Positions 1-64,000 of a DNA stretch of 64,000 nucleotides are shown here, one piece after another (positions within the stretch are counted from its first letter, which is position 1; each line of letters opens with the position of its first letter). The translations under genes and the position numbers were made by a program. A model generated the notes under the pieces. The model was not told the DNA's origin and did not search any database. It saw only the letters and a list, made by a program, of their open reading frames with translations. Source of the DNA: Chytriomyces cf. hyalinus JEL632 (taxonomy: Eukaryota > Chytridiomycota > Chytridiomycetes > Chytridiales > Chytriomycetaceae); assembly GCA_025435555.1 (NCBI GenBank), contig JAIWWG010000048.1:205680-269679 (forward strand). The letters are read 5' to 3'.

Positions 1-1042
1 TGTTGAGAGCCCCGGAATGGGAGCGGGAATTCCCGGGTTGGACCCGTGCGGAGCTGTGTGGCCATGTTTTGGTGTTGACATGTTTTACCCGTGATGAATT
101 TTTTTTTGGGGAATTTGGAAGATGTAACAGGGATTTTTTGGCCTTTGTTTCGCCAGTCTGAAGGGGGTCTCAGACGATCTCAAGAGCTGTTGAACGTGTG
201 TCGACTGGTGTGTGCAGACCTGGCAGCGACTTTTTGCATTAGCGACGACCTGCTTTACGGAGTAAAATGCATTCGCACCAGCGGTAAAAGTTACTGGCGC
301 TGGGAGCGGCGGAGTCTGCAAGCGGCTGCCTTGTTCTGATTGATGTTATGCTCGACTGCGGCTGCCTGGATCAGCTCCGAGTCCTGGCTCAAGTTGTACA
401 CGCGCAGCACGCGCGATTCACAGCACGACACATGATGCAAATGTTCCTAGTCACATGCCTTAAGATACCGCGCCGTCTTCCTTTCCGAAGGCAGTTTTTT
501 TGAGAACTGGATATTTTGGGTACGAATGAAAATTTGTTTAAAAAAATTTTATGGTTTGTGTGTCAATGCGCGTTTCCAAACCCCCAAAAACTATGAAACA
601 CAAATAGACGCAAACGCAAACTGCGGAGTCCAACGAACTCCATTACCAACAATCCTTACACTGATGCTGGGAATGTATTCCATTTGATTCTCTGTATCCC
701 TCTTTCAAGTGCTGGTCTCAGCCCGCCCAGCCTCAATGCCAGTACCCAGCTATCATGCCGCCAACATTTGCTCTGATGCTGCTTGAAATATCAAACGATC
801 CTCATTGACTGCTTTTTCTTTCACGCTGTTGTGTGTTTATTTGGCCAAGCCAGTGTGGCCAAGCAAGCTTCACTGGTTGTCAAAGATATGTCACCAAACG
901 CTTGGTTATGAAATCGATGCAAATCACCTTTTGTGGAAAAGAGAATAAACACGCCGCGCATCTCATGCGCGTATATAGAAGCCGCTCATCTTTGTCACGG
1001 CAAAAGCATCCCAAAAAAACGCTTCCACATACGCGCCCAAAG
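1..1042. other. No supported gene; 5' flank of the first small gene
   Basis: Only short overlapping ORFs on opposite strands occur here, without recognisable domains or splice structure. The last 100 bases form the promoter of the small gene at 1043, including a TATA box. Direct repeats of TGGCCAAG occur near 841-865. I see no tRNA or other RNA gene. Confidence 0.5.
972..977 (+). promoter_or_regulatory. TATA box of first tandem small gene
   Basis: TATATA lies about 66 bases upstream of the ATG at 1043. The tandem paralogue has the same arrangement, with a TATA-like run at 1768-1776 and its ATG at 1834. This supports the choice of these ATGs over in-frame upstream ones. Confidence 0.6.
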
Positions 1043-1246
1043 ATGGACCAATCAATTACAGCGACCATCAAAGACAAGATCAAGTTTCTCAAATCCAACA
1101 AGGAGGCCGAAAAGATGGTGAAATATGCCTTGTTGGAAGGCGGCGTAATCACGGCAAAGGATTCAACTGCTGTTGCTGCAAAGGAAAGAAAAGTGCAGGC
1201 TGACTTTATCCCGGGAATGAATGTTATTTCTGAATCCAGTCTGTGA
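1043..1246 (+). CDS. Small tandem-paralogous protein A (67 aa), unknown function
   Basis: A single-exon 67-residue protein starting MDQSITATIKDKI. It is charged and Lys-rich in its first half and ends in the motif QADFIPGMN...ESSL. I do not recognise the family. It is clearly homologous to the gene at 1834-2046: both share SI-x2-TIKDKI near the N-terminus, a Tyr-x-Leu-Leu-x-Gly centre, AKER-x-[IV]-QADFI-x-GMN and a final Ser-Leu. The ATG at 1043 is chosen because a TATA box lies 66 bases upstream; the longer in-frame ORF would start before the TATA box. There is no signal peptide or membrane segment. A compact TATA promoter and tandem duplication would fit a strongly or conditionally expressed peptide, but that is inference. 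Confidence 0.7.
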   Translation: MDQSITATIKDKIKFLKSNKEAEKMVKYALLEGGVITAKDSTAVAAKERKVQADFIPGMNVISESSL

Positions 1247-1767
1247 GCGGACGCGTAAAAAAATGATGAATAAAATAGTCTTGAACCGCGTTTTGTTGTT
1301 TATGACCATGCTTGTTAAAAAGGGGATCAGAGATTGACGAAAACGACGCGCAGTTTTATTCCACTCTGCACATCGCGATGGATAAATACGGTTAATTTTC
1401 GGTGCTGCACAGCATATTGGTTAAGGTGTACACAGCAGAGTGTGTTGGTTGTTGTGCTTGCTCGTGACCACCCCTCCGATCAATCGGGACTGAATTGGCT
1501 TCACAGCGTATGCCCGCCAGTTGAGCATGCCTGTCGGAGCAACCTTGATGGCAGTACCCGTATTTCTTTCCCCCCCACTAGTTCCAGCGAAACTTGAAGG
1601 CTGAGTTAACCGGCTATTCGACTGGCGGTTTGTATTTGTCACGTCTCGTAAAATTTCAACTTGAAGATGTGGCAAAGTATCGATAATCATGATCATCCAG
1701 GAAAACAACGCAATGACGTTGATGAGAAATGATGTCGATTCAAACCCACTGTGGACAAGTTCAAACG

Positions 1768-1776
1768 TATAAAAAA
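1768..1776 (+). promoter_or_regulatory. TATA box of second tandem small gene
   Basis: TATAAAAAA lies 66 bases before the ATG at 1834, matching the spacing seen in the upstream paralogue. Confidence 0.6.
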
Positions 1777-1833
1777 GCAGCGCAATACTTCAACAACCCA
1801 TATAAGCAAAACTGAAAAGAGATACGCGCAAAC

Positions 1834-2046
1834 ATGAACAAGTCCATCTCTGAGACCATCAAAGACAAGATCCAGGAGCGCAAGGCAAACAAGGCAAACA
1901 AGGCCGACAAGAGCGACAAATACAGCTTGTTGCAAGGCACCACACGCGTAGACACGTCAACATCCACATCTGCAACTGCAAAGGAGAGACGGATTCAAGC
2001 TGATTTTATTGCGGGCATGAACCAGCAATTTGAGACGAGTTTATGA
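1834..2046 (+). CDS. Small tandem-paralogous protein B (70 aa), unknown function
   Basis: A single-exon 70-residue paralogue of the gene at 1043. It begins MNKSISETIKDKIQ, has a Lys/Asn/Ala-rich stretch (KANKANKADK), a Thr/Ser-rich centre and the shared C-terminal motif QADFIAGMN...ETSL. Conservation is concentrated at the two ends and the middle is variable in length, as expected for a short protein with two functional end motifs. No domain, signal peptide or membrane helix is visible. An AATAAA-like sequence follows the stop (2057-2064). Confidence 0.72.
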   Translation: MNKSISETIKDKIQERKANKANKADKSDKYSLLQGTTRVDTSTSTSATAKERRIQADFIAGMNQQFETSL

Positions 2047-2405
2047 GCCATACAAAAATAAAAAAGAACCATTTGTATTCACACCTCTTGTGCTCTCATT
2101 TCTAATTTTTTTTACGCAATGTGTAAATGAAACGGAGTTTGGTTTTTATCTCTTTGCCCGTCGCAAATGGTAACAAACATCCTTTTTTTTTGGTTAGGGC
2201 GAGAAGCGATCAACGCTTATTTCGTCGTCAGCTTTGCAGTGTTCCGGACACCATGGGGGCTCGTTTTTAAATACCCCTTTGTTCTAGAAGGATTAACGAT
2301 GAGGTACACGCAAAAGGGGGGATAGAGAGTCAAACGAATTGAGGGATGTGTGAGTGTGGTGAGATCCCAGCAAAACCACACAAAAAGAGTTCCGCTTTTC
2401 GGTTT

Positions 2406-2406
<1 letters not shown>

Positions 2407-2441
<35 letters not shown>
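2407..2441. repeat. Uninterrupted T35 tract
   Basis: Thirty-five consecutive T residues on the plus strand, just downstream of the minus-strand zinc-cluster gene that ends at 2456. It is a homopolymer microsatellite. ORFs running through it are artefacts. Bases 2047-2455 hold no gene otherwise. Confidence 0.9.
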
Positions 2442-2442
<1 letters not shown>

Positions 2443-2455
2443 TTTTGTTTTGTTT

Positions 2456-3394
2456 TCAAAGATAATACTCGCAAAACAAGTTTCGATCAACGCAGTGAGA
2501 ACAACTTGGTTTTCCCTTGTCACATTTGATTTTCCGTAAATGACAAGATTTGCAAGAGACTGCGCGGACGGCGGCTCTGGGTTTTCTTGTTCCGGAGAAG
2601 GAGGATACTGATTTTTCAATGCGAGAAAGGATGGTGGATGATGATGTGAATGGTTGTTGTTGTAGTGTAGTTGATGGAGTTGTTGCATTCAATGAGGCTG
2701 TTGTTATTCTTGTTGTTGGTTCGGCGGATGGAGCTGTAGCTGAGAATGAAATGGCCGTTTGATACGGCACAAGAGTTGATGGGCTTGACTTGAGCGGAAA
2801 TGGATGTGGGATTGGATGAAGCTGCTCCAAGTCATGTTCACCGTGGACAATGTTTCCGATGGACATTGGGTTCCACGACGGCCTTGGCAGTTGCTGCGAT
2901 GGTGGTGCGGCGGAGTTTAAAGTTGTCCGCCTTGAGGTGTTGAATGCGAGCGATGGAGTGGAACCAGGGGGTAGGTATATACATTCAATGCCTCTGTCTG
3001 AGCAGCGCTGGCATGGGGTTCCGAGGGTGCACTTTCGGCGCCATTCTCGACATCCTTCGCATGGGACGGGACGGCCGTAAGGCTTCATGGATTGACTGTG
3101 CTTGTAGTTGTAGTTGTTTTTGTTGGTGGTGGTGGTTGTGGATGACTGGTTCGAGCGGAATGAACAGTTGTTGTTGTTGTGGGCTGGAGTCGGTGGTGGT
3201 GGTGGTGGTGGTGGTCTTTGTGGTGGTAGCTGATGCAGTTGATGTTTGGGTATGCAGTTGTTGGTAGCAGTTGGCGAATCCAAGGTTGCATTGTTGTTGT
3301 CCCTCTGGGAAGATGCTGTTGCTGTCGTGGAGTTTCCCGCCTGGTCCTCGCGACCCGCCGAATCAACACTTCTTTCAAGGTGGAGGAGGGACAT
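2456..3394 (-). CDS. Double Zn(II)2Cys6 transcription factor, copy 1
   Basis: An intronless 312-residue protein. The N-terminal 110 residues are low complexity (Thr, Asn, a Pro8 run). Two complete fungal Zn2Cys6 clusters follow: one at about 112-138, with spacing C-x2-C-x6-C-x5-C-x2-C-x6-C (begins CEGCREWRRKC), and a second at about 281-308, four residues from the C-terminus (CKSCHLRKIKCDKGKPSC). Fungal zinc-cluster factors normally carry one cluster near the N-terminus followed by an activation domain. Here the second cluster ends the protein and no fungal-specific TF middle-homology region is visible. Likely a nuclear DNA-binding protein; two clusters could bind paired CGG half-sites within one chain (inference). 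Tandem paralogue at 3885-4913; a third relative lies at 14258. Confidence 0.85.
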   Translation of the reverse strand: MSLLHLERSVDSAGREDQAGNSTTATASSQRDNNNATLDSPTATNNCIPKHQLHQLPPQRPPPPPPPPTPAHNNNNCSFRSNQSSTTTTTNKNNYNYKHSQSMKPYGRPVPCEGCREWRRKCTLGTPCQRCSDRGIECIYLPPGSTPSLAFNTSRRTTLNSAAPPSQQLPRPSWNPMSIGNIVHGEHDLEQLHPIPHPFPLKSSPSTLVPYQTAISFSATAPSAEPTTRITTASLNATTPSTTLQQQPFTSSSTILSRIEKSVSSFSGTRKPRAAVRAVSCKSCHLRKIKCDKGKPSCSHCVDRNLFCEYYL

Positions 3395-3499
3395 TTTTTA
3401 TGTGTTAAAAAATGGGGCGCCTTTCTTGATTGAATTAATTTTTATTCAAAAAATTGGGAATTACAAGCTTTTCTTTTTTCATGAACGGGTCATACATAA

Positions 3500-3613
3500 C
3501 ACACACACCCCCCACATGCCGCATGCCGCAATTGGTTCAATGCTTGAAGATGCGGCATGCGGGGGGGTGCGGTATGCGGGGGGTGCGGGTGTGTGTGTGT
3601 GTGTGTGTGTGTG
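3500..3613. repeat. Imperfect long inverted repeat with (GT)n tract
   Basis: CCGCATGCCGCA on the left (about 3519-3530) pairs with TGCGGCATGCGG on the right (about 3551-3562). The complementarity continues outward into CA-rich and GT-rich flanks, ending in a GT dinucleotide run at 3589-3613. The spacer is about 20 bases. The element lies 110-220 bases upstream of the minus-strand start at 3394, so it is promoter or 5' UTR of that gene. Confidence 0.7.
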
Positions 3614-3732
3614 CAGTGGCTCTCCTCATCTCCATTCATCTATCTCTTGTGTTGCCGAACAAATCAAATCATTTGTCATCGGCATAAAAAATTAAAAATT
3701 CGAAATCAAATTTTTATTTTGTTCCGACGACA

Positions 3733-3846
3733 CACGTGACTTGATTTGCCGAACAAACAGAAAATGATGACTCACGACACATAATCCATTGCAGCCAATC
3801 AGATTTCAGATTCAATCCAGCCAATCAGATTTCAGCCAATCAGATT
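3733..3846. promoter_or_regulatory. Promoter cluster: CACGTG, TGACTCA and three CCAAT direct repeats
   Basis: Upstream of the minus-strand factor that starts at 3394 lie an E-box CACGTG (3733-3738), a Gcn4/AP-1-type TGACTCA (3768-3774) and three copies of AGCCAATCAGATT (3793-3805, 3819-3831, 3834-3846). The CCAAT copies are almost identical direct repeats. They sit between the stop of the upstream paralogue (3885) and the start of this gene, so they most likely regulate copy 1. Confidence 0.55.
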
Positions 3847-3884
3847 CAACAACACAACTTGCATTTTATATAAATATTCCAAGT

Positions 3885-4913
3885 TTAATTTAAATAAACA
3901 CATTCAAGACCACGGTTCGCGCAGTCCGAACAAGCAGGTTTGGACATGTCGCATTTTGTTTTCCTTCGGTGACAAAAAGTACACGCTTTCCCTCGCTTCG
4001 ACAATGCCTGTTGTTGCTGCTGTTGTTGGTGTTGTTGGTGTTGCTTCCGATTTGCTGTCGACTCTGTATGGTCCAAGTGGCGGCGTTGTGTTATTGTTGC
4101 GAGTCCACCGATACCGTGATTTGATGACGCATTTTGTTGGGATGTCGTTCCGACAACCGGGTGGTTTGCATCTTCCGAGGGTTCAATAATGTTTGAAATG
4201 GCCATAACAGAGTCTGGCTTCCTTAAAGGCAAGCTGGTAGTAGTAGCAGCGACTAAACCAGATTGAGATGACAGTTGTGGTGGTGGTGGTGGCGGTGACT
4301 CTGACTCGTTTGCAGCAAAAGTGGTGCTCGTGGACGATGACGGAGACAACCGCAGTCTCGCATTTTTGCGCTCATATCTCAAAGGATTATACATGCACAC
4401 AGCACCTCGCTCGATACACCGGTTGCAGCTGGGTTTCGTGAGGTCGCATTTCCGCCGCCATTCTCGGCATCCTTCGCATGGAAGTGGTCGTCTATACATG
4501 AGTCTGCTGGCGTCGTGAATGCTTGTGCTTAATGAGTTGACGACGACTTTGCGTGACGTGTGTATGCTGGTAGCTTCTGCTGCTGCTGCTGCTGCTGCCA
4601 GGACAGTCGATGGAGGCATGGAGGACGATGAGCTTGCGAAGCTCGGTTTCACGTCCTGATTCTCGCTGTCACTGTTGTGACGGGAGTGCGAGTAGTTGGA
4701 GTGGGTATTGTGGGAGAGCATGTGTTGTTGTTGTTGTTGTGGTGGTTGCGGTGGTGGTGGTGGTGGTGGTGGTTGCGCCAGTGCAGCTGCTGTTGTCGTT
4801 GTTGTAGTACTGGTATTCGATTTCGAGCAGTCTTTTGCGTCCTCGTTGTTGGAGTCCAGGTTGGTTGTTTCAAACAAGGGTGGGCTTATACGGGGCTTGC
4901 GATCATCATCCAT
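3885..4913 (-). CDS. Double Zn(II)2Cys6 transcription factor, copy 2
   Basis: An intronless 342-residue protein, tandem paralogue of the gene at 2456. The first 140 residues are low complexity (poly-Thr, Pro-rich, Gln-rich, an Ala run). Zinc cluster 1 is at about 146-172 (CEGCREWRRKCDLTKPSC). Cluster 2 is at about 311-338 (CTFCHRRKTKCDMSKPAC) and again nearly ends the chain. The identical CEGCREWRRKC start of cluster 1 in both copies, and the C-terminal position of cluster 2, show common descent by tandem duplication. Expected to be a nuclear DNA-binding regulator. It lacks a recognisable ligand-sensing region, so the signal it responds to cannot be inferred. Confidence 0.85.
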   Translation of the reverse strand: MDDDRKPRISPPLFETTNLDSNNEDAKDCSKSNTSTTTTTTAAALAQPPPPPPPPQPPQQQQQHMLSHNTHSNYSHSRHNSDSENQDVKPSFASSSSSMPPSTVLAAAAAAAEATSIHTSRKVVVNSLSTSIHDASRLMYRRPLPCEGCREWRRKCDLTKPSCNRCIERGAVCMYNPLRYERKNARLRLSPSSSTSTTFAANESESPPPPPPQLSSQSGLVAATTTSLPLRKPDSVMAISNIIEPSEDANHPVVGTTSQQNASSNHGIGGLATITQRRHLDHTESTANRKQHQQHQQQQQQQALSKRGKACTFCHRRKTKCDMSKPACSDCANRGLECVYLN

Positions 4914-7514
4914 GCCGTGTGTGTGCGGTTGTTTTTCAAGACAGTTTGTTGAATGAACTTTTTTTCATCATCGTAGGCCGTTCATTGAAGTCGGCATTTG
5001 TCGGCAACCGAAGATTTTAATGGTCCCCCAACTTGAAATTAAATATGTCATCTCTCCCATGGACCATTCAAGCAGATGATGTACCGGTTGCGTGTAGTGT
5101 GTATGCATGTGTATATATGTGCATGTATATGTATGAATTGTATCGCAACAAACCAGACGACTTAAACTGAGGCCTGGCTTACAAATGCAACACCAAAAAC
5201 CAAATCGCTTGACACTCATCCTAAAAATAGACTATAAAAATTGTAATTGGCGGGCGCCGAGCAATGACTGGGCCTCAAAAAAATACTAAATATTTTATGA
5301 AACTGATTCCATCATCATCTTTAACGCCAGATTCCCAAATTTATATTTTTTAAAAACTTTAATATTTATGCAAACCGTATTTACTTTTATTTACAAGCAT
5401 TCCATTCATGCGCATCTTTGACATTCTTGTTCTCCATCCGCAACTGTCATCATCCCAACTCGTTAATATTTTACAATAGCGTCATCATTGCTGAATTGGT
5501 TCAAGTTGCAACCCCCCGTCCTCAAACACGAAATCAAACACGAAATCAATTGCGGAGGAGGCTAAAAGAGTAAGAAATGATGTACTACATTTTCCCTTAC
5601 CCCCTTTCCCACCCGCCAGCAAATGCCCCCCCGCCCTCGTTTGCCTCCTTCCCGAACCAGGCGGGTGCGGCGCGTGGCAAAGCAAGTTCACGGTCACTGC
5701 AAAACTGAAAATGGTAAAATCAGTCGATTTTTTCAAATTTAGTAAATTCACATGAAAAATTTATGCGCGTCCGGATTTTTTTTCTTTTTAAGGGTCCTAC
5801 GCGGCCCGTGCGTTTCACGTTCAAAAGGGTTTTTTGGATGTCAAAGGGGCTGGGCGGGCTTTCTCTTTTTGCTGTAAGTTTTTACGAATCGAGACTTGTC
5901 CTTTTGAAAAAAAAAAAAAAAAAAAAAAATGACGTGCCAAAAACATTGAGTGTCAGAACCCTTTCGTTCATGGATGCGGCTAGCTCCATGTGAGATTGAC
6001 CAGCGCCAGTTGTTTTGCTTTGAAAAATCCGCCTCAATTTTTTCGTTTGGACAACTGTTCCGAGCAAAGCGACGGATGACGAGGAGGAGGAGGGTCCTTT
6101 TTTTGCTGTTGAAGATATGTCCATAACCCATCAAGTTGCGTCTTCTGCTTCATCCGGAAACAGTACACATCATCTGCGCTGCTGTCAGCATCAACTGCGC
6201 AGTCAACCTCATCCTCGGCAACCCGCTATCTCAGCAACCCCGAAATTCGCCTCCATAAAAATTCATTCGTAGTCACTCAACCGAATTGCAGGAATCTCGG
6301 CCCTGAAAAACGCGGCGAATGGAGGATGCCGTCCGCTCCGACGCTCCGCCAAAGCCGCCGAAGGCGGCGGAACTCAAAAAAACAAAACAAACAAACAGTG
6401 CGCCTGCTTGTGCATCTGGATAATAAAGTATGTAACACGCCAGAAGCACATGACACGTGCATTCAGACGCAATTTGAGAGCTGTACTCAGAAAGATTCAT
6501 TTTTCTTTGAATTTCCGCCCAATAAGCTGGTTCATCCATGGAGCAGTGTTCAGACGTGTCAGCTGTCGTGCTTGCTTGAATCTCAGTGACGGGTACATTT
6601 CACAAAGACAAGTACAGAATTCGGTGAGTCTTATTGCGATAGAGCCTGACAGCTCTGAAATCACGTCGCGTGGGGACACCGAGTCCTGTTCCTGATGCGC
6701 GAGCGGTTCACACTGAAGCATGCGTACCAACAGCATGGTAGCAGTGGTTTGAGCAGCAGCAGCAACAGGCGTTTGGATGTAGCAAGGGGATGGGAAGGGG
6801 ATCACGTATGCAGATGTGTTGAAGGCTGGGTTGTTGGAGAGTTAATTGCAAAAACGGGTATGCGTGGGGTTGAGTTGCTGCGAGTAGTTGACTCGTGGGC
6901 GCATTTTGGGTTTCTGCAAGATTCGTTTCATTTGATATAGGGAAAGGAACTCCAAATCGTAGTTTGCCAATGTCGATTTTTTTTAGTGTTTTGGGATGGG
7001 ACTCATTTCCGAAATACCATCAAAACAAAAAGTTGCAAATAGCGCGCTGCAATAACTTGCATTGCTTGCGCTTTGTAGACAAGTTTTTGAAGCGCGTGTG
7101 AGTTGGTTGAATTGGGGTTTGCTGCTATTTTTTTCTTTCGAACTTGTTTTTGTACCATACCCCCCCGGACATATTTTTTTCCGTGTTATTCGGGGCCAGT
7201 TTATTTTGTTTTTGCGTCTTTTATAACAAGCCATTGTTGTTTCGCGTTTTCTATTATTATATTATTGCCTGCGCTGATTTTATCAGGTTAGAAATTTAAA
7301 CTCGCAAGTTTGGCAGTGACTCCAACAAAAAAATCATCAACTGGGACGAACCGGACTCGGCGATTCTCAACACCCATCCCATCCATCCATCCATCATTCG
7401 AATCTTGTTTCAGAAAACTCAACTCGTGGCCGACGAATCTTGTTGACCCTTCCTTGCGAAAGACTGTCTCAGAAATCGAAAATCCTTGATCCCCATCGCA
7501 AATTACACACATAC
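4914..7514. other. Gene-poor interval
   Basis: AT-rich sequence with homopolymer runs (an A-run near 5906-5928) and only short ORFs. The exception worth noting is a minus-strand ORF at 6497-6880, listed separately. The final part (7370-7395) has CATC repeats upstream of the carrier gene. No RNA gene is recognised. Confidence 0.5.
6497..6880 (-). CDS. Possible exon(s) of an unrecognised protein
   Basis: The minus strand stays open for over 100 codons from a plausible splice acceptor near 6873 (..CCCAG) down to the stop at 6497. Residue composition looks protein-like, with a mixed amphipathic stretch containing LSGSIAIRLTEFCTCLCEMY and LRFKQARQLTRLNTAPWMNQ. I do not recognise it. No clear initiating exon is found upstream. 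The end of the ORF overlaps another plausible frame (starting MDEPAYWAEIQRK at 6539), so the exon ends are unresolved. It may be a chance ORF. Confidence 0.3.
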
Positions 7515-8908
7515 ATGGCACACAGCGAGAAACGAGCCCATTGGCTGAAAGAAGGCGTCATTGGTATGGGAACTGGTATCCTGTATGGAGTGGTGAGTTT
7601 TTGTTTTTCGTTTGCTGTTGGGGTTTTGCGTGGCTGGCTGGTGGGTTGGGTTCCAAAAATATCAGCAAGGACGCTCGCGCGCAGCTGGAGGGAAGTTGGG
7701 CATCGATACTGCAATTGACCCCCCTGCAAAGGATGGGATGGAGTCGTTGGGGGAGAGTGTGCATGTCGGGAATAGTCGGGAGTCAGTCTCGGAACGCAAA
7801 AATTGATCTCCGTGTAACCTTGGACCCATGTGCTGCTTGCTTACTTTTGACACTCTCTTTAAACTCTTTCTCTCGTTGCCCAGACGAGCGTTTCTGTCGG
7901 ACATCCGTTTGACACCATCAAAACAAAAATGCAGGTGTGAACAACGCGCCAAACTTTTCCTAATTCTCCAAGGGACTTGCTTTTTGAAAAACTCCATCTT
8001 TTTTTGTCCAACAGGCCCAACACGGACACGTTGAAGGTGGCGGCATGATCCAATCCTTTAAGCGGATATGGACCAGTGAGGGTGGGTTTCTGGGCCTGTA
8101 TCGGGGGGTATTGCCGCCGCTGCTGGGCAGTGGACTGTATCGGAGTGTGCAGTTTGCCGTGTATGAAGCGCTATACACCAAATGGGATTCCAATGTAAGT
8201 TCATTGTTTGTTTGGAGAACAAGAATGTATGTGGCTCATTTATACGAAAATGTTTTTTTTTGGAATTTCCAGGCATGGACAACGCCAATCCCGGGATCGC
8301 AAGGTCTCCAAGCACGCGTAGTCGCTGCGGGATTTATGGCGGCATTTGTGCGCGCATGCATTGAATCGCCGATTGAGCTGGCCAAAGTGAAGGGCCAGAC
8401 TGGGCAGACTTGGCACGTTTCAGAGCTGTCGAAAGGGTTTCCGTTGCAGGTTTGGTTATTTTGGGAACAAAAAATCCTTCCCTCTTTCCTGAATGCTTTT
8501 TTTTTTCCTTTTTTTTTTTTTTAGCTCGTCAGAACCTCGGGTGTAATGGTCACGTACTTTTGTCTCATTGACAGCATCCGCCGACACCGCCCATCCACAT
8601 TTGACACCCTCCCCGGACAATTCATTGCAAGCTCATGCAGCGCAACCATCGGGTTCTGGATGGTCTGGCCCTTTGAAGTCCTCAAGAACCAGGTCCAAGC
8701 TGACATGGCAATCACGATTCGAGGTGTACAAGTCGCAAAACCCACACTGATGCAGCGGGCGCGGTATTTAGTTGGGCAGCATGGAATTCAAGGACTTTAT
8801 CGCGGCATTTGGCCGGGGACATTGAGGAGTATGGTGTCAAATGGGGCGAGTATGGTTGTCATGTTGCAGGCCCAGAGGAAAATTACAGAGTGGGGGTGGA
8901 GGAACTGA
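7515..8908 (+). CDS. Mitochondrial carrier family (SLC25) transporter
   Basis: Five exons: 7515-7592, 7884-7934, 8015-8194, 8273-8449, 8525-8908. All phases agree and give 289 residues, the usual carrier size. The three SLC25 signatures are visible: PFDTIKTKMQ in repeat 1, PIELAKVKGQTGQ in repeat 2 and PFEVLKNQVQAD in repeat 3. The matching [GL]YRG motifs are GLYRGVLPPLLG and GLYRGIWPGTLR. Such proteins exchange small metabolites across the inner mitochondrial membrane with six helices in three tandem repeats. The Ile-Glu form of the second signature deviates slightly from Px[DE]xx[KR]. Substrate cannot be assigned with confidence; an ornithine/carnitine-type carrier is one possibility. Confidence 0.9.
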
Positions 8909-9085
8909 TTTTTTTTGATTTAGTTTAAAAAGCGTAACTTAAGTAATGGGAATAGTGTCTTTTTTTATGAACCAGTTCAGAGAGATGTGTTTCTTTTTGG
9001 GTGGTTTTTCTTGTGACCAACCACTCTTGCTCTGACCAAAAACATCTGGCATCGACTGCACAAACAACCCCAAATTCTATCCAAA

Positions 9086-9477
9086 ATGAACGTGATTACG
9101 GCTGCCGTCGCTGGCGGTATGGGGGCCATGATTGGCGCTCCAGTCTTTGTCGCACTTCTCGGACTCCAAGCAGGCGGCGTATTCTTGGGAGGCATGGCAG
9201 CGCAAATGAGTTAAAGTTCATCATTTTTTTAGCTGGGTGTGTTAATGACATGTGTTTCCCCCCAGTGGTTGCTGCCGCTGTGGCTGGCCGTGACGACGGA
9301 GTCGCTGCGAGCAGTATTGATTCCATTCTGCATTCCAACCACGCGGTCGGCATTTTCAGTGCGGGAATAGCGCTTTGCTTGTTTTCTACCGGTGCTGCTG
9401 CTGCAGTTGGGGTTTATGGAGCCTGCCGTGCCGCCAAATTTCTTGGAAGGACACGCTCGGAAGAAATTCTGAGCTAG
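9086..9477 (+). CDS. Ifi-6-16/ISG12 (IFI6/IFI27)-like small membrane protein
   Basis: Two exons (9086-9209, 9266-9477) give 111 residues. The protein is almost entirely small and hydrophobic: an N-terminal Gly/Ala helix (AGGMGAMIGAPVFVALLGL), then QAGGVFLGGMAAQMM, an Ala-rich stretch, VAASSIDSILHS and a final hydrophobic hairpin (FSAGIALCLFSTGAAAAVG). This order matches the Ifi-6-16 family, in which a Gly-Phe/Leu-x-x-x-Gly-Ile-x-x-Gly-Ser/Gly-x-Ala-Ala core precedes GGVAAGSLVA-like sequence. Family members in animals are interferon-induced mitochondrial or ER membrane proteins affecting cell death; the fungal role is unknown. It converges with the EXORDIUM-like gene that ends at 9664. Confidence 0.75.
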
Positions 9478-9663
9478 AAAACTTGGCGTCATACACTGTA
9501 AAAACATATCAATATGCCAAATAAAAGATGCACAAAAGAGTAAAAAAAAAGCAAGTTTATCACGAGCATTAGGAAATGTTTTTACTCGGGGATAGCATTT
9601 TTGACAATCCCCACACAGTCGGATCTAATAAGGAATGTGTTGATTGACTCCACGCCAAAAAGT

Positions 9664-11437
9664 TCAAAAGGTTAAACAAAGAAAAAAGAAAACATGAAAA
9701 TGGGCCGCCGGCACAATCCCAACTGCTGAAGAAGTGGTACCGCCGTCGCTTTGCGCGTTAAAAGAGTCGGACGGAATCACGGAAGCCGCCATCGCAGGCT
9801 GTTGACGCTGCACAGCTGACGCTACCACCTTGTTTGTTGTTTTGCTGCTATTGCTGCTGCTACTTGTTTTTTGTCCCGGTAGAGGAGCAAGTCCCGCGGC
9901 TTCGGATACAGTTTCAGAAAAAACGTTCGAAATCGGTGTGCCTGCGGTTGCTGAAAACACGTTTGAAGGGGAAACACTTGAAATGGACTCTTCAGTCTCA
10001 GATGTCGTTGGTAGCAAGTCGGCTGATGGCTCTTCTGTAGTTGTCGTGGTTGTACTGGTAGTTGTGGTAGTTGTAGTGCTTGTAGTGCTGGTTGTAGTTG
10101 TAGTTGTAGTTGTTGGAGACAGGATCATTGCACGTGGGCTTGTTTTGGCCACCCTTGTTGTGGTGGTTCTAGTTGTTGTAGTCGTTTTTGTGGTTTTTGT
10201 GGTTCTCGTTGTCGTTGTTTTTGTTGTTTTAGTTGAAGTTGTTGTTGTGCTCAGAACGGCAGCTTTGACTGCACTAGTTTTAACTGGGATGCCAGCCGGA
10301 TTTACTTTTGTCATTGTCGTTGTTGTTGTTTTTCTCGTGGTTGTTGTCGTGGTTGTTTTCTTTGTGGAAGTGCTTGTTGCGGTTGTGGTTGATTTGGCAG
10401 TGGATGGTTCAGAATCCATGTCTGCGGTACTTGTGAACTCCAGCGTGAAGGACGGAAATGCGGGGGAAGTGACGAGACTAAAAGCCAGTGTAGAGTTCAA
10501 CTTAGTTTCGGGAGGCTCCAAAGTGGTTTCGGCAGCTGAAGCCGTCGTCGTTGGTGGGAGTGTGATGGTGGTGGTGGTCGCAGTAGGAATCCCTTTGGAC
10601 AACACGCACTTTCCTTCGCTGTTGGACCATATTCTCTGGACTGTCAAAATTGTGCCGTTGTAAGTCTTGACCTTGCCGTACATGCCGTTGCATCTATTTT
10701 GTCAAGAATCAATATTCTCCTTCAAAAAAAAACACAAAAATCATTAAATTCAAATACCAAAAAACTCACACATCTGCAACTTCCAAATTCCCCGTAGCAG
10801 TACTCGAAGCCCACCCGCCATACGGTACCGGATCCGTCAAACTCTCCGCCAACTCATGCGCCGAAATCCCAAACACATCGCACCCACCACAACCCCCACT
10901 CTGATCCATCACAACTCCATACACGAGCGGAAACCAGTTCACCGTCTTACTCCACCCACTAATCCAATGCGCTGTGTGGAACCCGCACCAGTTTACACAT
11001 CCTTTACCCACCTGGTTCGTCACGTTGATGCCTGGTGCGATATGGACGGGGTAATACGTGTTTTCGTTTGGTTGGATGTCTCCAGATGCAATCAAGCTTT
11101 TTAAAAGTGGTTGCAAGTCTTTGAGGTTGTCGATGCTGGGTTGTGTTGCGTTGATGTATACGGGAGTGCCGAGCTGCATGGATGTGATGTTGTACTGGGC
11201 CATGACTTCGAACCAAGGCGTGTTTCCAACTGATGCGTAAAAGCTGAGGATTTCTGGGACGCGTTTAACGGGGCCGTAGAAAATGGGGTGTACGGTTGCT
11301 GTTTTTGGTGTGGGGGGGAAAGTTTGTGACGGGGAGGGGGGTTTTCAGACTTTGTTTCAGTTACATAGATCATGAGGAGTACCGTTTGTGAGCAGACGGG
11401 CCCAGGTTCCGCCGCTATAGACCATTGCTGCAGCCAT
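9664..11437 (-). CDS. EXORDIUM/PHI-1-like protein with Thr-rich C-terminal tail
   Basis: Three exons on the minus strand: 11383-11437, 10770-11298, 9664-10693 (537 residues). Residues about 5-230 match the phosphate-induced/EXORDIUM family: YSGG...TVHPIFYGP at the start, a Cys-rich CVNWCGFH segment, SGGCGGCDVFGISAHELAES, LTDP..GGW and LEVADVCNGMYG. The EXO hallmark is VIAHELAELATNP followed by EIADLC. The remaining 300 residues are Thr/Ser-rich with Thr runs, typical of heavily O-glycosylated fungal wall or secreted proteins. No signal peptide is seen at this ATG, so an upstream exon may be missing. The second domain half looks like a catalytically uncharacterised His-Glu motif. Likely extracellular. 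Confidence 0.78.
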
Positions 11438-11657
11438 ACTATTTAAGAGTGAGCGTGTTGAGGATGGATCGCTGCAGTGCTGTTCTTTTGGGAGCAAAAG
11501 GTAAATCTCAATTACATAATTCCAAACGCGACCAAACTCTTGGCAACTCCCGATTCAATAAGAAATATGTTTGGTTTATACATGCACTTATCCACAGCTC
11601 AAACTTCAAAATGATGATAATAAATACGTGTGTGGTGCCAAAATTCGATTCCGTGTG

Positions 11658-12059
11658 TCACTTTGCTCCTCCAACCCGCTTCTCAACCCTTTGCACAAGT
11701 CCACGGCTCCAGAACCCAACCGTGATCGAAACCATCCACCAAACTACCACGATCAGCGTCTTGGCGGTGTCGTACAACCGCCGTAGCATGGACTGTGGGG
11801 CTGTACACACCTGCCATGGCTCCACATAGCAGTAGTCCATGGATCGGAACAGGGGTATTGCGGATGGTCGCGTGAAGTGGGCTGCTGAGACGGCAAAGGG
11901 AGGCACGGCGGATTCAAAGCCATCAAACGGGTTTGATGCTGTGACGAGACGTAGGACGTCGATGGATGGTGGTATATCCCGTGCAAACACGGACGAGGCA
12001 CAGAGGGCAAGAAGGAGGAGGAGCAAGGGAATGCTGTGTCTGAGGGAGGCAGTTGTCAT
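11658..12059 (-). CDS. Small secreted or membrane protein, unknown
   Basis: A single-exon 133-residue protein. I start at the Met that begins a classical signal peptide (MTTASLRHSIPLLLLLLALC, then ASSVFA), skipping an in-frame upstream Met. The mature part contains two Cys and a C-terminal hydrophobic segment (LIVVVWWMVSITVGFWS) that could be a membrane anchor, followed by a basic tail. No family is recognised. It lies between the EXORDIUM-like gene and ERCC8, on the same strand as both. Confidence 0.55.
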   Translation of the reverse strand: MTTASLRHSIPLLLLLLALCASSVFARDIPPSIDVLRLVTASNPFDGFESAVPPFAVSAAHFTRPSAIPLFRSMDYCYVEPWQVCTAPQSMLRRLYDTAKTLIVVVWWMVSITVGFWSRGLVQRVEKRVGGAK

Positions 12060-12227
12060 CTTTTGCTGCGCAATTTTTTGATGGCCAAGCATGTTGGAAA
12101 ATTCAAGGTTTTCTATGTGGGGCAAGAAACCCTGTTTTTATTTTCTGTCAAGATTTATCATTGTCACTCCAACTGTCTTCGAGAGCCTGTTTTTATGACA
12201 GCAGTGTCAAGGATTTGAATTTCAGTG

Positions 12228-13843
12228 CTAGCTGGCGATGATGTCATGTACCGATCCACTACTTACCGACACATTCCGCGCGCTCTCGTCCGCCTCAGAC
12301 GACTCTTTCATATACATGGGCGACCACTGCAGGATTTCTCCGTCAAATCCACCAGAATACAGTTGCTGAAAAACAGATCAAAGACACCCATCAGTACTCC
12401 GTCAAAAAAATAGTGACCAAAAGACACAAAAAAATACCTGAGAATTTTGCCGTAAAGCTGCACACGCATTTCGACCAAAGTGGCCCCTCAACAGGCTAAC
12501 AATCTCCCCCGAGTGAATATCAAACATCCCAATCCCTCGCAGTCCATAACCAACAGACGGAATCACAACAACCTCCTGCCCAACTTGACTGCTCCCGAGT
12601 TCCGGAATCACAGGAATAATGCAGTTTAAATCTGTTCCGAAATTTGTATTCGGAATCTCATGTGTCGCGACATGTTTGGCGCCAGCACTGCCGCCCAGTT
12701 CCAGTTCCCAGACATCAAACGTTCCAATCAAGTTGACGGAAACCAAGTGTGTTGAAAAATGAGTGTATGCAAGGCCCAAGATGACGTCTGAGAATTTTGC
12801 GAGCGTTGATGCGGATTTTTTAAACTGTGGCGCAGCAGATTTCCCCTTTTTTGAAGAGGTGTCAGCGGCGGGCGCAGCAACAACTGGCGCTGGTTTTCGA
12901 AGGCATGCGAGGGTTGAATTTGACTTTCGAATGTCCCATATCCGGATTGTATTGTCCTTACTGGATATAACAGGTTAAGGAACAGGAGACTAACAAGCAA
13001 AAACCGCACGATGGAAAGGTGGGGAATTTGTGCACATACCTCGATGTCGCAAGCTCGAATTCGTTCGTTTTCGACCAGCAGATCCCAGACACGGGCCCGT
13101 TGTGGCCTTGCAGCATTTGCACATGATCCCCGGTTTTCAAATCACACAGCCGCACATAGCTCGATTCTGTCCCTGCTGCAATTAGCGCAGCCGTGGATGC
13201 GATCGAACTCATGCAGTGTATGTACACCTTCTCTCTCATGTTGAACGTGCAGGCGGACTGGGGGGACAATGTTGTGTTATAAGGCGTATAAAACAAAGGA
13301 TAAGGATATAAAAGAAGCCACACTTGCATGCAATTTGTATCCCAGACGCGTATCGTTTTGTCGGTTGAGGAAGTTGTGAACATGCCCGTATCGTTTGGGT
13401 ACCAGTTTACACCTGTGATGCTGAACTTGTGCCCGCCGTTTCTATGCAGCGATTGAGAGTATTTCGAGTAAGTGCTGGTGGATACGGAGAGAGATATGGA
13501 CAAATAATGAAAGCACAAGTACTTGTCTGCAGAGGCAATCACTTTCGCGCGTCCGTTTTTATGCGGATTGTCCAAGTCAAAGACATTGATCCTGGCATCC
13601 GAACCAGCAGCAATGAGGCTGTGATGGAAGAGATAAGAGTGTGCAGTTAAATATCCGTATGCTATGTTGCACGCTGTGCCAGTGAGTGAGTACAAACAAT
13701 GCTCCGGTGCCGTCGATGCAGATGGAAGTGACTGCCGCACTGAAGGCACGCTCAACTTGCATGTTCGCGTCGAGAGAGAGAGAGCGCCACCGCTGGTTGA
13801 GACGGCGCTCGCGCTCGGTCTTGGCCAGCATTTTAGGAAACAT
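12228..13843 (-). CDS. ERCC8: ERCC8/CSA WD40 protein (transcription-coupled repair)
   Basis: Six exons: 13698-13843, 13523-13618, 13324-13441, 13040-13257, 12438-12960, 12228-12365 (412 residues; human CSA has 396). The WD40 propeller follows CSA closely: GSDARINVFDLDN, VNWYPNDTGMFTTSSTDKTI (CSA has a near-identical WYPHDTGMFTSSSFDKT), CDLKTGDHVQMLQGH, NTIRIWDIRKS, and a final YSGGFDGEILQWSP. CSA is the substrate receptor of a CUL4-DDB1 ubiquitin ligase acting on stalled RNA polymerase II. An earlier in-frame start at 13912 is possible. Head-to-head with the double-zinc-cluster/C2H2 gene at 14258. Confidence 0.92.
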
Positions 13844-14257
13844 TTCTATAAAATTGTCTTGCCACTTTGCACTCACTCTTCCCTGTTTACAGCGGCATGC
13901 ACACTTGCTCAACAGTGCTTAACACGAAAGGGAAATGATGAAATGGCGTCTCAAGCACGGTCCAGATCAACAGCATCAACTTCTTCCAACAACCACTTTA
14001 AACTTGTTAAGTCACGCCGGACACCGGCGCTCTTGGTGCTGCCAGCACCAGCAACCCCGCGTCGCAGTTACGTAGAGGCCCAGCAAGAGCACCGTTAGAG
14101 CGAGGTCCAAGTAACGGTAAATAAATAAAGGAAAAAAGAAAAAAGAAAACAAAGTGAAAAAAAGAGAAAAAAACAAATCTGAAAAGTTTTGTTTCAGAAT
14201 TTGTCGCCGTTTCGCAAGCAACAACGTCCGCAAAAAAGAGCCAACCGCAACACTGGA

Positions 14258-15988
14258 ATGCAAGCAACACATTCGCTGTCCGCCGAGTACGGAAGTAGCT
14301 CAGACCAGGAGCGGGAGGCCGTCGAGGCCATGCTCAACTTCCACCGCAGCTCACAGTCCCCGCCTCATCGCAGCAGTCAAGGGGACCCCAGCCATGCCAA
14401 GGACGACATCCCGAGAGCAGTCCCAACATCAGCGGAGATGTCTCTGGGAGCAGATATGTCGGCTGAGCCCGATCGGTTCCTCGACGGAATCGCTTTAGGC
14501 TCGCTCAAGCGGCTGCGTCCATGCGACTCGTGCCGGGCCATGAGAAAACGGTGCGACTATGAGTCTGGCGAAAACTGCACTCGCTGCACTGAGCGGGGCG
14601 AAACTTGTGCGTACACTGACGAGATGCGCAAGAAGCCGTGCGTTTCTTTTTCGATGGGTGGCACAGCCGAAATGTCTGGAGTCTACGACATTCCTGCGGC
14701 CGCAGTCCCGGACGTGAGAGCACTTTCAGACTCTCCGTACATGCAGCAAGCCATCCTGGCGTCTCTCGACGAGTCTCCGCGTATTGCAAAGACTCGCAGG
14801 CATGCTGCGTGCACGGCCTGCCACACCAAAAAGATTAAGTGCGACATGCTTAAGCCGTCATGTACGGGATGCTACGAAAGATCCAAAGTCTGTGTCTACC
14901 CGATTCCTCCGCAAAATAGCGAGGCCGAACCTCGGAAAACTCACTTTCCCCTTCCGAAAAGCACTTTTTTCTCGCCCATCATCCCCTCTCAGCCGATACC
15001 ATCCGAAACTGCAACTATTGCCAAACTAGAAGTGCCGGGACAATCTTTAGCCTCGATCAATCCTTCCTCTTCTGTGGCGCTTCGACATCCTTCACTGGGA
15101 CCGGATTCTGGGGACGAATCTATTCATTCAGTAGACAATGGATACTATTCAACCGATTCAGCTGCTTCAAGGTTAAATCAACTTTTGCAAGAGCAATCAC
15201 AAATTGACAATTCTTCAGCAATTTCATCAGCCGCACTCGCCATCGAAAACTTATCGAAACCCCAGCGTACCCCTTTCCCCGCAGTGTCCTCGTCCCCTGT
15301 TGTATTCGATCACCACCTCTCAAATACAAGTGGTGCGCATAGGCCAATATCCGCATCACAAAAGTCCACCAACCAATTCCCACTTTTCAACCCATCCTAC
15401 TTTGAACGCGACCCCAATTTTATTTCCCGCTTCAAATCAAAAAAGCAAATTAAGCAAGCAGCCATTACCGCCGCTGCGCTGGCATCAAATCCAGGCACAC
15501 TGTCTCTTGCAGATATTGTCCTCGACAAACTACCGCGTGTTAAACCGGGCATTCAAAAACGAATCAAGTGCGGAAAATTATGGATCTTGGACCCGGAGAC
15601 GGCAGAAAAGGTGTATTTTTGCCCAATTTGTCGCAAAGATTATACAACAGCAAATGGATTGAAGGTGACTTTTCCAAGATTTTATTTCTGAATCCTTACC
15701 AGACTGCTGATCAAGTTTTTATTTTGATCTCAGTATCACTTGAGCTTACATACAGATTTTCACAACATGCCACCTGGCTATTACTGGAGTAAAGAATCGG
15801 CCACCGAAGATTTGACCAAAGTGTTTCAATGCACCGTAGAGCCATGTCGAAAAGCATACAGCACCCTCGCAGGGCTCAAGTATCACATGGGAAAAGGAAA
15901 ACATGGATCTGCTGAGGGTAAGCAAAGTGGGGATGAGGCGGGAGCAAGTAGTTCGGAAGATGATGAGGACTTGAATCCGGATGAATGA
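14258..15988 (+). CDS. Double Zn2Cys6 factor with C-terminal Sfp1-like split C2H2 fingers
   Basis: Two exons (14258-15664, 15734-15988), 553 residues. Zinc cluster 1 is at about 89-117 (CDSCRAMRKRC) and cluster 2 at about 185-212 (CTACHTKKIKCDMLKPSC). A long Ser/Pro-rich region follows. The C-terminus has two C2H2 fingers created by splicing: CPICRKDYTTANGLK joined to YHLSLHTDFH, and CTVEPCRKAYSTLAGLKYHM...H. The repeated GLKYH motif and the Cys-x4-Cys second finger are typical of Sfp1/JAZF1-type proteins. An acidic tail follows. An upstream exon from ATG 13943 (donor near 14072, acceptor 14196) would splice in phase and add about 60 residues; I cannot decide between the starts. Presumed nuclear DNA-binding regulator. 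Confidence 0.85.
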
Positions 15989-16511
15989 AAAAACACTTAT
16001 TTTTATATCCTTGAGATTTTTGCAGCGCCAGGTTTTGCGTTTGACGGGGAGCCCAAATGTTTTTTTTTGGTTGGTTGGTTAAGGGGGGGGGAGGAGGTCA
16101 TTCCTTTCCCTAGTTTTTGGACACCTTTTTCTTGTATTGTTTTTTCCCCTTCAGTTTTTATATATTTTTTTTGCAGTTTCCCTTTTCACCAAGCGCTTTT
16201 ATTTCTGATTTACTTCTTCTGACCAGATTCAATGGCTGTAAATATTTTTAGTCGCGGTTCATTTTCTCAAATCTCTCCTTCCAAAATAAAGTAACCTTTT
16301 TGTCGCTGCAAAGGGGTGCCAAATCAGAAAAGATTGCGCCAAGTGCATCATCATCTGGGTAATAAAACACCACCTCGATTTTCCAAGCAAACGCGTTTTC
16401 AACCACGGGAACCTATTTCAGACCAGGTTCACAAACGAAGAAGTGCTAATCCTGCATACATATCCATATTTATCCATCTGACCAGGATGGGGCAATCAAA
16501 AATATAAGAAA
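15989..16511. other. Intergenic, convergent 3' ends
   Basis: T-rich and G-rich runs between the stop of the zinc-finger gene and the stop of the minus-strand nucleoporin. No ORF or RNA gene is supported. Confidence 0.5.
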
Positions 16512-19373
16512 TCACTCCTTTTTCAAAAGCGTGTCAACCTCCTTCACCATCTTCTCCCCTTGACTCCCGTCCTTTACACGAATCAAATACTTGCTCAACG
16601 CACCACCATCACCGACACCCATAAATCCAACAGCTTTTCCCCCAGAATTCGGCTCCACCTTCATATTCATGCCCTCAAAGATTTGCAAATTCAGCAAAAC
16701 ACGTCCACTTCCATCCGCCCGCAAAATAAGACGCGTCTTGCCCGTGTCCGGATGAGTGTTGAGTTTCAATAAACCCAACCCCACGTCGTCCCATTTTCCT
16801 TTGCGCAAGACGTACGCCTTACAGCGCACTTCATGCACAGTGCGTTCTTGTTCTTCGCCAGCACCGCGCATAAGTTTGGCAGAGTCAATTTGCTCGTCTT
16901 TGGGTGCGTCTTCATCGTCATCTTCGTTCGTGTTTTGGCTGTCGGTACCTTGTGACGCAGGAGCATTCAGCGCCCCGAACCCTCCGAAAGAACTAGTTGT
17001 CGTCGGTTGAGGCACGCTTCCAAATCCACCAAACTTGGCGGGTGCGTCAGATGAAACTGAACTGAACGAGAAACCAGAGTTGGCAGACGCAAAGGAAAAT
17101 TTGGATGGTGCAGGTGCTGACGATTCGGAAAGCCCTGAGTCCGTTTTGGTTGGAAGAGCTGCTGGTGCCGCACCAAATGAAAATTTTCCCGGTGCGTTGG
17201 TGTCCGATGAACCAAATGCTGGCGCCGCGGTAAACGAAAACGTTTTTGGCTCACCAGATGGATCAGCTGTTGCCGCAGATTTGGCAAACGAGAAACCGCC
17301 ACTACCAGCGTTTGAAAATCCCGTAGGTGCAGGGGACGCTGCTGCCCCAAAAAGACTGGCAGGAGCTGCTGACGATTTCGTCCCAGGTTTATCAGCCTCG
17401 CAGGCAGCGCATTTAAGTTTCTCGTTGGGGTTTGTAATCATGCACACATCGCAGATCCATTGCTGTTTGGGAGCAGCACTCAATGGTGCACTGGTGGACA
17501 CCTTTGGTTTTGGCTTATCAGCCTCGCAGGCGGCACATTTAAGTTTCTCGTCGGGGTTTGTGATCATACAGACATCGCACGTCCATTGCGGGCCAGATAC
17601 GGCAGGCTTTCGTGCTCTTGGCTTGGGTTTATCCGCCTCGCATGCAGCGCATTTCAACTTTTCGTCTGGATTCGTGATCATACACACGTCGCATGTCCAT
17701 TTAGGCCCGTTGGAAACTGCTGCCAATTCAGGTTTGGGTGCTTCGGCTGCCTTTGGAGCAAACGAAAATCCTCCTGGCTGTGGTGTATTCGACGCGGCTC
17801 CAAATGAAAATCCGCCACCTGAGAGAAGGGAAAGATTACGTGAGACTTGCTCATGATCATACAAGAAAAATGCACAAACTTGCAGCTGGCGCGGCTTTTG
17901 AATTAAACGAGAAACCAGAGGATGCAGCAGAGGCGTCTGTGGCAGGATTTTCGGACATGGTAAAAGTTGGAACTGCTTTTTTCGATGTGGCGCCTGCAAA
18001 CGAAAAGCCGACACCCTTGACAGTGGGTCTGGGAGTTGCTGCTTCACCAAAGCTGAACCCGCTGCCACCACCACCACCACCAAATGAGAACGCTGATGCT
18101 GGAGCATTTGCCGGTGCTGGTGCTGTTCCAGCCGAGCTCGAATTGAAACTGAATCCACCCGCTGGCGACGGGGATGAGGCAGGTTCTTTCAAAGCTGAAA
18201 AGGAAAATCCTCCAGCCGCAGGCGTGACAGGCTTCGATCCGGGCTTATCAGCTTCGCATGCCGCGCATTTTGCGCTTTCAGCGTCATTTTGAATGAGGCA
18301 GGTCCCGCAGGTCCATTTCGATGCCTGACTGACACTTGACGCAAACGGCGATGCTTTTGCGGGGGTAGACGGTGCATCAGCAGAAGCAGCCTTGAAACTA
18401 AATCCACCAGCTGGAGATGCGGCATCATTAGAAGCGGATTTGAAGCTAAATCCACCGGCTGGCGAGGCTGAGGGAGAAGCATCCTTCAACGCGGAGAAAG
18501 AGAATCCTCCAGGTGCCGAAGGGGTAGTTTTAGCACCTGGCTTATCCGCTTCACATGCTGCACACTTGAATTTATCGGCGTCATTCTGAATCAAGCATGT
18601 TTCACAGGTCCACTTCGAAGCAGTTGAAACAGATGCACTTTTAGCCGGAACTGAAGAAGCGGCAGACGTTTGAACGTTTCCTTTGTTCCCTTCTTTTAAA
18701 GCCCGCACTGCGTCCTTTGATGTCTCCATGATACGCGCGTGGTGCTCGCGGTATCTTTCGAGACAACCGGACAAATCCGCAAAAGGGTCACTGGCCAGAC
18801 GTTCATTGACATGCGCTTTAAAGCTTTCGTTCAATCCGCGAAGAGATGTAGCAAAAGACAAGACTTCTTTTGACGGAGTTGGAGCAGGTGCTGCAGAGAA
18901 AAAACCCGGTTTCGGAGTGTTTTCAGGCTCTTGTTGGACGGGTTTTTGGACGGGTAATGGTGAAAACGAAAAATTCGAAAAGGGCGCGTTTGAAGGAGCC
19001 ACGGCTGGAGTGGAAGAGACCGGGCCAAACGAGGACGACGCGGATGGCTTGGGCGTGAACGAGAAGTTGGAAAAGGCGCCGCCTTGCATGGGCAGGGACG
19101 GGGCGCCGGCGGGGAGAGTTCTCCCCTGAGGGTAAAGCAAAATAGAAAGATATGGTTACTGTTTATTCAACGGCATGAGAAGGATGCATTGGGAGTGTGT
19201 TGTTGGGAAGTGGGCGAGGCACAAACCCGCTTCAGCGGAGCAATGATTCTCCTTTGCAGCGTTTCCTCGTCCGCTCTGCTGAATTCGCCACTTGGTTCAA
19301 CGGTGTTGTCATCCTCACCACCGCGCGAATCGTCCTTCGTGAGTTGCGATGTTGCTCGTCTCTTGCTCGACAT
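16512..19373 (-). CDS. NUP50: FG nucleoporin with five RanBP2-type zinc fingers and RanBD (Nup50/Nup153-like)
   Basis: Three exons: 19227-19373, 17880-19125, 16512-17818 (899 residues). The N-terminus MSSKRRATSQLTKDD resembles the Nup50/Nup2 importin-binding start. A conserved Nup50 helix follows (LNESFKAHVNERL ... DPFADLSGCLERYREHH). The middle holds many GGFSF/FSF FG repeats and five RanBP2-type zinc fingers of form W-x-C-x2-C-x3-N-x6-C-x2-C, in two groups (2 + 3). The C-terminus from about 790 is a Ran-binding domain (RCKAYVLRKGKWDDVGLGLL ... RLILRADGSGRVLLN). Nup50/Nup2 normally lack zinc fingers, and Nup153 has fingers but no RanBD. It should act at the nuclear basket in Ran-dependent transport. 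Confidence 0.9.
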
Positions 19374-19487
19374 TTTTATTTTTTAAATTTCCGTCCGTTT
19401 TTCTTCTTTTCCTTCAGCACTTGTCCAGGCGAGGTCACGCAATGAGTTAGCCTGTCTCATATCAGATTCTACAGCAAAATACCAGCT

Positions 19488-20551
19488 TTATTCAGCGCGC
19501 TGTGCAATTTCGATCGAACAAATGTTTGCAAGCATTGCTGAATGCTGCCGCGACACAGCTCCAGAAGGACCACCGCCACCCTGATGGCTCGATTTCCCGC
19601 TCGTTTGAGTGCGTCTCGGCGTGGTCTTTCCTGGCGCTAGCATCGATCCAGTTCCAAGCAAAGTGTCTTTTGACGCTGATTTTTCTTTGGTTTCTTTGAA
19701 ACGCACTTTGTATTCACGAAGTAATTCGTCAGCCTGTGCAAGGTCAAATACATTAACATAAACTACCCGTCATCACGCAGTCTCAAACCTTGCTTGCTGG
19801 CACGTTCGAAGTTCGGATCATGTTGGCAGCTGTTGGGATGGCAAAGTGCGGGATCGAAGTGTCCAGCGCCCTCTTTTCTGGCCTGTGGATGACAGGAATC
19901 GCTCTGGTCACGCGAAGAACATATGCGGGTGGTATGAAACAGCAGTGCAGGTTAAGAACCGGGTAATGCACAGTCAAATTTGCCAAACCTTCGATTGGTC
20001 AGGAGCATGTGAATGTTTTCAATGAAAAGCACGGCAGCATCTGGCTGGCAGTTCATCACCTTTTTTTATAAAGAAACGTTGTCAGACATGGATTTCATCG
20101 ATCAGGTTCAATTTCTCAACTGCGTCCATCGCTTCTTCAGGAATGTTGATGTCGTTTCTCTTAAAGACTTGGATATTTGAAAACCCCTTTCAGCATATTT
20201 GAAACACGCGTAGTCACACAATCTCAAGCGCTTACATTTTTGGAGTTGATTCCAGTTGTTTGCTTTCTGTTCGCAGCCAGTTCCTTTATTTTGCAAGTCC
20301 GAGAAAGGTGAGATTTCGTCCCAACAATAACCAGAGACCACGCACCTGAATAGAAGAGATTGATGTTGAGCTGGTTTGGAAAGTAGCGCGAGAAGATTTC
20401 GGCAATGAGGACGCCGTTCGCAAAGTCACTAGTTTGAAGACGTGTCAGATGTAATAACTCCGTCTCTGGAGAAGAGAAAAGGTCACCGCTTCGGGTTCTT
20501 TGCCTGCAGATCCAGACTCTGCAGCCATTTGAGAGTTTCGCGTTGAAGCAT
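19488..20551 (-). CDS. SPATA4: SPATA4-like calponin-homology flagellar protein
   Basis: Seven exons: 20487-20551, 20346-20428, 20236-20283, 20088-20167, 19989-20059, 19789-19882, 19488-19733 (228 residues). The spliced N-terminus reads MLQRETLKWLQSLDL ... RDFANGVLIAEIFSRYFP, then NWNQLQKFFKRNDI and AAVLFIENIHMLLTNRR. This tracks vertebrate SPATA4 and the SPEF1-type CH domain through its whole length. These proteins bind microtubules in cilia and flagella, so the gene points to a zoospore-forming organism. The fourth intron uses a weak GTCTGA donor but is required to keep the family frame. Head-to-head with ADE8, only 67 bases apart. Confidence 0.88.
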
Positions 20552-20618
20552 GTCAATCTCCTTTTTCCCTTGATTTCTTTTTTTTTTTTTTTTTTGTTTT
20601 ATATATTTATCTCGAGAA
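20552..20618. promoter_or_regulatory. Bidirectional 67-bp promoter between SPATA4-like gene and ADE8
   Basis: The two divergent ATGs (20551 minus, 20619 plus) are separated by only 67 bases. The gap contains a T-run (about 20578-20595) and a TATATATTTAT-like stretch (20600-20609). Any core promoter for both genes must lie here or inside the coding regions. Confidence 0.6.
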
Positions 20619-21251
20619 ATGGCAGTCAAGAACATTGTTGTCCTCATCAGCGGCAACGGCTCCAACCTGCAAGCGCTTATCGACGCCCAAAACACCCCGG
20701 CCCTCCCAAATATAAAGATCGTTCTCGTAGTCAGCAACCGCGTCTCGGCATTCGGTCTCACACGCGCAACTCAGGCAGGCATCCCAACCTTCTCCATGTC
20801 CCTCAAAGCACACAAAGACGCCGGCAAAACTCGCTCAGAATACGATGTGGACCTGGCAACAGCAATCTTGGCCAGGTTCCAAGAAATTGTCGGCGTGCCT
20901 GCTGCCGTCCCAGATCTAGTCGTCCTCGCCGGATTCATGCATATTGTCTCACCCGAGTTTTTGATGCGGTTTCCTCCTGGAGGGCTTGTCAACTTGCATC
21001 CTGCTTTGCCTGGCGAGTTTGACGGAGCTCATGCGATTGATCGGGCGTTTGCTGCGTTTGGGGAGGGGAAAATTAAGAGGACGGGCGTGATGGTGCATCG
21101 CGTCATTGCAGAAGTGGATCGTGGGGAGGTGCTGTTGACGGAGGAGATTCCTATTCTGCCGACGGATACTTTGAGCACTTTGGAGGATCGGATTCATGCC
21201 ATCGAGCATGGGATTATCGTTCGTGGGGTGAAGCTTGCATTAGGGGTATAG
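20619..21251 (+). CDS. ADE8: Phosphoribosylglycinamide formyltransferase (GART)
   Basis: An intronless 210-residue protein of the usual PurN/Ade8 size. It transfers formyl from 10-formyl-THF to GAR, the third step of purine synthesis, in the cytosol. Visible motifs: VVLISGNGSNLQALID (phosphate loop), LAGFMHIVSPEFLMRFP, the catalytic NLHPALPG...GAHAIDRA (Asn and His of the active site) and HRVIAEVDRGEVLLTEEI with the catalytic Asp. This is a stand-alone fungal-type enzyme, not the trifunctional animal protein. It lacks an intron, unlike most neighbours. Confidence 0.95.
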   Translation: MAVKNIVVLISGNGSNLQALIDAQNTPALPNIKIVLVVSNRVSAFGLTRATQAGIPTFSMSLKAHKDAGKTRSEYDVDLATAILARFQEIVGVPAAVPDLVVLAGFMHIVSPEFLMRFPPGGLVNLHPALPGEFDGAHAIDRAFAAFGEGKIKRTGVMVHRVIAEVDRGEVLLTEEIPILPTDTLSTLEDRIHAIEHGIIVRGVKLALGV

Positions 21252-21473
21252 ATAATCATCCCCTCGGGTAGTAGGGTGGTTACATGGGACAGTGTGTTTG
21301 ATCAGCAAAAGACTTGTTCCCATTTTGTATACAAAGCATTATTCCTTTTTCTATTCGACGACGCTGCGACGCGCAACTCATCGATTTTAGATTGAAAACT
21401 TGGTTTGTCAGTGCGCATGCATTGCATTGGTCAACGATGTATTCAAGATACATTTTTGTCTCCAATAAACAGG

Positions 21474-21905
21474 ATGTCTGAGAAGTTGGCCACCAAGTTA
21501 ACATGCGCCGTTCCAGGCTGCAAAAGCGTCATTCTTCGTGCTGGATACGCTGAAAAGGATTCATCATTCTCGCTTGATCCTGTACGTCCTCTTGCCCCCC
21601 GCCCTCATTTGACTAGAATCTTGCTCAAAACTCCACTTTCCCATCGCTACTTGAACCGCAAGCCCGCCGACTTCCCTGCCTTACCCGGCGCATCAAACAA
21701 AGACGAACTCAACAGCAGCCAATTTGAATCTCTATGGCGTGTTTCGGATAAAATGGACTTTGACAACATTGCATTTTCTCTGGTGCTGCCTGGATCTGGA
21801 CACAGGATGCTTGCCTGTGCAGATTGCGAAGCTGGGCCAGTTGGGTTCCAGCCAGCGGGGATGGAGGTCTGCTTTATTATCCCGGATCGCGTAAAAGCGG
21901 AGTGA
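21474..21905 (+). CDS. DSS4: DSS4/MSS4 (RABIF) family protein
   Basis: A 143-residue protein with the Mss4 fold signatures: an N-terminal Cys pair (TCAVPGCKSVILRAG), W-RVSDKMDFDNIAFS and the highly conserved C-terminal ACADCEAGPVGFQ. Family members bind exocytic Rab GTPases as nucleotide-free chaperones or slow exchange factors, using a zinc site made by the two Cys pairs. Start taken at MSEKLATK; an in-frame upstream extension is unlikely. A short potential intron (GTACGT...CTAG, about 21580-21617) could be removed in frame-neutral or other ways, but the read-through sequence is open and I keep it. Confidence 0.88.
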   Translation: MSEKLATKLTCAVPGCKSVILRAGYAEKDSSFSLDPVRPLAPRPHLTRILLKTPLSHRYLNRKPADFPALPGASNKDELNSSQFESLWRVSDKMDFDNIAFSLVLPGSGHRMLACADCEAGPVGFQPAGMEVCFIIPDRVKAE

Positions 21906-22129
21906 AAATAAAAAGGATTCGCTTTTGTTCTGAACCAGGATGTGGAATCAGGAAACACACGGTAAAAATAACACTACCAATATCTTGCGCAGTTTTTATT
22001 TTTTAGCCTCAACATCTGGCGACACGGACCTTTTTCTTTTAGCTGCCTTCGTCTTTCTGTTTGAAAGAGGAATCACGTCTTCAACACATTTGACACTTTT
22101 TGGATTCATTTTGAGCCAAACAAAAAAAC

Positions 22130-24378
22130 TCACTCTTCATCCGAATCCGACTGGGCACCCACAAGCTCGTCAATCTCACGAGACAATAAGTCATCGTCAA
22201 AATCAAACTCATCCACCTCCTCCACCGCATGAACGTCCCTTGCATCTCCATTCTGCAAATCATCTTCATCGTCTGAATCTTCAGCCAACGCATCATCCAC
22301 CTCCGCGTCCATGTCAGCCCAGTCACCCATGTTGAGAGTGGCTGTGAATATACCGTCTTCGTCGTCATCCAAGCTTGCGATATCAGTGTTGACTGATGAG
22401 TCTGTATTGGTTCGATTTCGTGAGGATTGATCCGTGAGTGAATAGACGGTTTCTGAGAGGCGTGTCCAGTTGTTGACGCTGTGGTACAACCTGCACAAAA
22501 TTTTTAAGTTTCTGCTTCTTCAAGTGTCAAGACTTTTGTACAGTAGTTTTCTCACCAGTCTGGATTTACAATATGAACGCCTTTCCGTCTCATACCCTTG
22601 TGTACCTTTTGAAAAAAAAAAATGCAGTGAGAAACCACTGATCCCAATCCAACAAAAAAATTTAAAAAAAAAACAAACTTTATCAGTTCCAGTCTTTGCA
22701 GCGACAACATGCGTCGTCCACTCATCCACATCCGTGGCAACCTCAGCCCCAAACAAAACAGCCAATTTATACGCGTCATGTTTTGCAATATCAACGCCAA
22801 TCGGGACAACACCGCTCAACACGAGGCAACACCCTTCCAAAACAGTTTCACGCATAGAGTCCATGATTTTCCGTACATCCGAGTCCCAGTCAACTACATG
22901 TTTTTGTAGATTGGCATTGAACGAGTCATTGTAGTATCGAGAATGGATCGTTTGTAAACGTGTCCAGATGGGTTCGAGTTCTCGATCGTTATCTTGAGTG
23001 GGACGCGTGGTGGTTGCGCGCGGATTGGATTGTACGGGTGGTTGCGGTGTTGGTGCGGGATTCGGCGCAAGTTCGGGGGCGACTTGAGTTTCGGGGGTAT
23101 TTTCGGTTCTAGTGTCAGTGGATGACGGGCTCGCTTCGACAGGTTTCGTGGATGTTTGCGATTCGGTGTTTAACGTTGGAGACGATTCTGTGGGCAAAGT
23201 CGCGTCTGTGGTGGGCGCCACAATGACAGGAACGGATTCTTGTGTATTTGGCTGTGGCACCACTTTTCGACCCGACTTTCCAAGAGGTTCATTGATATCG
23301 CCCGTCCCAATAAAGAAATTAACTGTACAAGAGTTTCCTTTTGTTTAGCAAACATGTGGGGGAAAAAAAGCGAAACAAAAACCACGCACGCGCGCGAGCT
23401 TGCTCACTCACATGGATTCACTCGAATCAAATTCCGCGACCAAGACCAAACATCTCCACGATCATCCAACACAACAGCCATCGTCTCGCCTTCACCTGGG
23501 AAAATTCGTTTCACCGACTTTTCCTGGAAACTACCGCTATCGTCACGACTCAGAATTCGTTCATTGAATAGTGCGCCCGTTGGGTCCAAGATTTTCGCAA
23601 TGGCTTCGGCGTATGGACGCGTTCCCATGGTGTAAATGTGCATTTCAAACAGTTTGTGCGCCTTTTCCAAAAATTCAAATGTGCCAGGTCTGAACATGGA
23701 AAATGTCGCATGAGCACATTTAATTCACTTATTGCTGATTTCGAAATTTTACCTGACTTTGATGTAGTATATGTTCTTGTCGCGATCCCCCGCAAGTGTG
23801 AAATGGAAAATGTTCTGAAATTCCAAGCATTTGCAAACAGACAAGAAGGATAGATTACGCTTTGGATAAGGCTACAACTCCCAAATGAATACGAAGGGGA
23901 CAATGCTTGACCCCCTTTACCTTGAGAGCATGGTGATCGGGGTGGTTCACATCCTGCAGCCATTCACCCACATTCCTGTCAACCGTGGCATGGATGACGG
24001 TCTGATCCAAGTCCAGAATTAGAGAAAGCTTCTTTTGTTTCCTGAGCCGCTGAGCCGTTTCGCGTTCAATCTCCTTGGCTTTCTGTGAACAAGAAAACCA
24101 GGGGCACTAAGAAGAACTTGAAAAAACAGCGGCGGATGTGCAAAGTTTACGCACGCTCTCTGAGACGAGTAGGCCGAGTGCGTTGTGGGACATGTTGATG
24201 GTGGCTTTCTCGGTGTGGCTGCCTTCGAAGGACGGGCTGGGGGGAACGAGGCAACGCGAACAAGTGTTAAAACGAAACGGAACATGGCAACGTCAGGCAC
24301 TCACATTTCCAAGTTCTTGAAACACATTGCGCACATTCCGCGGAACTGGATTTCGTGAGAACAGTTTGCAGGGTCCAT
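22130..24378 (-). CDS. FCP1: FCP1 RNA polymerase II CTD phosphatase
   Basis: Eight exons: 24305-24378, 24155-24236, 23921-24082, 23753-23814, 23412-23689, 22679-23322, 22556-22605, 22130-22490 (570 residues). An N-terminal Cys/His segment (CSHEIQFRGMCAMCFKNL) is followed by the FCPH domain with catalytic LDLDQTVIHA, TMGTRPYAE, RILSRDDSG and VLDDRGDVW. A Pro/Thr-rich linker follows. A BRCT domain contains VVDWDSDVRKI, THVVAAKTGTDK and IVNPDWLYHSV. The tail is acidic (DDDEDG ... DSDEE). It removes Ser2-phosphate from the RNA polymerase II CTD and recycles the enzyme. The biotinyl-lipoyl-like N-terminal extension seen in some FCP1 proteins is absent at this start. Confidence 0.93.
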
Positions 24379-24427
24379 TTCTGTGTGCACTGTGTTTATT
24401 TTTTTTTTTGTGAACTATTTTTTTTTT

Positions 24428-24664
24428 TTAAATTAACATCTCCCGCTTTACTGGCTGTCCTGATGTCAGCTCCGGTAAAAGACTTTGCGTGTAAGATAGG
24501 GCTAGTGACTCGAGCGCCTGCTGCAATGGGGTCAAGTCGAGGACTTTTTTTTCTGTTTGTCCGCATTTGGACAACAAAGTTTTTTCGTCCGGAAAAAGGG
24601 GTCGCATTGTTATGCGGACGGTCACTTCCTCCCCTGCATCTATCGGCGACAAGCACTCAAGCAT
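24428..24664 (-). CDS. Unassigned small ORF between ADK and FCP1
   Basis: A 78-residue ORF starting MLECLSPIDAGEEVTVRI with an amphipathic second half (LQQALESLALSYTQSLLPEL). It is open and protein-like in composition. It sits in the 340 bases between the stop of adenosine kinase and the start of FCP1, all on the minus strand. I could not join it in frame to FCP1 through a good splice pair. It may be an alternative 5' exon, a short gene or chance. Confidence 0.3.
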   Translation of the reverse strand: MLECLSPIDAGEEVTVRITMRPLFPDEKTLLSKCGQTEKKVLDLTPLQQALESLALSYTQSLLPELTSGQPVKREMLI

Positions 24665-24716
24665 CGATTCGCTATACAACACACCGAGTGACTTGAAAAA
24701 AAAACTAAAATAATGT

Positions 24717-26009
24717 TTATTGCAGAGAGCAGCATCCCTCAATCGAAAACTCATCCCACGGCTTGCTGTGCGGTGCCGTTTTGGGGTACGTTGCCCCTTC
24801 CTGCTTCAAGATTTCACCAGCAACAAACAGTCCACTACGAACACAAAGCCGCGTGCTTTTCCCTACGGCCAGTGCGGCCAAATACCCACCACAGAACCCA
24901 TCGCCAGCACCGTTTGTATCAACAATATCACTGAATCGAACTTGAGGCACAATGTAGGATTTGACTCCGTGGATGGTTGCGACAATGACTGGATCGGGGC
25001 CTTGTGTGATGATGACGGTGCGGGGAGGGCTGGATGCATTCGCACGCGGGATTTTTGCCAGATGCATGGCAATGTCCCGGATGCTTGAGGTTTTGAGGTT
25101 GTTTGCTTTTGCGTATGCTTTTGCCTCGGATTCGTTTCCTGTTTTTTTTTTTTTTTTTTTTTGAAAAAAGGTGAAGGTTAAAAAACTCATGAATCATGGA
25201 GTTTCGGCCCCCCAGTTCTTACGAACCAAATAAATAGTCGCAGTGAGGAATCACTTGGGCCAGCTCCTCTCTAAAGACCTCTGGCAGGAATGGGGCCGAC
25301 AAGTTGAAGGCAAACACTTTGTTGTTTGCTGAAGAGTACTCTGCGACTTTCATGATGGCATCGTGGGAGCCTTTGAGGAGAAAGCCGACAGTGTAAAAGA
25401 TTTGAGCGTTTTCAACGAGCGACCAGATTTCATTCGATTCAAGAGTTGCGGCACTCATTTTCGATGCAGCCTGTTTTTTAACGTGACGAAGGTTAGTCAA
25501 TACATCGAGAGAGCGAGAGAAAGAGAAACAGCGGTAATACTTGCCTGCAAGTCCGTCACCATGGACCGGTCTTGACCAGTAATCAAGACAGCGCACTTGC
25601 CAGTTGGAAGCGACTCGTCAACAACAAACTCGACTCGCAAACCATCCGCATGCGCAGCCTCCCTAAGCTTCTTGGCCGCATCATCCCTTCCCACACAACC
25701 GACGTAGCAAGTTGAATTCGCTGGCAGCAACCACTGATTTCAAATATGTCAGAATTCTGCGATCGGGGGGGCAGTTTGTCAACTGTCTTTTTATACCTGG
25801 GAACCTCTGGCCGAGTTCTGGCAAGAGCCTCCTGCAAGATAGGTGACGTTGCGGTGGTCTTGGACTTCCTTGTAGAGGGGCTGGTGGGATTCGTCTGCCA
25901 GAATCATGTCGTTGGAGTTGAGGCCGTACTGCTTGAGGACCTTGACGCTGACCTTTGCGGAGATGTCCAGCAGCGGCTGACCAAAGTAGAGCAGAGAGAA
26001 GGAGGACAT
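24717..26009 (-). CDS. ADK: Adenosine kinase
   Basis: Four exons: 25797-26009, 25545-25733, 25227-25470, 24717-25138 (355 residues, normal length). It phosphorylates adenosine to AMP (PfkB/ribokinase family). Motifs: FGQPLLDISA at the N-terminus, YLAGGSCQNSARG (di-Gly sugar-binding switch), FGNESEAKAYA, TQGPDPVIV and the signature DTNGAGDGFCGGYL with the catalytic Asp in GAGD. Intron 2 has a GC donor (AG|GCAAGT). Intron 3 needs a GTTCGT donor to give FGNESE, which is invariant in the family. The start follows a CCATCC/CCAACC microsatellite promoter. Confidence 0.94.
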
Positions 26010-26680
26010 TTGTTTAGCAGTGCGGGGTGGATGGATGGATGGAGGGTGGTTGGTTGGCTGGTTGGTTGGCTGGTGGCTGTTGGAGGTGCGCGAGTGAGTG
26101 CAGACTCGGAAAAGAAGAAAAACCGATTTCAACGTTCCCGATTTAAGAACTTGATGGTTTTAATCAAACAATTTTCAGCTGCTCACTCATGGTCAGCCAA
26201 TCAAAAAAGCCACCACCTGATGTGTTTGTCCGCCAACTGATAACGCGTCACTTTTGCATTGACTTTCGTGTCGCCGTTTGTGTGCATGGGAAGGATACAT
26301 GAAAGTATATCTGGATGCATGGAAGAATAAATACATATATGGATGGGATGGATGAATGGATGGGATGGATGGATGGATGGATGCTTGCTTGCTTGCTTGC
26401 ATGGATGCTTGCATGGATGGGATGGATGCCTGGAGGGGCTGCTTATATGAAGGCAGAGTTAGCTGTATCGGATGGAAAGCGCACCAGAGTAAACATCACA
26501 ACTGAATATCCACACGCGCTACAGAAAGCTGATGGGACAGATCCAAAATACAATGCATTCCAGCTTGTTTCCCAACTCTCCGTTTTAAAAAAACAAACCC
26601 AGAAATGTACATCCGCCACCCACACCCTCACCATTCTCACACTCTGACGCAGCATCGACCCACAACAACACAACAAAAAG
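26010..26680. repeat. Microsatellite-rich promoter region (GGAT, GGTT, ATGG and CTTG arrays)
   Basis: Tetranucleotide arrays occupy two patches: GGATGGATGGA then TGGTTGGTTGGC repeats at 26022-26080, and ATGGATGG with CTTGCTTGC repeats at 26338-26430. They separate the adenosine kinase start from the Costars gene and give rise to spurious ORFs. No real coding sequence is visible before 26681. Confidence 0.7.
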
Positions 26681-27081
26681 GAACGTTGAAGAAGAAGTAG
26701 AGCGTCTCAAGATCGAAATTAAGCGGCTGGGCACACTGGATCCAAAGGATGGGAAGGTGAAAAAAACGTGTTTATTCGGCAAAATTGCGCTTTCCCAGCC
26801 AGACTAACGCCCCCCCGTATTGTCTTTCCCCTCCCCACAGATCAAAGTGCCGTTCGGTGTCATTGTAAAAGACGATGCATGCGCAAACATTTGTGAGATT
26901 GTTGTGCTGATCCCTTTCGTATACATACATCCCAGCTGACACCTCCAAATGTATCCTCGCAGTCGAAGCGCTTGTTGGGACACTAAAAGCCGCAAAGAAG
27001 AGGAAAGTCGTTTTTTATGAGTCTGAACTGCTGCTGCAAGGCGTGCATGACAAGGTGGACATTGTCTTGTTGATCGAATGA
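26681..27081 (+). CDS. ABRACL: Costars family (ABRACL-like) protein; 5' exon unresolved
   Basis: Three exons recognised: 26681-26756, 26841-26892, 26963-27081, encoding about 82 residues. The spliced product reads NVEEEVERLKIEIKRLG ... VPFGVIVKDDACANIFEALV, then GTLKAAKKRKVVFYESELLL and QGVHDKVDIVLLIE. This matches the Costars/ABRACL family along its full 80-odd residues. These are small winged-helix proteins linked to actin dynamics and cell motility. The family start MN(V/I) is not encoded in place: the first exon needs two carried bases, so a tiny initiating exon lies upstream (ATG at 26553 with donor at 26567 is one in-phase candidate). Confidence 0.85.
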
Positions 27082-27449
27082 AAGAGAAAAAGCTTGGGGC
27101 GAATAAGCGGATACTGCGGGAGAGAGAGAGAGAGAGATGTTCGACCGTCTGAATCACAAACTGTTTGTATTCTGATTGGGGGATTTGAAAATAAAATCTA
27201 CCCGTGCTGTTTTGTTTCAATACATACACCTCTGAATTTATCGGGGGAGCGAACTGCATTGAAAAAACAAAGGGAGGGAGCGCAACCCAACTTTTATGTA
27301 ATCAAGTTCCTCAACAGCGGGGAACACATCAAACGCGGAATCCAACCCATTTCACAACACTTAGAACATGCTTGCCGGTTTTGCCATCTTGAAAAAATAA
27401 AAACAGTTTAAACAAACAGAATCACGCAATTTTATGCAAACAGAGACAA
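27082..27449. other. Convergent intergenic region
   Basis: Lies between the Costars stop and the SEC24 stop. It contains a GA-repeat (27120-27136) and AATAAA-like elements on both strands (27191-27196; near 27396). No gene is seen. Confidence 0.5.
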
Positions 27450-30400
27450 TCATATCACCTTCTCCCGAAGATACCCCAAAAACAAAGGGTAACTGTTTCC
27501 ACTGTCCAGCTTATCCTCCATCAGCTGCGACAAAAACAGCATCCGCAGGTTCGGGTCGCTGTCCTCCTTCACAATATAAACATTCGGGCACGTTGTCATC
27601 ATGAGCGTTCGAAGCTGCTTAATGTTGGACACCAGGTTCTGCACGCGTTTGCTCCAATCGTTTGATAATTGTGGAAGCGCGTTCTGTGTTGAAGCATGGG
27701 AAAAATTTAAAAAAAGCTCACTCCAACCACACCATAAGAGAACTTTTTTTTTTTACCTTCCCAAACACAATCGCATCATACGATGCAACTCCAAACACAA
27801 ACTGACACAACTCTGGTGCAATCCCACGCCCAACCCAGAAAAAGATATCGGATCCATTCTCCAACAAGTACAATCCATGCCGCTCCAGCTTTTCGCTGGA
27901 CAGGTTCAACACGGGTGGGAAAATCACTTTTCCAGTCACTTCGTCTAGTTCTCCACACAAGCTATCCATGCTGTGGATTGCCCAGAAACGCGGGTGGATG
28001 CTCGGGAGGAAAGCTTCGGTTGGGTACACGGACATGAGCGATTGTGCAAATGTTCGTACATCGCTTGGGATGATTCCACTTGTCCTGAATGCAATCTACA
28101 AGTAGGGGGAGTTGTTTAGCTACCGCTTACAACTAAACTATCCACAATACCTCAACTCACATGTTTTAGGGTACTCATCATCATCAACGGCAGCAGCTTC
28201 AAATTTTCAGGCAAAATCAGCATTGAATTCTGGCCCGATGAAGTAAACGCCGCCTTGTATGCTCCAATCAAGTCCGTTAACCGCGAAATCATTTCATCTC
28301 TCGCGCTGTCCAAGTTACTCGTGATGCATTTTTCAACACCTGTAACACTTCATTCAGTGGGTACTTCATAAATTCTCGAACTCATTGAATATACCTTTTT
28401 TCGTCAATAACGTTGCAATAGCGTATTGATCTGCGCCCGTAAACAAATCTCCATACGAATCCGTCACAGGCACCGTCAAAGTCAACACACGAATACGGCG
28501 CTCCCCGTTACTACTCGTATGCAGCAACGCAGTTTGGAAGCAAGCAACAGCACTCGGAAGTGGATCTTGGATTTCCATTTCAATTGCATAACTGTTGTCG
28601 GGGTTGACAGTGGGGAGAGCTAAAAGATCGGTGCTTCGAAGGAAAAAGTTCCCATAGAAGCGTGACATTTTGAGGCCTTTCGATGCGCGCACACGCAATA
28701 CTGCTTCGAGCGCAAGTGGGCGAGAAAAGTAGTTGTGCAGTTCCGTGGAGAGTTTCGCAAGGTCTTGTGGGTTTGAAGGGTTGAAAGTCGGGTAGTAGTA
28801 ATTTGATCCTCCAGTGACTTTTGCGAGTGAGCCTGGACTGCGGCGTGAGTTCTTTTTCCAAGAACAAAAACAAACATTTGATCGAAAAAAAACGTACTCA
28901 GAGTCGCAAGATCAAGATATTGCGAATTGAACGCAAACAAGTCCACACTAATGTGCGATCGAGAGCAATCCACCGCGAAACCTTTGTAAAAAGTGCTTTG
29001 CGGTTGCAAAAGGGTCACTTCTTTTGGAGTGCCGAGGACCTTGGGATCTTCTCGCATCTTGAGTGATGCTTCACTCAAGTTTGGTAAGCTGCTCTGGAAC
29101 AGGATAATCTTTCCTCCAATCGCTTTCTACATTCCAAAAACCGCATATGAGTTTCGCGTCGAACATTCAACGTATCAGCTTGGTTAAAACTCACAATCAT
29201 AGTATTTGCAGATTGCAACGCTCGCCCAAGACAGTTTTGCGAGCTAGTTGCGCCTCTAAACATTCCAGGCAACCCCGCCAACAGTTTTTCAACAACAACG
29301 CGTGATTCGGTCAAAGAAACTAGCAAGTCATCCGGCGACGGTAGGAAAGCATCTTCGATATCCGCCATCACGAGCATTTGCGGCTCGGAATTCGCGGCCT
29401 TACAGGCGGAACAACCGTCTCAGTGAGGATTTGAAAATAAAGAATGCGCCAAAAAAAAAAAGACTCACATTCAGATTGAAGAAATGCAGTGAATGGTCCA
29501 CGGCAATAAACCCAACTTTCGTGCGCCCATCACTGTTTGGGAAATCGTCCAAACATTCCAAAAGAGTTTTTGAAACAGCGTCCACCATGCCGCTTTGAAC
29601 CGCCGCATAAGAAACGTCAATAACAAAAAGAAGAATGACAGGTTGAGGGGGTCGGATCATATATTCTTGAGGCGCAATGTATTCCACAACTGAGTGTGTT
29701 AATTCGGGGCGCTTCATGCGGTCCACTTGCTGTCGCGCTTCGGAATCCCAGTCAAAGAATGCGGGAACTGTTATAAAAAACAAAAAAAGTTATATATCGC
29801 CCAAGATATTCACACAAGCACATCTCACCTTCATTGGTGAGGAAACACATGTTACACTTCCATCGCGTCCCTTGCTCCACAAACTGCACCCAAGGATTAA
29901 TATAGGTCCTGCAACGCCTGCACCGCACAATCTGCGGCGGGTTGATGACAGGAACAGGTTCTTCGCCAGGCAACAACGACCGATACGGTGTCAAAATGAG
30001 ACCCAGCGGGATTTTGCTCTTTGTCAAGATTGCCTGCGTTTGTGGGATGGCATTCATGGTGCAGCGTTTGTAAACAGGAGGGCAGATTGAATTCGGGCTT
30101 TGGGAGACGCTCATTTGGGCAGACACGTTTGGAGGTGGTGTCATGGTTTCGAGTTCAATGGCAGAGGGCGCCTTCTGCAAGAGGTTGACTGCGGTCTGTG
30201 CGCGGAGAAGTTTGAACGAATAAGTTCCTGATTTGTGCAAAAAGAAATGTCAATGCGGGTTCCACGTGTACCGGTGCTGCGGGGTTTCTTTGATTTTGTC
30301 CCATATTCATGTTTTGCATTCCGTTCTGAAGAGCTCCCATTTGCCCCTGATTCATGATTTGTTGTTGAGGGTTTTGCGGTTGCGCTCCATACATTGGCTG

Positions 30401-31398
30401 CTGTGGCTGGTCAAAGGATTGTGCCGGGTACGCTGGCTGTTGTGGTTGCATTGGATTCGGCGCTGTTCCGAATTGTGGTGCTCGAGCTCCAATAAACTGT
30501 GGAACTGAAGCGGGCTGCATGAACTGCTGTTGCTGAGGTTGTCCCTATCAAACAGCGTTTAGAGGGAAAGGACCCGGAAAGTATCATATGGCAGATAACG
30601 CCAGATATAACATCCCGAGCAAAAAAGAGGTAAATACCATGGGTGCGCCTATAGTTTGAGTTGGTCCTTGTGGTTGATATGGATTTCCCTGCATTGGATT
30701 TTGTTGGGGTTGTTGCTGCTGCATTTGCTGGAAACCAGGCTGGCCAAGGGGTTGTTGCTGAGGCGCAACAGGATACGCTCTTCGTCCCACTGCTGCAGGG
30801 CGTGGCGCTGCTCCCCCTGGCGGAACGCCTGCCATTCCAGCTGGAACGCCTGGTCCGCCCAGTTGAGGCACACTCGACGCGATCTGGTTAGGTCCTGATG
30901 ATGGTGCAATTGAACCCATGGGTCCTCTGGGTCCAGATGGGGGACCGACTAACTGCTGCTGTTGCTGTTGATGTTGTTGCTGGAGCAAAGGACTGGTCAT
31001 TCCAGCTAGCGCACCACCACCAACAGGCATTACAGGCGCCGATTGCAACTGCTGAGGAGGAAATTGCGAGTTGCTGTTTTGCATGGGCGGCCTGGCATTT
31101 TGCATCGTGGGCTGCTGTGGTTGCTGCTGCTGTGGTCGAAAGGGGGCGCCTTGCTGTGGATTCATTTGCGGCCTTTGTCCCATCTGAACAAGCGGTCCCT
31201 CTTGCGAGAACGCAGCATGTAAAGACGGGTGAATACAAATTAGGCAAAGGGACCAATCAACTCACGAGGCCTGAATCCGCCTGCGCCCGGCGGGCCCTGC
31301 ATCCCGATGGGTCTTACAGATGTTTGTGGAATTAATGGGGCAGTTGCGAGTGGTCGCTGCTGTTGGGGCTGCTGACCAGCAGGTTGGTTTGGGTTCAT
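27450..31398 (-). CDS. SEC24: SEC24, COPII cargo adaptor
   Basis: Eleven exons: 31266-31398, 30638-31200, 30272-30544, 29829-30195, 29469-29767, 29195-29398, 28898-29126, 28395-28832, 28161-28339, 27757-28095, 27450-27683 (1085 residues). The N-terminal 330 residues are Gln/Pro-rich. The zinc finger is [14 protein letters not shown]...WKCNMC, followed by a trunk domain ([31 protein letters not shown]), beta-sandwich and helical domains, and a C-terminal gelsolin-like domain ending [13 protein letters not shown]24 pairs with SEC23 in the inner COPII coat on ER exit sites and selects cargo. With ERD2 nearby, both arms of the early secretory pathway are represented in the window. Confidence 0.94.
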
Positions 31399-31665
31399 CG
31401 TTTTTTGACGTGTTTTTTTTAGGTTTTAACTACAACAGAGTTGGAGCATCAGATAACAAGTCAATCAAGACGGAATGGTGGAATAAGAAATCTACAACGA
31501 GGCAAAATAGGTAACGAAGAAAGCGCAATCTCATGGGCAACAAAAACTAAAAAAGGGAATTGGAAAAAAAAAAAAAAGTCCTGCGAAAAGACCCATTGAC
31601 AAGCAAATCATAGAGAAGGAGTTTATAATTCAGCGCAGCGCAGTATAGGAAAAATTATCTTGTCA

Positions 31666-33131
31666 TCAAAAGGACAGTTTCCTATCAACTGTTGGAGCTG
31701 GATCCGCCTGTGGCGCCATCGAGGGAAGCGGCGGTACATCATTACTTTGAGAAGATGGTGGCCCTGCAGTCGGTGCAACACCCAAAGACCCGCTCGACGC
31801 GGCGACATTTGTATTCCCCTTCGTTTCTTTCCGAGCTTTTTTGGCCATATAGCTTGTATCCAGTATTTCAAAGGGCCTGACATCCCGCGACGTGATTGAG
31901 AACTGATCAACGTTTTCAATCATGAACTCGACAACAAAAGAGCAGCTCTGGAATTCCTCTGCGATGAGTTGTAAAGTGAAAATTTAACGCACTGGGTTGG
32001 CGGAAACACACGCACAAGAATGGATAAAACTAATGAGTTACCCAACGCTTGTTTATCGCTTTTCGGTTTCAAAATATTTGGTGAAAAGATACGTGCGAGA
32101 TTGTTTGATGTCATTTGGTTGGTCTCGGCGAATCCGGCAACCAGGGAGAAAAGTTCCAGCATTTGCTCCAGCAGTATGAGATGCGATGGTGGTAGCAGCA
32201 TAATCAACCACCGGAACGCTTTGATACGCGCCCCTCCTTCAACAGGAACCTCTGTTTTTGCATTGAGGTTAGTCACACAACAGTTGAACTTGGCAATTCT
32301 CCCGTACCCAAGCATTTCAGAAAGAATGGATATAGCTCAGTAGTCAATAGCGGTTCAGGCAAGCCACGAATATACCGCTTCAAAAAGTCGGCGACATCGT
32401 AGACAGTGTATCCTTCGAACGAGAAGCCAAGTCCGTACTTTGGGCCCGCGTCAAAAACAGTGGCAAGTTGTGCCATCCTCCTCTCGCTTCCATTAACGCG
32501 AAAGATTCCGTTGCTCTTTAGGCCGTTGGCTTTCAGAAAGTTGATGCACTCGTAGGCTAAGATGGGGATTCGTCGAAGGTTGAAGGTGCTTTCGTTTTCA
32601 CAGGCCATGGAAGCATATTCGATAGACTTGCACAGAGCGACCGTCATCACTGGAAATAAAAATAGGAGTTGAGTGTGGAGACTATCAAAAAAAAAAAAAT
32701 CATAGTTCACCTTTATCGTTCTTGTCCTTGTCTTCCTTGACTGGTTTCTTCCATTTCCACCATTTCTTTTTTGGTGGGATATATCCGCAGTTTTCCTGAA
32801 GCTGCTTCAAAACATCTGGCGTGACCAACGGCTTGAAGCCGTGCAGAACAAAGAGCGCCCTCAACCTCTGGATGGCAGCCACTGCCAGGGCATCAATATC
32901 CTCCTGCGAGAAGATTCCGTACCACCCCACTTCTTCGGTGGAACCTGCGGTGTTGAGAAGAGCGTGTTCAATCACGCTGTTGGTGGAGTTGGGTTGGCTA
33001 TCTTTACCCCTCCGCGATCCCGCCGACATTGTCGAAGCCACACGAGAGGTGAGCGCCGATGTTTCGTTCTTCCTTGCCACGAGGCTGTGCGATCGGTGCA
33101 GAGACCGTTTCGACCCAATGGCGTTCGACAT
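31666..33131 (-). CDS. RhoGAP domain protein
   Basis: Four exons: 32711-33131, 32308-32649, 32042-32251, 31666-31958 (421 residues). An N-terminal Ser-rich region and a 'GWYGIFSQEDIDAL' segment precede a basic patch (PPKKKWWKWKKPVKED). The RhoGAP domain (about 145-330) has the arginine finger in GIFRVNGSERRM, then DVADFLKRYIRGLPEPLLT, and NQMTSNNLARIFSPNIL. It stimulates GTP hydrolysis by Rho-family GTPases. The C-terminal tail is Pro/Ser-rich. I see no SH3, PH or BAR domain. A Rho GTPase gene lies 3 kb downstream (36065), but a partnership is only a guess. Confidence 0.9.
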
Positions 33132-33342
33132 TTTTTAATTGGTGGCAGTGTGGAAGAAAGTCCGCAGAACTTTTTGTAAATATTTTATGGCCATTCTTTA
33201 ACGCGTAAACACAGCTCGAGAGGCTCGCTTTGGTTTGAAAGCATAGCCGGATTAGAGGAAAGTGCACTGCAGCGGATTGGCTCGTGCGCCCTTCTTGCAT
33301 CGACCGAAGTGTTCACTGATATTTAAATAAAATAAACCAAAA

Positions 33343-34503
33343 ATGACAATGAACATCTTTCGGTTCCTTGGGGACATGGCCCATCTGGCCTCGATTCTGA
33401 TCCTGCGTACGTCTTATACATGACGAGAAAACGTGCAGCAGGAACTAACCTCCGACTTGGCCTCTTGTGTTCCCAGTCTTGAAAATTAACCAATCCCGAA
33501 GCGCCGCTGGTTTGACCGTTGACCGGCCGAATGCATTTGCCTTAATCGCTTCCAATTCCACGCGTCTTGTTCAGGCATATCGTTCAAGTCCCAGGCGCTT
33601 TACCTGCTCGTGTTTGTGACGAGATATCCGGATTTGTTCTACAAGTTTTACTCCATCTACAATACGGTATGCATTATTCTTGCGTATATGCTCTCATCTG
33701 ACGCATGTGATGGGTTTCGTGTTTCAACTTTATGCAGGTTATGAAGGTTTGTCTCGGTTCATAGCGGAGGCCGCAAGCATCCCTTCCTCATCAATCCTTC
33801 AACGCCCATCGAAATACAGGCATTCTTTCTGGCATCTAGTGGATGGATTTGCTATGCAATGCAGCTCCGCTTCAAAGCAACCTGGGATCCGAAACTGGAC
33901 ACGCTCAGAATCGAATATCTTTTGGCTCCTTGTTCCATCCTCGCAATTCTTCTCTGCGATAAATACACGCCGGCGGAGGTAAAAGTCTAAAGATTTCTTT
34001 TTTGCGTGAGAGCATTGCTTCCGCACATGCCAGGATGTCTGACGACTTCCTCCCAAAAAATGCGGTAACCCCAAACAGATTCTATGGACGTTCTCAATTC
34101 TGCTGGAGGCCGTTGCTATTTTGCCTCAGCTCTTTCAACTGACTCGAACTGGCGAAGCTGAAACAATCACGTCTCACTACCTGTTTGCACTTGGAGCGTA
34201 TCGGGGCCTCTATCTGCTGAATTGGTTGTACCGAAGTGCAGTTGAAGGCCATAAAGGTTTGTCGCTTTTGTTTTTATGGATTTGCTTTCACTGATATATT
34301 TTATCATTTGTTGTTTTCAGTGGAAGTGATTGCAGTGTTGGCAGGATTGGTTCAGACTGGATTATACTGCGACTTTTTCTATGTGTACTTTACAAAGTGA
34401 GTTGTCGGGCTTGCATTGCTTGATAGCCGCACTATTTAACATGTAATTCACTCATCTTTCAACAAGGGTCATGAAAGGCAAGAAGTTTCAGCTGCCTGCG
34501 TAA
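33343..34503 (+). CDS. ERD2: ER lumen protein-retaining receptor (KDEL receptor)
   Basis: Eight exons: 33343-33406, 33477-33509, 33575-33666, 33738-33746, 33820-33978, 34079-34256, 34321-34396, 34467-34503 (215 residues; KDEL receptors are about 212). Product: [42 protein letters not shown], then [52 protein letters not shown] and a Lys-rich tail. The family invariants for signal binding and Golgi-ER cycling are present. Exon 4 is a 9-base microexon coding Val-Met-Lys; reading past its donor hits a stop. The family start is usually MN; I list the first ATG, two residues earlier. Confidence 0.95.
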
Positions 34504-34863
34504 TTTGCTTTTTACACCAGCTTATTATCATGAAGCTAGCATGACAATGAAGGAAAATAAACATCTGTTCTGGTAATCGGGACTCAGTATAAATAAAAAA
34601 AAAGTTCTCAGTTCATAGCATTGCAACCATCGATGCATTTGATAAAACGCGTGAAATAGATTGCAGCTTTTTGCGTGCGCCAGTTCAGTGTTCAACTGGG
34701 TTCAGATCATGCGATTTTGGTGCGGAGTTCCTGTGTTGGTGTTGGGCCGAGGAACTTGTTCCGTTGAAATGACGATCCAGCATCTCAGTCAAAGAATTGA
34801 GCGCAGATCCGTTTCTTGATCACGTTTTATATCAAGGGTCCAAAAAAAGAAACTCAAATAAAA
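34504..34863. other. Intergenic
   Basis: Between ERD2 and GNA1, both on the plus strand. An AATAAA-like signal follows ERD2 (34555-34560). No ORF of note. Confidence 0.5.
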
Positions 34864-35894
34864 ATGGCCCTGTTCAGTCCATCGCTCATATCCCCGCAAG
34901 TGACCAAATCCCTCAAGCAGGGATACGCAATTCGGCCTCTTGAGAAGGCCGATTACGGGAAGGGTGAGAGAGACCTTGGTCCCCCACGGCTTCCTTGTTT
35001 GGTGGAGACACTTGGACCCAACTCACGCACATTGTCTCCCAAATAATAACAACAAACATCCAGGCTTCCTCGAAACGCTCGGAAGCCTGACAACAGTCGG
35101 AGCTGTAACGAAGCAGCAGTTTGAAGGTTAAACGCGCGCGTTGTTGTGTTGTTCTGTCTTGTGCTCAACCTTTTTTTTTTTCTTTTAGAACGCTTTGAAC
35201 ACTTGAAAACTCGAAATGACACGTACTTTACAATCGGTTTGTCGAGGATTTTTCTTGTCAGATTCGCCGATGGGTGGCATTGCTTACATCTTTTGTTTAT
35301 TCCTTCAGTGGTCGAAGACATTGCGAAATCTCGAATCATTGGCGCCGGATCCGTGGTCGTTGAGCGTAAATTCGTGCATGGATGCGGGCTGGTTTGTGTT
35401 TTATCGATTGAAGGAGTTTAGATGATTGCTCAAAAAGCAAGCAAGGTTGGCCACATTGAAGATATTGTGACTGCGGAGTCAGCCCGCGGATTAAACCTGG
35501 GCCGGCTGATTATCGAAACTTTGAAAGAAATTGGGCGCAAAACTGGATGTTACAAGAGTTGAGTTTGGTTTTTTGATGGACGTTGAACATTGTGTGAAAA
35601 ATAACTTTTTTTTTTTTTCCCTTCGAAAACCACCGACAACAGTCATTCGTGAGTTTTTCATTCATTTTCTTAAAACGAGTAAACTGATGCCTCCTTTTCC
35701 AAAAAAAAAAAAGTCGACTGCAGCGAAAAGAACATTCCGTTTTACCAGAAATGCGGTTTTTCGCAAAAGGTGATTTGTCTGCCGAGCACTTCGCGCGCAT
35801 TTCAGTCGAAACCAACTTCCAACTCAAAAAACAGGAGTACGAAATGGCGTGGTACATTCCCGAGAACGACAAGGCCGTGCAAGCGAAACTTTGA
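34864..35894 (+). CDS. GNA1: Glucosamine-6-phosphate N-acetyltransferase
   Basis: Eight exons: 34864-34963, 35064-35126, 35189-35236, 35309-35395, 35438-35557, 35643-35648, 35714-35755, 35806-35894 (184 residues, equal to the human enzyme). GNAT-fold enzyme making GlcNAc-6-P for UDP-GlcNAc and chitin. Motifs: YAIRPLEKADYGKGFLETL, ERKFVHGCGL, VGHIEDIVT (beta4), GLNLGRLII (acetyl-CoA loop) and GCYKIILDC. Exon 6 has only six bases; without it the invariant KIILDC segment of yeast Gna1 cannot be formed. The last intron is short (50 bases) and leaves FYQKC joined to a longer tail ending in QEYEMAWYI, so the exact 3' junction is less certain. Confidence 0.92.
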
Positions 35895-36064
35895 GAATCC
35901 TGAAAATAAAAGCCAAAGTCCATTGTGTGAACACACCCTTTGCCTCTTTGAACAACTTTGTTTATACAGATACGATCAAGAAAAAAAATATAGAAAAAAA
36001 TGAATAGACTTGTAGAGTACTTGGGGACAAGGGAGGAAAAGGATTGCTCCAACAACAACAAGTA

Positions 36065-36996
36065 TCACCGACTACCTCCACTGAAGAACCCGCTCATTCT
36101 CTTTCCAAACTTCTTTAACCCTTTAAACGGATCCCGCACATGTAGTCTTGAATATCCTAACGCGGCTGCACCGCCCTTTACAGTCGCGCGAGTCGCGACT
36201 TGAAACACGTTATTCACTCCTTCGCCCGTGAGCGCGCTGCATTCGAGGTAAGCGACCGCGCCAATCCTTTGCGCCAAATACTCGCCCTGGATAAAAAGAA
36301 GTGTCTCGGATCAGTTACTGTTACGTGTTGACTTGTCGGTATTCTTTTTTTGCCCCCCGCACCTCCTCAGTGTTGACAGGCCGGTGATTCGACTGGGCCA
36401 ACGACTTCAATGTTGCTTCATTCGTCCGCAGATCCGTCTTGAGCGCAACAAGGATAATCGGCGTCGTGGGTCGGTAATGCTTGATTTCCGGCAGCCACTG
36501 GTACAAACAGGGTTCAAATCCCGATGGGTAAGGTTCAAAATCATAAAGTTTCGAAAACCTTTTGCACAACGTGTTCGTAACTCTGCCAGTCGTCCACGGA
36601 AAAGGCAACCAGAAACACATTCGCATCATCGTAACTCAGCCAGCGCAGGTTGTCGTAGTCTTCCTGGCCCGCAGTATCCCATAGTCCAATATCCACTCGC
36701 TGTCGGCTCTCTTCGATCCACACATTCGCTGTGTAGTTTTCAAACACTGTGGGTACGTACTGGGGGCGGCAAAAAGCAAGGTTAAGTTATACAGCGGGGG
36801 TGCGCGCTTTTTGTGTGGCCTGTTGACTCACAGTGTGCGGAAAGGACTGGCGAGAATAGACAACCAGCAGGCAAGTCTTGCCGATAGCACCGTCCCCAAC
36901 AACGACGAGCTTGCGCTTGGGCAAGTTTGCCTGTGCTTGCTGTGATGCAGACTGGTACGACTCGGCCAAGGTGGGGTTCTGGTGTCCTGCGGTCAT
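36065..36996 (-). CDS. Rho-family small GTPase without CAAX box
   Basis: Four exons: 36832-36996, 36559-36759, 36363-36497, 36065-36286 (240 residues, longer than the usual 190-200). P-loop [14 protein letters not shown], effector region [10 protein letters not shown], switch [14 protein letters not shown], a Rho insert region ([20 protein letters not shown]) and CSALTGEGV. The guanine-specificity motif reads LKTD rather than TKxD. An N-terminal extension of about 25 residues precedes the G domain. The C-terminus is basic ([17 protein letters not shown]) but ends SGGSR with no cysteine, so classical prenylation is impossible from this model. Splicing at a GTAGTC site near the end does not restore a CAAX motif either. 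Confidence 0.9.
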
Positions 36997-37379
36997 GCCA
37001 GTCTTTTTGCTAAGTTGTTAAATAATTTTTATGACGCCAGTGAAAATCAGTTTCCCCGTGTTTCAAACTGACACTGATGTGCAAGCTGCATTCTGGATCA
37101 TCACCACTTTTACTTTCTTCTTCTTGTATTCTGGACACCCACGTTTCTTATTCACACACAACTTTGTAATGTTGAGACAGGCACTTCCAGAGTCCTTCCC
37201 CACCCCCTCCCCCCCCCATTTCTGCTTACTTTGCTTGGCATCTGAGAATTGAGAAACAGCAACCAACAAAACCAAAAAAAGGAATAAAATAATGCAACAA
37301 ACGACTTGCTCTGCGAATAATAAGAATCTCCCTCTGCATGAAAGAAGATTATATGCAAGGAAAAAAAACGAAACGCGTG
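36997..37379. other. Intergenic
   Basis: Region between the Rho GTPase start and the 3' end of the Ser-rich gene on the same strand. It contains C-runs (37200-37220) and no supported gene. Confidence 0.5.
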
Positions 37380-38282
37380 TCACTTCCGTGCCCAGGCCCA
37401 GCTCCACCGCTTCTTGGCATTCAAAGACACGGACGAGGATCGATTCGAAATCTCAGCTCGATCGACGGCGGGAATCACATGCTTCAACTCATGTGCCGCA
37501 AATTTCATGTTGCCGGTAGCAGCCGTGAATTCATCCTGACTGAAACTCGTGTCTGTAACGCGGTTCGCCGTCCCTTTAACTGAAGCTTTCGAAAACGGTT
37601 TCCGCAAACTAAGAAACGAGTGGGACCGGTGTTTGAACATGGAGCCCACTTCAGGTCTTGATTCCACAGCTGGTGGGAGCCTTGGCAGAGAAAAGCTTCT
37701 AACAGGTGTATGGGAGGTGACTGCCTCGTTGTGTCTAGGAAGGATGACTGGAGCTGTACTTGACTCGTTCGACGCACGAATGATGTCATCGACATTGGGG
37801 CAAGGTTCATTGACCGCAAAGCTCAACCGTCTCTGCTGAACAGACGCCGATGCCAGCATCGCAATTGGAATGTGATCAAGCGGGTCCGATGCGCTTCGGT
37901 ACACAGGAATCGACGCAGACACTGACACAGACTTGCTGGTTGCAAGTCGCAAGGTTGAAACGGACGCGGATTTTCCATATAGTTGGATACAGCTGTTGTG
38001 TTTCTTGAGTGAGCTTTGAATGGGTCTTCTGAGTTTGTGGGCTGGTAGCTGGACTGTGGTTGGTGAAGGGGCTGTGGGGGAGTGGGAGTCGGACTCCCGG
38101 GCAATGAAGGAGACTCGCTTGCCGTGCGAGTCACGGTGGGTTACGCTGATGCGGCTCGTGCGCAGCCGTCGCTCAATCTCCGAGAGTGGTGTTTCATCTT
38201 CGCTGTCCGTGAGAAGGGTGGAGGAGTCACTCCAGGTGGCTGTTGTTGTTGTTGCTGCTGTTGTTGCTGTTGCTGATGCCAT
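37380..38282 (-). CDS. Ser-rich disordered protein with PP1-docking-like motif
   Basis: An intronless 300-residue protein without a recognised domain. The N-terminus is Ala/Thr-rich, followed by an acidic patch (LLTDSEDETPLSEIERRL). Residues 55-59 read KRVSF, a perfect match to the protein phosphatase 1 RVxF docking consensus; a second similar site is RRLSF near 155. The rest is rich in Ser, Arg and Pro with several RxxS kinase-type sites. The C-terminus is basic (AKKRWSWAWARK). It may be a PP1-targeting subunit or kinase substrate, but the motif is short and occurs by chance, so this is a suggestion only. Confidence 0.65.
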   Translation of the reverse strand: MASATATTAATTTTATWSDSSTLLTDSEDETPLSEIERRLRTSRISVTHRDSHGKRVSFIARESDSHSPTAPSPTTVQLPAHKLRRPIQSSLKKHNSCIQLYGKSASVSTLRLATSKSVSVSASIPVYRSASDPLDHIPIAMLASASVQQRRLSFAVNEPCPNVDDIIRASNESSTAPVILPRHNEAVTSHTPVRSFSLPRLPPAVESRPEVGSMFKHRSHSFLSLRKPFSKASVKGTANRVTDTSFSQDEFTAATGNMKFAAHELKHVIPAVDRAEISNRSSSVSLNAKKRWSWAWARK

Positions 38283-38597
38283 GTTACAAGTATATACAGA
38301 TACTCTAGGTTGCAGGTGCGTGATCGTGAGTGTGTGTGTGGGGTGGGGTTGAGTGTCTTGAGCGACGGAGTTTTATTTCGAACCAAAGTTGGTTTCACAA
38401 AAGGTTTCTTTATCAAGATCGGTGATCGATCAAATAAAATTGTTTGTTTCAAGACAGCGACGGCGCCTTCCGCAGTTGCTCAGTCCCTCAGTTCTGCAGT
38501 TCCACAGTGGCAATGGGTTACGAGACACCTCATGGTCATGGAACGCTCTGGAGAAACGAATGGAGAAATGGATGGACAGGACATGGCTTTTTATTGC

Positions 38598-39839
38598 TCA
38601 GCAAGTCATTTGAATGAAACACGCAGAATCAGCTCGTTTAAGCTCTTTTCTCGCGTCCACAAACTCGTCATGCTGTACCAAGAGATTCCCTCCAAGTTTC
38701 AACTCTCGCAGAACCGGCAACTGCACCACCTCCACAGGTACAACCCCAACCAAACGATTCATGCCCAAATCAAACACCTTCAACTTTTCCAACCGGCCAA
38801 ACTCGCGAGGCACACAACCAGTGAGCGCGTTTCCGCTCAAACATAAAATTTCCAGTTGACTGCATTTCCACAAATCTTGTGGAATGACTCCGCGTAAGCC
38901 GCGATTACAAGAAATGTGCATCTCCTTCAGTTTCGTCAACCGTGACAGCTCGGAAGGCATGTCGCCCGACAATCCCACACAGACCAAATAGAGTGTCTCC
39001 AAGTTTTCTAGCCGAGACAGCTCGACAGGGATCAATCCACCGAGAGCGTTATTGGACAAATTCAGCCGCCGGAGACGCGTCAAGTTGCCCAACTCTTTTG
39101 GAATTCCGCCGCCAATGAATGCATTGGAACTTAAATCGAGTTCAATGAGACTTGTCAAGTTTCCCAAATCTGATGGGATCGTGCCGTGCAGGTGGTTCCC
39201 GCTGAGGTTGAGGTACGTGAGTTTTTTTAAAGATCCAAGAGCGCGTGGTATAATTCCTGTGAGGTTGCGAGCGGCCCAGGGGAGGCGGTGTGTTTCTGAC
39301 AGAGGGGGCAATGTTTGTACTGACGAGTTGGATTTTGATGATTGGTTTGGATGACTTGAATTCGGTGTTGCAGATGCATGGAGATATGCTTGTTGGAAGT
39401 TGTCTGGCCAGAGAAACCAGGAGCGGTCAAGTGAAGTCGGGAATGCTTTTGCGAATCGTTTTGCGTTGCGCAACATGTACTTGTTGGGTTTCGTGGGAAT
39501 GGAAGCAACGACGGCAGATTGACAGTTGCTGTTGTTGGCTGTGCTGAAGGGGGTATTTGAGTTGAGGGTTGCGATTGAGTGGTTCAAGTTGCGGACTGCA
39601 AAGTGTCTGTCCAGGATGCAGTTGTTGACGAAAGAACAGAGACGCCGCATTCTGATGGCTTCATTAGGATGCAGGAGAGCAAAGATGCGCTGGATGACTT
39701 CGACGGGCGTTTGGGTTTGGATGAAGTGCAGACACATCCTCTTTGCTGGGCTTTCGGCCTCGTCGACATCTCGCAGGTCCCTCTGCATTGCTGCCTCTGC
39801 GGATCTCTTCAAGTGGCTGCAGTCGCGGCTGTGGCGCAT
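38598..39839 (-). CDS. Leucine-rich repeat protein with plant-type LxGxIP repeats
   Basis: An intronless 413-residue protein. I use the first true ATG (39839); the ORF extends upstream only to a GTG. The N-terminal region (TPVEVIQRIFALLHPNEAIRM...) resembles an F-box-like helix pair. From about residue 200 there are eight or so 23-24 residue repeats of the form L-x-x-L-x-x-L-x-L-S-x-N-x-L-x-G-x-I-P (for example YLNLSGNHLHGTIPSDLGNL). That form is typical of plant receptor-like proteins and also found in chytrids. There is no signal peptide or membrane helix, so it should be cytosolic or nuclear. A role in SCF-type substrate recognition is a guess. Confidence 0.8.
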   Translation of the reverse strand: MRHSRDCSHLKRSAEAAMQRDLRDVDEAESPAKRMCLHFIQTQTPVEVIQRIFALLHPNEAIRMRRLCSFVNNCILDRHFAVRNLNHSIATLNSNTPFSTANNSNCQSAVVASIPTKPNKYMLRNAKRFAKAFPTSLDRSWFLWPDNFQQAYLHASATPNSSHPNQSSKSNSSVQTLPPLSETHRLPWAARNLTGIIPRALGSLKKLTYLNLSGNHLHGTIPSDLGNLTSLIELDLSSNAFIGGGIPKELGNLTRLRRLNLSNNALGGLIPVELSRLENLETLYLVCVGLSGDMPSELSRLTKLKEMHISCNRGLRGVIPQDLWKCSQLEILCLSGNALTGCVPREFGRLEKLKVFDLGMNRLVGVVPVEVVQLPVLRELKLGGNLLVQHDEFVDARKELKRADSACFIQMTC

Positions 39840-40240
39840 TGGTTGCAGTTGTAATGCCAATCGGACATTTCTGTCTGTGCTTTTATACGGTGAATATGTC
39901 CGCCACACGCGGAGTTAACTGAGCGAAGGCCGCAAAAAAAGAAAACAGGCCACGATTTTTGAAATGTTGGAATTGCGTTTGATATTTCCTGCGAAGCTTC
40001 TTCAGCAATTCCGACACGGACACTGGCATTCAGACACTCGCATTCAGAGTGCCTGAACTGGTGGGTTGCTCCGCGTCAAAGAATCGCCGCGTTTAAAGGA
40101 ACGGCATATTTGAAAGCTCATTCATCGGTAGTAGGTGGGATGGGGTGCTGTCTTTGGCGTAGTCACTGTATCGCTTGTGCAGTAATCTTTGTCAGGGTCG
40201 GAAATGGGGATTTTCAAGCGAAGATTAAGTTGGCCCTCAC
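39840..40240. other. Divergent promoter region
   Basis: Separates the LRR gene (minus) from the WSC-7TM gene (plus). It holds an alternative upstream ATG at 40140 (starting MGCCLWRSHCIACAVIF) that I could not connect in phase to the WSC exon. No other feature. Confidence 0.4.
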
Positions 40241-41602
40241 ATGCCACCACAAAGCCAAACCCTTCCACCACACCCGCTGATTTCTTTCGCAGGTACATGA
40301 AATGCAGAAGACGACTCATAACAAAAGTTCTGAGCGTTGCTGATTCCAGGTTGCTTTCAAGAACAAGCAGCAGGGACACCATTTCCATACAGCAAACCAT
40401 ACTCAGACGCAGCAGACTGCGCCAACTTTTGCTTACAACCGGAGCCGGATGCTCCAAACTTTATGATCCTGCACCACGCGCTGGCCCCGCAATGTGCTTG
40501 TTCTTCACACTGCTCGCTTGCTCAGATCGGATATGCACTGCACCGCGTGCCTGACAAGCTTTGCTCAAACGCGTGCCCAGACAACAGCAGCATTTTTTGT
40601 GGTGGATCCGATCTAGAAGCCGCGTATTTCAGCGTGTACTCTCTCAAACCCGGCTCTGACAGCTGCTCAGAGAGTGCGATGATCATTCCTTTGAACCGAC
40701 TTGTCCTCATCATCTCATTTATTGCTATTGGATTCACTGTCTGCATCGCTTGCGTGCTGCTTTACTTTATCATCTCGGAGGCCAACGAAACACCGCCATT
40801 GGCAGTGATTTTGGGGAGGGAAATCATGATCTCACCCTTCAATCTCCAGCTTTCACTGATGGCCATGTCGTTGCTTGGATTCTACATGTGCATTATTTAT
40901 GAATCCTGGCTGTTTGTTGCTTCAACAGCCTACTTCGTGCCATTGAACTTTTTCTTCTCAGCCACGTTCAAAACAGTGTACTTGTTCCATAGCTGGATGC
41001 GCGCCTCCAAAGTCATCAAATCTGTCTCAATATTGACTTCTGGATGCATCCGCATCTGCCTGTACACAGTGCCCATTGTTACGTATGCCACCATAATTCC
41101 TACAATCGCTTTCCTCGTTACGTTAAGGAATCCAGGCGACGGATTCACAGCCCTCGCTCGCACATCCAAACAATGGATGCGTTTCATTGAAACAGCATCC
41201 ATAATCTTCGTGGCATCTGTAGACTTGACCTTACTCATCTGCTTTGTCCTGCACATTCTCAAAAACACGCGTGAATCAAAACACGCACCGATTGAACAAA
41301 AGTTTATGATGATTTCGTATTTCGGGGTGATTGCAAACGCGCTTTGTTTTACTGCGCTTGTGGTGCAGATTGAGCAGGTGGCGACTGTGGTTGTTGCGAG
41401 TCGGTTTCCTGTGCATCAAGCGATTGTGGATGCTGCTACGCATGCCGTGTTCACGGCAGTGTTGTTGACGCTGGTGTTTATGAAAGTAGCCGTGCGGCAT
41501 CTGGATAGAAGTGAAGTCGCAACGAGAAGAGTGACGCTGCAACGCAATGTGCTCAAACATGGACTCCAACAAAATAATAATAATAAAGGAGAAACAATAT
41601 AG
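40241..41602 (+). CDS. WSC-ectodomain protein with seven predicted transmembrane helices
   Basis: Main exon 40350-41602, preceded by a tentative first exon 40241-40292 (434 residues). A WSC domain opens the chain: GCFQEQAAG, two Cys in DCANFC, CACSSHCS, LCSNACPDNSSIFCGG and a closing YFSVYSL, with the full set of cysteines. Seven hydrophobic segments follow: LVLIISFIAIGFTVCIACVL, LSLMAMSLLGFYMCII, a Phe-rich third (NFFFSATFKTVYLF), LYTVPIVTYATIIPTIAFLV, SIIFVASVDLTLLICFVL, SYFGVIANALCFTALVV and AVFTAVLLTLVFM. WSC domains bind glycans and in yeast sit on single-pass wall-stress sensors. Joined to seven helices, this resembles a receptor. No convincing signal peptide is found; the 5' end is uncertain. 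Confidence 0.8.
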
Positions 41603-41886
41603 TTTTATGGTTGGACTGAGGTCGCGTTCTGTCGTTTTGATTTTCAATTAAACCATTGGAAACGCCCACCACCCAAGTCATGGCCGTCGAAGTGGTGAAA
41701 CTCATTCCTTTTGTAAGCATTTGTTGAGCATCGGATTTTCAGAAAGGATCGACGGCAGAATGCTTGCCAAACCATCCTTTGAATACCGCCTTCAAAAAAA
41801 TGAACACGCACCTGCAATCGCACCAACTAATTAAATCGGTAGGTGTGCTTAATGAACCTTCTTGGCCACTGACTCTTTGGGTCCAG

Positions 41887-43024
41887 GCTGCATTTACGAA
41901 CAGCAGCAGGTGGGGAACGTGTTCGCCAGTAGCAGGCCTTACTCCAGTGCAATGGAATATCTCCAGTTCTGCTTTTCTCAGCCTGGACCGGATAACGCGT
42001 ACTTCCTGACGTTGCATCACGCGCAGTGCGCTTGCTCATCAAAATGCTCCGTGGCCGAAACTGGAAACCCTCTGCAACGCGTAACCGCTGAGATGTGTTC
42101 GAACAAGTTTCCAGACAACAGCTCTCTCTTGAGCGGTGGTCATCAGGCGGATTCCAACTATTTCACAGTGTATTCAATCGCCGAAGAAGCAAACAGCGCT
42201 GCACTGAAACTGACATCACGACTCCAATGAGCCGGCCCGTACTTTTGATGTCATTTACCATGATTGGAACCAATATCTGCATCCTTTTTGTGGTGCTGTA
42301 CTTCATCGCCACTGAACCAAAGCGAACGAGCGTGACGAGCAAAACCAGATCCACGCTGAGCATTTCGCCTTTCAATCTTCAGCGGTCCCTCATGGCAGAA
42401 TCCTTGATCAGATTCTACGCGTGTCTCTGTTTCGAAACATGGTTTCTGACGGTTCAGTCAGCGCGCTTGGTGCTGCCCGTCTTCTTCTCAGCCAAGTTCA
42501 AAACATTGTATTTGGTGCACAGCTGGCGGCGCGCATCCACTGTCATATTCTCGGTTTCCATTTATGCGGCGCAATGTTTTCGAATCCTGATATGTGTTGC
42601 TCCAGTTGTCATGTACACTGTCATAATTCCTGCAATCAGTTTGGCAGTTTTTCTCAACGCCAGCCAATGCCGATTAACCATGCCATGCAATCCCAAGAGT
42701 GGCTACGAATCCTCGAAACCAATCATTCTTCTGACACTGATTGACCTCTGTCTCCTCACGTGCTTCATCTTCCACATTTTCAAAAATACGCGCGTTTCTA
42801 AAAACGAGCCGATCGAGCGAAAGTTCGTTACGATTTCTTTTTTCGGAAATGCAGCAAATACAATTTGCTGCGGTGCATTTGTGGCGCACATTGTTCAAGC
42901 GGAAATTGTGGGCATTCAGACTCAGTTCTCCACAGATCAAGTAATGCTGGATGCTATAACGCACGTGGTACTGACTGTTGTTTTGGTGGCGTTGGTGGTG
43001 ATGAAGGCCGGAAGACACACGTGA
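41887..43024 (+). pseudogene. Frameshifted tandem copy of the WSC-7TM gene
   Basis: The WSC part (from acceptor at 41886) aligns with the upstream gene: GCIYEQQQ, CACSSKCS, CSNKFPDNSS, YFTVYSI. The membrane part (ITTPMSRPVLLMSFTMIG onward to 43024) aligns in a different frame. The shift lies at about 42198, where two extra bases (GC) interrupt AGC|TGC. Reading on without the shift stops at 42230, giving an ectodomain-only product. Three conserved WSC cysteines are also lost (Cys to Leu, Phe and Ser at the DC, NAC and FCGG positions). Both facts favour a decaying duplicate. A short intron cannot bridge the frames. Confidence 0.75.
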
Positions 43025-43163
43025 AGTTGCGAATCGGGTCAGACAAAATCGGTGGAAGGAGGTGTATGAACATGCGTTGGTTGCCATGTTTCGTTGAATG
43101 GATGCGTGTCCGATAAAAGAAATCCTTTCCCGACAAAAAACATTTTATTTAAAATAGTTAAAA

Positions 43164-46100
43164 ATGGCGGACACCAAAGAAACCAACATCCAAGTGGTTG
43201 TGCGCGTGCGGTGGGCCATCGCATTTGCTCTTTCTCTCTTACTATTCGCTCAATGATTCTCGCTTCTCCTCCGCTTGCTCATCTCCAACTCATCGGGATT
43301 CTGTTACCGCCTCCACGTACAAAGACCGAGAAATGCCAAAGAAGTGCGTGAAAACAGCGCAGCCATCATCACGACAAGCGGCGTCAAATGCAAGGAACTG
43401 TCTGTACGAACCAGTGCAAACGATGCGCGAACATACTCATTCGATAAAGTATTTGGCCCCGATGCTGACCAGTCTGCCATTTACTCGGACGTCGTGTCTC
43501 CCATTCTTGATGAGGTATGCCTCTCTCACTATATTGGACGAAATTCGAAGCAAATCTAATCCACGCATGCACATCAGGTTCTCATGGGTTATAACTGCAC
43601 CATCTTTGCGTATGGGCAAACTGGGACTGGAAAGACATACACTATGGAGGGAGATTTGGACGACTGCAAAGGCCGGCATGCGGGTATTATTCCGCGGACA
43701 TTGTATAATCTGTTTGATAGACTGGAAAAGGATACTCCCGAATTCTCTGTTCGCGTGTCGGTGGGGTTTTCATTTTTATTTTTTTCATTTCCTTTCTGGA
43801 TTTGCAGCTCGCTAGAAGTTTTGACGACAGCCACACGTTGATGCGCGCTTAACGTCCCTTTTTTTATTATTTTATTTTTTGTCAGTTCCTCGAAATTTAC
43901 AACGAGGAATTGCGAGACCTGCTGTCAAGCGATGATGCGGCTGCTCCGAAACTCAAAATCTTCGAAGATGTGAACCGAAAAGGGTCCAATGATGTGCATG
44001 GGATGGAGCGAATCCTCGTAACATCGGCTGAAGACGTCATCTCTGTTCTTCAAAAGGGCTCGTTTAAGCGACAGATTGCGGCCACAAAAATGAATGAAGC
44101 GTCAAGGTATGTCTTTTGCTGGAAAATAGGCGATGCTAAACGAATCAAAATTTTTTTCAGTCGATCGCACTGCATATTCACAATCACAGTCCACATCAAG
44201 GATACCACTGCAGACGGTGAAGACCTCCTCAAAATTGGAAAATTGAACCTTGTTGATCTTGCTGGATCCGAAAATGTTGGCCGGTCGGGCGCCGAAAGGG
44301 GTCGCGCAAAAGAGGCGGGAATGATCAATCAAAGTCTTTTAACGCTTGGGCGTGTCATTAATTCCTTGGTGGAAAAAAGCATTCATATTCCTTACCGTGA
44401 GAGTAAGCTGACGCGTCTTTTGCAAGATTCACTTGGTAACAATTTTTACTGCCGATTGGCCATTGGAGGGCAGAAATTTATCCAGCCTTTGTGTTGATTG
44501 ATCAGGTGGAAAGACCAAGACGTGCATCATTGCTGCCGTTTCACCGGCCAAAATCAATTTTGAGGAATCCCTGTCCACACTCGATTACGCGCACAGAGCA
44601 AAAAACATTCGCAACAAACCTGAAGTGAACCAGCGAATGACTAAGAAAGCACTCATGCGAGACTATGAAACCCAGATTGAAAGGTTAAAGTTGGACTTGC
44701 AAGCGACTCGCGACAAAAACGGTGTCTACCTTGCCGCCGAGGTGACATTTTATTCTTCGACAATATAATTCAAGAATTTTAACAAATATGTTTACAGACA
44801 TATAAAGACTTGGTTGAATCAGGCCAGAGTCGAAAAGATCGCATCGACGAGATGGAAAAAACAGTTACGGCAAAAGAGGCTGCCATTTTAAAACTGGAAG
44901 CAGACTTTCGGCAACAAATGGACATGTTAAAAGCTACTCAGAAGGAGCTTAACGGAACTCAAGTTGAGTTTCGAAATGCAATTGGTGTTGAGTTTGCATT
45001 TCATTGACGCAGATTGAATATCTTAGGAGGAACTGCAAATTCAGACGCGCACTCTTTCAGAAGCACTCGGCAGTGTCAACCTTTTAACAAAAGATTTGAA
45101 TGAGCAGAAAGTGCTGACTGAGTTGAGTCGAAGAACTCTTTCCGACCCATGCTCGTTTCTTTTTGCTGAAACCACACAAACAGAGCACATGCAAACACGG
45201 AGCAAAACCTGCACTCGCTGCACTCTGGACTTGTTGCTTTTATGCATGGTGCTGTCACTGACAACTATAGCCTGCATGCAAAGATTGGTTCGCAACCCTT
45301 ATACGTGCTTTGTGAAATGTGAAGACGGTATTAACTTGACTTTATCGTCTCACGCCTAAAGAGCGCAAGAGCGCCGTCGAATTTTCGAACATGCGTCTCT
45401 TTAACGAATTTCAGAATGGCATCCTCCGAGAAATGAGCACGTTAGATGCCGGTCTTGAAAGCTTCAAACAAGCATCATCAGAATTTATTCAGCAACTCGA
45501 AGATAAAATGAAGGCATTTCAAGAATCGCAGCAAAAGGTATCATGCGCTACTTCTTTTTTTTGTCATATTCCAGTTAACATGGTTTTACAAGGTGTCCAT
45601 GAATCTGGAGGAGGAATCGACTCAAATTTCCACAGCAATTCAAGCGCAACTTGACGCCATCAAACATAATCAATCATCCGCATTCAACTCTTCCGCGAAG
45701 AATCTAGTGGATCTCTTGAATCTAGGCGTGTCGCTTCATGAAAGTGCGCAAAAGCAGAATAATTCCAACCAGAACGAGTGGATTGAGTCACACACCTCTA
45801 TTCAGAACTTGGTCTCTTCCCACAATGATCAGGTAGGAAACAATTGGTCTGAGGAATAATTCAATCAGTTGACCGTTTTGTTTTCGTTGCAGATCTCTCA
45901 ATGGCATAATCAGATGAAAGATCGAATTGAAGTTCTGGTGAACGCATCAAAATCAAACATGGACCTGCAGCGCAATCAGTACACTCAACTGCTCGAAACT
46001 GCATCTGCCGCAAAAAATGAAGAGGTGGGTCGTGGATTCACCAAACTGCCTTTTAAGACAATTGACTGTTCCCCTTGTTCAGATTGCACTTCTCAAAGCT

Positions 46101-47437
46101 CAAAATGCCCAACTGAAAGAAAAACTGGCCCTCCATTCAAGGACTCGCCAAGAATCCGAATCTAAGCTCATGTCATCAATCGCGCATCTTGTATCATCAT
46201 TCGCTCAAGAATCACAACAAAGAGACCAAGAAATCCAGGAAATTGCATCTGAAAGTGCAGACACGCTGATGCAGATGAATGAGGCATCCCTTTCAAGCTT
46301 GAATACGGCTTCAGAACAGGATGCGCAGGCAGTTGAGGCTGCTGTCGGCGTATTCGACAAATATCAGGAGAATCTTGATGGCGTTCTGGGTTCTGGCTTC
46401 GAGGTATGTTCTGTAAACATTGATTTCTGAACCAGACCAACACCTCTTTCGGCTCCTTGCAGGGCTTGACTCAATCATGTCGTGGGCTTGAATCTAGCCT
46501 GGATCTTGCATCAGGGCTGTTTATGACGGGCGGTGCGGCGTTAACAAAAGCGATGGGTTCGGGAATTCAAGCGATGTCTGCAGTCCATTCAGAAAAGGCA
46601 GAATCCATGTTATCAGACTTTGGAAAACATCAACAAGAAGTGGAATCAAGTGCAACGATGGTGCAGACAAGGTTGTCCGAATTTGGGTCTCAGCTAGCGA
46701 ATGAGCGCGACAAAACTGTTGGAAAAGTTCAAGATTTCGAAAAGCTGGTACTTTCTCTTTGTTAGTGCGTCTTCAATCAGGAAAACTGACTCCTCCAACT
46801 AGGCGCAATTGTTTGATGTGGCAAACGGAGCATTTTTGGGAGACTCTACCGCAACGGTTGCAAAGGCGCGAAGCGAAATTCAATGCAAACGAATGACTCT
46901 AGATGAACCCACTGGAAGCACTCCTCGAAAGAAGAAAATCAAGTTGAGTTACAATTGAGCGAAACTGCATTGTACTGTTTCTGACCGTATTTTTATTTCA
47001 GCGTTCCTCTCGATTGGGTTAAAACGCGTAGTCATGACGATATCTTGTCAGAATTGCGCAGTTTGCAAGACGGAAGCATTCCTACCACGTCAGAGCGTGT
47101 TCAGGGACCCGTTGCTGTTCCATCCAAACGCGGGTTCAATGAGATTCAATCTTCCCCGAAAAAGGACGTGGATTCATTAAATAAGGTGGATTCCATGGGT
47201 TCCCCGGACGTCAGCTGCAGTGTCGCAGAAGATGACGAAAACGTCGCGCCTACAGCCAATGCTGCGTCAGAAAAGAGTGATGCTGTGCCCGTTTTGACGA
47301 GGACTCTGGGCAGAGTGAGAGGGAGAGCGAGCGCATCTGCCCTTTCAAACTCTGGCTCCGGCGGTGTTGCTTCCGCTGGAAACGGGTTGAGCAAATTACC
47401 CATGATGCGCAAGCGGAGTGATAGCCCTTTTAGTTAG
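43164..47437 (+). CDS. bimC: Kinesin-5 (BimC/Eg5) mitotic motor
   Basis: Sixteen exons: 43164-43210, 43325-43514, 43578-43760, 43886-44106, 44161-44435, 44506-44741, 44798-44986, 45027-45121, 45184-45304, 45364-45537, 45593-45832, 45893-46024, 46083-46403, 46463-46747, 46803-46942, 47002-47437 (1094 residues). N-terminal motor: [13 protein letters not shown]-loop [15 protein letters not shown], switch I ASRSRSH, switch [15 protein letters not shown] and [20 protein letters not shown] coiled-coil stalk follows. The tail carries a BimC box, [11 protein letters not shown]...VPLDWVKTR, the Cdk1-type site that directs the motor to spindle microtubules. It forms bipolar tetramers that separate spindle poles. 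Four introns use a GTTGAG donor. Confidence 0.93.
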
Positions 47438-47610
47438 TTTTGCCGCCGACCATAGTTTTCTTATTATTGATGTTTTGGTTTGAACACAAGTCTCCGTTGG
47501 TGACGGGTATTTATTGATGTAGATGAGCTTTCGGGGTAATTAAAGAACCAGAACTCTGGCACAGATGGACACTCTTTTGCACTCGCGCTTTTGTGCAAGC
47601 GGCCTATAGC

Positions 47611-50028
47611 TTAAAGGGCAAACAAACCATGGAAAAGGAGGATACTCAAGTTCATTTCCAACAACCGACAACAACCAAAAACACTATAAACTCCAACTAC
47701 AATAAATTGGTCCTGTGCAATCGCTTTTGTCGATGTCCGTTGTGATGCGGCGGCTTTTGCATTCCCAAGCTGTTTTCGAACGAATTTTGGACATGCTGAC
47801 GGGCGGTTGTTTTTTGTCAGTCGAGTTGGCGAAGGGAAAGACAAGAAAAAAGAGATTTACGTTTCTCCAAAGATCCGAATCCATTTGCTTTTCACGGTCA
47901 TGAATGGCTTGCCTGTGTCTGACAAGGTTGTTTAAATCTGCCTGGTACTGCATTGCTTTTGCCTTGTTGATGGGCTCAGTTGTTTGCATGATGTCGGTGG
48001 ATTTATGATGGGGATGCGCTTTACGCGTCTCGTTGTCCATGCCCCAATGCCACGGATACGATTGACCAAACTGGGAGGAGATAAAAATATGGTCTAAAAT
48101 CTTTCCCCGATCCACAGTTTGAAAAAACATTTTACTTGTTTTCCCTGAATGTTTTCTTCTTGCCGCTTGCGTTGTTCCATTTCTCGGTGGATTTTGAGAT
48201 CTTCCTCTGTAAAAAGAAAAAGCAGCATTTTTTTATGAAGCAAAAAGGCAAGAACATGTATTGGGTTTGGTTTACCTTGAACTTGGCGCATGAACCGGAG
48301 TTGATGTTCGTTTTGCACCCGCTCCTCTTTCGTGTCGAACTGCATAAATTTTTTTCTCCCAAACTGCGGTTCGCGCTGTTGAAAAGATGGACGGTAAGAA
48401 AGAACTACCAAGCTTGTTCGTGGTAGTTGATACCATATTTGGCTCCGAGAAGGAGATTTTCCTGCGTACAAGGGTTAATACTGATGTTCAAGACGATGAT
48501 GAAATTCTTTTTACCTATGATCGCCTAATGGTAATGAAGTTGGTTCTATCTGTGAATGCTCAAGTTTTTTAGTAGGAAAATGTCTAATTCTCGCAAAAAT
48601 TTAAGCGGATCATTTTACCGGTATGGCATTTCGAGCAGGTAAAGCGTTGGTACGCGCAGTGCGAATGTCTGCAGGACGAGTACAATCAGCAACAAGTCAG
48701 TCGTTCTGCGTATTAAAGGAACGCGTTATAAAGTACGTACCATGATCTAACGGATAAACTTCTTTTCGCTCTTCGTTTTGAGGCGGCCGCAGTTTTTTGT
48801 GCTCGTTCGGCGGTTTCGGAGGGACAAGGACGTGACTGATGAGGTCCCTTGAAGACTGCAATAAAAAATTGGGTGAGCATTAGCAAGGCCATATTTTGTG
48901 GACTTCAACTTGCATCATGTGGTGGTTCCATGGGAACCCGTGCGCGACGTTCTGGAATGCCGGGAGCGTGCATCATCCAAGTTTGCTCATCGCCCTAATT
49001 TCGATTTTTTTAAATAAATGCGGTTGATTGCTGGGGCCACGTAATTTTGTTCTCTTACTTTGGTCTGAAAGTCAAACTTTCTGGCAGCTTCTTTTTGACG
49101 GCGATTTGATTCGACCTGGATTTCTGCAATTTTTAAAAGAAGCTATCAGAATCCAATGCGCGCTGATGGTCAGGTGTTGTTTTACCGAGTTCCCGCGCGT
49201 ATTCATCGGCCCGTTGTTTTTCGAGTTGCCTCACTGCCATTTCCTGTTTGAACCGAGTACAGGGTAAGTTATGGATCAGCTTGGAAGTGTGCTTCATCCT
49301 TTCCTCTTGCCCCATTGGTATGATGTGATTGAACTTTTGATTCATGTTTGGTGGGTGTCCAAACGGCCATTTTGTTTCCTTTCGTTGCTGTGCAATTAGA
49401 CAATATTAAAGGGTTTTATATAAACAGTGACTTACCCGAAATGTTTGCTGGCGCTCCATCAAACGCTTATTCTGCCTTTCTTCAAGCTGGATCTTTTCGT
49501 ACTTCTCTGTAAATATCAGAAAATCAATCAGATACCAGAGCTCCGTGAGTTGAAAAGATAAATCGCACTTAATTCCTGCTGGATCAGCTTCTTTCTTTCC
49601 AAGTTTGAGTCTGACTCGTACTGAAGCGCATTAGAAATACGGGGGCCCAAATGTCTGCCATCGCTGCGCATCGCATTTCGACCCCCATCACCGCCAAAAA
49701 AGAGCAAGTTATTCTTTTCCGGTACTGCTGAAAAGTTCATTGCACTGGGATCCGGAATCATTGGCTGTGCGCGACTTGTGCCGTCCAAGTTAACGCCAGC
49801 ACCGAACGTTCCACGCGTGTTTTCGAGTCTCCGTTTGTTGCGCTCATATGCCGTGGTTGGATCTTGGTTTGGATACACGGTTTTTTTTTCTGGTAGCGCC
49901 GTGATGAGGGTTGTGGGGGCCCGTGGGTGGAAGTAGTCGTCCACTGGAGCCGGGTTTTCGTGTCGGTAAGGCTCTGCTGGAGCCATGTTGTGTCTTAGCA
50001 TAGCTAGTGGGTCCTCGTATTGGGCCAT
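47611..50028 (-). CDS. Multi-exon coiled-coil protein, probably flagellar/basal-body associated
   Basis: Exons that splice in phase: 49569-50028, 49436-49506, 49186-49387, 49059-49123, 48914-48994, 48741-48855, 48619-48668, then 48276-48375, 48136-48206, 47861-48070, 47611-47769. One exon around 48420-48470 (ENLLLGAKYGINYHEQ) is likely, but its donor is unresolved. The N-terminus is MAQYEDPLAMLRHNMAPAEP. Later parts are rich in charged helices (QEERMKHTSKL, EEDLKIHREMEQRKRQEE) and short conserved-looking motifs (WPFGHPPNMNQKF, SYPWHWGMDNETRK). I do not recognise the family with certainty; parts recall CSPP1-like spindle-pole proteins. Its head-to-head position with CEP164 suggests a centriole or axoneme role (inference). 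Confidence 0.65.
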
Positions 50029-50623
50029 TGTTTGCAGAAATAATGCACGCCCATTGTGGTCGGGCTTCTTGTTGTGAGCAAATAACTTAAATCGTAAAAA
50101 AGCGGACAAATATTACGACGAACCTGAATAGGCAATCGCCAGTATTGAATTCTGGTCATGAAGATCATGGTTGATTGGCGATGCGGATTTGGGTGATATT
50201 TCTGTGACTTGGGTCCATGCGGGGGTTGTTGGGCATATTTGCAAATGTCTTTAGTCTCAATACGAGCCAGTATGAACTGATTTAATGCGTATATATGGAC
50301 AAATGGAAGTGAGGGCGGAGCTACAGCGTCCATCGATTCACAAAAACAAGTCATTTAGCCTGGCGTGCAGGATATGGAACCCTTTTTTTCCGGTATGTTG
50401 ATGAAGCATCGTTTGTTGGGGTTCATCGCCGTTTATATATACCCAAAATGCAGGCAGTGAACGCATGTTGCCAAGTGATTGTCGAGCACAAAAAATAAAA
50501 ATTTCCCCCCCTTTGAAAATTAAACCCAACCTTCCAGAAAAAGAACATCGTTAAAAATAAACGCAGAAAACGCAAACCAGAAGAGTGAAAGAGCCACGTT
50601 CATAGTAAACGAGTGAACTGCGA
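50029..50623. promoter_or_regulatory. Shared divergent promoter of coiled-coil gene and CEP164
   Basis: About 595 bases between divergent ATGs at 50028 (minus) and 50624 (plus). The interval has TATATATA-like sequence near 50432-50440 and a GTTGCCA half-site at 50467-50473 reminiscent of RFX X-boxes. No full X-box palindrome is visible. Confidence 0.4.
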
Positions 50624-53600
50624 ATGGCCTCTCCAAACGCATCCAGACATACCCTTGTTCTTGAAGAAGAGTAAATCTCGATCACCACACGGTCCTCCGC
50701 ATTGCTCAACATATCTCCTTTCTTCTCTGCTGCAGATTCGATCCACATTACGAACCAAAGCAGGATGAAGTCATTGAATACGCGAAATTCCTTGGTATGG
50801 ACGTTTCTCGAGACCAGCAGCTATTCTGGATTGCTCGCGAATCTCTGAAGGCGCCGTTACCCAAAGAATGGAAACCCTGGTTCTCAGTACAGCATGCAGC
50901 AACAAACAGCACTCTTACTAAAATGGGAAAAAACTTTTTGTTCGTTCCCACCAGCAAATCCGCGAACGGCGACATTTACTTTTTCAACTTTACAACGGGA
51001 GAAAGTTCGTGGGAGCACCCATGCGACGACCACTACCGCCAACTCTATTTCCGCGAACGAAAGAAATACTCGGGCGTTGGTGGAAGCGGCGGAAGCCTTT
51101 CTGAGCTTTCGAAACCCATCAAACGTGCGTCCGCAGTTCATGAGCGTCATACAAACGAGGACGGGAAGTGGACCACTATGGGTGCTATCGGGACTCTGGC
51201 CACTGGCGCGACTGTAGCTGGAGCTGGGTACATGGCTTACAACGGTATTTTTTTTTTGCAATAGGCCATTGGAGATGAAAGTTGGTTTTTATTCAAGACT
51301 TCATTTTTGCCTTCCAGAGTGGCAGAAACGGCACAACAAGCTGCAGAACGCCGAGAGTGAAGCTGAATACATTGCACATATGCAGGCGGTGCAACAAAGC
51401 GAGGAAGCAAGCAAAGAGAACGCGTCAAAGCCGGGTTGGGGGCAACTTAGCACATTCCAGAAACTCGCGACCGGTGCTGCAGTTACCGGAGCTGGATACA
51501 TGGCATACAATGGTACTGCTTTCATGGTTTCCATGGTAGTCACGGCGAGGCTTACGTAAAAACTGTCTGAATGCAGAATGGCGCAAGTACAATAACAAAC
51601 AACAAAATGCGGAAAGTGAAGCAGAACATGCTGAGTACATTCAAGCCTTGCAAGCTAAGGAAGCGATCAACACAGGCTACCACATGAGTACGATGCAAAA
51701 ACTAGCCGCGAGTGCAGGTGTCGCTGGGGCAGGATACATGGCGTATAATGGTGACGCCTCCAAATGGTTTGAAGATTAAACCTTGACCTTTTTCAAAACA
51801 AAACAGAATGGCGCAAGCGCCACAACAAACCCGAAAACGCAGAAAGTGAGGCCGAACACGCCGCGTACCTGCAGGCTCCTCCGACTTCCCCCGAGCAATC
51901 CGAAAGTACTTGGGGAAAAATGAGTAACTTGCAGCGTCTGGCTGCGGGAGCCGCTGTCGCTGGTGCCGGTTACATGGCCTATAACGGTAATTACGGCATT
52001 TCTTCATGCACATGAACAGTTCTGACAAGGACGGCAAACAGAGTGGCAGAAGCACACTGAAAAGCAAAAAAACCAACTTCAACAACCAAATGGCGCCGAC
52101 GGTGCCTTTGCTGCCCCGCCTCCACCTTTACCGCCCAGCGATGGAAAAGAAAACAAAGGCGGCTGGAATCAAATGGGCCATCTCCAAAAATTCGCCACCG
52201 AAGCAGGGGTTGTCGGGGCTGGATACATGGCTTACCAAGGTACGTCATCACTGCCCTTTCCCAATAATGTAGCACTCACATAATCGATGATACTTATTTC
52301 AAAAAGGCTGGCAAAAGCTGCACAAAAAACCAAATACGCCACAATCCGAAGCTGAATATGTGGCCACCCTTCAATCAACAAGTCCCGCCACATCTCGGAG
52401 CCAACCATCGCTCGACGATCGGTACAACACTTTAAAAAACGAGTTGGATCAAGCGTGGTCCAAAATCGAGCAGAGCGAAAAAGACGCGTTCGAAACACGA
52501 GTTGAGAATCTGAAACATGATTACGAATCCAAACTTGAAATGGAAAAGGAATCACTCGAAGCCGAAGTTCACAAGCAGTTGCAAACATTGGAGGATGATT
52601 GCATCGAACAGCTGAAGGACATCAAGTCCCGACATGAGTCCAGAATGAAGAAGCTGAAGAGTGAAAACTCCAAAGCAGAGGACCAGTTACGAGAGGACCA
52701 TGCTACAAAAATGGACTCTCTTCGAAATGAGCAAAAGATTCCAGAACTGGAGCTAGAACGGAAATGCAACGACCGTTTGAAAGAAAAAGAACGCGAACTT
52801 GACGAAAAGTTTGCTCGTCAATCCGAACTTCTTCAGCACCAATCCGAACTCCGGCTTGAAGCCATGAAGCGGCAGTTTGCAGAACACGAAGATAAGGAGC
52901 GCGAAGAAATGCGGAAAAAGGAAGAGCGCGTTGCGGAAACCAATTCAGTTGCACTCAAACGATTTGAAGACGCGAAATTATCCGAATTCATTGCTGATAA
53001 AACAGAAATCGCAAACAAGTACCGGCACAAGCTTCAGTCTCAGGAGGAAGAAGAATGCCTGGAATTCGAAGCGAAAATGAAAGAAATCCGCAGAAAGAAC
53101 GACTCGGAAGCTTCCAGCCTCCGTCGGAAATATAAAAATTCGCAATACGCGTCCATGGATTTGAGCTTCGAAAACGTGTCCCAATCCGAGCGTCACAGCC
53201 ACGAGCAAGAAAAAGAAAGCGTTCGAAGAAAGTATGAATCGAAACTGAACGAGTTCAAAACTCAAGAGCGCAAGAAATTTGAATCCCTGAGAGCGGAGGT
53301 GGAAGCATCCTATGAAGGCAAAACGCGAGAAGTCAAAGAGGCCGCCAGGCGCCATGCAGTTGAAGAACAAGAGTTGCTTGAAAAGCTCCTCAAGATTCAG
53401 TCAGAAGATGCAAGAAAAAGGGAGGAAATGGATCGATCACGGCTAAAGCTGGAAAGCGAAATGCGTCTTGAGAAAATTCGACTTGAGCTGGAAGCTGAAA
53501 CGCGTAAAGCTGAGTATAACCTGCAGAACACGAACACTGCGGCACTGGACGCATTCAGAGCCAAAACAAGCAAGGAGGTTGTCGATAGAAAGGAGAGAAT

Positions 53601-54611
53601 GGTGGAGGAGAATGAGAACGCCATCGCAGTGCTGAAGGACGAGCTTAAAAAGAAACTCGAAAAGTTTAAAGCAAACCTGGAAGAAAACATCAAACGGTCA
53701 GAGATGAAGTTGACCAAAGAACTGGAGGAAGAAATTTCGAAAAGGCGCGAAAAGGCAGAGGCAGACATGCAACACCTTTCCAAACTGGAAATGGTTGTCG
53801 AAGCATCGAAAGCAAATCTTATGGACGTAAAAATGAGGCTCGATATGGAAATGCACACATTGGAAGAAACTACAGGTCTGATCCAACGTGCTTTCGAAAT
53901 GAAAATACCAACTCACGCGTTTCCAGATTATATTTCGAGCAGTCCAGCAACAAACACCGCCCTCGAAGCCAAAATAGATTTGCTGGTGGAGGAATTGAAG
54001 TCCAGCAATGGCTCAAAGATTGAGCATGATTTCGAAATAGAAGCACTTCAGAAGCAAAGTTTTTTGAACCAACTCAAAACTGCGTATTTTGAAGCAAACT
54101 ACGACAAAGTAAGTGGATATTCTACTTTTAAATCTCGACCAACACACAAACACTGAGTTAATTCATGAAGTTGGCGCAGGCAGCTCGTAACTTTTCAGAA
54201 CAATCTGACTCGGTTTCTGTGCCGCATTCTTCGGTAAGCAGAGTTATATTTGGTGTACTTTCTGCTTAATCGGCGATACATTAGGTGCTGGGAGGCCACT
54301 TTGACCGATGCGATCATTCCCACTTGCCGCTAAGGTTGAACGTTGAAGAAATTGATTTCGAGCTTTCAAATATGCTGGGACGGGCAAGGAGGCGCAAAGA
54401 AGCTTCAAGTTACGAAGCTCATGCCAGCACATCGAAAATGAACACGCGCAGAAAGAATGTTGTGGACCTTTCTGGATTGGTTCGAACCCCCAAAACAACC
54501 AAGATGTTGACAGCAGACTCTCGAAGCTGGGAAGAAGGGCATAAGCGCACCGACTTGAAGCTAGCGGAACGTCGTGCCTGGCTTGCGAGCTTAAAAGCCA
54601 AGAGACTGTAA
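50624..54611 (+). CDS. CEP164: CEP164 homologue (WW domain, centriole distal appendage)
   Basis: Nine exons: 50624-50670, 50736-51244, 51318-51512, 51577-51750, 51807-51986, 52042-52239, 52307-54108, 54171-54233, 54285-54611 (1164 residues). The N-terminus matches CEP164: TLVLEEEFDPHYEPKQDEVI, LFWIARESLKAPLPKEWKPW and the WW core NGDIYFFNFTTGESSWEHPC. CEP164 anchors distal appendages and recruits TTBK2 to start ciliogenesis. Residues 165-434 hold five near-identical hydrophobic segments ending GAGYMAYN/Q, each but the first carried by its own exon (195, 174, 180, 198 bases) flanked by phase-1 introns. About 600 residues of Glu/Lys-rich coiled coil follow. The repeat block is not known to me from animal CEP164. 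Confidence 0.9.
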
Positions 54612-55443
54612 AGCTGGATGTAAATATGCGAATACAATAAATGATTTGAAAGTTCGAAAACATTCTGAGAGGAGTCGAACCCGTCTTTCTTCACCAACAA
54701 TATCCCCGACTTGGGGAATTGCCAACGAAAAGGAAATGCTCTCAAGTCCTCAGGCAGGCTTAAAGCTCCAAGTATTCACGCACGTACGCAGTCACCGCCA
54801 AGAAACGCGTCCAAAAAAAAAAACGTGGTTCATAACAAACGCGCAAACAACAAACAGCAAAAGTAGCGTTTTTCGGCTCGAGATAGAGGGCATACCAACG
54901 CACGCCTCGATGCCTCTCCCAAGAGTATCACACACCCAGTTTGGTAAAATGTGAACTACCGCGTCACTGGTTCTCTTGCGAATCCAAGAGATGAAGTTTA
55001 AATTACGTTGACAAATGAGTACCCTAATTCTAGGATAGCACTTGATGCGTCGGTAAACACTGCATGGCAGGCTTTCCTGAGCTTTTGTTGTGCGTCGCTT
55101 TACCTGCGAAACGTTACATTATTGTGGCGCGGCAAAGGCAACAGATCATCGCATCAGGTAAGAGCAATAACCCGTTTGTATCTCACACACGTTCTGCAGT
55201 TATCAGAGAAGAATTACACCAACGGTCTTTCTCCCGGCAATTGTCAGGTAAAAAGCAAATGTGTGAATAAAGTGTGGATACAAAATTGCGCCATTGACAT
55301 GTTGAAATCCGGCTTTCGACCAACAAACTGAACCAGCGTCGTCCTGTCTCGCGGCCATGCAACATCCACACGGAAGGCATTCGCTATTCTGGCCCACCCA
55401 GCTGCGCTGTCGCTTGATATGTCTCTTTCAAAAATTACCCCAG
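54612..55443. other. Intergenic; may hide the 5' exon of the CysA-type gene
   Basis: No ORF here looks real. The first exon of the acyltransferase at 55444 should lie in this interval, because the coding frame has a stop just upstream of 55444 and no ATG. A candidate splice donor GTAAAA occurs at 55249 and another (GTAAGA) at 55157. Confidence 0.4.
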
Positions 55444-56875
55444 CCGCCCTACCATCGGGGTACCGCCGCGTCTGGCTGACAAGCCACCCGCCTTCTTCAC
55501 CCACTCGCTCAACATCAACCCCTTCAAACTGCATCTCGGCGGCACCCTTCCCTCGGTAGATATTGCCTACGAATCATGGGGTGCCCTCAACGAAGCCAAG
55601 GACAACGTCATCCTGTTGACCACCGTTGTCAGTGCCTCACCACATGCTAAAATTCGCCCGGGAAACAGGAAAGATGGATGGTGGGAAAAGTTCATTGGTA
55701 TGTTGCCCCCCTTATCTCTGCCGCGCGATCCTGTCTGCTTCCATAAATACCCCACTTCTTCAGGACCCGGCCGTCCTCTCGATTCAAACAAACACCACAT
55801 CATCTGCACGAATGTGATTGGTGGTTGCTTCGGTAGCACCGAGCCCTCCCCCATTGACCCCATTGAAACTGGCTCCCCAACTCGATACGGCCTGAACTTC
55901 CCAATGATAACCATTTGGGACATGGTTCGGGCGCAATTCCAAATGCTCGAGGCTTTAGGAATCCGGAAAGTGCGTAGTGTGGTGGGAAGCTCAATGGGCG
56001 GGATGCAGGCACTTGCGGCGGCGGCCCTGTTCCCAGACAAAGTGGGCCGCATTGTTTCCATTTCAGCAGCTGCCAGATCACATCCGTATTCCATTGCATT
56101 GAGGCACGCGCAGAGGCAGGTTCTCATGAGTGACCCAAACTGGCAGAATGGCAATTATTATGACTCGGACAAGTTTCCTTCAAATGGGCTGAGCGTAAGT
56201 TTGAATGATTTCTCTTCAGATTCTTAAGCTAATACTGATTCGGATATCCTGCAGCTCGCCCGCCAAATTGGCACCATCACTTACCGATCTGGCCCAGAAT
56301 GGGAACTGCGGTTTGGTCGGAAACGCGCGAACCCAAATGCGAAACGCGGTTTTAAATCGGATTTCATGATCGAGACATATCCGGAACACCAAGGCAAGAA
56401 ATGGCAGGGCCAATACGATCCAAACTCGCATTTATACATTTCACGGGCCATGGACATGTTTGACATGGCCGAGCGGCCGTTTAAAGACTCAAACGATATG
56501 GATGCGCTTTTGCTCTCGACTGTGGGCAGTCAACGCCGTGTCGACATTGAAAACAGCAAGAACGACAATGACCACACTCAAACTGATAACAACCACACGC
56601 ATCACCTAATCAATGGAATGTCTGCTATTCAATGCCCTGCGCTCGTGATTGGTGTCAAGAGTGACTTTGTGATTCCATCATGGCAACAGAAGGAAATTGC
56701 AACGTGTTTGCGGTCAGGCGGGAACCACCAAGTCACGCATTTTGAAATTGACGGCGTATATGGCCATGATACTATTTCACTGGATTTTGCAAACGTTGGG
56801 TCAGCTGTGAAGGGCCATTTGGAGATTGATATTCGGCATCCTGTTCCTGGAATGTGGTCAATTTCGGAGAGATAA
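55444..56875 (+). CDS. cysA: MetX-like L-serine/homoserine O-acyltransferase (CysA/Cys2 type), 5' incomplete
   Basis: Three exons recognised: 55444-55697, 55764-56194, 56255-56875 (about 435 residues). Alpha/beta hydrolase: [43 protein letters not shown], nucleophile elbow [15 protein letters not shown], then [35 protein letters not shown], and a C-terminal Asp ([11 protein letters not shown]) and His (YGHDTISLD). The SHPYSIA and [16 protein letters not shown] blocks are typical of the fungal serine O-acetyltransferases (Aspergillus CysA, fission yeast Cys2) rather than true Met2. It should make O-acetylserine for cysteine synthesis, probably in mitochondria. A first exon, possibly with targeting signal, is missing. 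Confidence 0.88.
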
Positions 56876-57006
56876 TGTTTAGATGTCATGGATTTTGTTT
56901 AACTTGCTCAGTGTCATTGATTTTCGCGAATAACGAGGATGTATGTAAAGGTCCGTCGGTGCTTGTGACCTTACCTGTCGCTCCAACTGTTAAAAATCTG
57001 TGAGAA

Positions 57007-58285
57007 ATGCTGCTCATCCCACGCAAACACCGACGCATTTACACAGTTTTGCTGCTGATGCTAGCCTGGCATAAGCGACGCAGCTTGCCCGGCCTATTGG
57101 TCTATATACTCACAGTGTCTCTCCCGCTGCGCATTGCACAACGACTGCTAAAAGTATGCCAAGCCCCACCACAACTTGACACCCTGACGGCATCCATTCT
57201 ACATGCAGTCCACTGGATCAGTGAAGGTTCCATGCACGAAGTCAGGAAGCTTCTGGCGGTAATCGATTGGATTCACGGATGCAAAGCGAGATGGGCTGGG
57301 GCCAAGATGAAAGCTGTGAGTGGGGAAGACGGCTCTTCTGTCTGCGGAATTTGGATTGCTGAGGAGTGGCGAGATTTGGAAAATGAGCGGCTGCAAGAGA
57401 ATGTGGTGTTGCTGTATATCCACGGTATGTGCAAGCTCTCCATATCTCCAAGATAACCAAAAACATTTTTTTCACTTGTGAATTCCCAGGTGGTGCGTAC
57501 TGCTTCGGCGGTGCAGAATACGGAGCGCCACATCACTTACACCTCATCAAACGCTTCAACGCGCTCGAACAGAAGACGGGCAGCAACAAACGGCTAGTGG
57601 TCTTTTCGCTCGAATACCCACTTGCGCCAGAACACGTGTTCCCAGCGCAGATCCCAGTCGCTGCAACGGCATTCAAATGGCTGGTCAACAGTCTTGGGGT
57701 CTCGCAGGTTGTGGTTGGGGGTGACTCTGCTGGCGCACACATGACCCTCTCGCTCATGAACCACATCAAAGACACGCCGGAATTGAGTAAACTTCCGATA
57801 CAACCACTTGCCACGATTCTCATCTCACCTTGGGTTTCATCGCCCAGTTCTGCACGCGAGAGTTTGTGTTTTGACTTGATCTCTGTGCATGGGATCCAGC
57901 AAGCAGATCGTCTTGTGTTTGGGCATTTACCAGAAAAGACAAACAGTTTGTTGACGGCTTTACAACCGGATGATTTTCATGTTGCGACAAAAGGGACGCT
58001 GGTTTTGTACGGTGGAGCGGGCATTCTGAGTGAAGGGATTGAGCAGTTTGTTGGTATGCTGGAGAGCCGCAGTGAGGCGGTGCCTGGATTGGAGGTGGTC
58101 AAGTATAATGGGATGCCGCACTGCTTCAAGTACGTTGATTACTCCAGCTTACCCAACTTTTAACGAGCACCTTTGTTCTTTGTCGCAGTGTCATGATGAT
58201 GGATCGACTGTATCCGAGCGTGCGTGAAACTGCGCTCGAAGCAGTTGAAAAAACGGCCGCGTTTATTCAGCGTGTGAGTGCGTGA
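57007..58285 (+). CDS. Alpha/beta hydrolase-3 (HSL-type) esterase/lipase, membrane-anchored
   Basis: Three exons: 57007-57424, 57490-58129, 58189-58285 (384 residues). A hydrophobic N-terminal segment (LLVYILTVSLPL) suggests a signal anchor. The catalytic domain has the oxyanion motif YIHGGAYCFGG (HGG), SLEYPLAPEHVFPAQ, the nucleophile elbow GGDSAGAHMTLSL, ISPWVSSPSS, and the catalytic His in GMPHCFNVMMMD. These match the hormone-sensitive-lipase family, which in fungi includes the steryl deacetylase Say1. Substrate is not determinable from the sequence. Confidence 0.88.
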
Positions 58286-58550
58286 GTTGGAAGAATTCAA
58301 TGCCAGGACTGCAGTTGATGTGAAATAATATCAGTAAACATTTGTAAATTTGGACACATCCCCACACATCAAACGGGACTTGGTTGAAGATATGTCGGTT
58401 TGATGCCAGGCCATGCCACATATTCCAAGAGATGTTTCTGTTTGTGTATACATTGATTCTCTTGCATTATTCCCGAATCTCTGTCGCTTCACAAACGCTT
58501 TACAACCTTTTTACAGTACGATTAAATAAGTAAGTTTTTTGATGGTTCAC

Positions 58551-59123
58551 TGTTAGAGAATAGGTCGAGTGCTGGAACTGGCTTCTTGACTATTCAGAGG
58601 CTGGACTTGGACTGCTTTCGAGCAGGAGAGAGATAGAGAGTAGTAAGTGAGTTATTGAGAGACTAATCTTTATTGGAGGAAAAGGGCAGGCTTCAATTGG
58701 AGTTTCTGGTAACTAATCACAAAGTGAAACAGTTGGAAAATGTTTTGGAGATTTTAGAAGGGAGAGATTTTTGGTGTGTTGGAATTGGTTCAAAATAACG
58801 AGCGGGTTTCTGAAACGTGGGAAATTTTGGTGTTGAGACCTTTTGCTGCGCATTCTTTGAAGTACGTCAACATAATCCAGTAGATTACGTACCAATTGTC
58901 GCTTTATCTATTTAATTCCGTAACGAATATTTGTTACGGAAATAAAGCAATGTTGGTTGATAGATGATCTTTATTGGTAGAAGGACACTGGCTTTTATAC
59001 TGCTGTGGTGAGGGTGATTTGAACTTTGTTGTTTTCGAGAAGTTTCTATCTCCGGAATTTTGAAGGAAAAATTAAAGTCAAGTAAAATGGACACAATGGA
59101 GGAACTGGCGTTATTACGCAACA
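58551..59123 (-). mobile_element. Long terminal repeat of the chromovirus (573 bp)
   Basis: On the minus strand it begins TGTTGCGTAATAACG and ends CTATTCTCTAACA, giving TGTT...AACA termini. A purine tract GGAGGCGGG immediately precedes it, in the place of the polypurine tract. The pol ORF stop codon (TAA at 59114-59116) lies about ten bases inside the LTR. No second LTR copy of this element is seen in the window. Confidence 0.7.
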
Positions 59124-61603
59124 CCCGCCTCCAAGAGCGTACGCGATGAGAAAGGTCGTTGCTTGGGTTCATGTACGTCTTTCTTGAGTCTTTGGCGTAG
59201 CTCTGGAGTGGCATCTAACCAACAGTTGAAAATGGGGCTATGATCCTTCCATTTTATTAGGACCTGAGTTTTTCCTTGAAGTTTCCGCGCCGCGAGCACC
59301 GATTCGATGGTTCGTAAATCTGGCGGGAGCGACTGCAGCGGGTGAGGTTTCGCTGAGTCCCAGTAATACATTTTTAATTTCTCAGGGTGGAAGACCTTGT
59401 GGATATTCCATTCATCAGGAATCTTGAGTCGACACAGCGGAACATCGCCGATCAGCTCTGTGATCTCGTAAGGTCCAGAGTAGCAGTCCGACAATTTCGC
59501 GATCGGTCGGTCTTCAAGAATCTTGGGCCGAAAATCGCGCAACGATAGCAGGACAAGATCTCCGACCTGGAAAGGCGATTCTAGGCGTCGTCGATTGGCA
59601 GCGGATGCGTAACGGTCTTGGGAGTCGCGAATTCTGTCGCATGTGGCTTGGTGAGTGGCTTGTAAATCTCTCAGCGTGAGCGGATCATATGGTGTTAATC
59701 CAACATCAATGAATGATGCAGGGTGTCGCCCGTATTCCAGATAGTATGGAGTGTAGCCAGTGGTGGAGCTCACAGTGTCATTTATACCGAATTCAACCTT
59801 GGGTAAGTGCTCATCCCAGTCGTCTTGCCAGTAATTAACTTCGGAACGTAGGGCAGAGAGTACCCAGTCGTTCTTTTGCTCGGTTTGCCCGTCGGCTTGG
59901 GGATGGTAAGCTGTTGTCATGGCCAATTCTATCTTGAGAGACTGACACAAAGAATTCCAGAAGTTTGACGTGAACTTTGAGTCTCGGTCACTGATGAATC
60001 GTCGAGGGAGTCCGTGGTGTTTGAATACATCGTTGAAAAAGATGTTTGCAATGTCCTTGGCGGTGGAGGTGTCATGGCAGGGAAAAAGTCGGGTGCGTTT
60101 GGTGAAGGAGTCAACAATGACCATGAGTGCAGTGTGTCCAGACTTGGTTTGTGGGAGTTTGGTAATAAAATCCATTGAGATGGTGTGCCAAGGGTGTGGT
60201 GGGATTGCGTGAGGCTGGAGCAATCCATATGGGAGTCGTCGTGCAATCTTGTGCCGTTGGCACGCGTCGCAGGATTGGACAAATTGCTGAATGTCTTTGT
60301 GGATCTTGGGCCAGTGGAAATATCTTGTAAGTCTTTCGGCTGTTCGTTCCCAATTGTTGTGAATAACTGGTCCATACGAATGAGCAGATCGAACCAGCTG
60401 ATTTCGAAGGGGCATTGGGACGAAAACTCTTGCGTGAGTCTTGTCGGTGTAATACAATAGGCCGCTGTGAAGTTTGTATCTGGAAATCGTATTCTTGAGG
60501 GAAGCTGGAACCAATGCAGGGTCATTCTCGAATGTATCAGGATCTTCTGGGTCGATAAGGTACTTTGAGATTTCTTGGTATTGCGGATCATCTGGGTTCA
60601 TGGATTTGATGTCATCCATCAGGTCCTCTGTTATCGAAAGCTCAGTCGCAAATAACTGGTCAGCTTGAGGCTCTTGGATGTTGGAAATTGTCTGATTTAC
60701 GCCAGGTGAGACTTGAATTCCAATTTCTTGAGAGTGCTTTAATCGTGACAGTGCGTCTGCAATCTTGTTCCATTGTCCAGGTTTCCACTGAATCTGGAAG
60801 TCGTAAGCAAGAATGTCGGCAATCCAGCGGTGATGGACTGGGCGAAGTTTTGGCTGGTCAAGGATTCTCCGAAGGGACTGATGGTCCGTGAACACAAAAA
60901 CTCGGGCATCATGAACGTAAGCTCGATGATGTCGTAGTGCTTCGACGAGTGCCAATATTTCTCCTTCATAGGGATGGTATTTCGATTCGGCGTCATTACA
61001 TTTGCGTGAGTGAAAGGCTACCGGCTGATCTATCGAATTCTCGTCTGGCTGGGCTACGTAACTGGAGATGGCTCGCTTAGACCAGTCGGTGTACAAGTGG
61101 ACTGGTTTGTTTGGGTCAAACATGGCAAGTGAGGATGGGTCAGCTAGGGCTTTCTTGGCTTTCTGAAACAGGTCTTGTGCTTCTTTGGTCCAAACTTGAT
61201 GGAAAGGTACGGTTTTGTGTCCTTTAAGGAGGTCTGATAGAGGTGCTAACAGGCTGGCATGATTTCTTACAAAACGGTGGATAGTGTTGGCTAGTCCAAG
61301 GAAACCACGTAGATCAGTAAAGGACTGGGGCTCGTCGTAATTCTGGATGGCCATGTATCGACTTGGTAAGACGCTGATCTTCCCTTGAGAAATCTTGTAA
61401 CCAAGGTACTCCAATGATTCAGTGAAGAATTGACACTTGTGAAGTCGAACATGGAAATTGTTTTCTTGAAGGCGTTGGAGGACTATACTGAGGTGATTCA
61501 TGTGTTCTGCGTAGGTGTCGGAGTAGATTAACAGGTCATCAATGTAGCAGGAAAGGAAACGGTCGACCAGGTTGTTGAATATCAGTCTCAAGTGATGGAG
61601 CAC
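59114..61603 (-). pseudogene. 5'-truncated Ty3/gypsy chromovirus pol (RT C-terminus, RNase H, integrase, chromodomain)
   Basis: An 829-codon open frame that starts within reverse transcriptase, just before the catalytic YIDDLL, so the RT fingers, protease and gag are missing. Next come the RT thumb (FLGLANTIHRFVRNH), RNase H (VHLYTDWS, EGEILALVEAL, TDHQSLRRIL), the integrase zinc motif (H...H...CDACQ), integrase catalytic residues (SMDFI, SDRDSKF, Glu in the third block), GPYEITELIG (GPY/F module) and a chromodomain (LIKWKDHSPIFNCWLD). The frame has no internal stop but lacks an ATG; a stop lies two codons upstream. The element is therefore a remnant, apparently cut by a later insertion near 61604. 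Confidence 0.88.
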
Positions 61604-61898
61604 TGTTTACTTCAATAAAGGTTAAGTCTCCCTGATTCATCTCTTATTCTCTACTGCAGATAAAGAAGAGTCACGCACCTCACCATTCCACCAACCTCAA
61701 TACATATGGGCATGAATTATGACATTGAGTAGGGTAAACGTCTAGTAGATACTATAACAAAGAATGAATACACGAATACACGTGTTCTATGAAGGGTGCG
61801 GACTTGTAGATGATGATAGCTTATTTCACTACATGACTTCAACTATTCTTGCTCTGATCAAGCATAAAGATGGTTGAAAGTAATTGTCTGGAATATAT

Positions 61899-62030
61899 AT
61901 GATGCTGGCCTAGTTGTTAAGGTTCGCGACTACAGACCAACAGGTCCCTGGTTCAACCCACACTGCTGCCAGTTTCATGCAGCTATCTTCTGATCTTTAT
62001 AGAGAAATAAGCAGAAGAAGAAGAAATAGA
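61899..62030 (+). mobile_element. tRNA-derived SINE-like unit
   Basis: TGGCCTAGTTG at 61906-61916 fits the RNA polymerase III A box, and GGTTCAACCC at 61950-61959 fits the B box, at normal tRNA spacing. The T-arm stem does not pair and the acceptor ends do not match, so it is not a functional tRNA. A GAAGAAGAAG-rich tail follows at 62015-62030. This is the usual look of a tRNA-derived SINE head. Confidence 0.5.
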
Positions 62031-62364
62031 AATCAACTTGGAAAAGTATTCTATTACTACTTTTGTATGACTAATATGTCAAGCCAGTCAAGCAATTAAT
62101 CAATAACCTTACCCAGTGTGGGGATATTAATTATGATTGACAAGCCTTAACTGTCAGCCAGTAATGAATGACTAATCAGCCTGAAAAAACTGAATTGTCA
62201 GCACTGACTCACTTTTTCAGCAATTTCAAACTGCAAAATGAAAAATGGATGATTTCACATCAAATCTCATTTGTAGAACTGAAATGACAAATGAAATGGA
62301 AAAAAGGGTGGCTCAAAAGTGAAACTGAAGAAAGCCCAATGAGATTTTGCAGGAGCCAAAAATG

Positions 62365-62373
62365 TATATAAGG
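62365..62373 (+). promoter_or_regulatory. TATA box before copia-like gag
   Basis: TATATAAGG lies 84 bases upstream of the gag ATG at 62449, in a position suited to a promoter within an LTR or leader. Confidence 0.55.
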
Positions 62374-62448
62374 AGAGCTGTTTTGTTGTGTTGTGATTCA
62401 CCTTAAGATAATAAATATCATAAAAGCCCAAGTTCAAAACCAAACACA

Positions 62449-64000
62449 ATGTCAGAATCAACCATGGACCAAGCTGCAATGGCAAGTCTCAGTGAGGCTG
62501 TGTCCATCTCTCTCTCTCTCTCTGGCCCTCCCTCTGCAAGTGGTCCTCATGCTACCAGTGGTCTTCCTGTCCCAAGTGAACTCCAAGCTGAGGATCCTGC
62601 TGATGGAGGTCCTCCCAAGAAGAAGCTGGTCCCTACCAAGTCTGCTACCACTCATCACAGTGATGCAGCACTTCCTCCCTCTGCTGGCCCTGCTGGCATG
62701 GATGCTACACAAGTAGCTACCTTCACCATGGTCAAGACTACTAAGGCTGGAGCTGCTGTAATGGCCAAGGCAACTGGACATTCCAGCACCTCTGGAACTA
62801 CCTCTAGTTCTGAACTCACTAAGCTCCCTGCTTATGCTGATGCTGGAGAGTTTACCAGCTGGATGAGACAGTACCTTCTGCTTGCTGAGCAGAAGTTTGG
62901 CTCTGGTGAAGAACTCTACATCCCCAAGGACAAAAGGGGTGCTACTGTACTCTTTCATCCTGTTAACTCCAGACCTGTGGAGCCTGAGACCACTGCTCAA
63001 TTTGATGCAAGACATACTACCATTGCCAAGGCCTTGGAAGACATGTACCAGCAACAACATGATGTGGTCATGAATTTAGCTACTCAGGCTGCAATTTCTA
63101 CTGCTTCCCAAGCTACTGGTACACCTCCTGACCAGACCACAGCTAACAGTAGAGCTAACAATCAAGGTATGAGTAGTACATCTGCCTTTACTACTCCAGC
63201 TAACATATCTCTTACCACAGAGACTATTGATCCAGAGAACATGGAAGTGGACACTCCACCTGTCTTGAATCTGGAAGTTGAAAAGCTAAAGCTGGAGCAA
63301 GCCAGACACAAAGTGGAATCTAACAAGAGGCTCTTTGACAAAGAGGCCAGAACACACTCTCTCATCAGAGCTGGCTATGACAGTCACATGAGAATATTCA
63401 AGAACCTCCACCAGGCCCATGCAAAATGGGTATCATTCCTGAAAGAACACTTGGATGTCATGCACAGCCAGACTACACTCTCTGGAAAGCAGGCCTTGTA
63501 TGAGATGCTGGACTCCCTGTTTGTCCACTGCAACTCCAAAGACTTTGCTTCCATGACATCTGAATGGAACACAAGATGGGCTAATACTGCTCAACAGTGG
63601 CCAGTCAAGCAAGTCCAATGGTCTGATCTCAGGGAGAGATACTTTACCATCCATGGAGGCCACAATGCAGACAGGGACAGAGAGTTGGCTTGTATCTTCA
63701 AGGCCAGACTTATGGAAACCATCCCAAATGGTGACAGGGAATTTGGCCCACTCTTGTTAGCTATCCAAGCTGATAGGACTGCAAACTCCATGAACTCTGC
63801 TGAGGTGCTACAACAGATCAATGAGTGTATGTCTGACAAGGCCCTTTTGAAACCTACTGTCAAGGCCAAGCTTGCAGGTGAAAAGAGACCAAGGGAAAGC
63901 TCTGGAAACAAGCAGTGTTCTGTCCACAAACATAGTACATCTCACACTGATGAGGAATGCTATGAACAGTCTGAAGGCAGAAAAGGCAAAAAGCCCAAAG
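62449..64000 (+). CDS. Copia-like retrotransposon Gag, open at the window edge
   Basis: An uninterrupted frame of 517 codons from ATG 62449 to the last base. The N-terminus is Ser/Pro/Ala-rich (MSESTMDQAAMASLSEAVS). A Gag-like helical core includes FTSWMRQYLLLAEQKFG and WVSFLKEHLDVMHSQ. Near the end a zinc-knuckle-like C-x2-H-x5-H-x4-C motif occurs (CSVHKHSTSHTDEEC), as in many Ty1/copia Gag proteins. Codon use (many GCT, ACT, CCT) and the lack of introns differ from the cellular genes. Protease, integrase and RT should follow outside the window. Assignment to copia rather than another Gag class is tentative. Confidence 0.7.
   Translation, partial: MSESTMDQAAMASLSEAVSISLSLSGPPSASGPHATSGLPVPSELQAEDPADGGPPKKKLVPTKSATTHHSDAALPPSAGPAGMDATQVATFTMVKTTKAGAAVMAKATGHSSTSGTTSSSELTKLPAYADAGEFTSWMRQYLLLAEQKFGSGEELYIPKDKRGATVLFHPVNSRPVEPETTAQFDARHTTIAKALEDMYQQQHDVVMNLATQAAISTASQATGTPPDQTTANSRANNQGMSSTSAFTTPANISLTTETIDPENMEVDTPPVLNLEVEKLKLEQARHKVESNKRLFDKEARTHSLIRAGYDSHMRIFKNLHQAHAKWVSFLKEHLDVMHSQTTLSGKQALYEMLDSLFVHCNSKDFASMTSEWNTRWANTAQQWPVKQVQWSDLRERYFTIHGGHNADRDRELACIFKARLMETIPNGDREFGPLLLAIQADRTANSMNSAEVLQQINECMSDKALLKPTVKAKLAGEKRPRESSGNKQCSVHKHSTSHTDEECYEQSEGRKGKKPK

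What the first reader, a model, noticed from the sequence alone, without database searches (positions are those of the whole stretch)
40241..41602. WSC ectodomain joined to seven membrane helices: a candidate new receptor class
Seen: a full-cysteine WSC domain is followed by seven hydrophobic segments in one continuous exon. Known: fungal WSC proteins (Wsc1-like wall sensors) have one membrane helix, and WSC domains bind glycans. A WSC-7TM fusion would be a glycan-sensing GPCR-like protein. It has also been tandemly duplicated here.
Basis: partly seen in the sequence, partly recalled or inferred. Interest (0 to 1): 0.87.

Follow-up and report, generated by a model that had tools for sequence, protein, structure and literature searches.

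The report
WSC-fronted seven-helix receptor family
A chytrid fungus carries a family of membrane proteins that put a wall- or glycan-recognition (WSC) domain on a seven-helix, GPCR-shaped body, a combination I found no description of, which may let the fungus sense polysaccharides.

The parts
40241..40292 (+). exon 1: MPPQSQTLPPHPLISFA plus the first base of a Gly codon; no evident signal peptide
   Evidence: resembles the start of annotated relative P0001, MRPQNQTLPPHPLISFA; splice check
40293..40349 (+). phase-1 intron, 57 nt, GT..AG
   Evidence: a fitting short intron at the same place in each of the 12 paralogues (start codons picked by eye)
40350..41602 (+). exon 2: WSC domain, seven helices and tail in one frame, with stop codon
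40350..40666 (+). WSC ectodomain, residues 1-106 in the numbering of window:40349-41599; Cys 2,24,28,49,51,72,76,84 plus extra pair 55/106
   Evidence: PF01822; cysteine positions
40670..40789 (+). helix 1 (residues 108-147)
   Evidence: AlphaFold2
40835..40912 (+). helix 2 (163-188), begins with the invariant P-x-N
40919..41026 (+). helix 3 (191-226), carries the invariant W-x-R
41030..41128 (+). helix 4 (228-246 and 249-260)
41144..41272 (+). helix 5 (266-308), invariant Asp292
41297..41398 (+). helix 6 (317-350), invariant Gly326
41408..41581 (+). helix 7 with helical tail (354-411), invariant Lys379
41886..43024 (+). degenerate second WSC-7TM copy (pseudogene): two frames, lost cysteines, gap before helix 5

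Best explanation
It is a plasma-membrane receptor. The N-terminal WSC domain faces outside and recognises a wall or substrate polysaccharide (chitin, glucan) or a wall protein. It sits close on a GPCR-fold seven-helix body: the hydrophobic part of helix 1 begins about 12 residues after the last conserved ectodomain cysteine, without the long linker of Wsc1-type sensors. An extra cysteine pair (55/106) may staple the WSC domain to this stalk, so that ligand binding or pull shifts the helices and activates heterotrimeric G proteins at the conserved cytoplasmic face. Shown by sequence: the fusion, its conservation and selection on both halves. Predicted: seven helices in a GPCR arrangement. Inferred: outside orientation, disulfide pairing, ligand type, G-protein coupling.
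Against: No experiment, no expression data. The WSC match is below Pfam's cut-off in the window protein, and a search of the genome with PF01822 lists only two other loci. Comparison with those two conventional WSC proteins gives 2% probability, E 0.022. AlphaFold2 is unsure of the ectodomain (pLDDT 48.9 alone). No Pfam GPCR family matches and no Foldseek match has E of 0.001 or less. ScWsc1 has no apparent glycan pocket, and WSC domains also bind proteins. Helix 3 falls below the usual hydropathy threshold in 10 of 12 members. The segment after helix 6 (outside in this model) is +0.8, no less positive than that after helix 1 (+0.6, inside); helices 4 and 7 show almost no inner/outer difference. 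A GPCR fold does not prove signalling.
Confidence: 0.55

Rival explanations
1. WSC-fronted adhesion or wall-anchoring protein: the WSC domain tethers the cell to wall or substrate and the seven helices are a GPCR-shaped anchor or mechanosensor that signals without G proteins, as Wsc1 signals through a cytoplasmic tail.
For: Wsc-type proteins apparently sense mechanical force and the Wsc1 fold has no apparent glycan pocket (PMC9024836 passages). The C-terminal tail is short and net positive.
Against: The inner helix halves are the better conserved ones, and 8 residues are invariant across WSC and WSC-less members, which a plain anchor would not need. No long linker like that of Wsc sensors is seen between the domain and helix 1.
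Confidence: 0.22
2. The ectodomain recognises a protein or peptide (mating, self or host factor) and not a glycan; the 7TM part is a G-protein receptor as in Ste2.
For: [quoted passage not shown] The best fold match is the peptide-pheromone receptor Ste2.
Against: Twelve diverged intact paralogues in one genome fit a sensing repertoire better than one mating receptor. No pheromone-like gene was looked for.
Confidence: 0.17
3. Artefact: two neighbouring genes or a chance frame read as one, or a decaying family.
For: Several copies in the genome are broken or partial, including the neighbour in the window.
Against: 12 intact paralogues with a like exon layout, annotated full-length relatives in other assemblies, dN/dS about 0.23-0.24.
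Confidence: 0.03

Closest known systems
Wsc1-type cell-wall sensors (PF01822)
   Same: Same kind of extracellular domain by cysteine order and spacing; two conventional-looking WSC proteins occur in this genome (L001, L002).
   Different: Those two look, by eye, like signal peptide-WSC-linker-one helix; the window family has no evident signal peptide, no long linker, seven helices and an extra cysteine pair.
PTH11-related GPCR-like receptors with CFEM domain (PMC1088943, passages)
   Same: Cysteine-rich ectodomain on seven helices; the ectodomain-bearing members form one clade in a larger 7TM family; lineage-specific expansion.
   Different: Different ectodomain (CFEM); no Pfam family other than WSC was matched by the window protein, so no detected relation of the 7TM part.
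Gut-fungus class C GPCRs with putative sugar-binding ectodomains (PMC5168858, passages)
   Same: Zoosporic fungi; putative carbohydrate-binding ectodomain on a GPCR body.
   Different: Class C 7TM with pectin-lyase-like or SBP type II ectodomains; the 12 members here match neither 7tm_3 nor such domains.
Ste2, class D fungal pheromone receptor (7ad3)
   Different: 6% identity, no STE2 profile match, no WSC domain (recalled).
Polycystin-1 (PMC9672506, listing and passages)
   Same: WSC domain in the ectodomain of a many-helix protein with GPCR properties.
   Different: 11 helices, GAIN/GPS, PKD repeats and channel part; WSC is one of many ectodomains.

Membership tests
WSC domain (PF01822) | profile match over the domain | tested here: inconclusive
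   only Pfam family matched; 6 of 12 ectodomains at E up to 1, best E 8e-5; window 20.4 bits against a cut-off of 27.8
WSC domain (PF01822) | eight cysteines in Wsc order, with CGG motif | tested here: met
   window has all eight and CGG; all eight in 10 of 12 members, L015 and L018 lack the last two; exact CGG in 7 of 12 (counted by eye); reference from PMC9024836 passages
WSC domain (PF01822) | PAN/Apple-type fold | tested here: inconclusive
WSC domain (PF01822) | carbohydrate binding | not testable with these tools
   needs a binding assay
Wsc1-type sensor | signal peptide, long linker, single helix | tested here: not met
   exon 1 products of 12 genes lack a hydrophobic core by hydropathy, no signal-peptide program was run; no long linker; seven helices
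GPCR superfamily (fold) | seven helices in GPCR arrangement | tested here: met
   by prediction:
GPCR superfamily (function) | activation of heterotrimeric G proteins | not testable with these tools
   G-alpha genes are present; coupling not testable
Class D Ste2 (PF02116) | sequence profile match | tested here: not met
   no STE2 match in hmmscan of 12 members at E up to 1; genome search with PF02116 gave 0, but nothing rang in its control, so that search shows nothing
Class C GPCR (PF00003) | 7tm_3 profile match | tested here: not met
   no 7tm_3 match in 12 members at E up to 1, while the genome has 52 of 56 matches over the cut-off
PTH11-related receptors | CFEM domain | tested here: not met
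   no CFEM among the Pfam families matched by the 12 members at E up to 1
Polycystin-1 | 11 helices, GAIN/GPS | tested here: not met
   seven helices; WSC the only Pfam match of the window protein

The most novel reading that the evidence does not exclude
A new fungal GPCR class: chytrids evolved a large receptor family without a Pfam model and with Ste2-like architecture, and one branch captured a WSC domain to make a repertoire of polysaccharide-gated G-protein receptors, stapled by an extra disulfide, that steers zoospores or rhizoids to chitin or glucan.
Probability: 0.35. Interest if true: 0.85.

Novelty: new variant of a known kind. Interest (0 to 1): 0.66.

Why it matters
How chytrids recognise the polymers on which they settle is, to my knowledge, little understood. 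A dozen paralogous receptors joining a wall-recognition domain to a GPCR-like body would make glycan sensing through G proteins directly testable, and would add a case to the repeated grafting of cysteine-rich or sugar-binding ectodomains onto fungal 7TM proteins. The wider 7TM family, with its P-x-N / W-x-R / G / K signature, was matched by no Pfam GPCR model, so surveys by profile would probably miss it.

Tried and rejected
Rejected: a class C GPCR (no 7tm_3 match); a microbial rhodopsin (the invariant Lys379 lies near the inner end of helix 7, not where a retinal lysine is expected; recalled); a chance frame. Weak or negative: PDB sequence searches found no relative. The ectodomain's best PDB sequence hit was a sperm microtubule protein (E 0.0015, 21.9 bits), and no WSC structure was listed there up to E 10; I take the hit for chance, because its two aligned stretches have i-values above 2. 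A conventional WSC protein of this genome also failed to find Wsc1 or Kremen at E up to 1, so that search is blind to such distance. Profile comparison with the two conventional WSC proteins was weak. NCBIfam gave one stray match, far below its cut-off, for the window protein. Hydropathy of single sequences finds 5 (2 of 12) or 6 (10 of 12) segments over 1.6; averaged over the family it finds seven over 1.0, the third at 1.30. Literature: searches (0 papers; 74 papers, 20 listed; 1; 13, 12 listed; 27, 20 listed; 6; 3, 2 listed; 4; 3,555 with two of three terms, 12 listed) showed no WSC-7TM receptor in the listings; most subscription journals are not held. PMC3251606 (passages) was read in passages and has no mention of WSC.

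Full report
Where we are. The window is G000:C186:205680-269679 of a 37.8 Mb genome in 242 contigs. Contig lengths C39 = 71904, C111 = 992932 and C173 = 315737 equal those listed for BJ741DRAFT proteins of Chytriomyces cf. hyalinus JEL632, so I take the genome to be that chytrid (Chytridiales, Chytriomycetaceae). This is inference from lengths, not a label.

The gene. The open frame runs 40334-41602. Annotated relative P0001 of C. hyalinus (91% identical) starts MRPQNQTLPPHPLISFAGCF; the window holds MPPQSQTLPPHPLISFA at 40241-40292, then a 57-nt GT..AG intron and exon 2 from 40350, giving 434 aa. A like layout, a hydrophilic exon 1 of 15-27 residues and a phase-1 intron of 49-65 nt just before the first WSC cysteine, can be read in each of the 12 intact members. 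I picked the start codons by eye; where several donors fit (L007, L011, L016, L018) I took the one that falls in that range, and L018 may instead use a GC donor (by eye). The annotated models P0008 (the protein of L005) and P0013 (of L015) begin with the same exon 1; P0003 (of L004) has further residues upstream of it. No exon 1 has a hydrophobic core like that of a signal peptide (highest 10-residue hydropathy 1.15); no signal-peptide program was run.

The family. Search of the genome with the window protein gave 43 matches at E up to 0.1; 12 are intact over both parts, the rest are broken, partial or lack the WSC part. A WSC-less relative (L028) finds WSC-7TM members by the helices (for example C173, E 7e-17; the window gene, E 4e-12). 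The union of all 43 rows, 47 of 57 rows and all 59 rows is 73 places, or 66 when pieces within 400 nt are joined; places are not gene counts and some rows are weak. In a tree of 21 rows (12 WSC-7TM and 9 of the WSC-less, those intact ones whose loci I had; six of the nine are near-copies in pairs) the WSC-7TM rows form one side of a branch, support 99/99; two WSC-less rows have very long branches. P163, N165, L168, W216, R218, D292, G326 and K379 are the same in 21 of 21. None of the nine WSC-less proteins matches a Pfam family above its cut-off. In the protein database the relatives are all Chytriomyces 'hypothetical proteins'; the method does not see distant relatives.

Selection. Window against L004: dN 0.24, dS 1.01; L011 against L012: dN 0.20, dS 0.87. 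In these two pairs the ratio is 0.14-0.28 for the WSC and helix parts taken apart. In the other seven pairs compared dS is near or beyond saturation.

The second copy. Pieces 41886-42197 and 42146-43018 match in different frames; cysteines 24, 76 and 84 are gone, and there are a 13-residue gap and a 10-residue insert around the loop before helix 5. I read it as a pseudogene. Other tandem copies exist: three intact genes and a broken one on C39, pairs on C173 and C184.

Context. The genome has about 36 G-alpha core places, picked by eye from 96 matching pieces, two of them weak, and 56 class C 7tm_3 matches, 52 over the cut-off, so G-protein signalling looks richly equipped. It also has two conventional WSC proteins that look, by eye, like signal peptide-WSC-linker-one helix.

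How it compares. The layout repeats what is known for PTH11: a cysteine-rich CFEM domain on seven helices, the CFEM-bearing members forming one clade of a larger family (PMC1088943, passages). Gut fungi have class C GPCRs with putative sugar-binding ectodomains (PMC5168858, passages). WSC occurs in polycystin-1 (PMC9672506, passages). A recent survey of fungal GPCRs (PMC12842992; passages and section 3.5) has no occurrence of WSC in its main text and leaves 141,666 seven-helix proteins unassigned. The literature searches showed no WSC-7TM protein in their listings.

Verdict. The finding is real and interesting: an apparently new domain combination on an unnamed GPCR-fold family. Glycan sensing and G-protein coupling are the best reading (0.55) but rest on inference.

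Noticed in passing
whole genome G000: About 36 G-alpha core places (2 weak; picked by eye from 96 pieces), several in tandem clusters (C100, C161, C171, C220): more than the few that I recall for well-known fungi.
   Followed up: partly
whole genome G000: 56 matches to class C GPCR 7tm_3, 52 over the cut-off.
   Followed up: no
P0007, P0010, P0012 against L007: Some database models of the family start at or after the Met before helix 1 and lack the WSC part; for P0012 the 87% identical locus here has an open WSC domain upstream, so annotation may hide the architecture.
   Followed up: partly
59114-61606 (-) and 62407-63999 (+): By eye, a retrotransposon polyprotein (reverse transcriptase/RNase H, integrase, chromodomain-like end) and a gag-like frame near the window end.
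   Followed up: no
2456-3397 (-), 3885-4964 (-), 14183-15691 (+): By eye, three frames that each carry two Zn2Cys6-like cysteine clusters.
   Followed up: no
16512-19155 (-): By eye, RanBP2-type zinc finger repeats with FG-like sequence over two frames, resembling a nucleoporin.
   Followed up: no
L011/L015 on C173 and L012/L018 on C184: Two tandem pairs with matching order (L011 is nearest L012, L015 nearest L018 in the tree), suggesting a duplicated segment.
   Followed up: no
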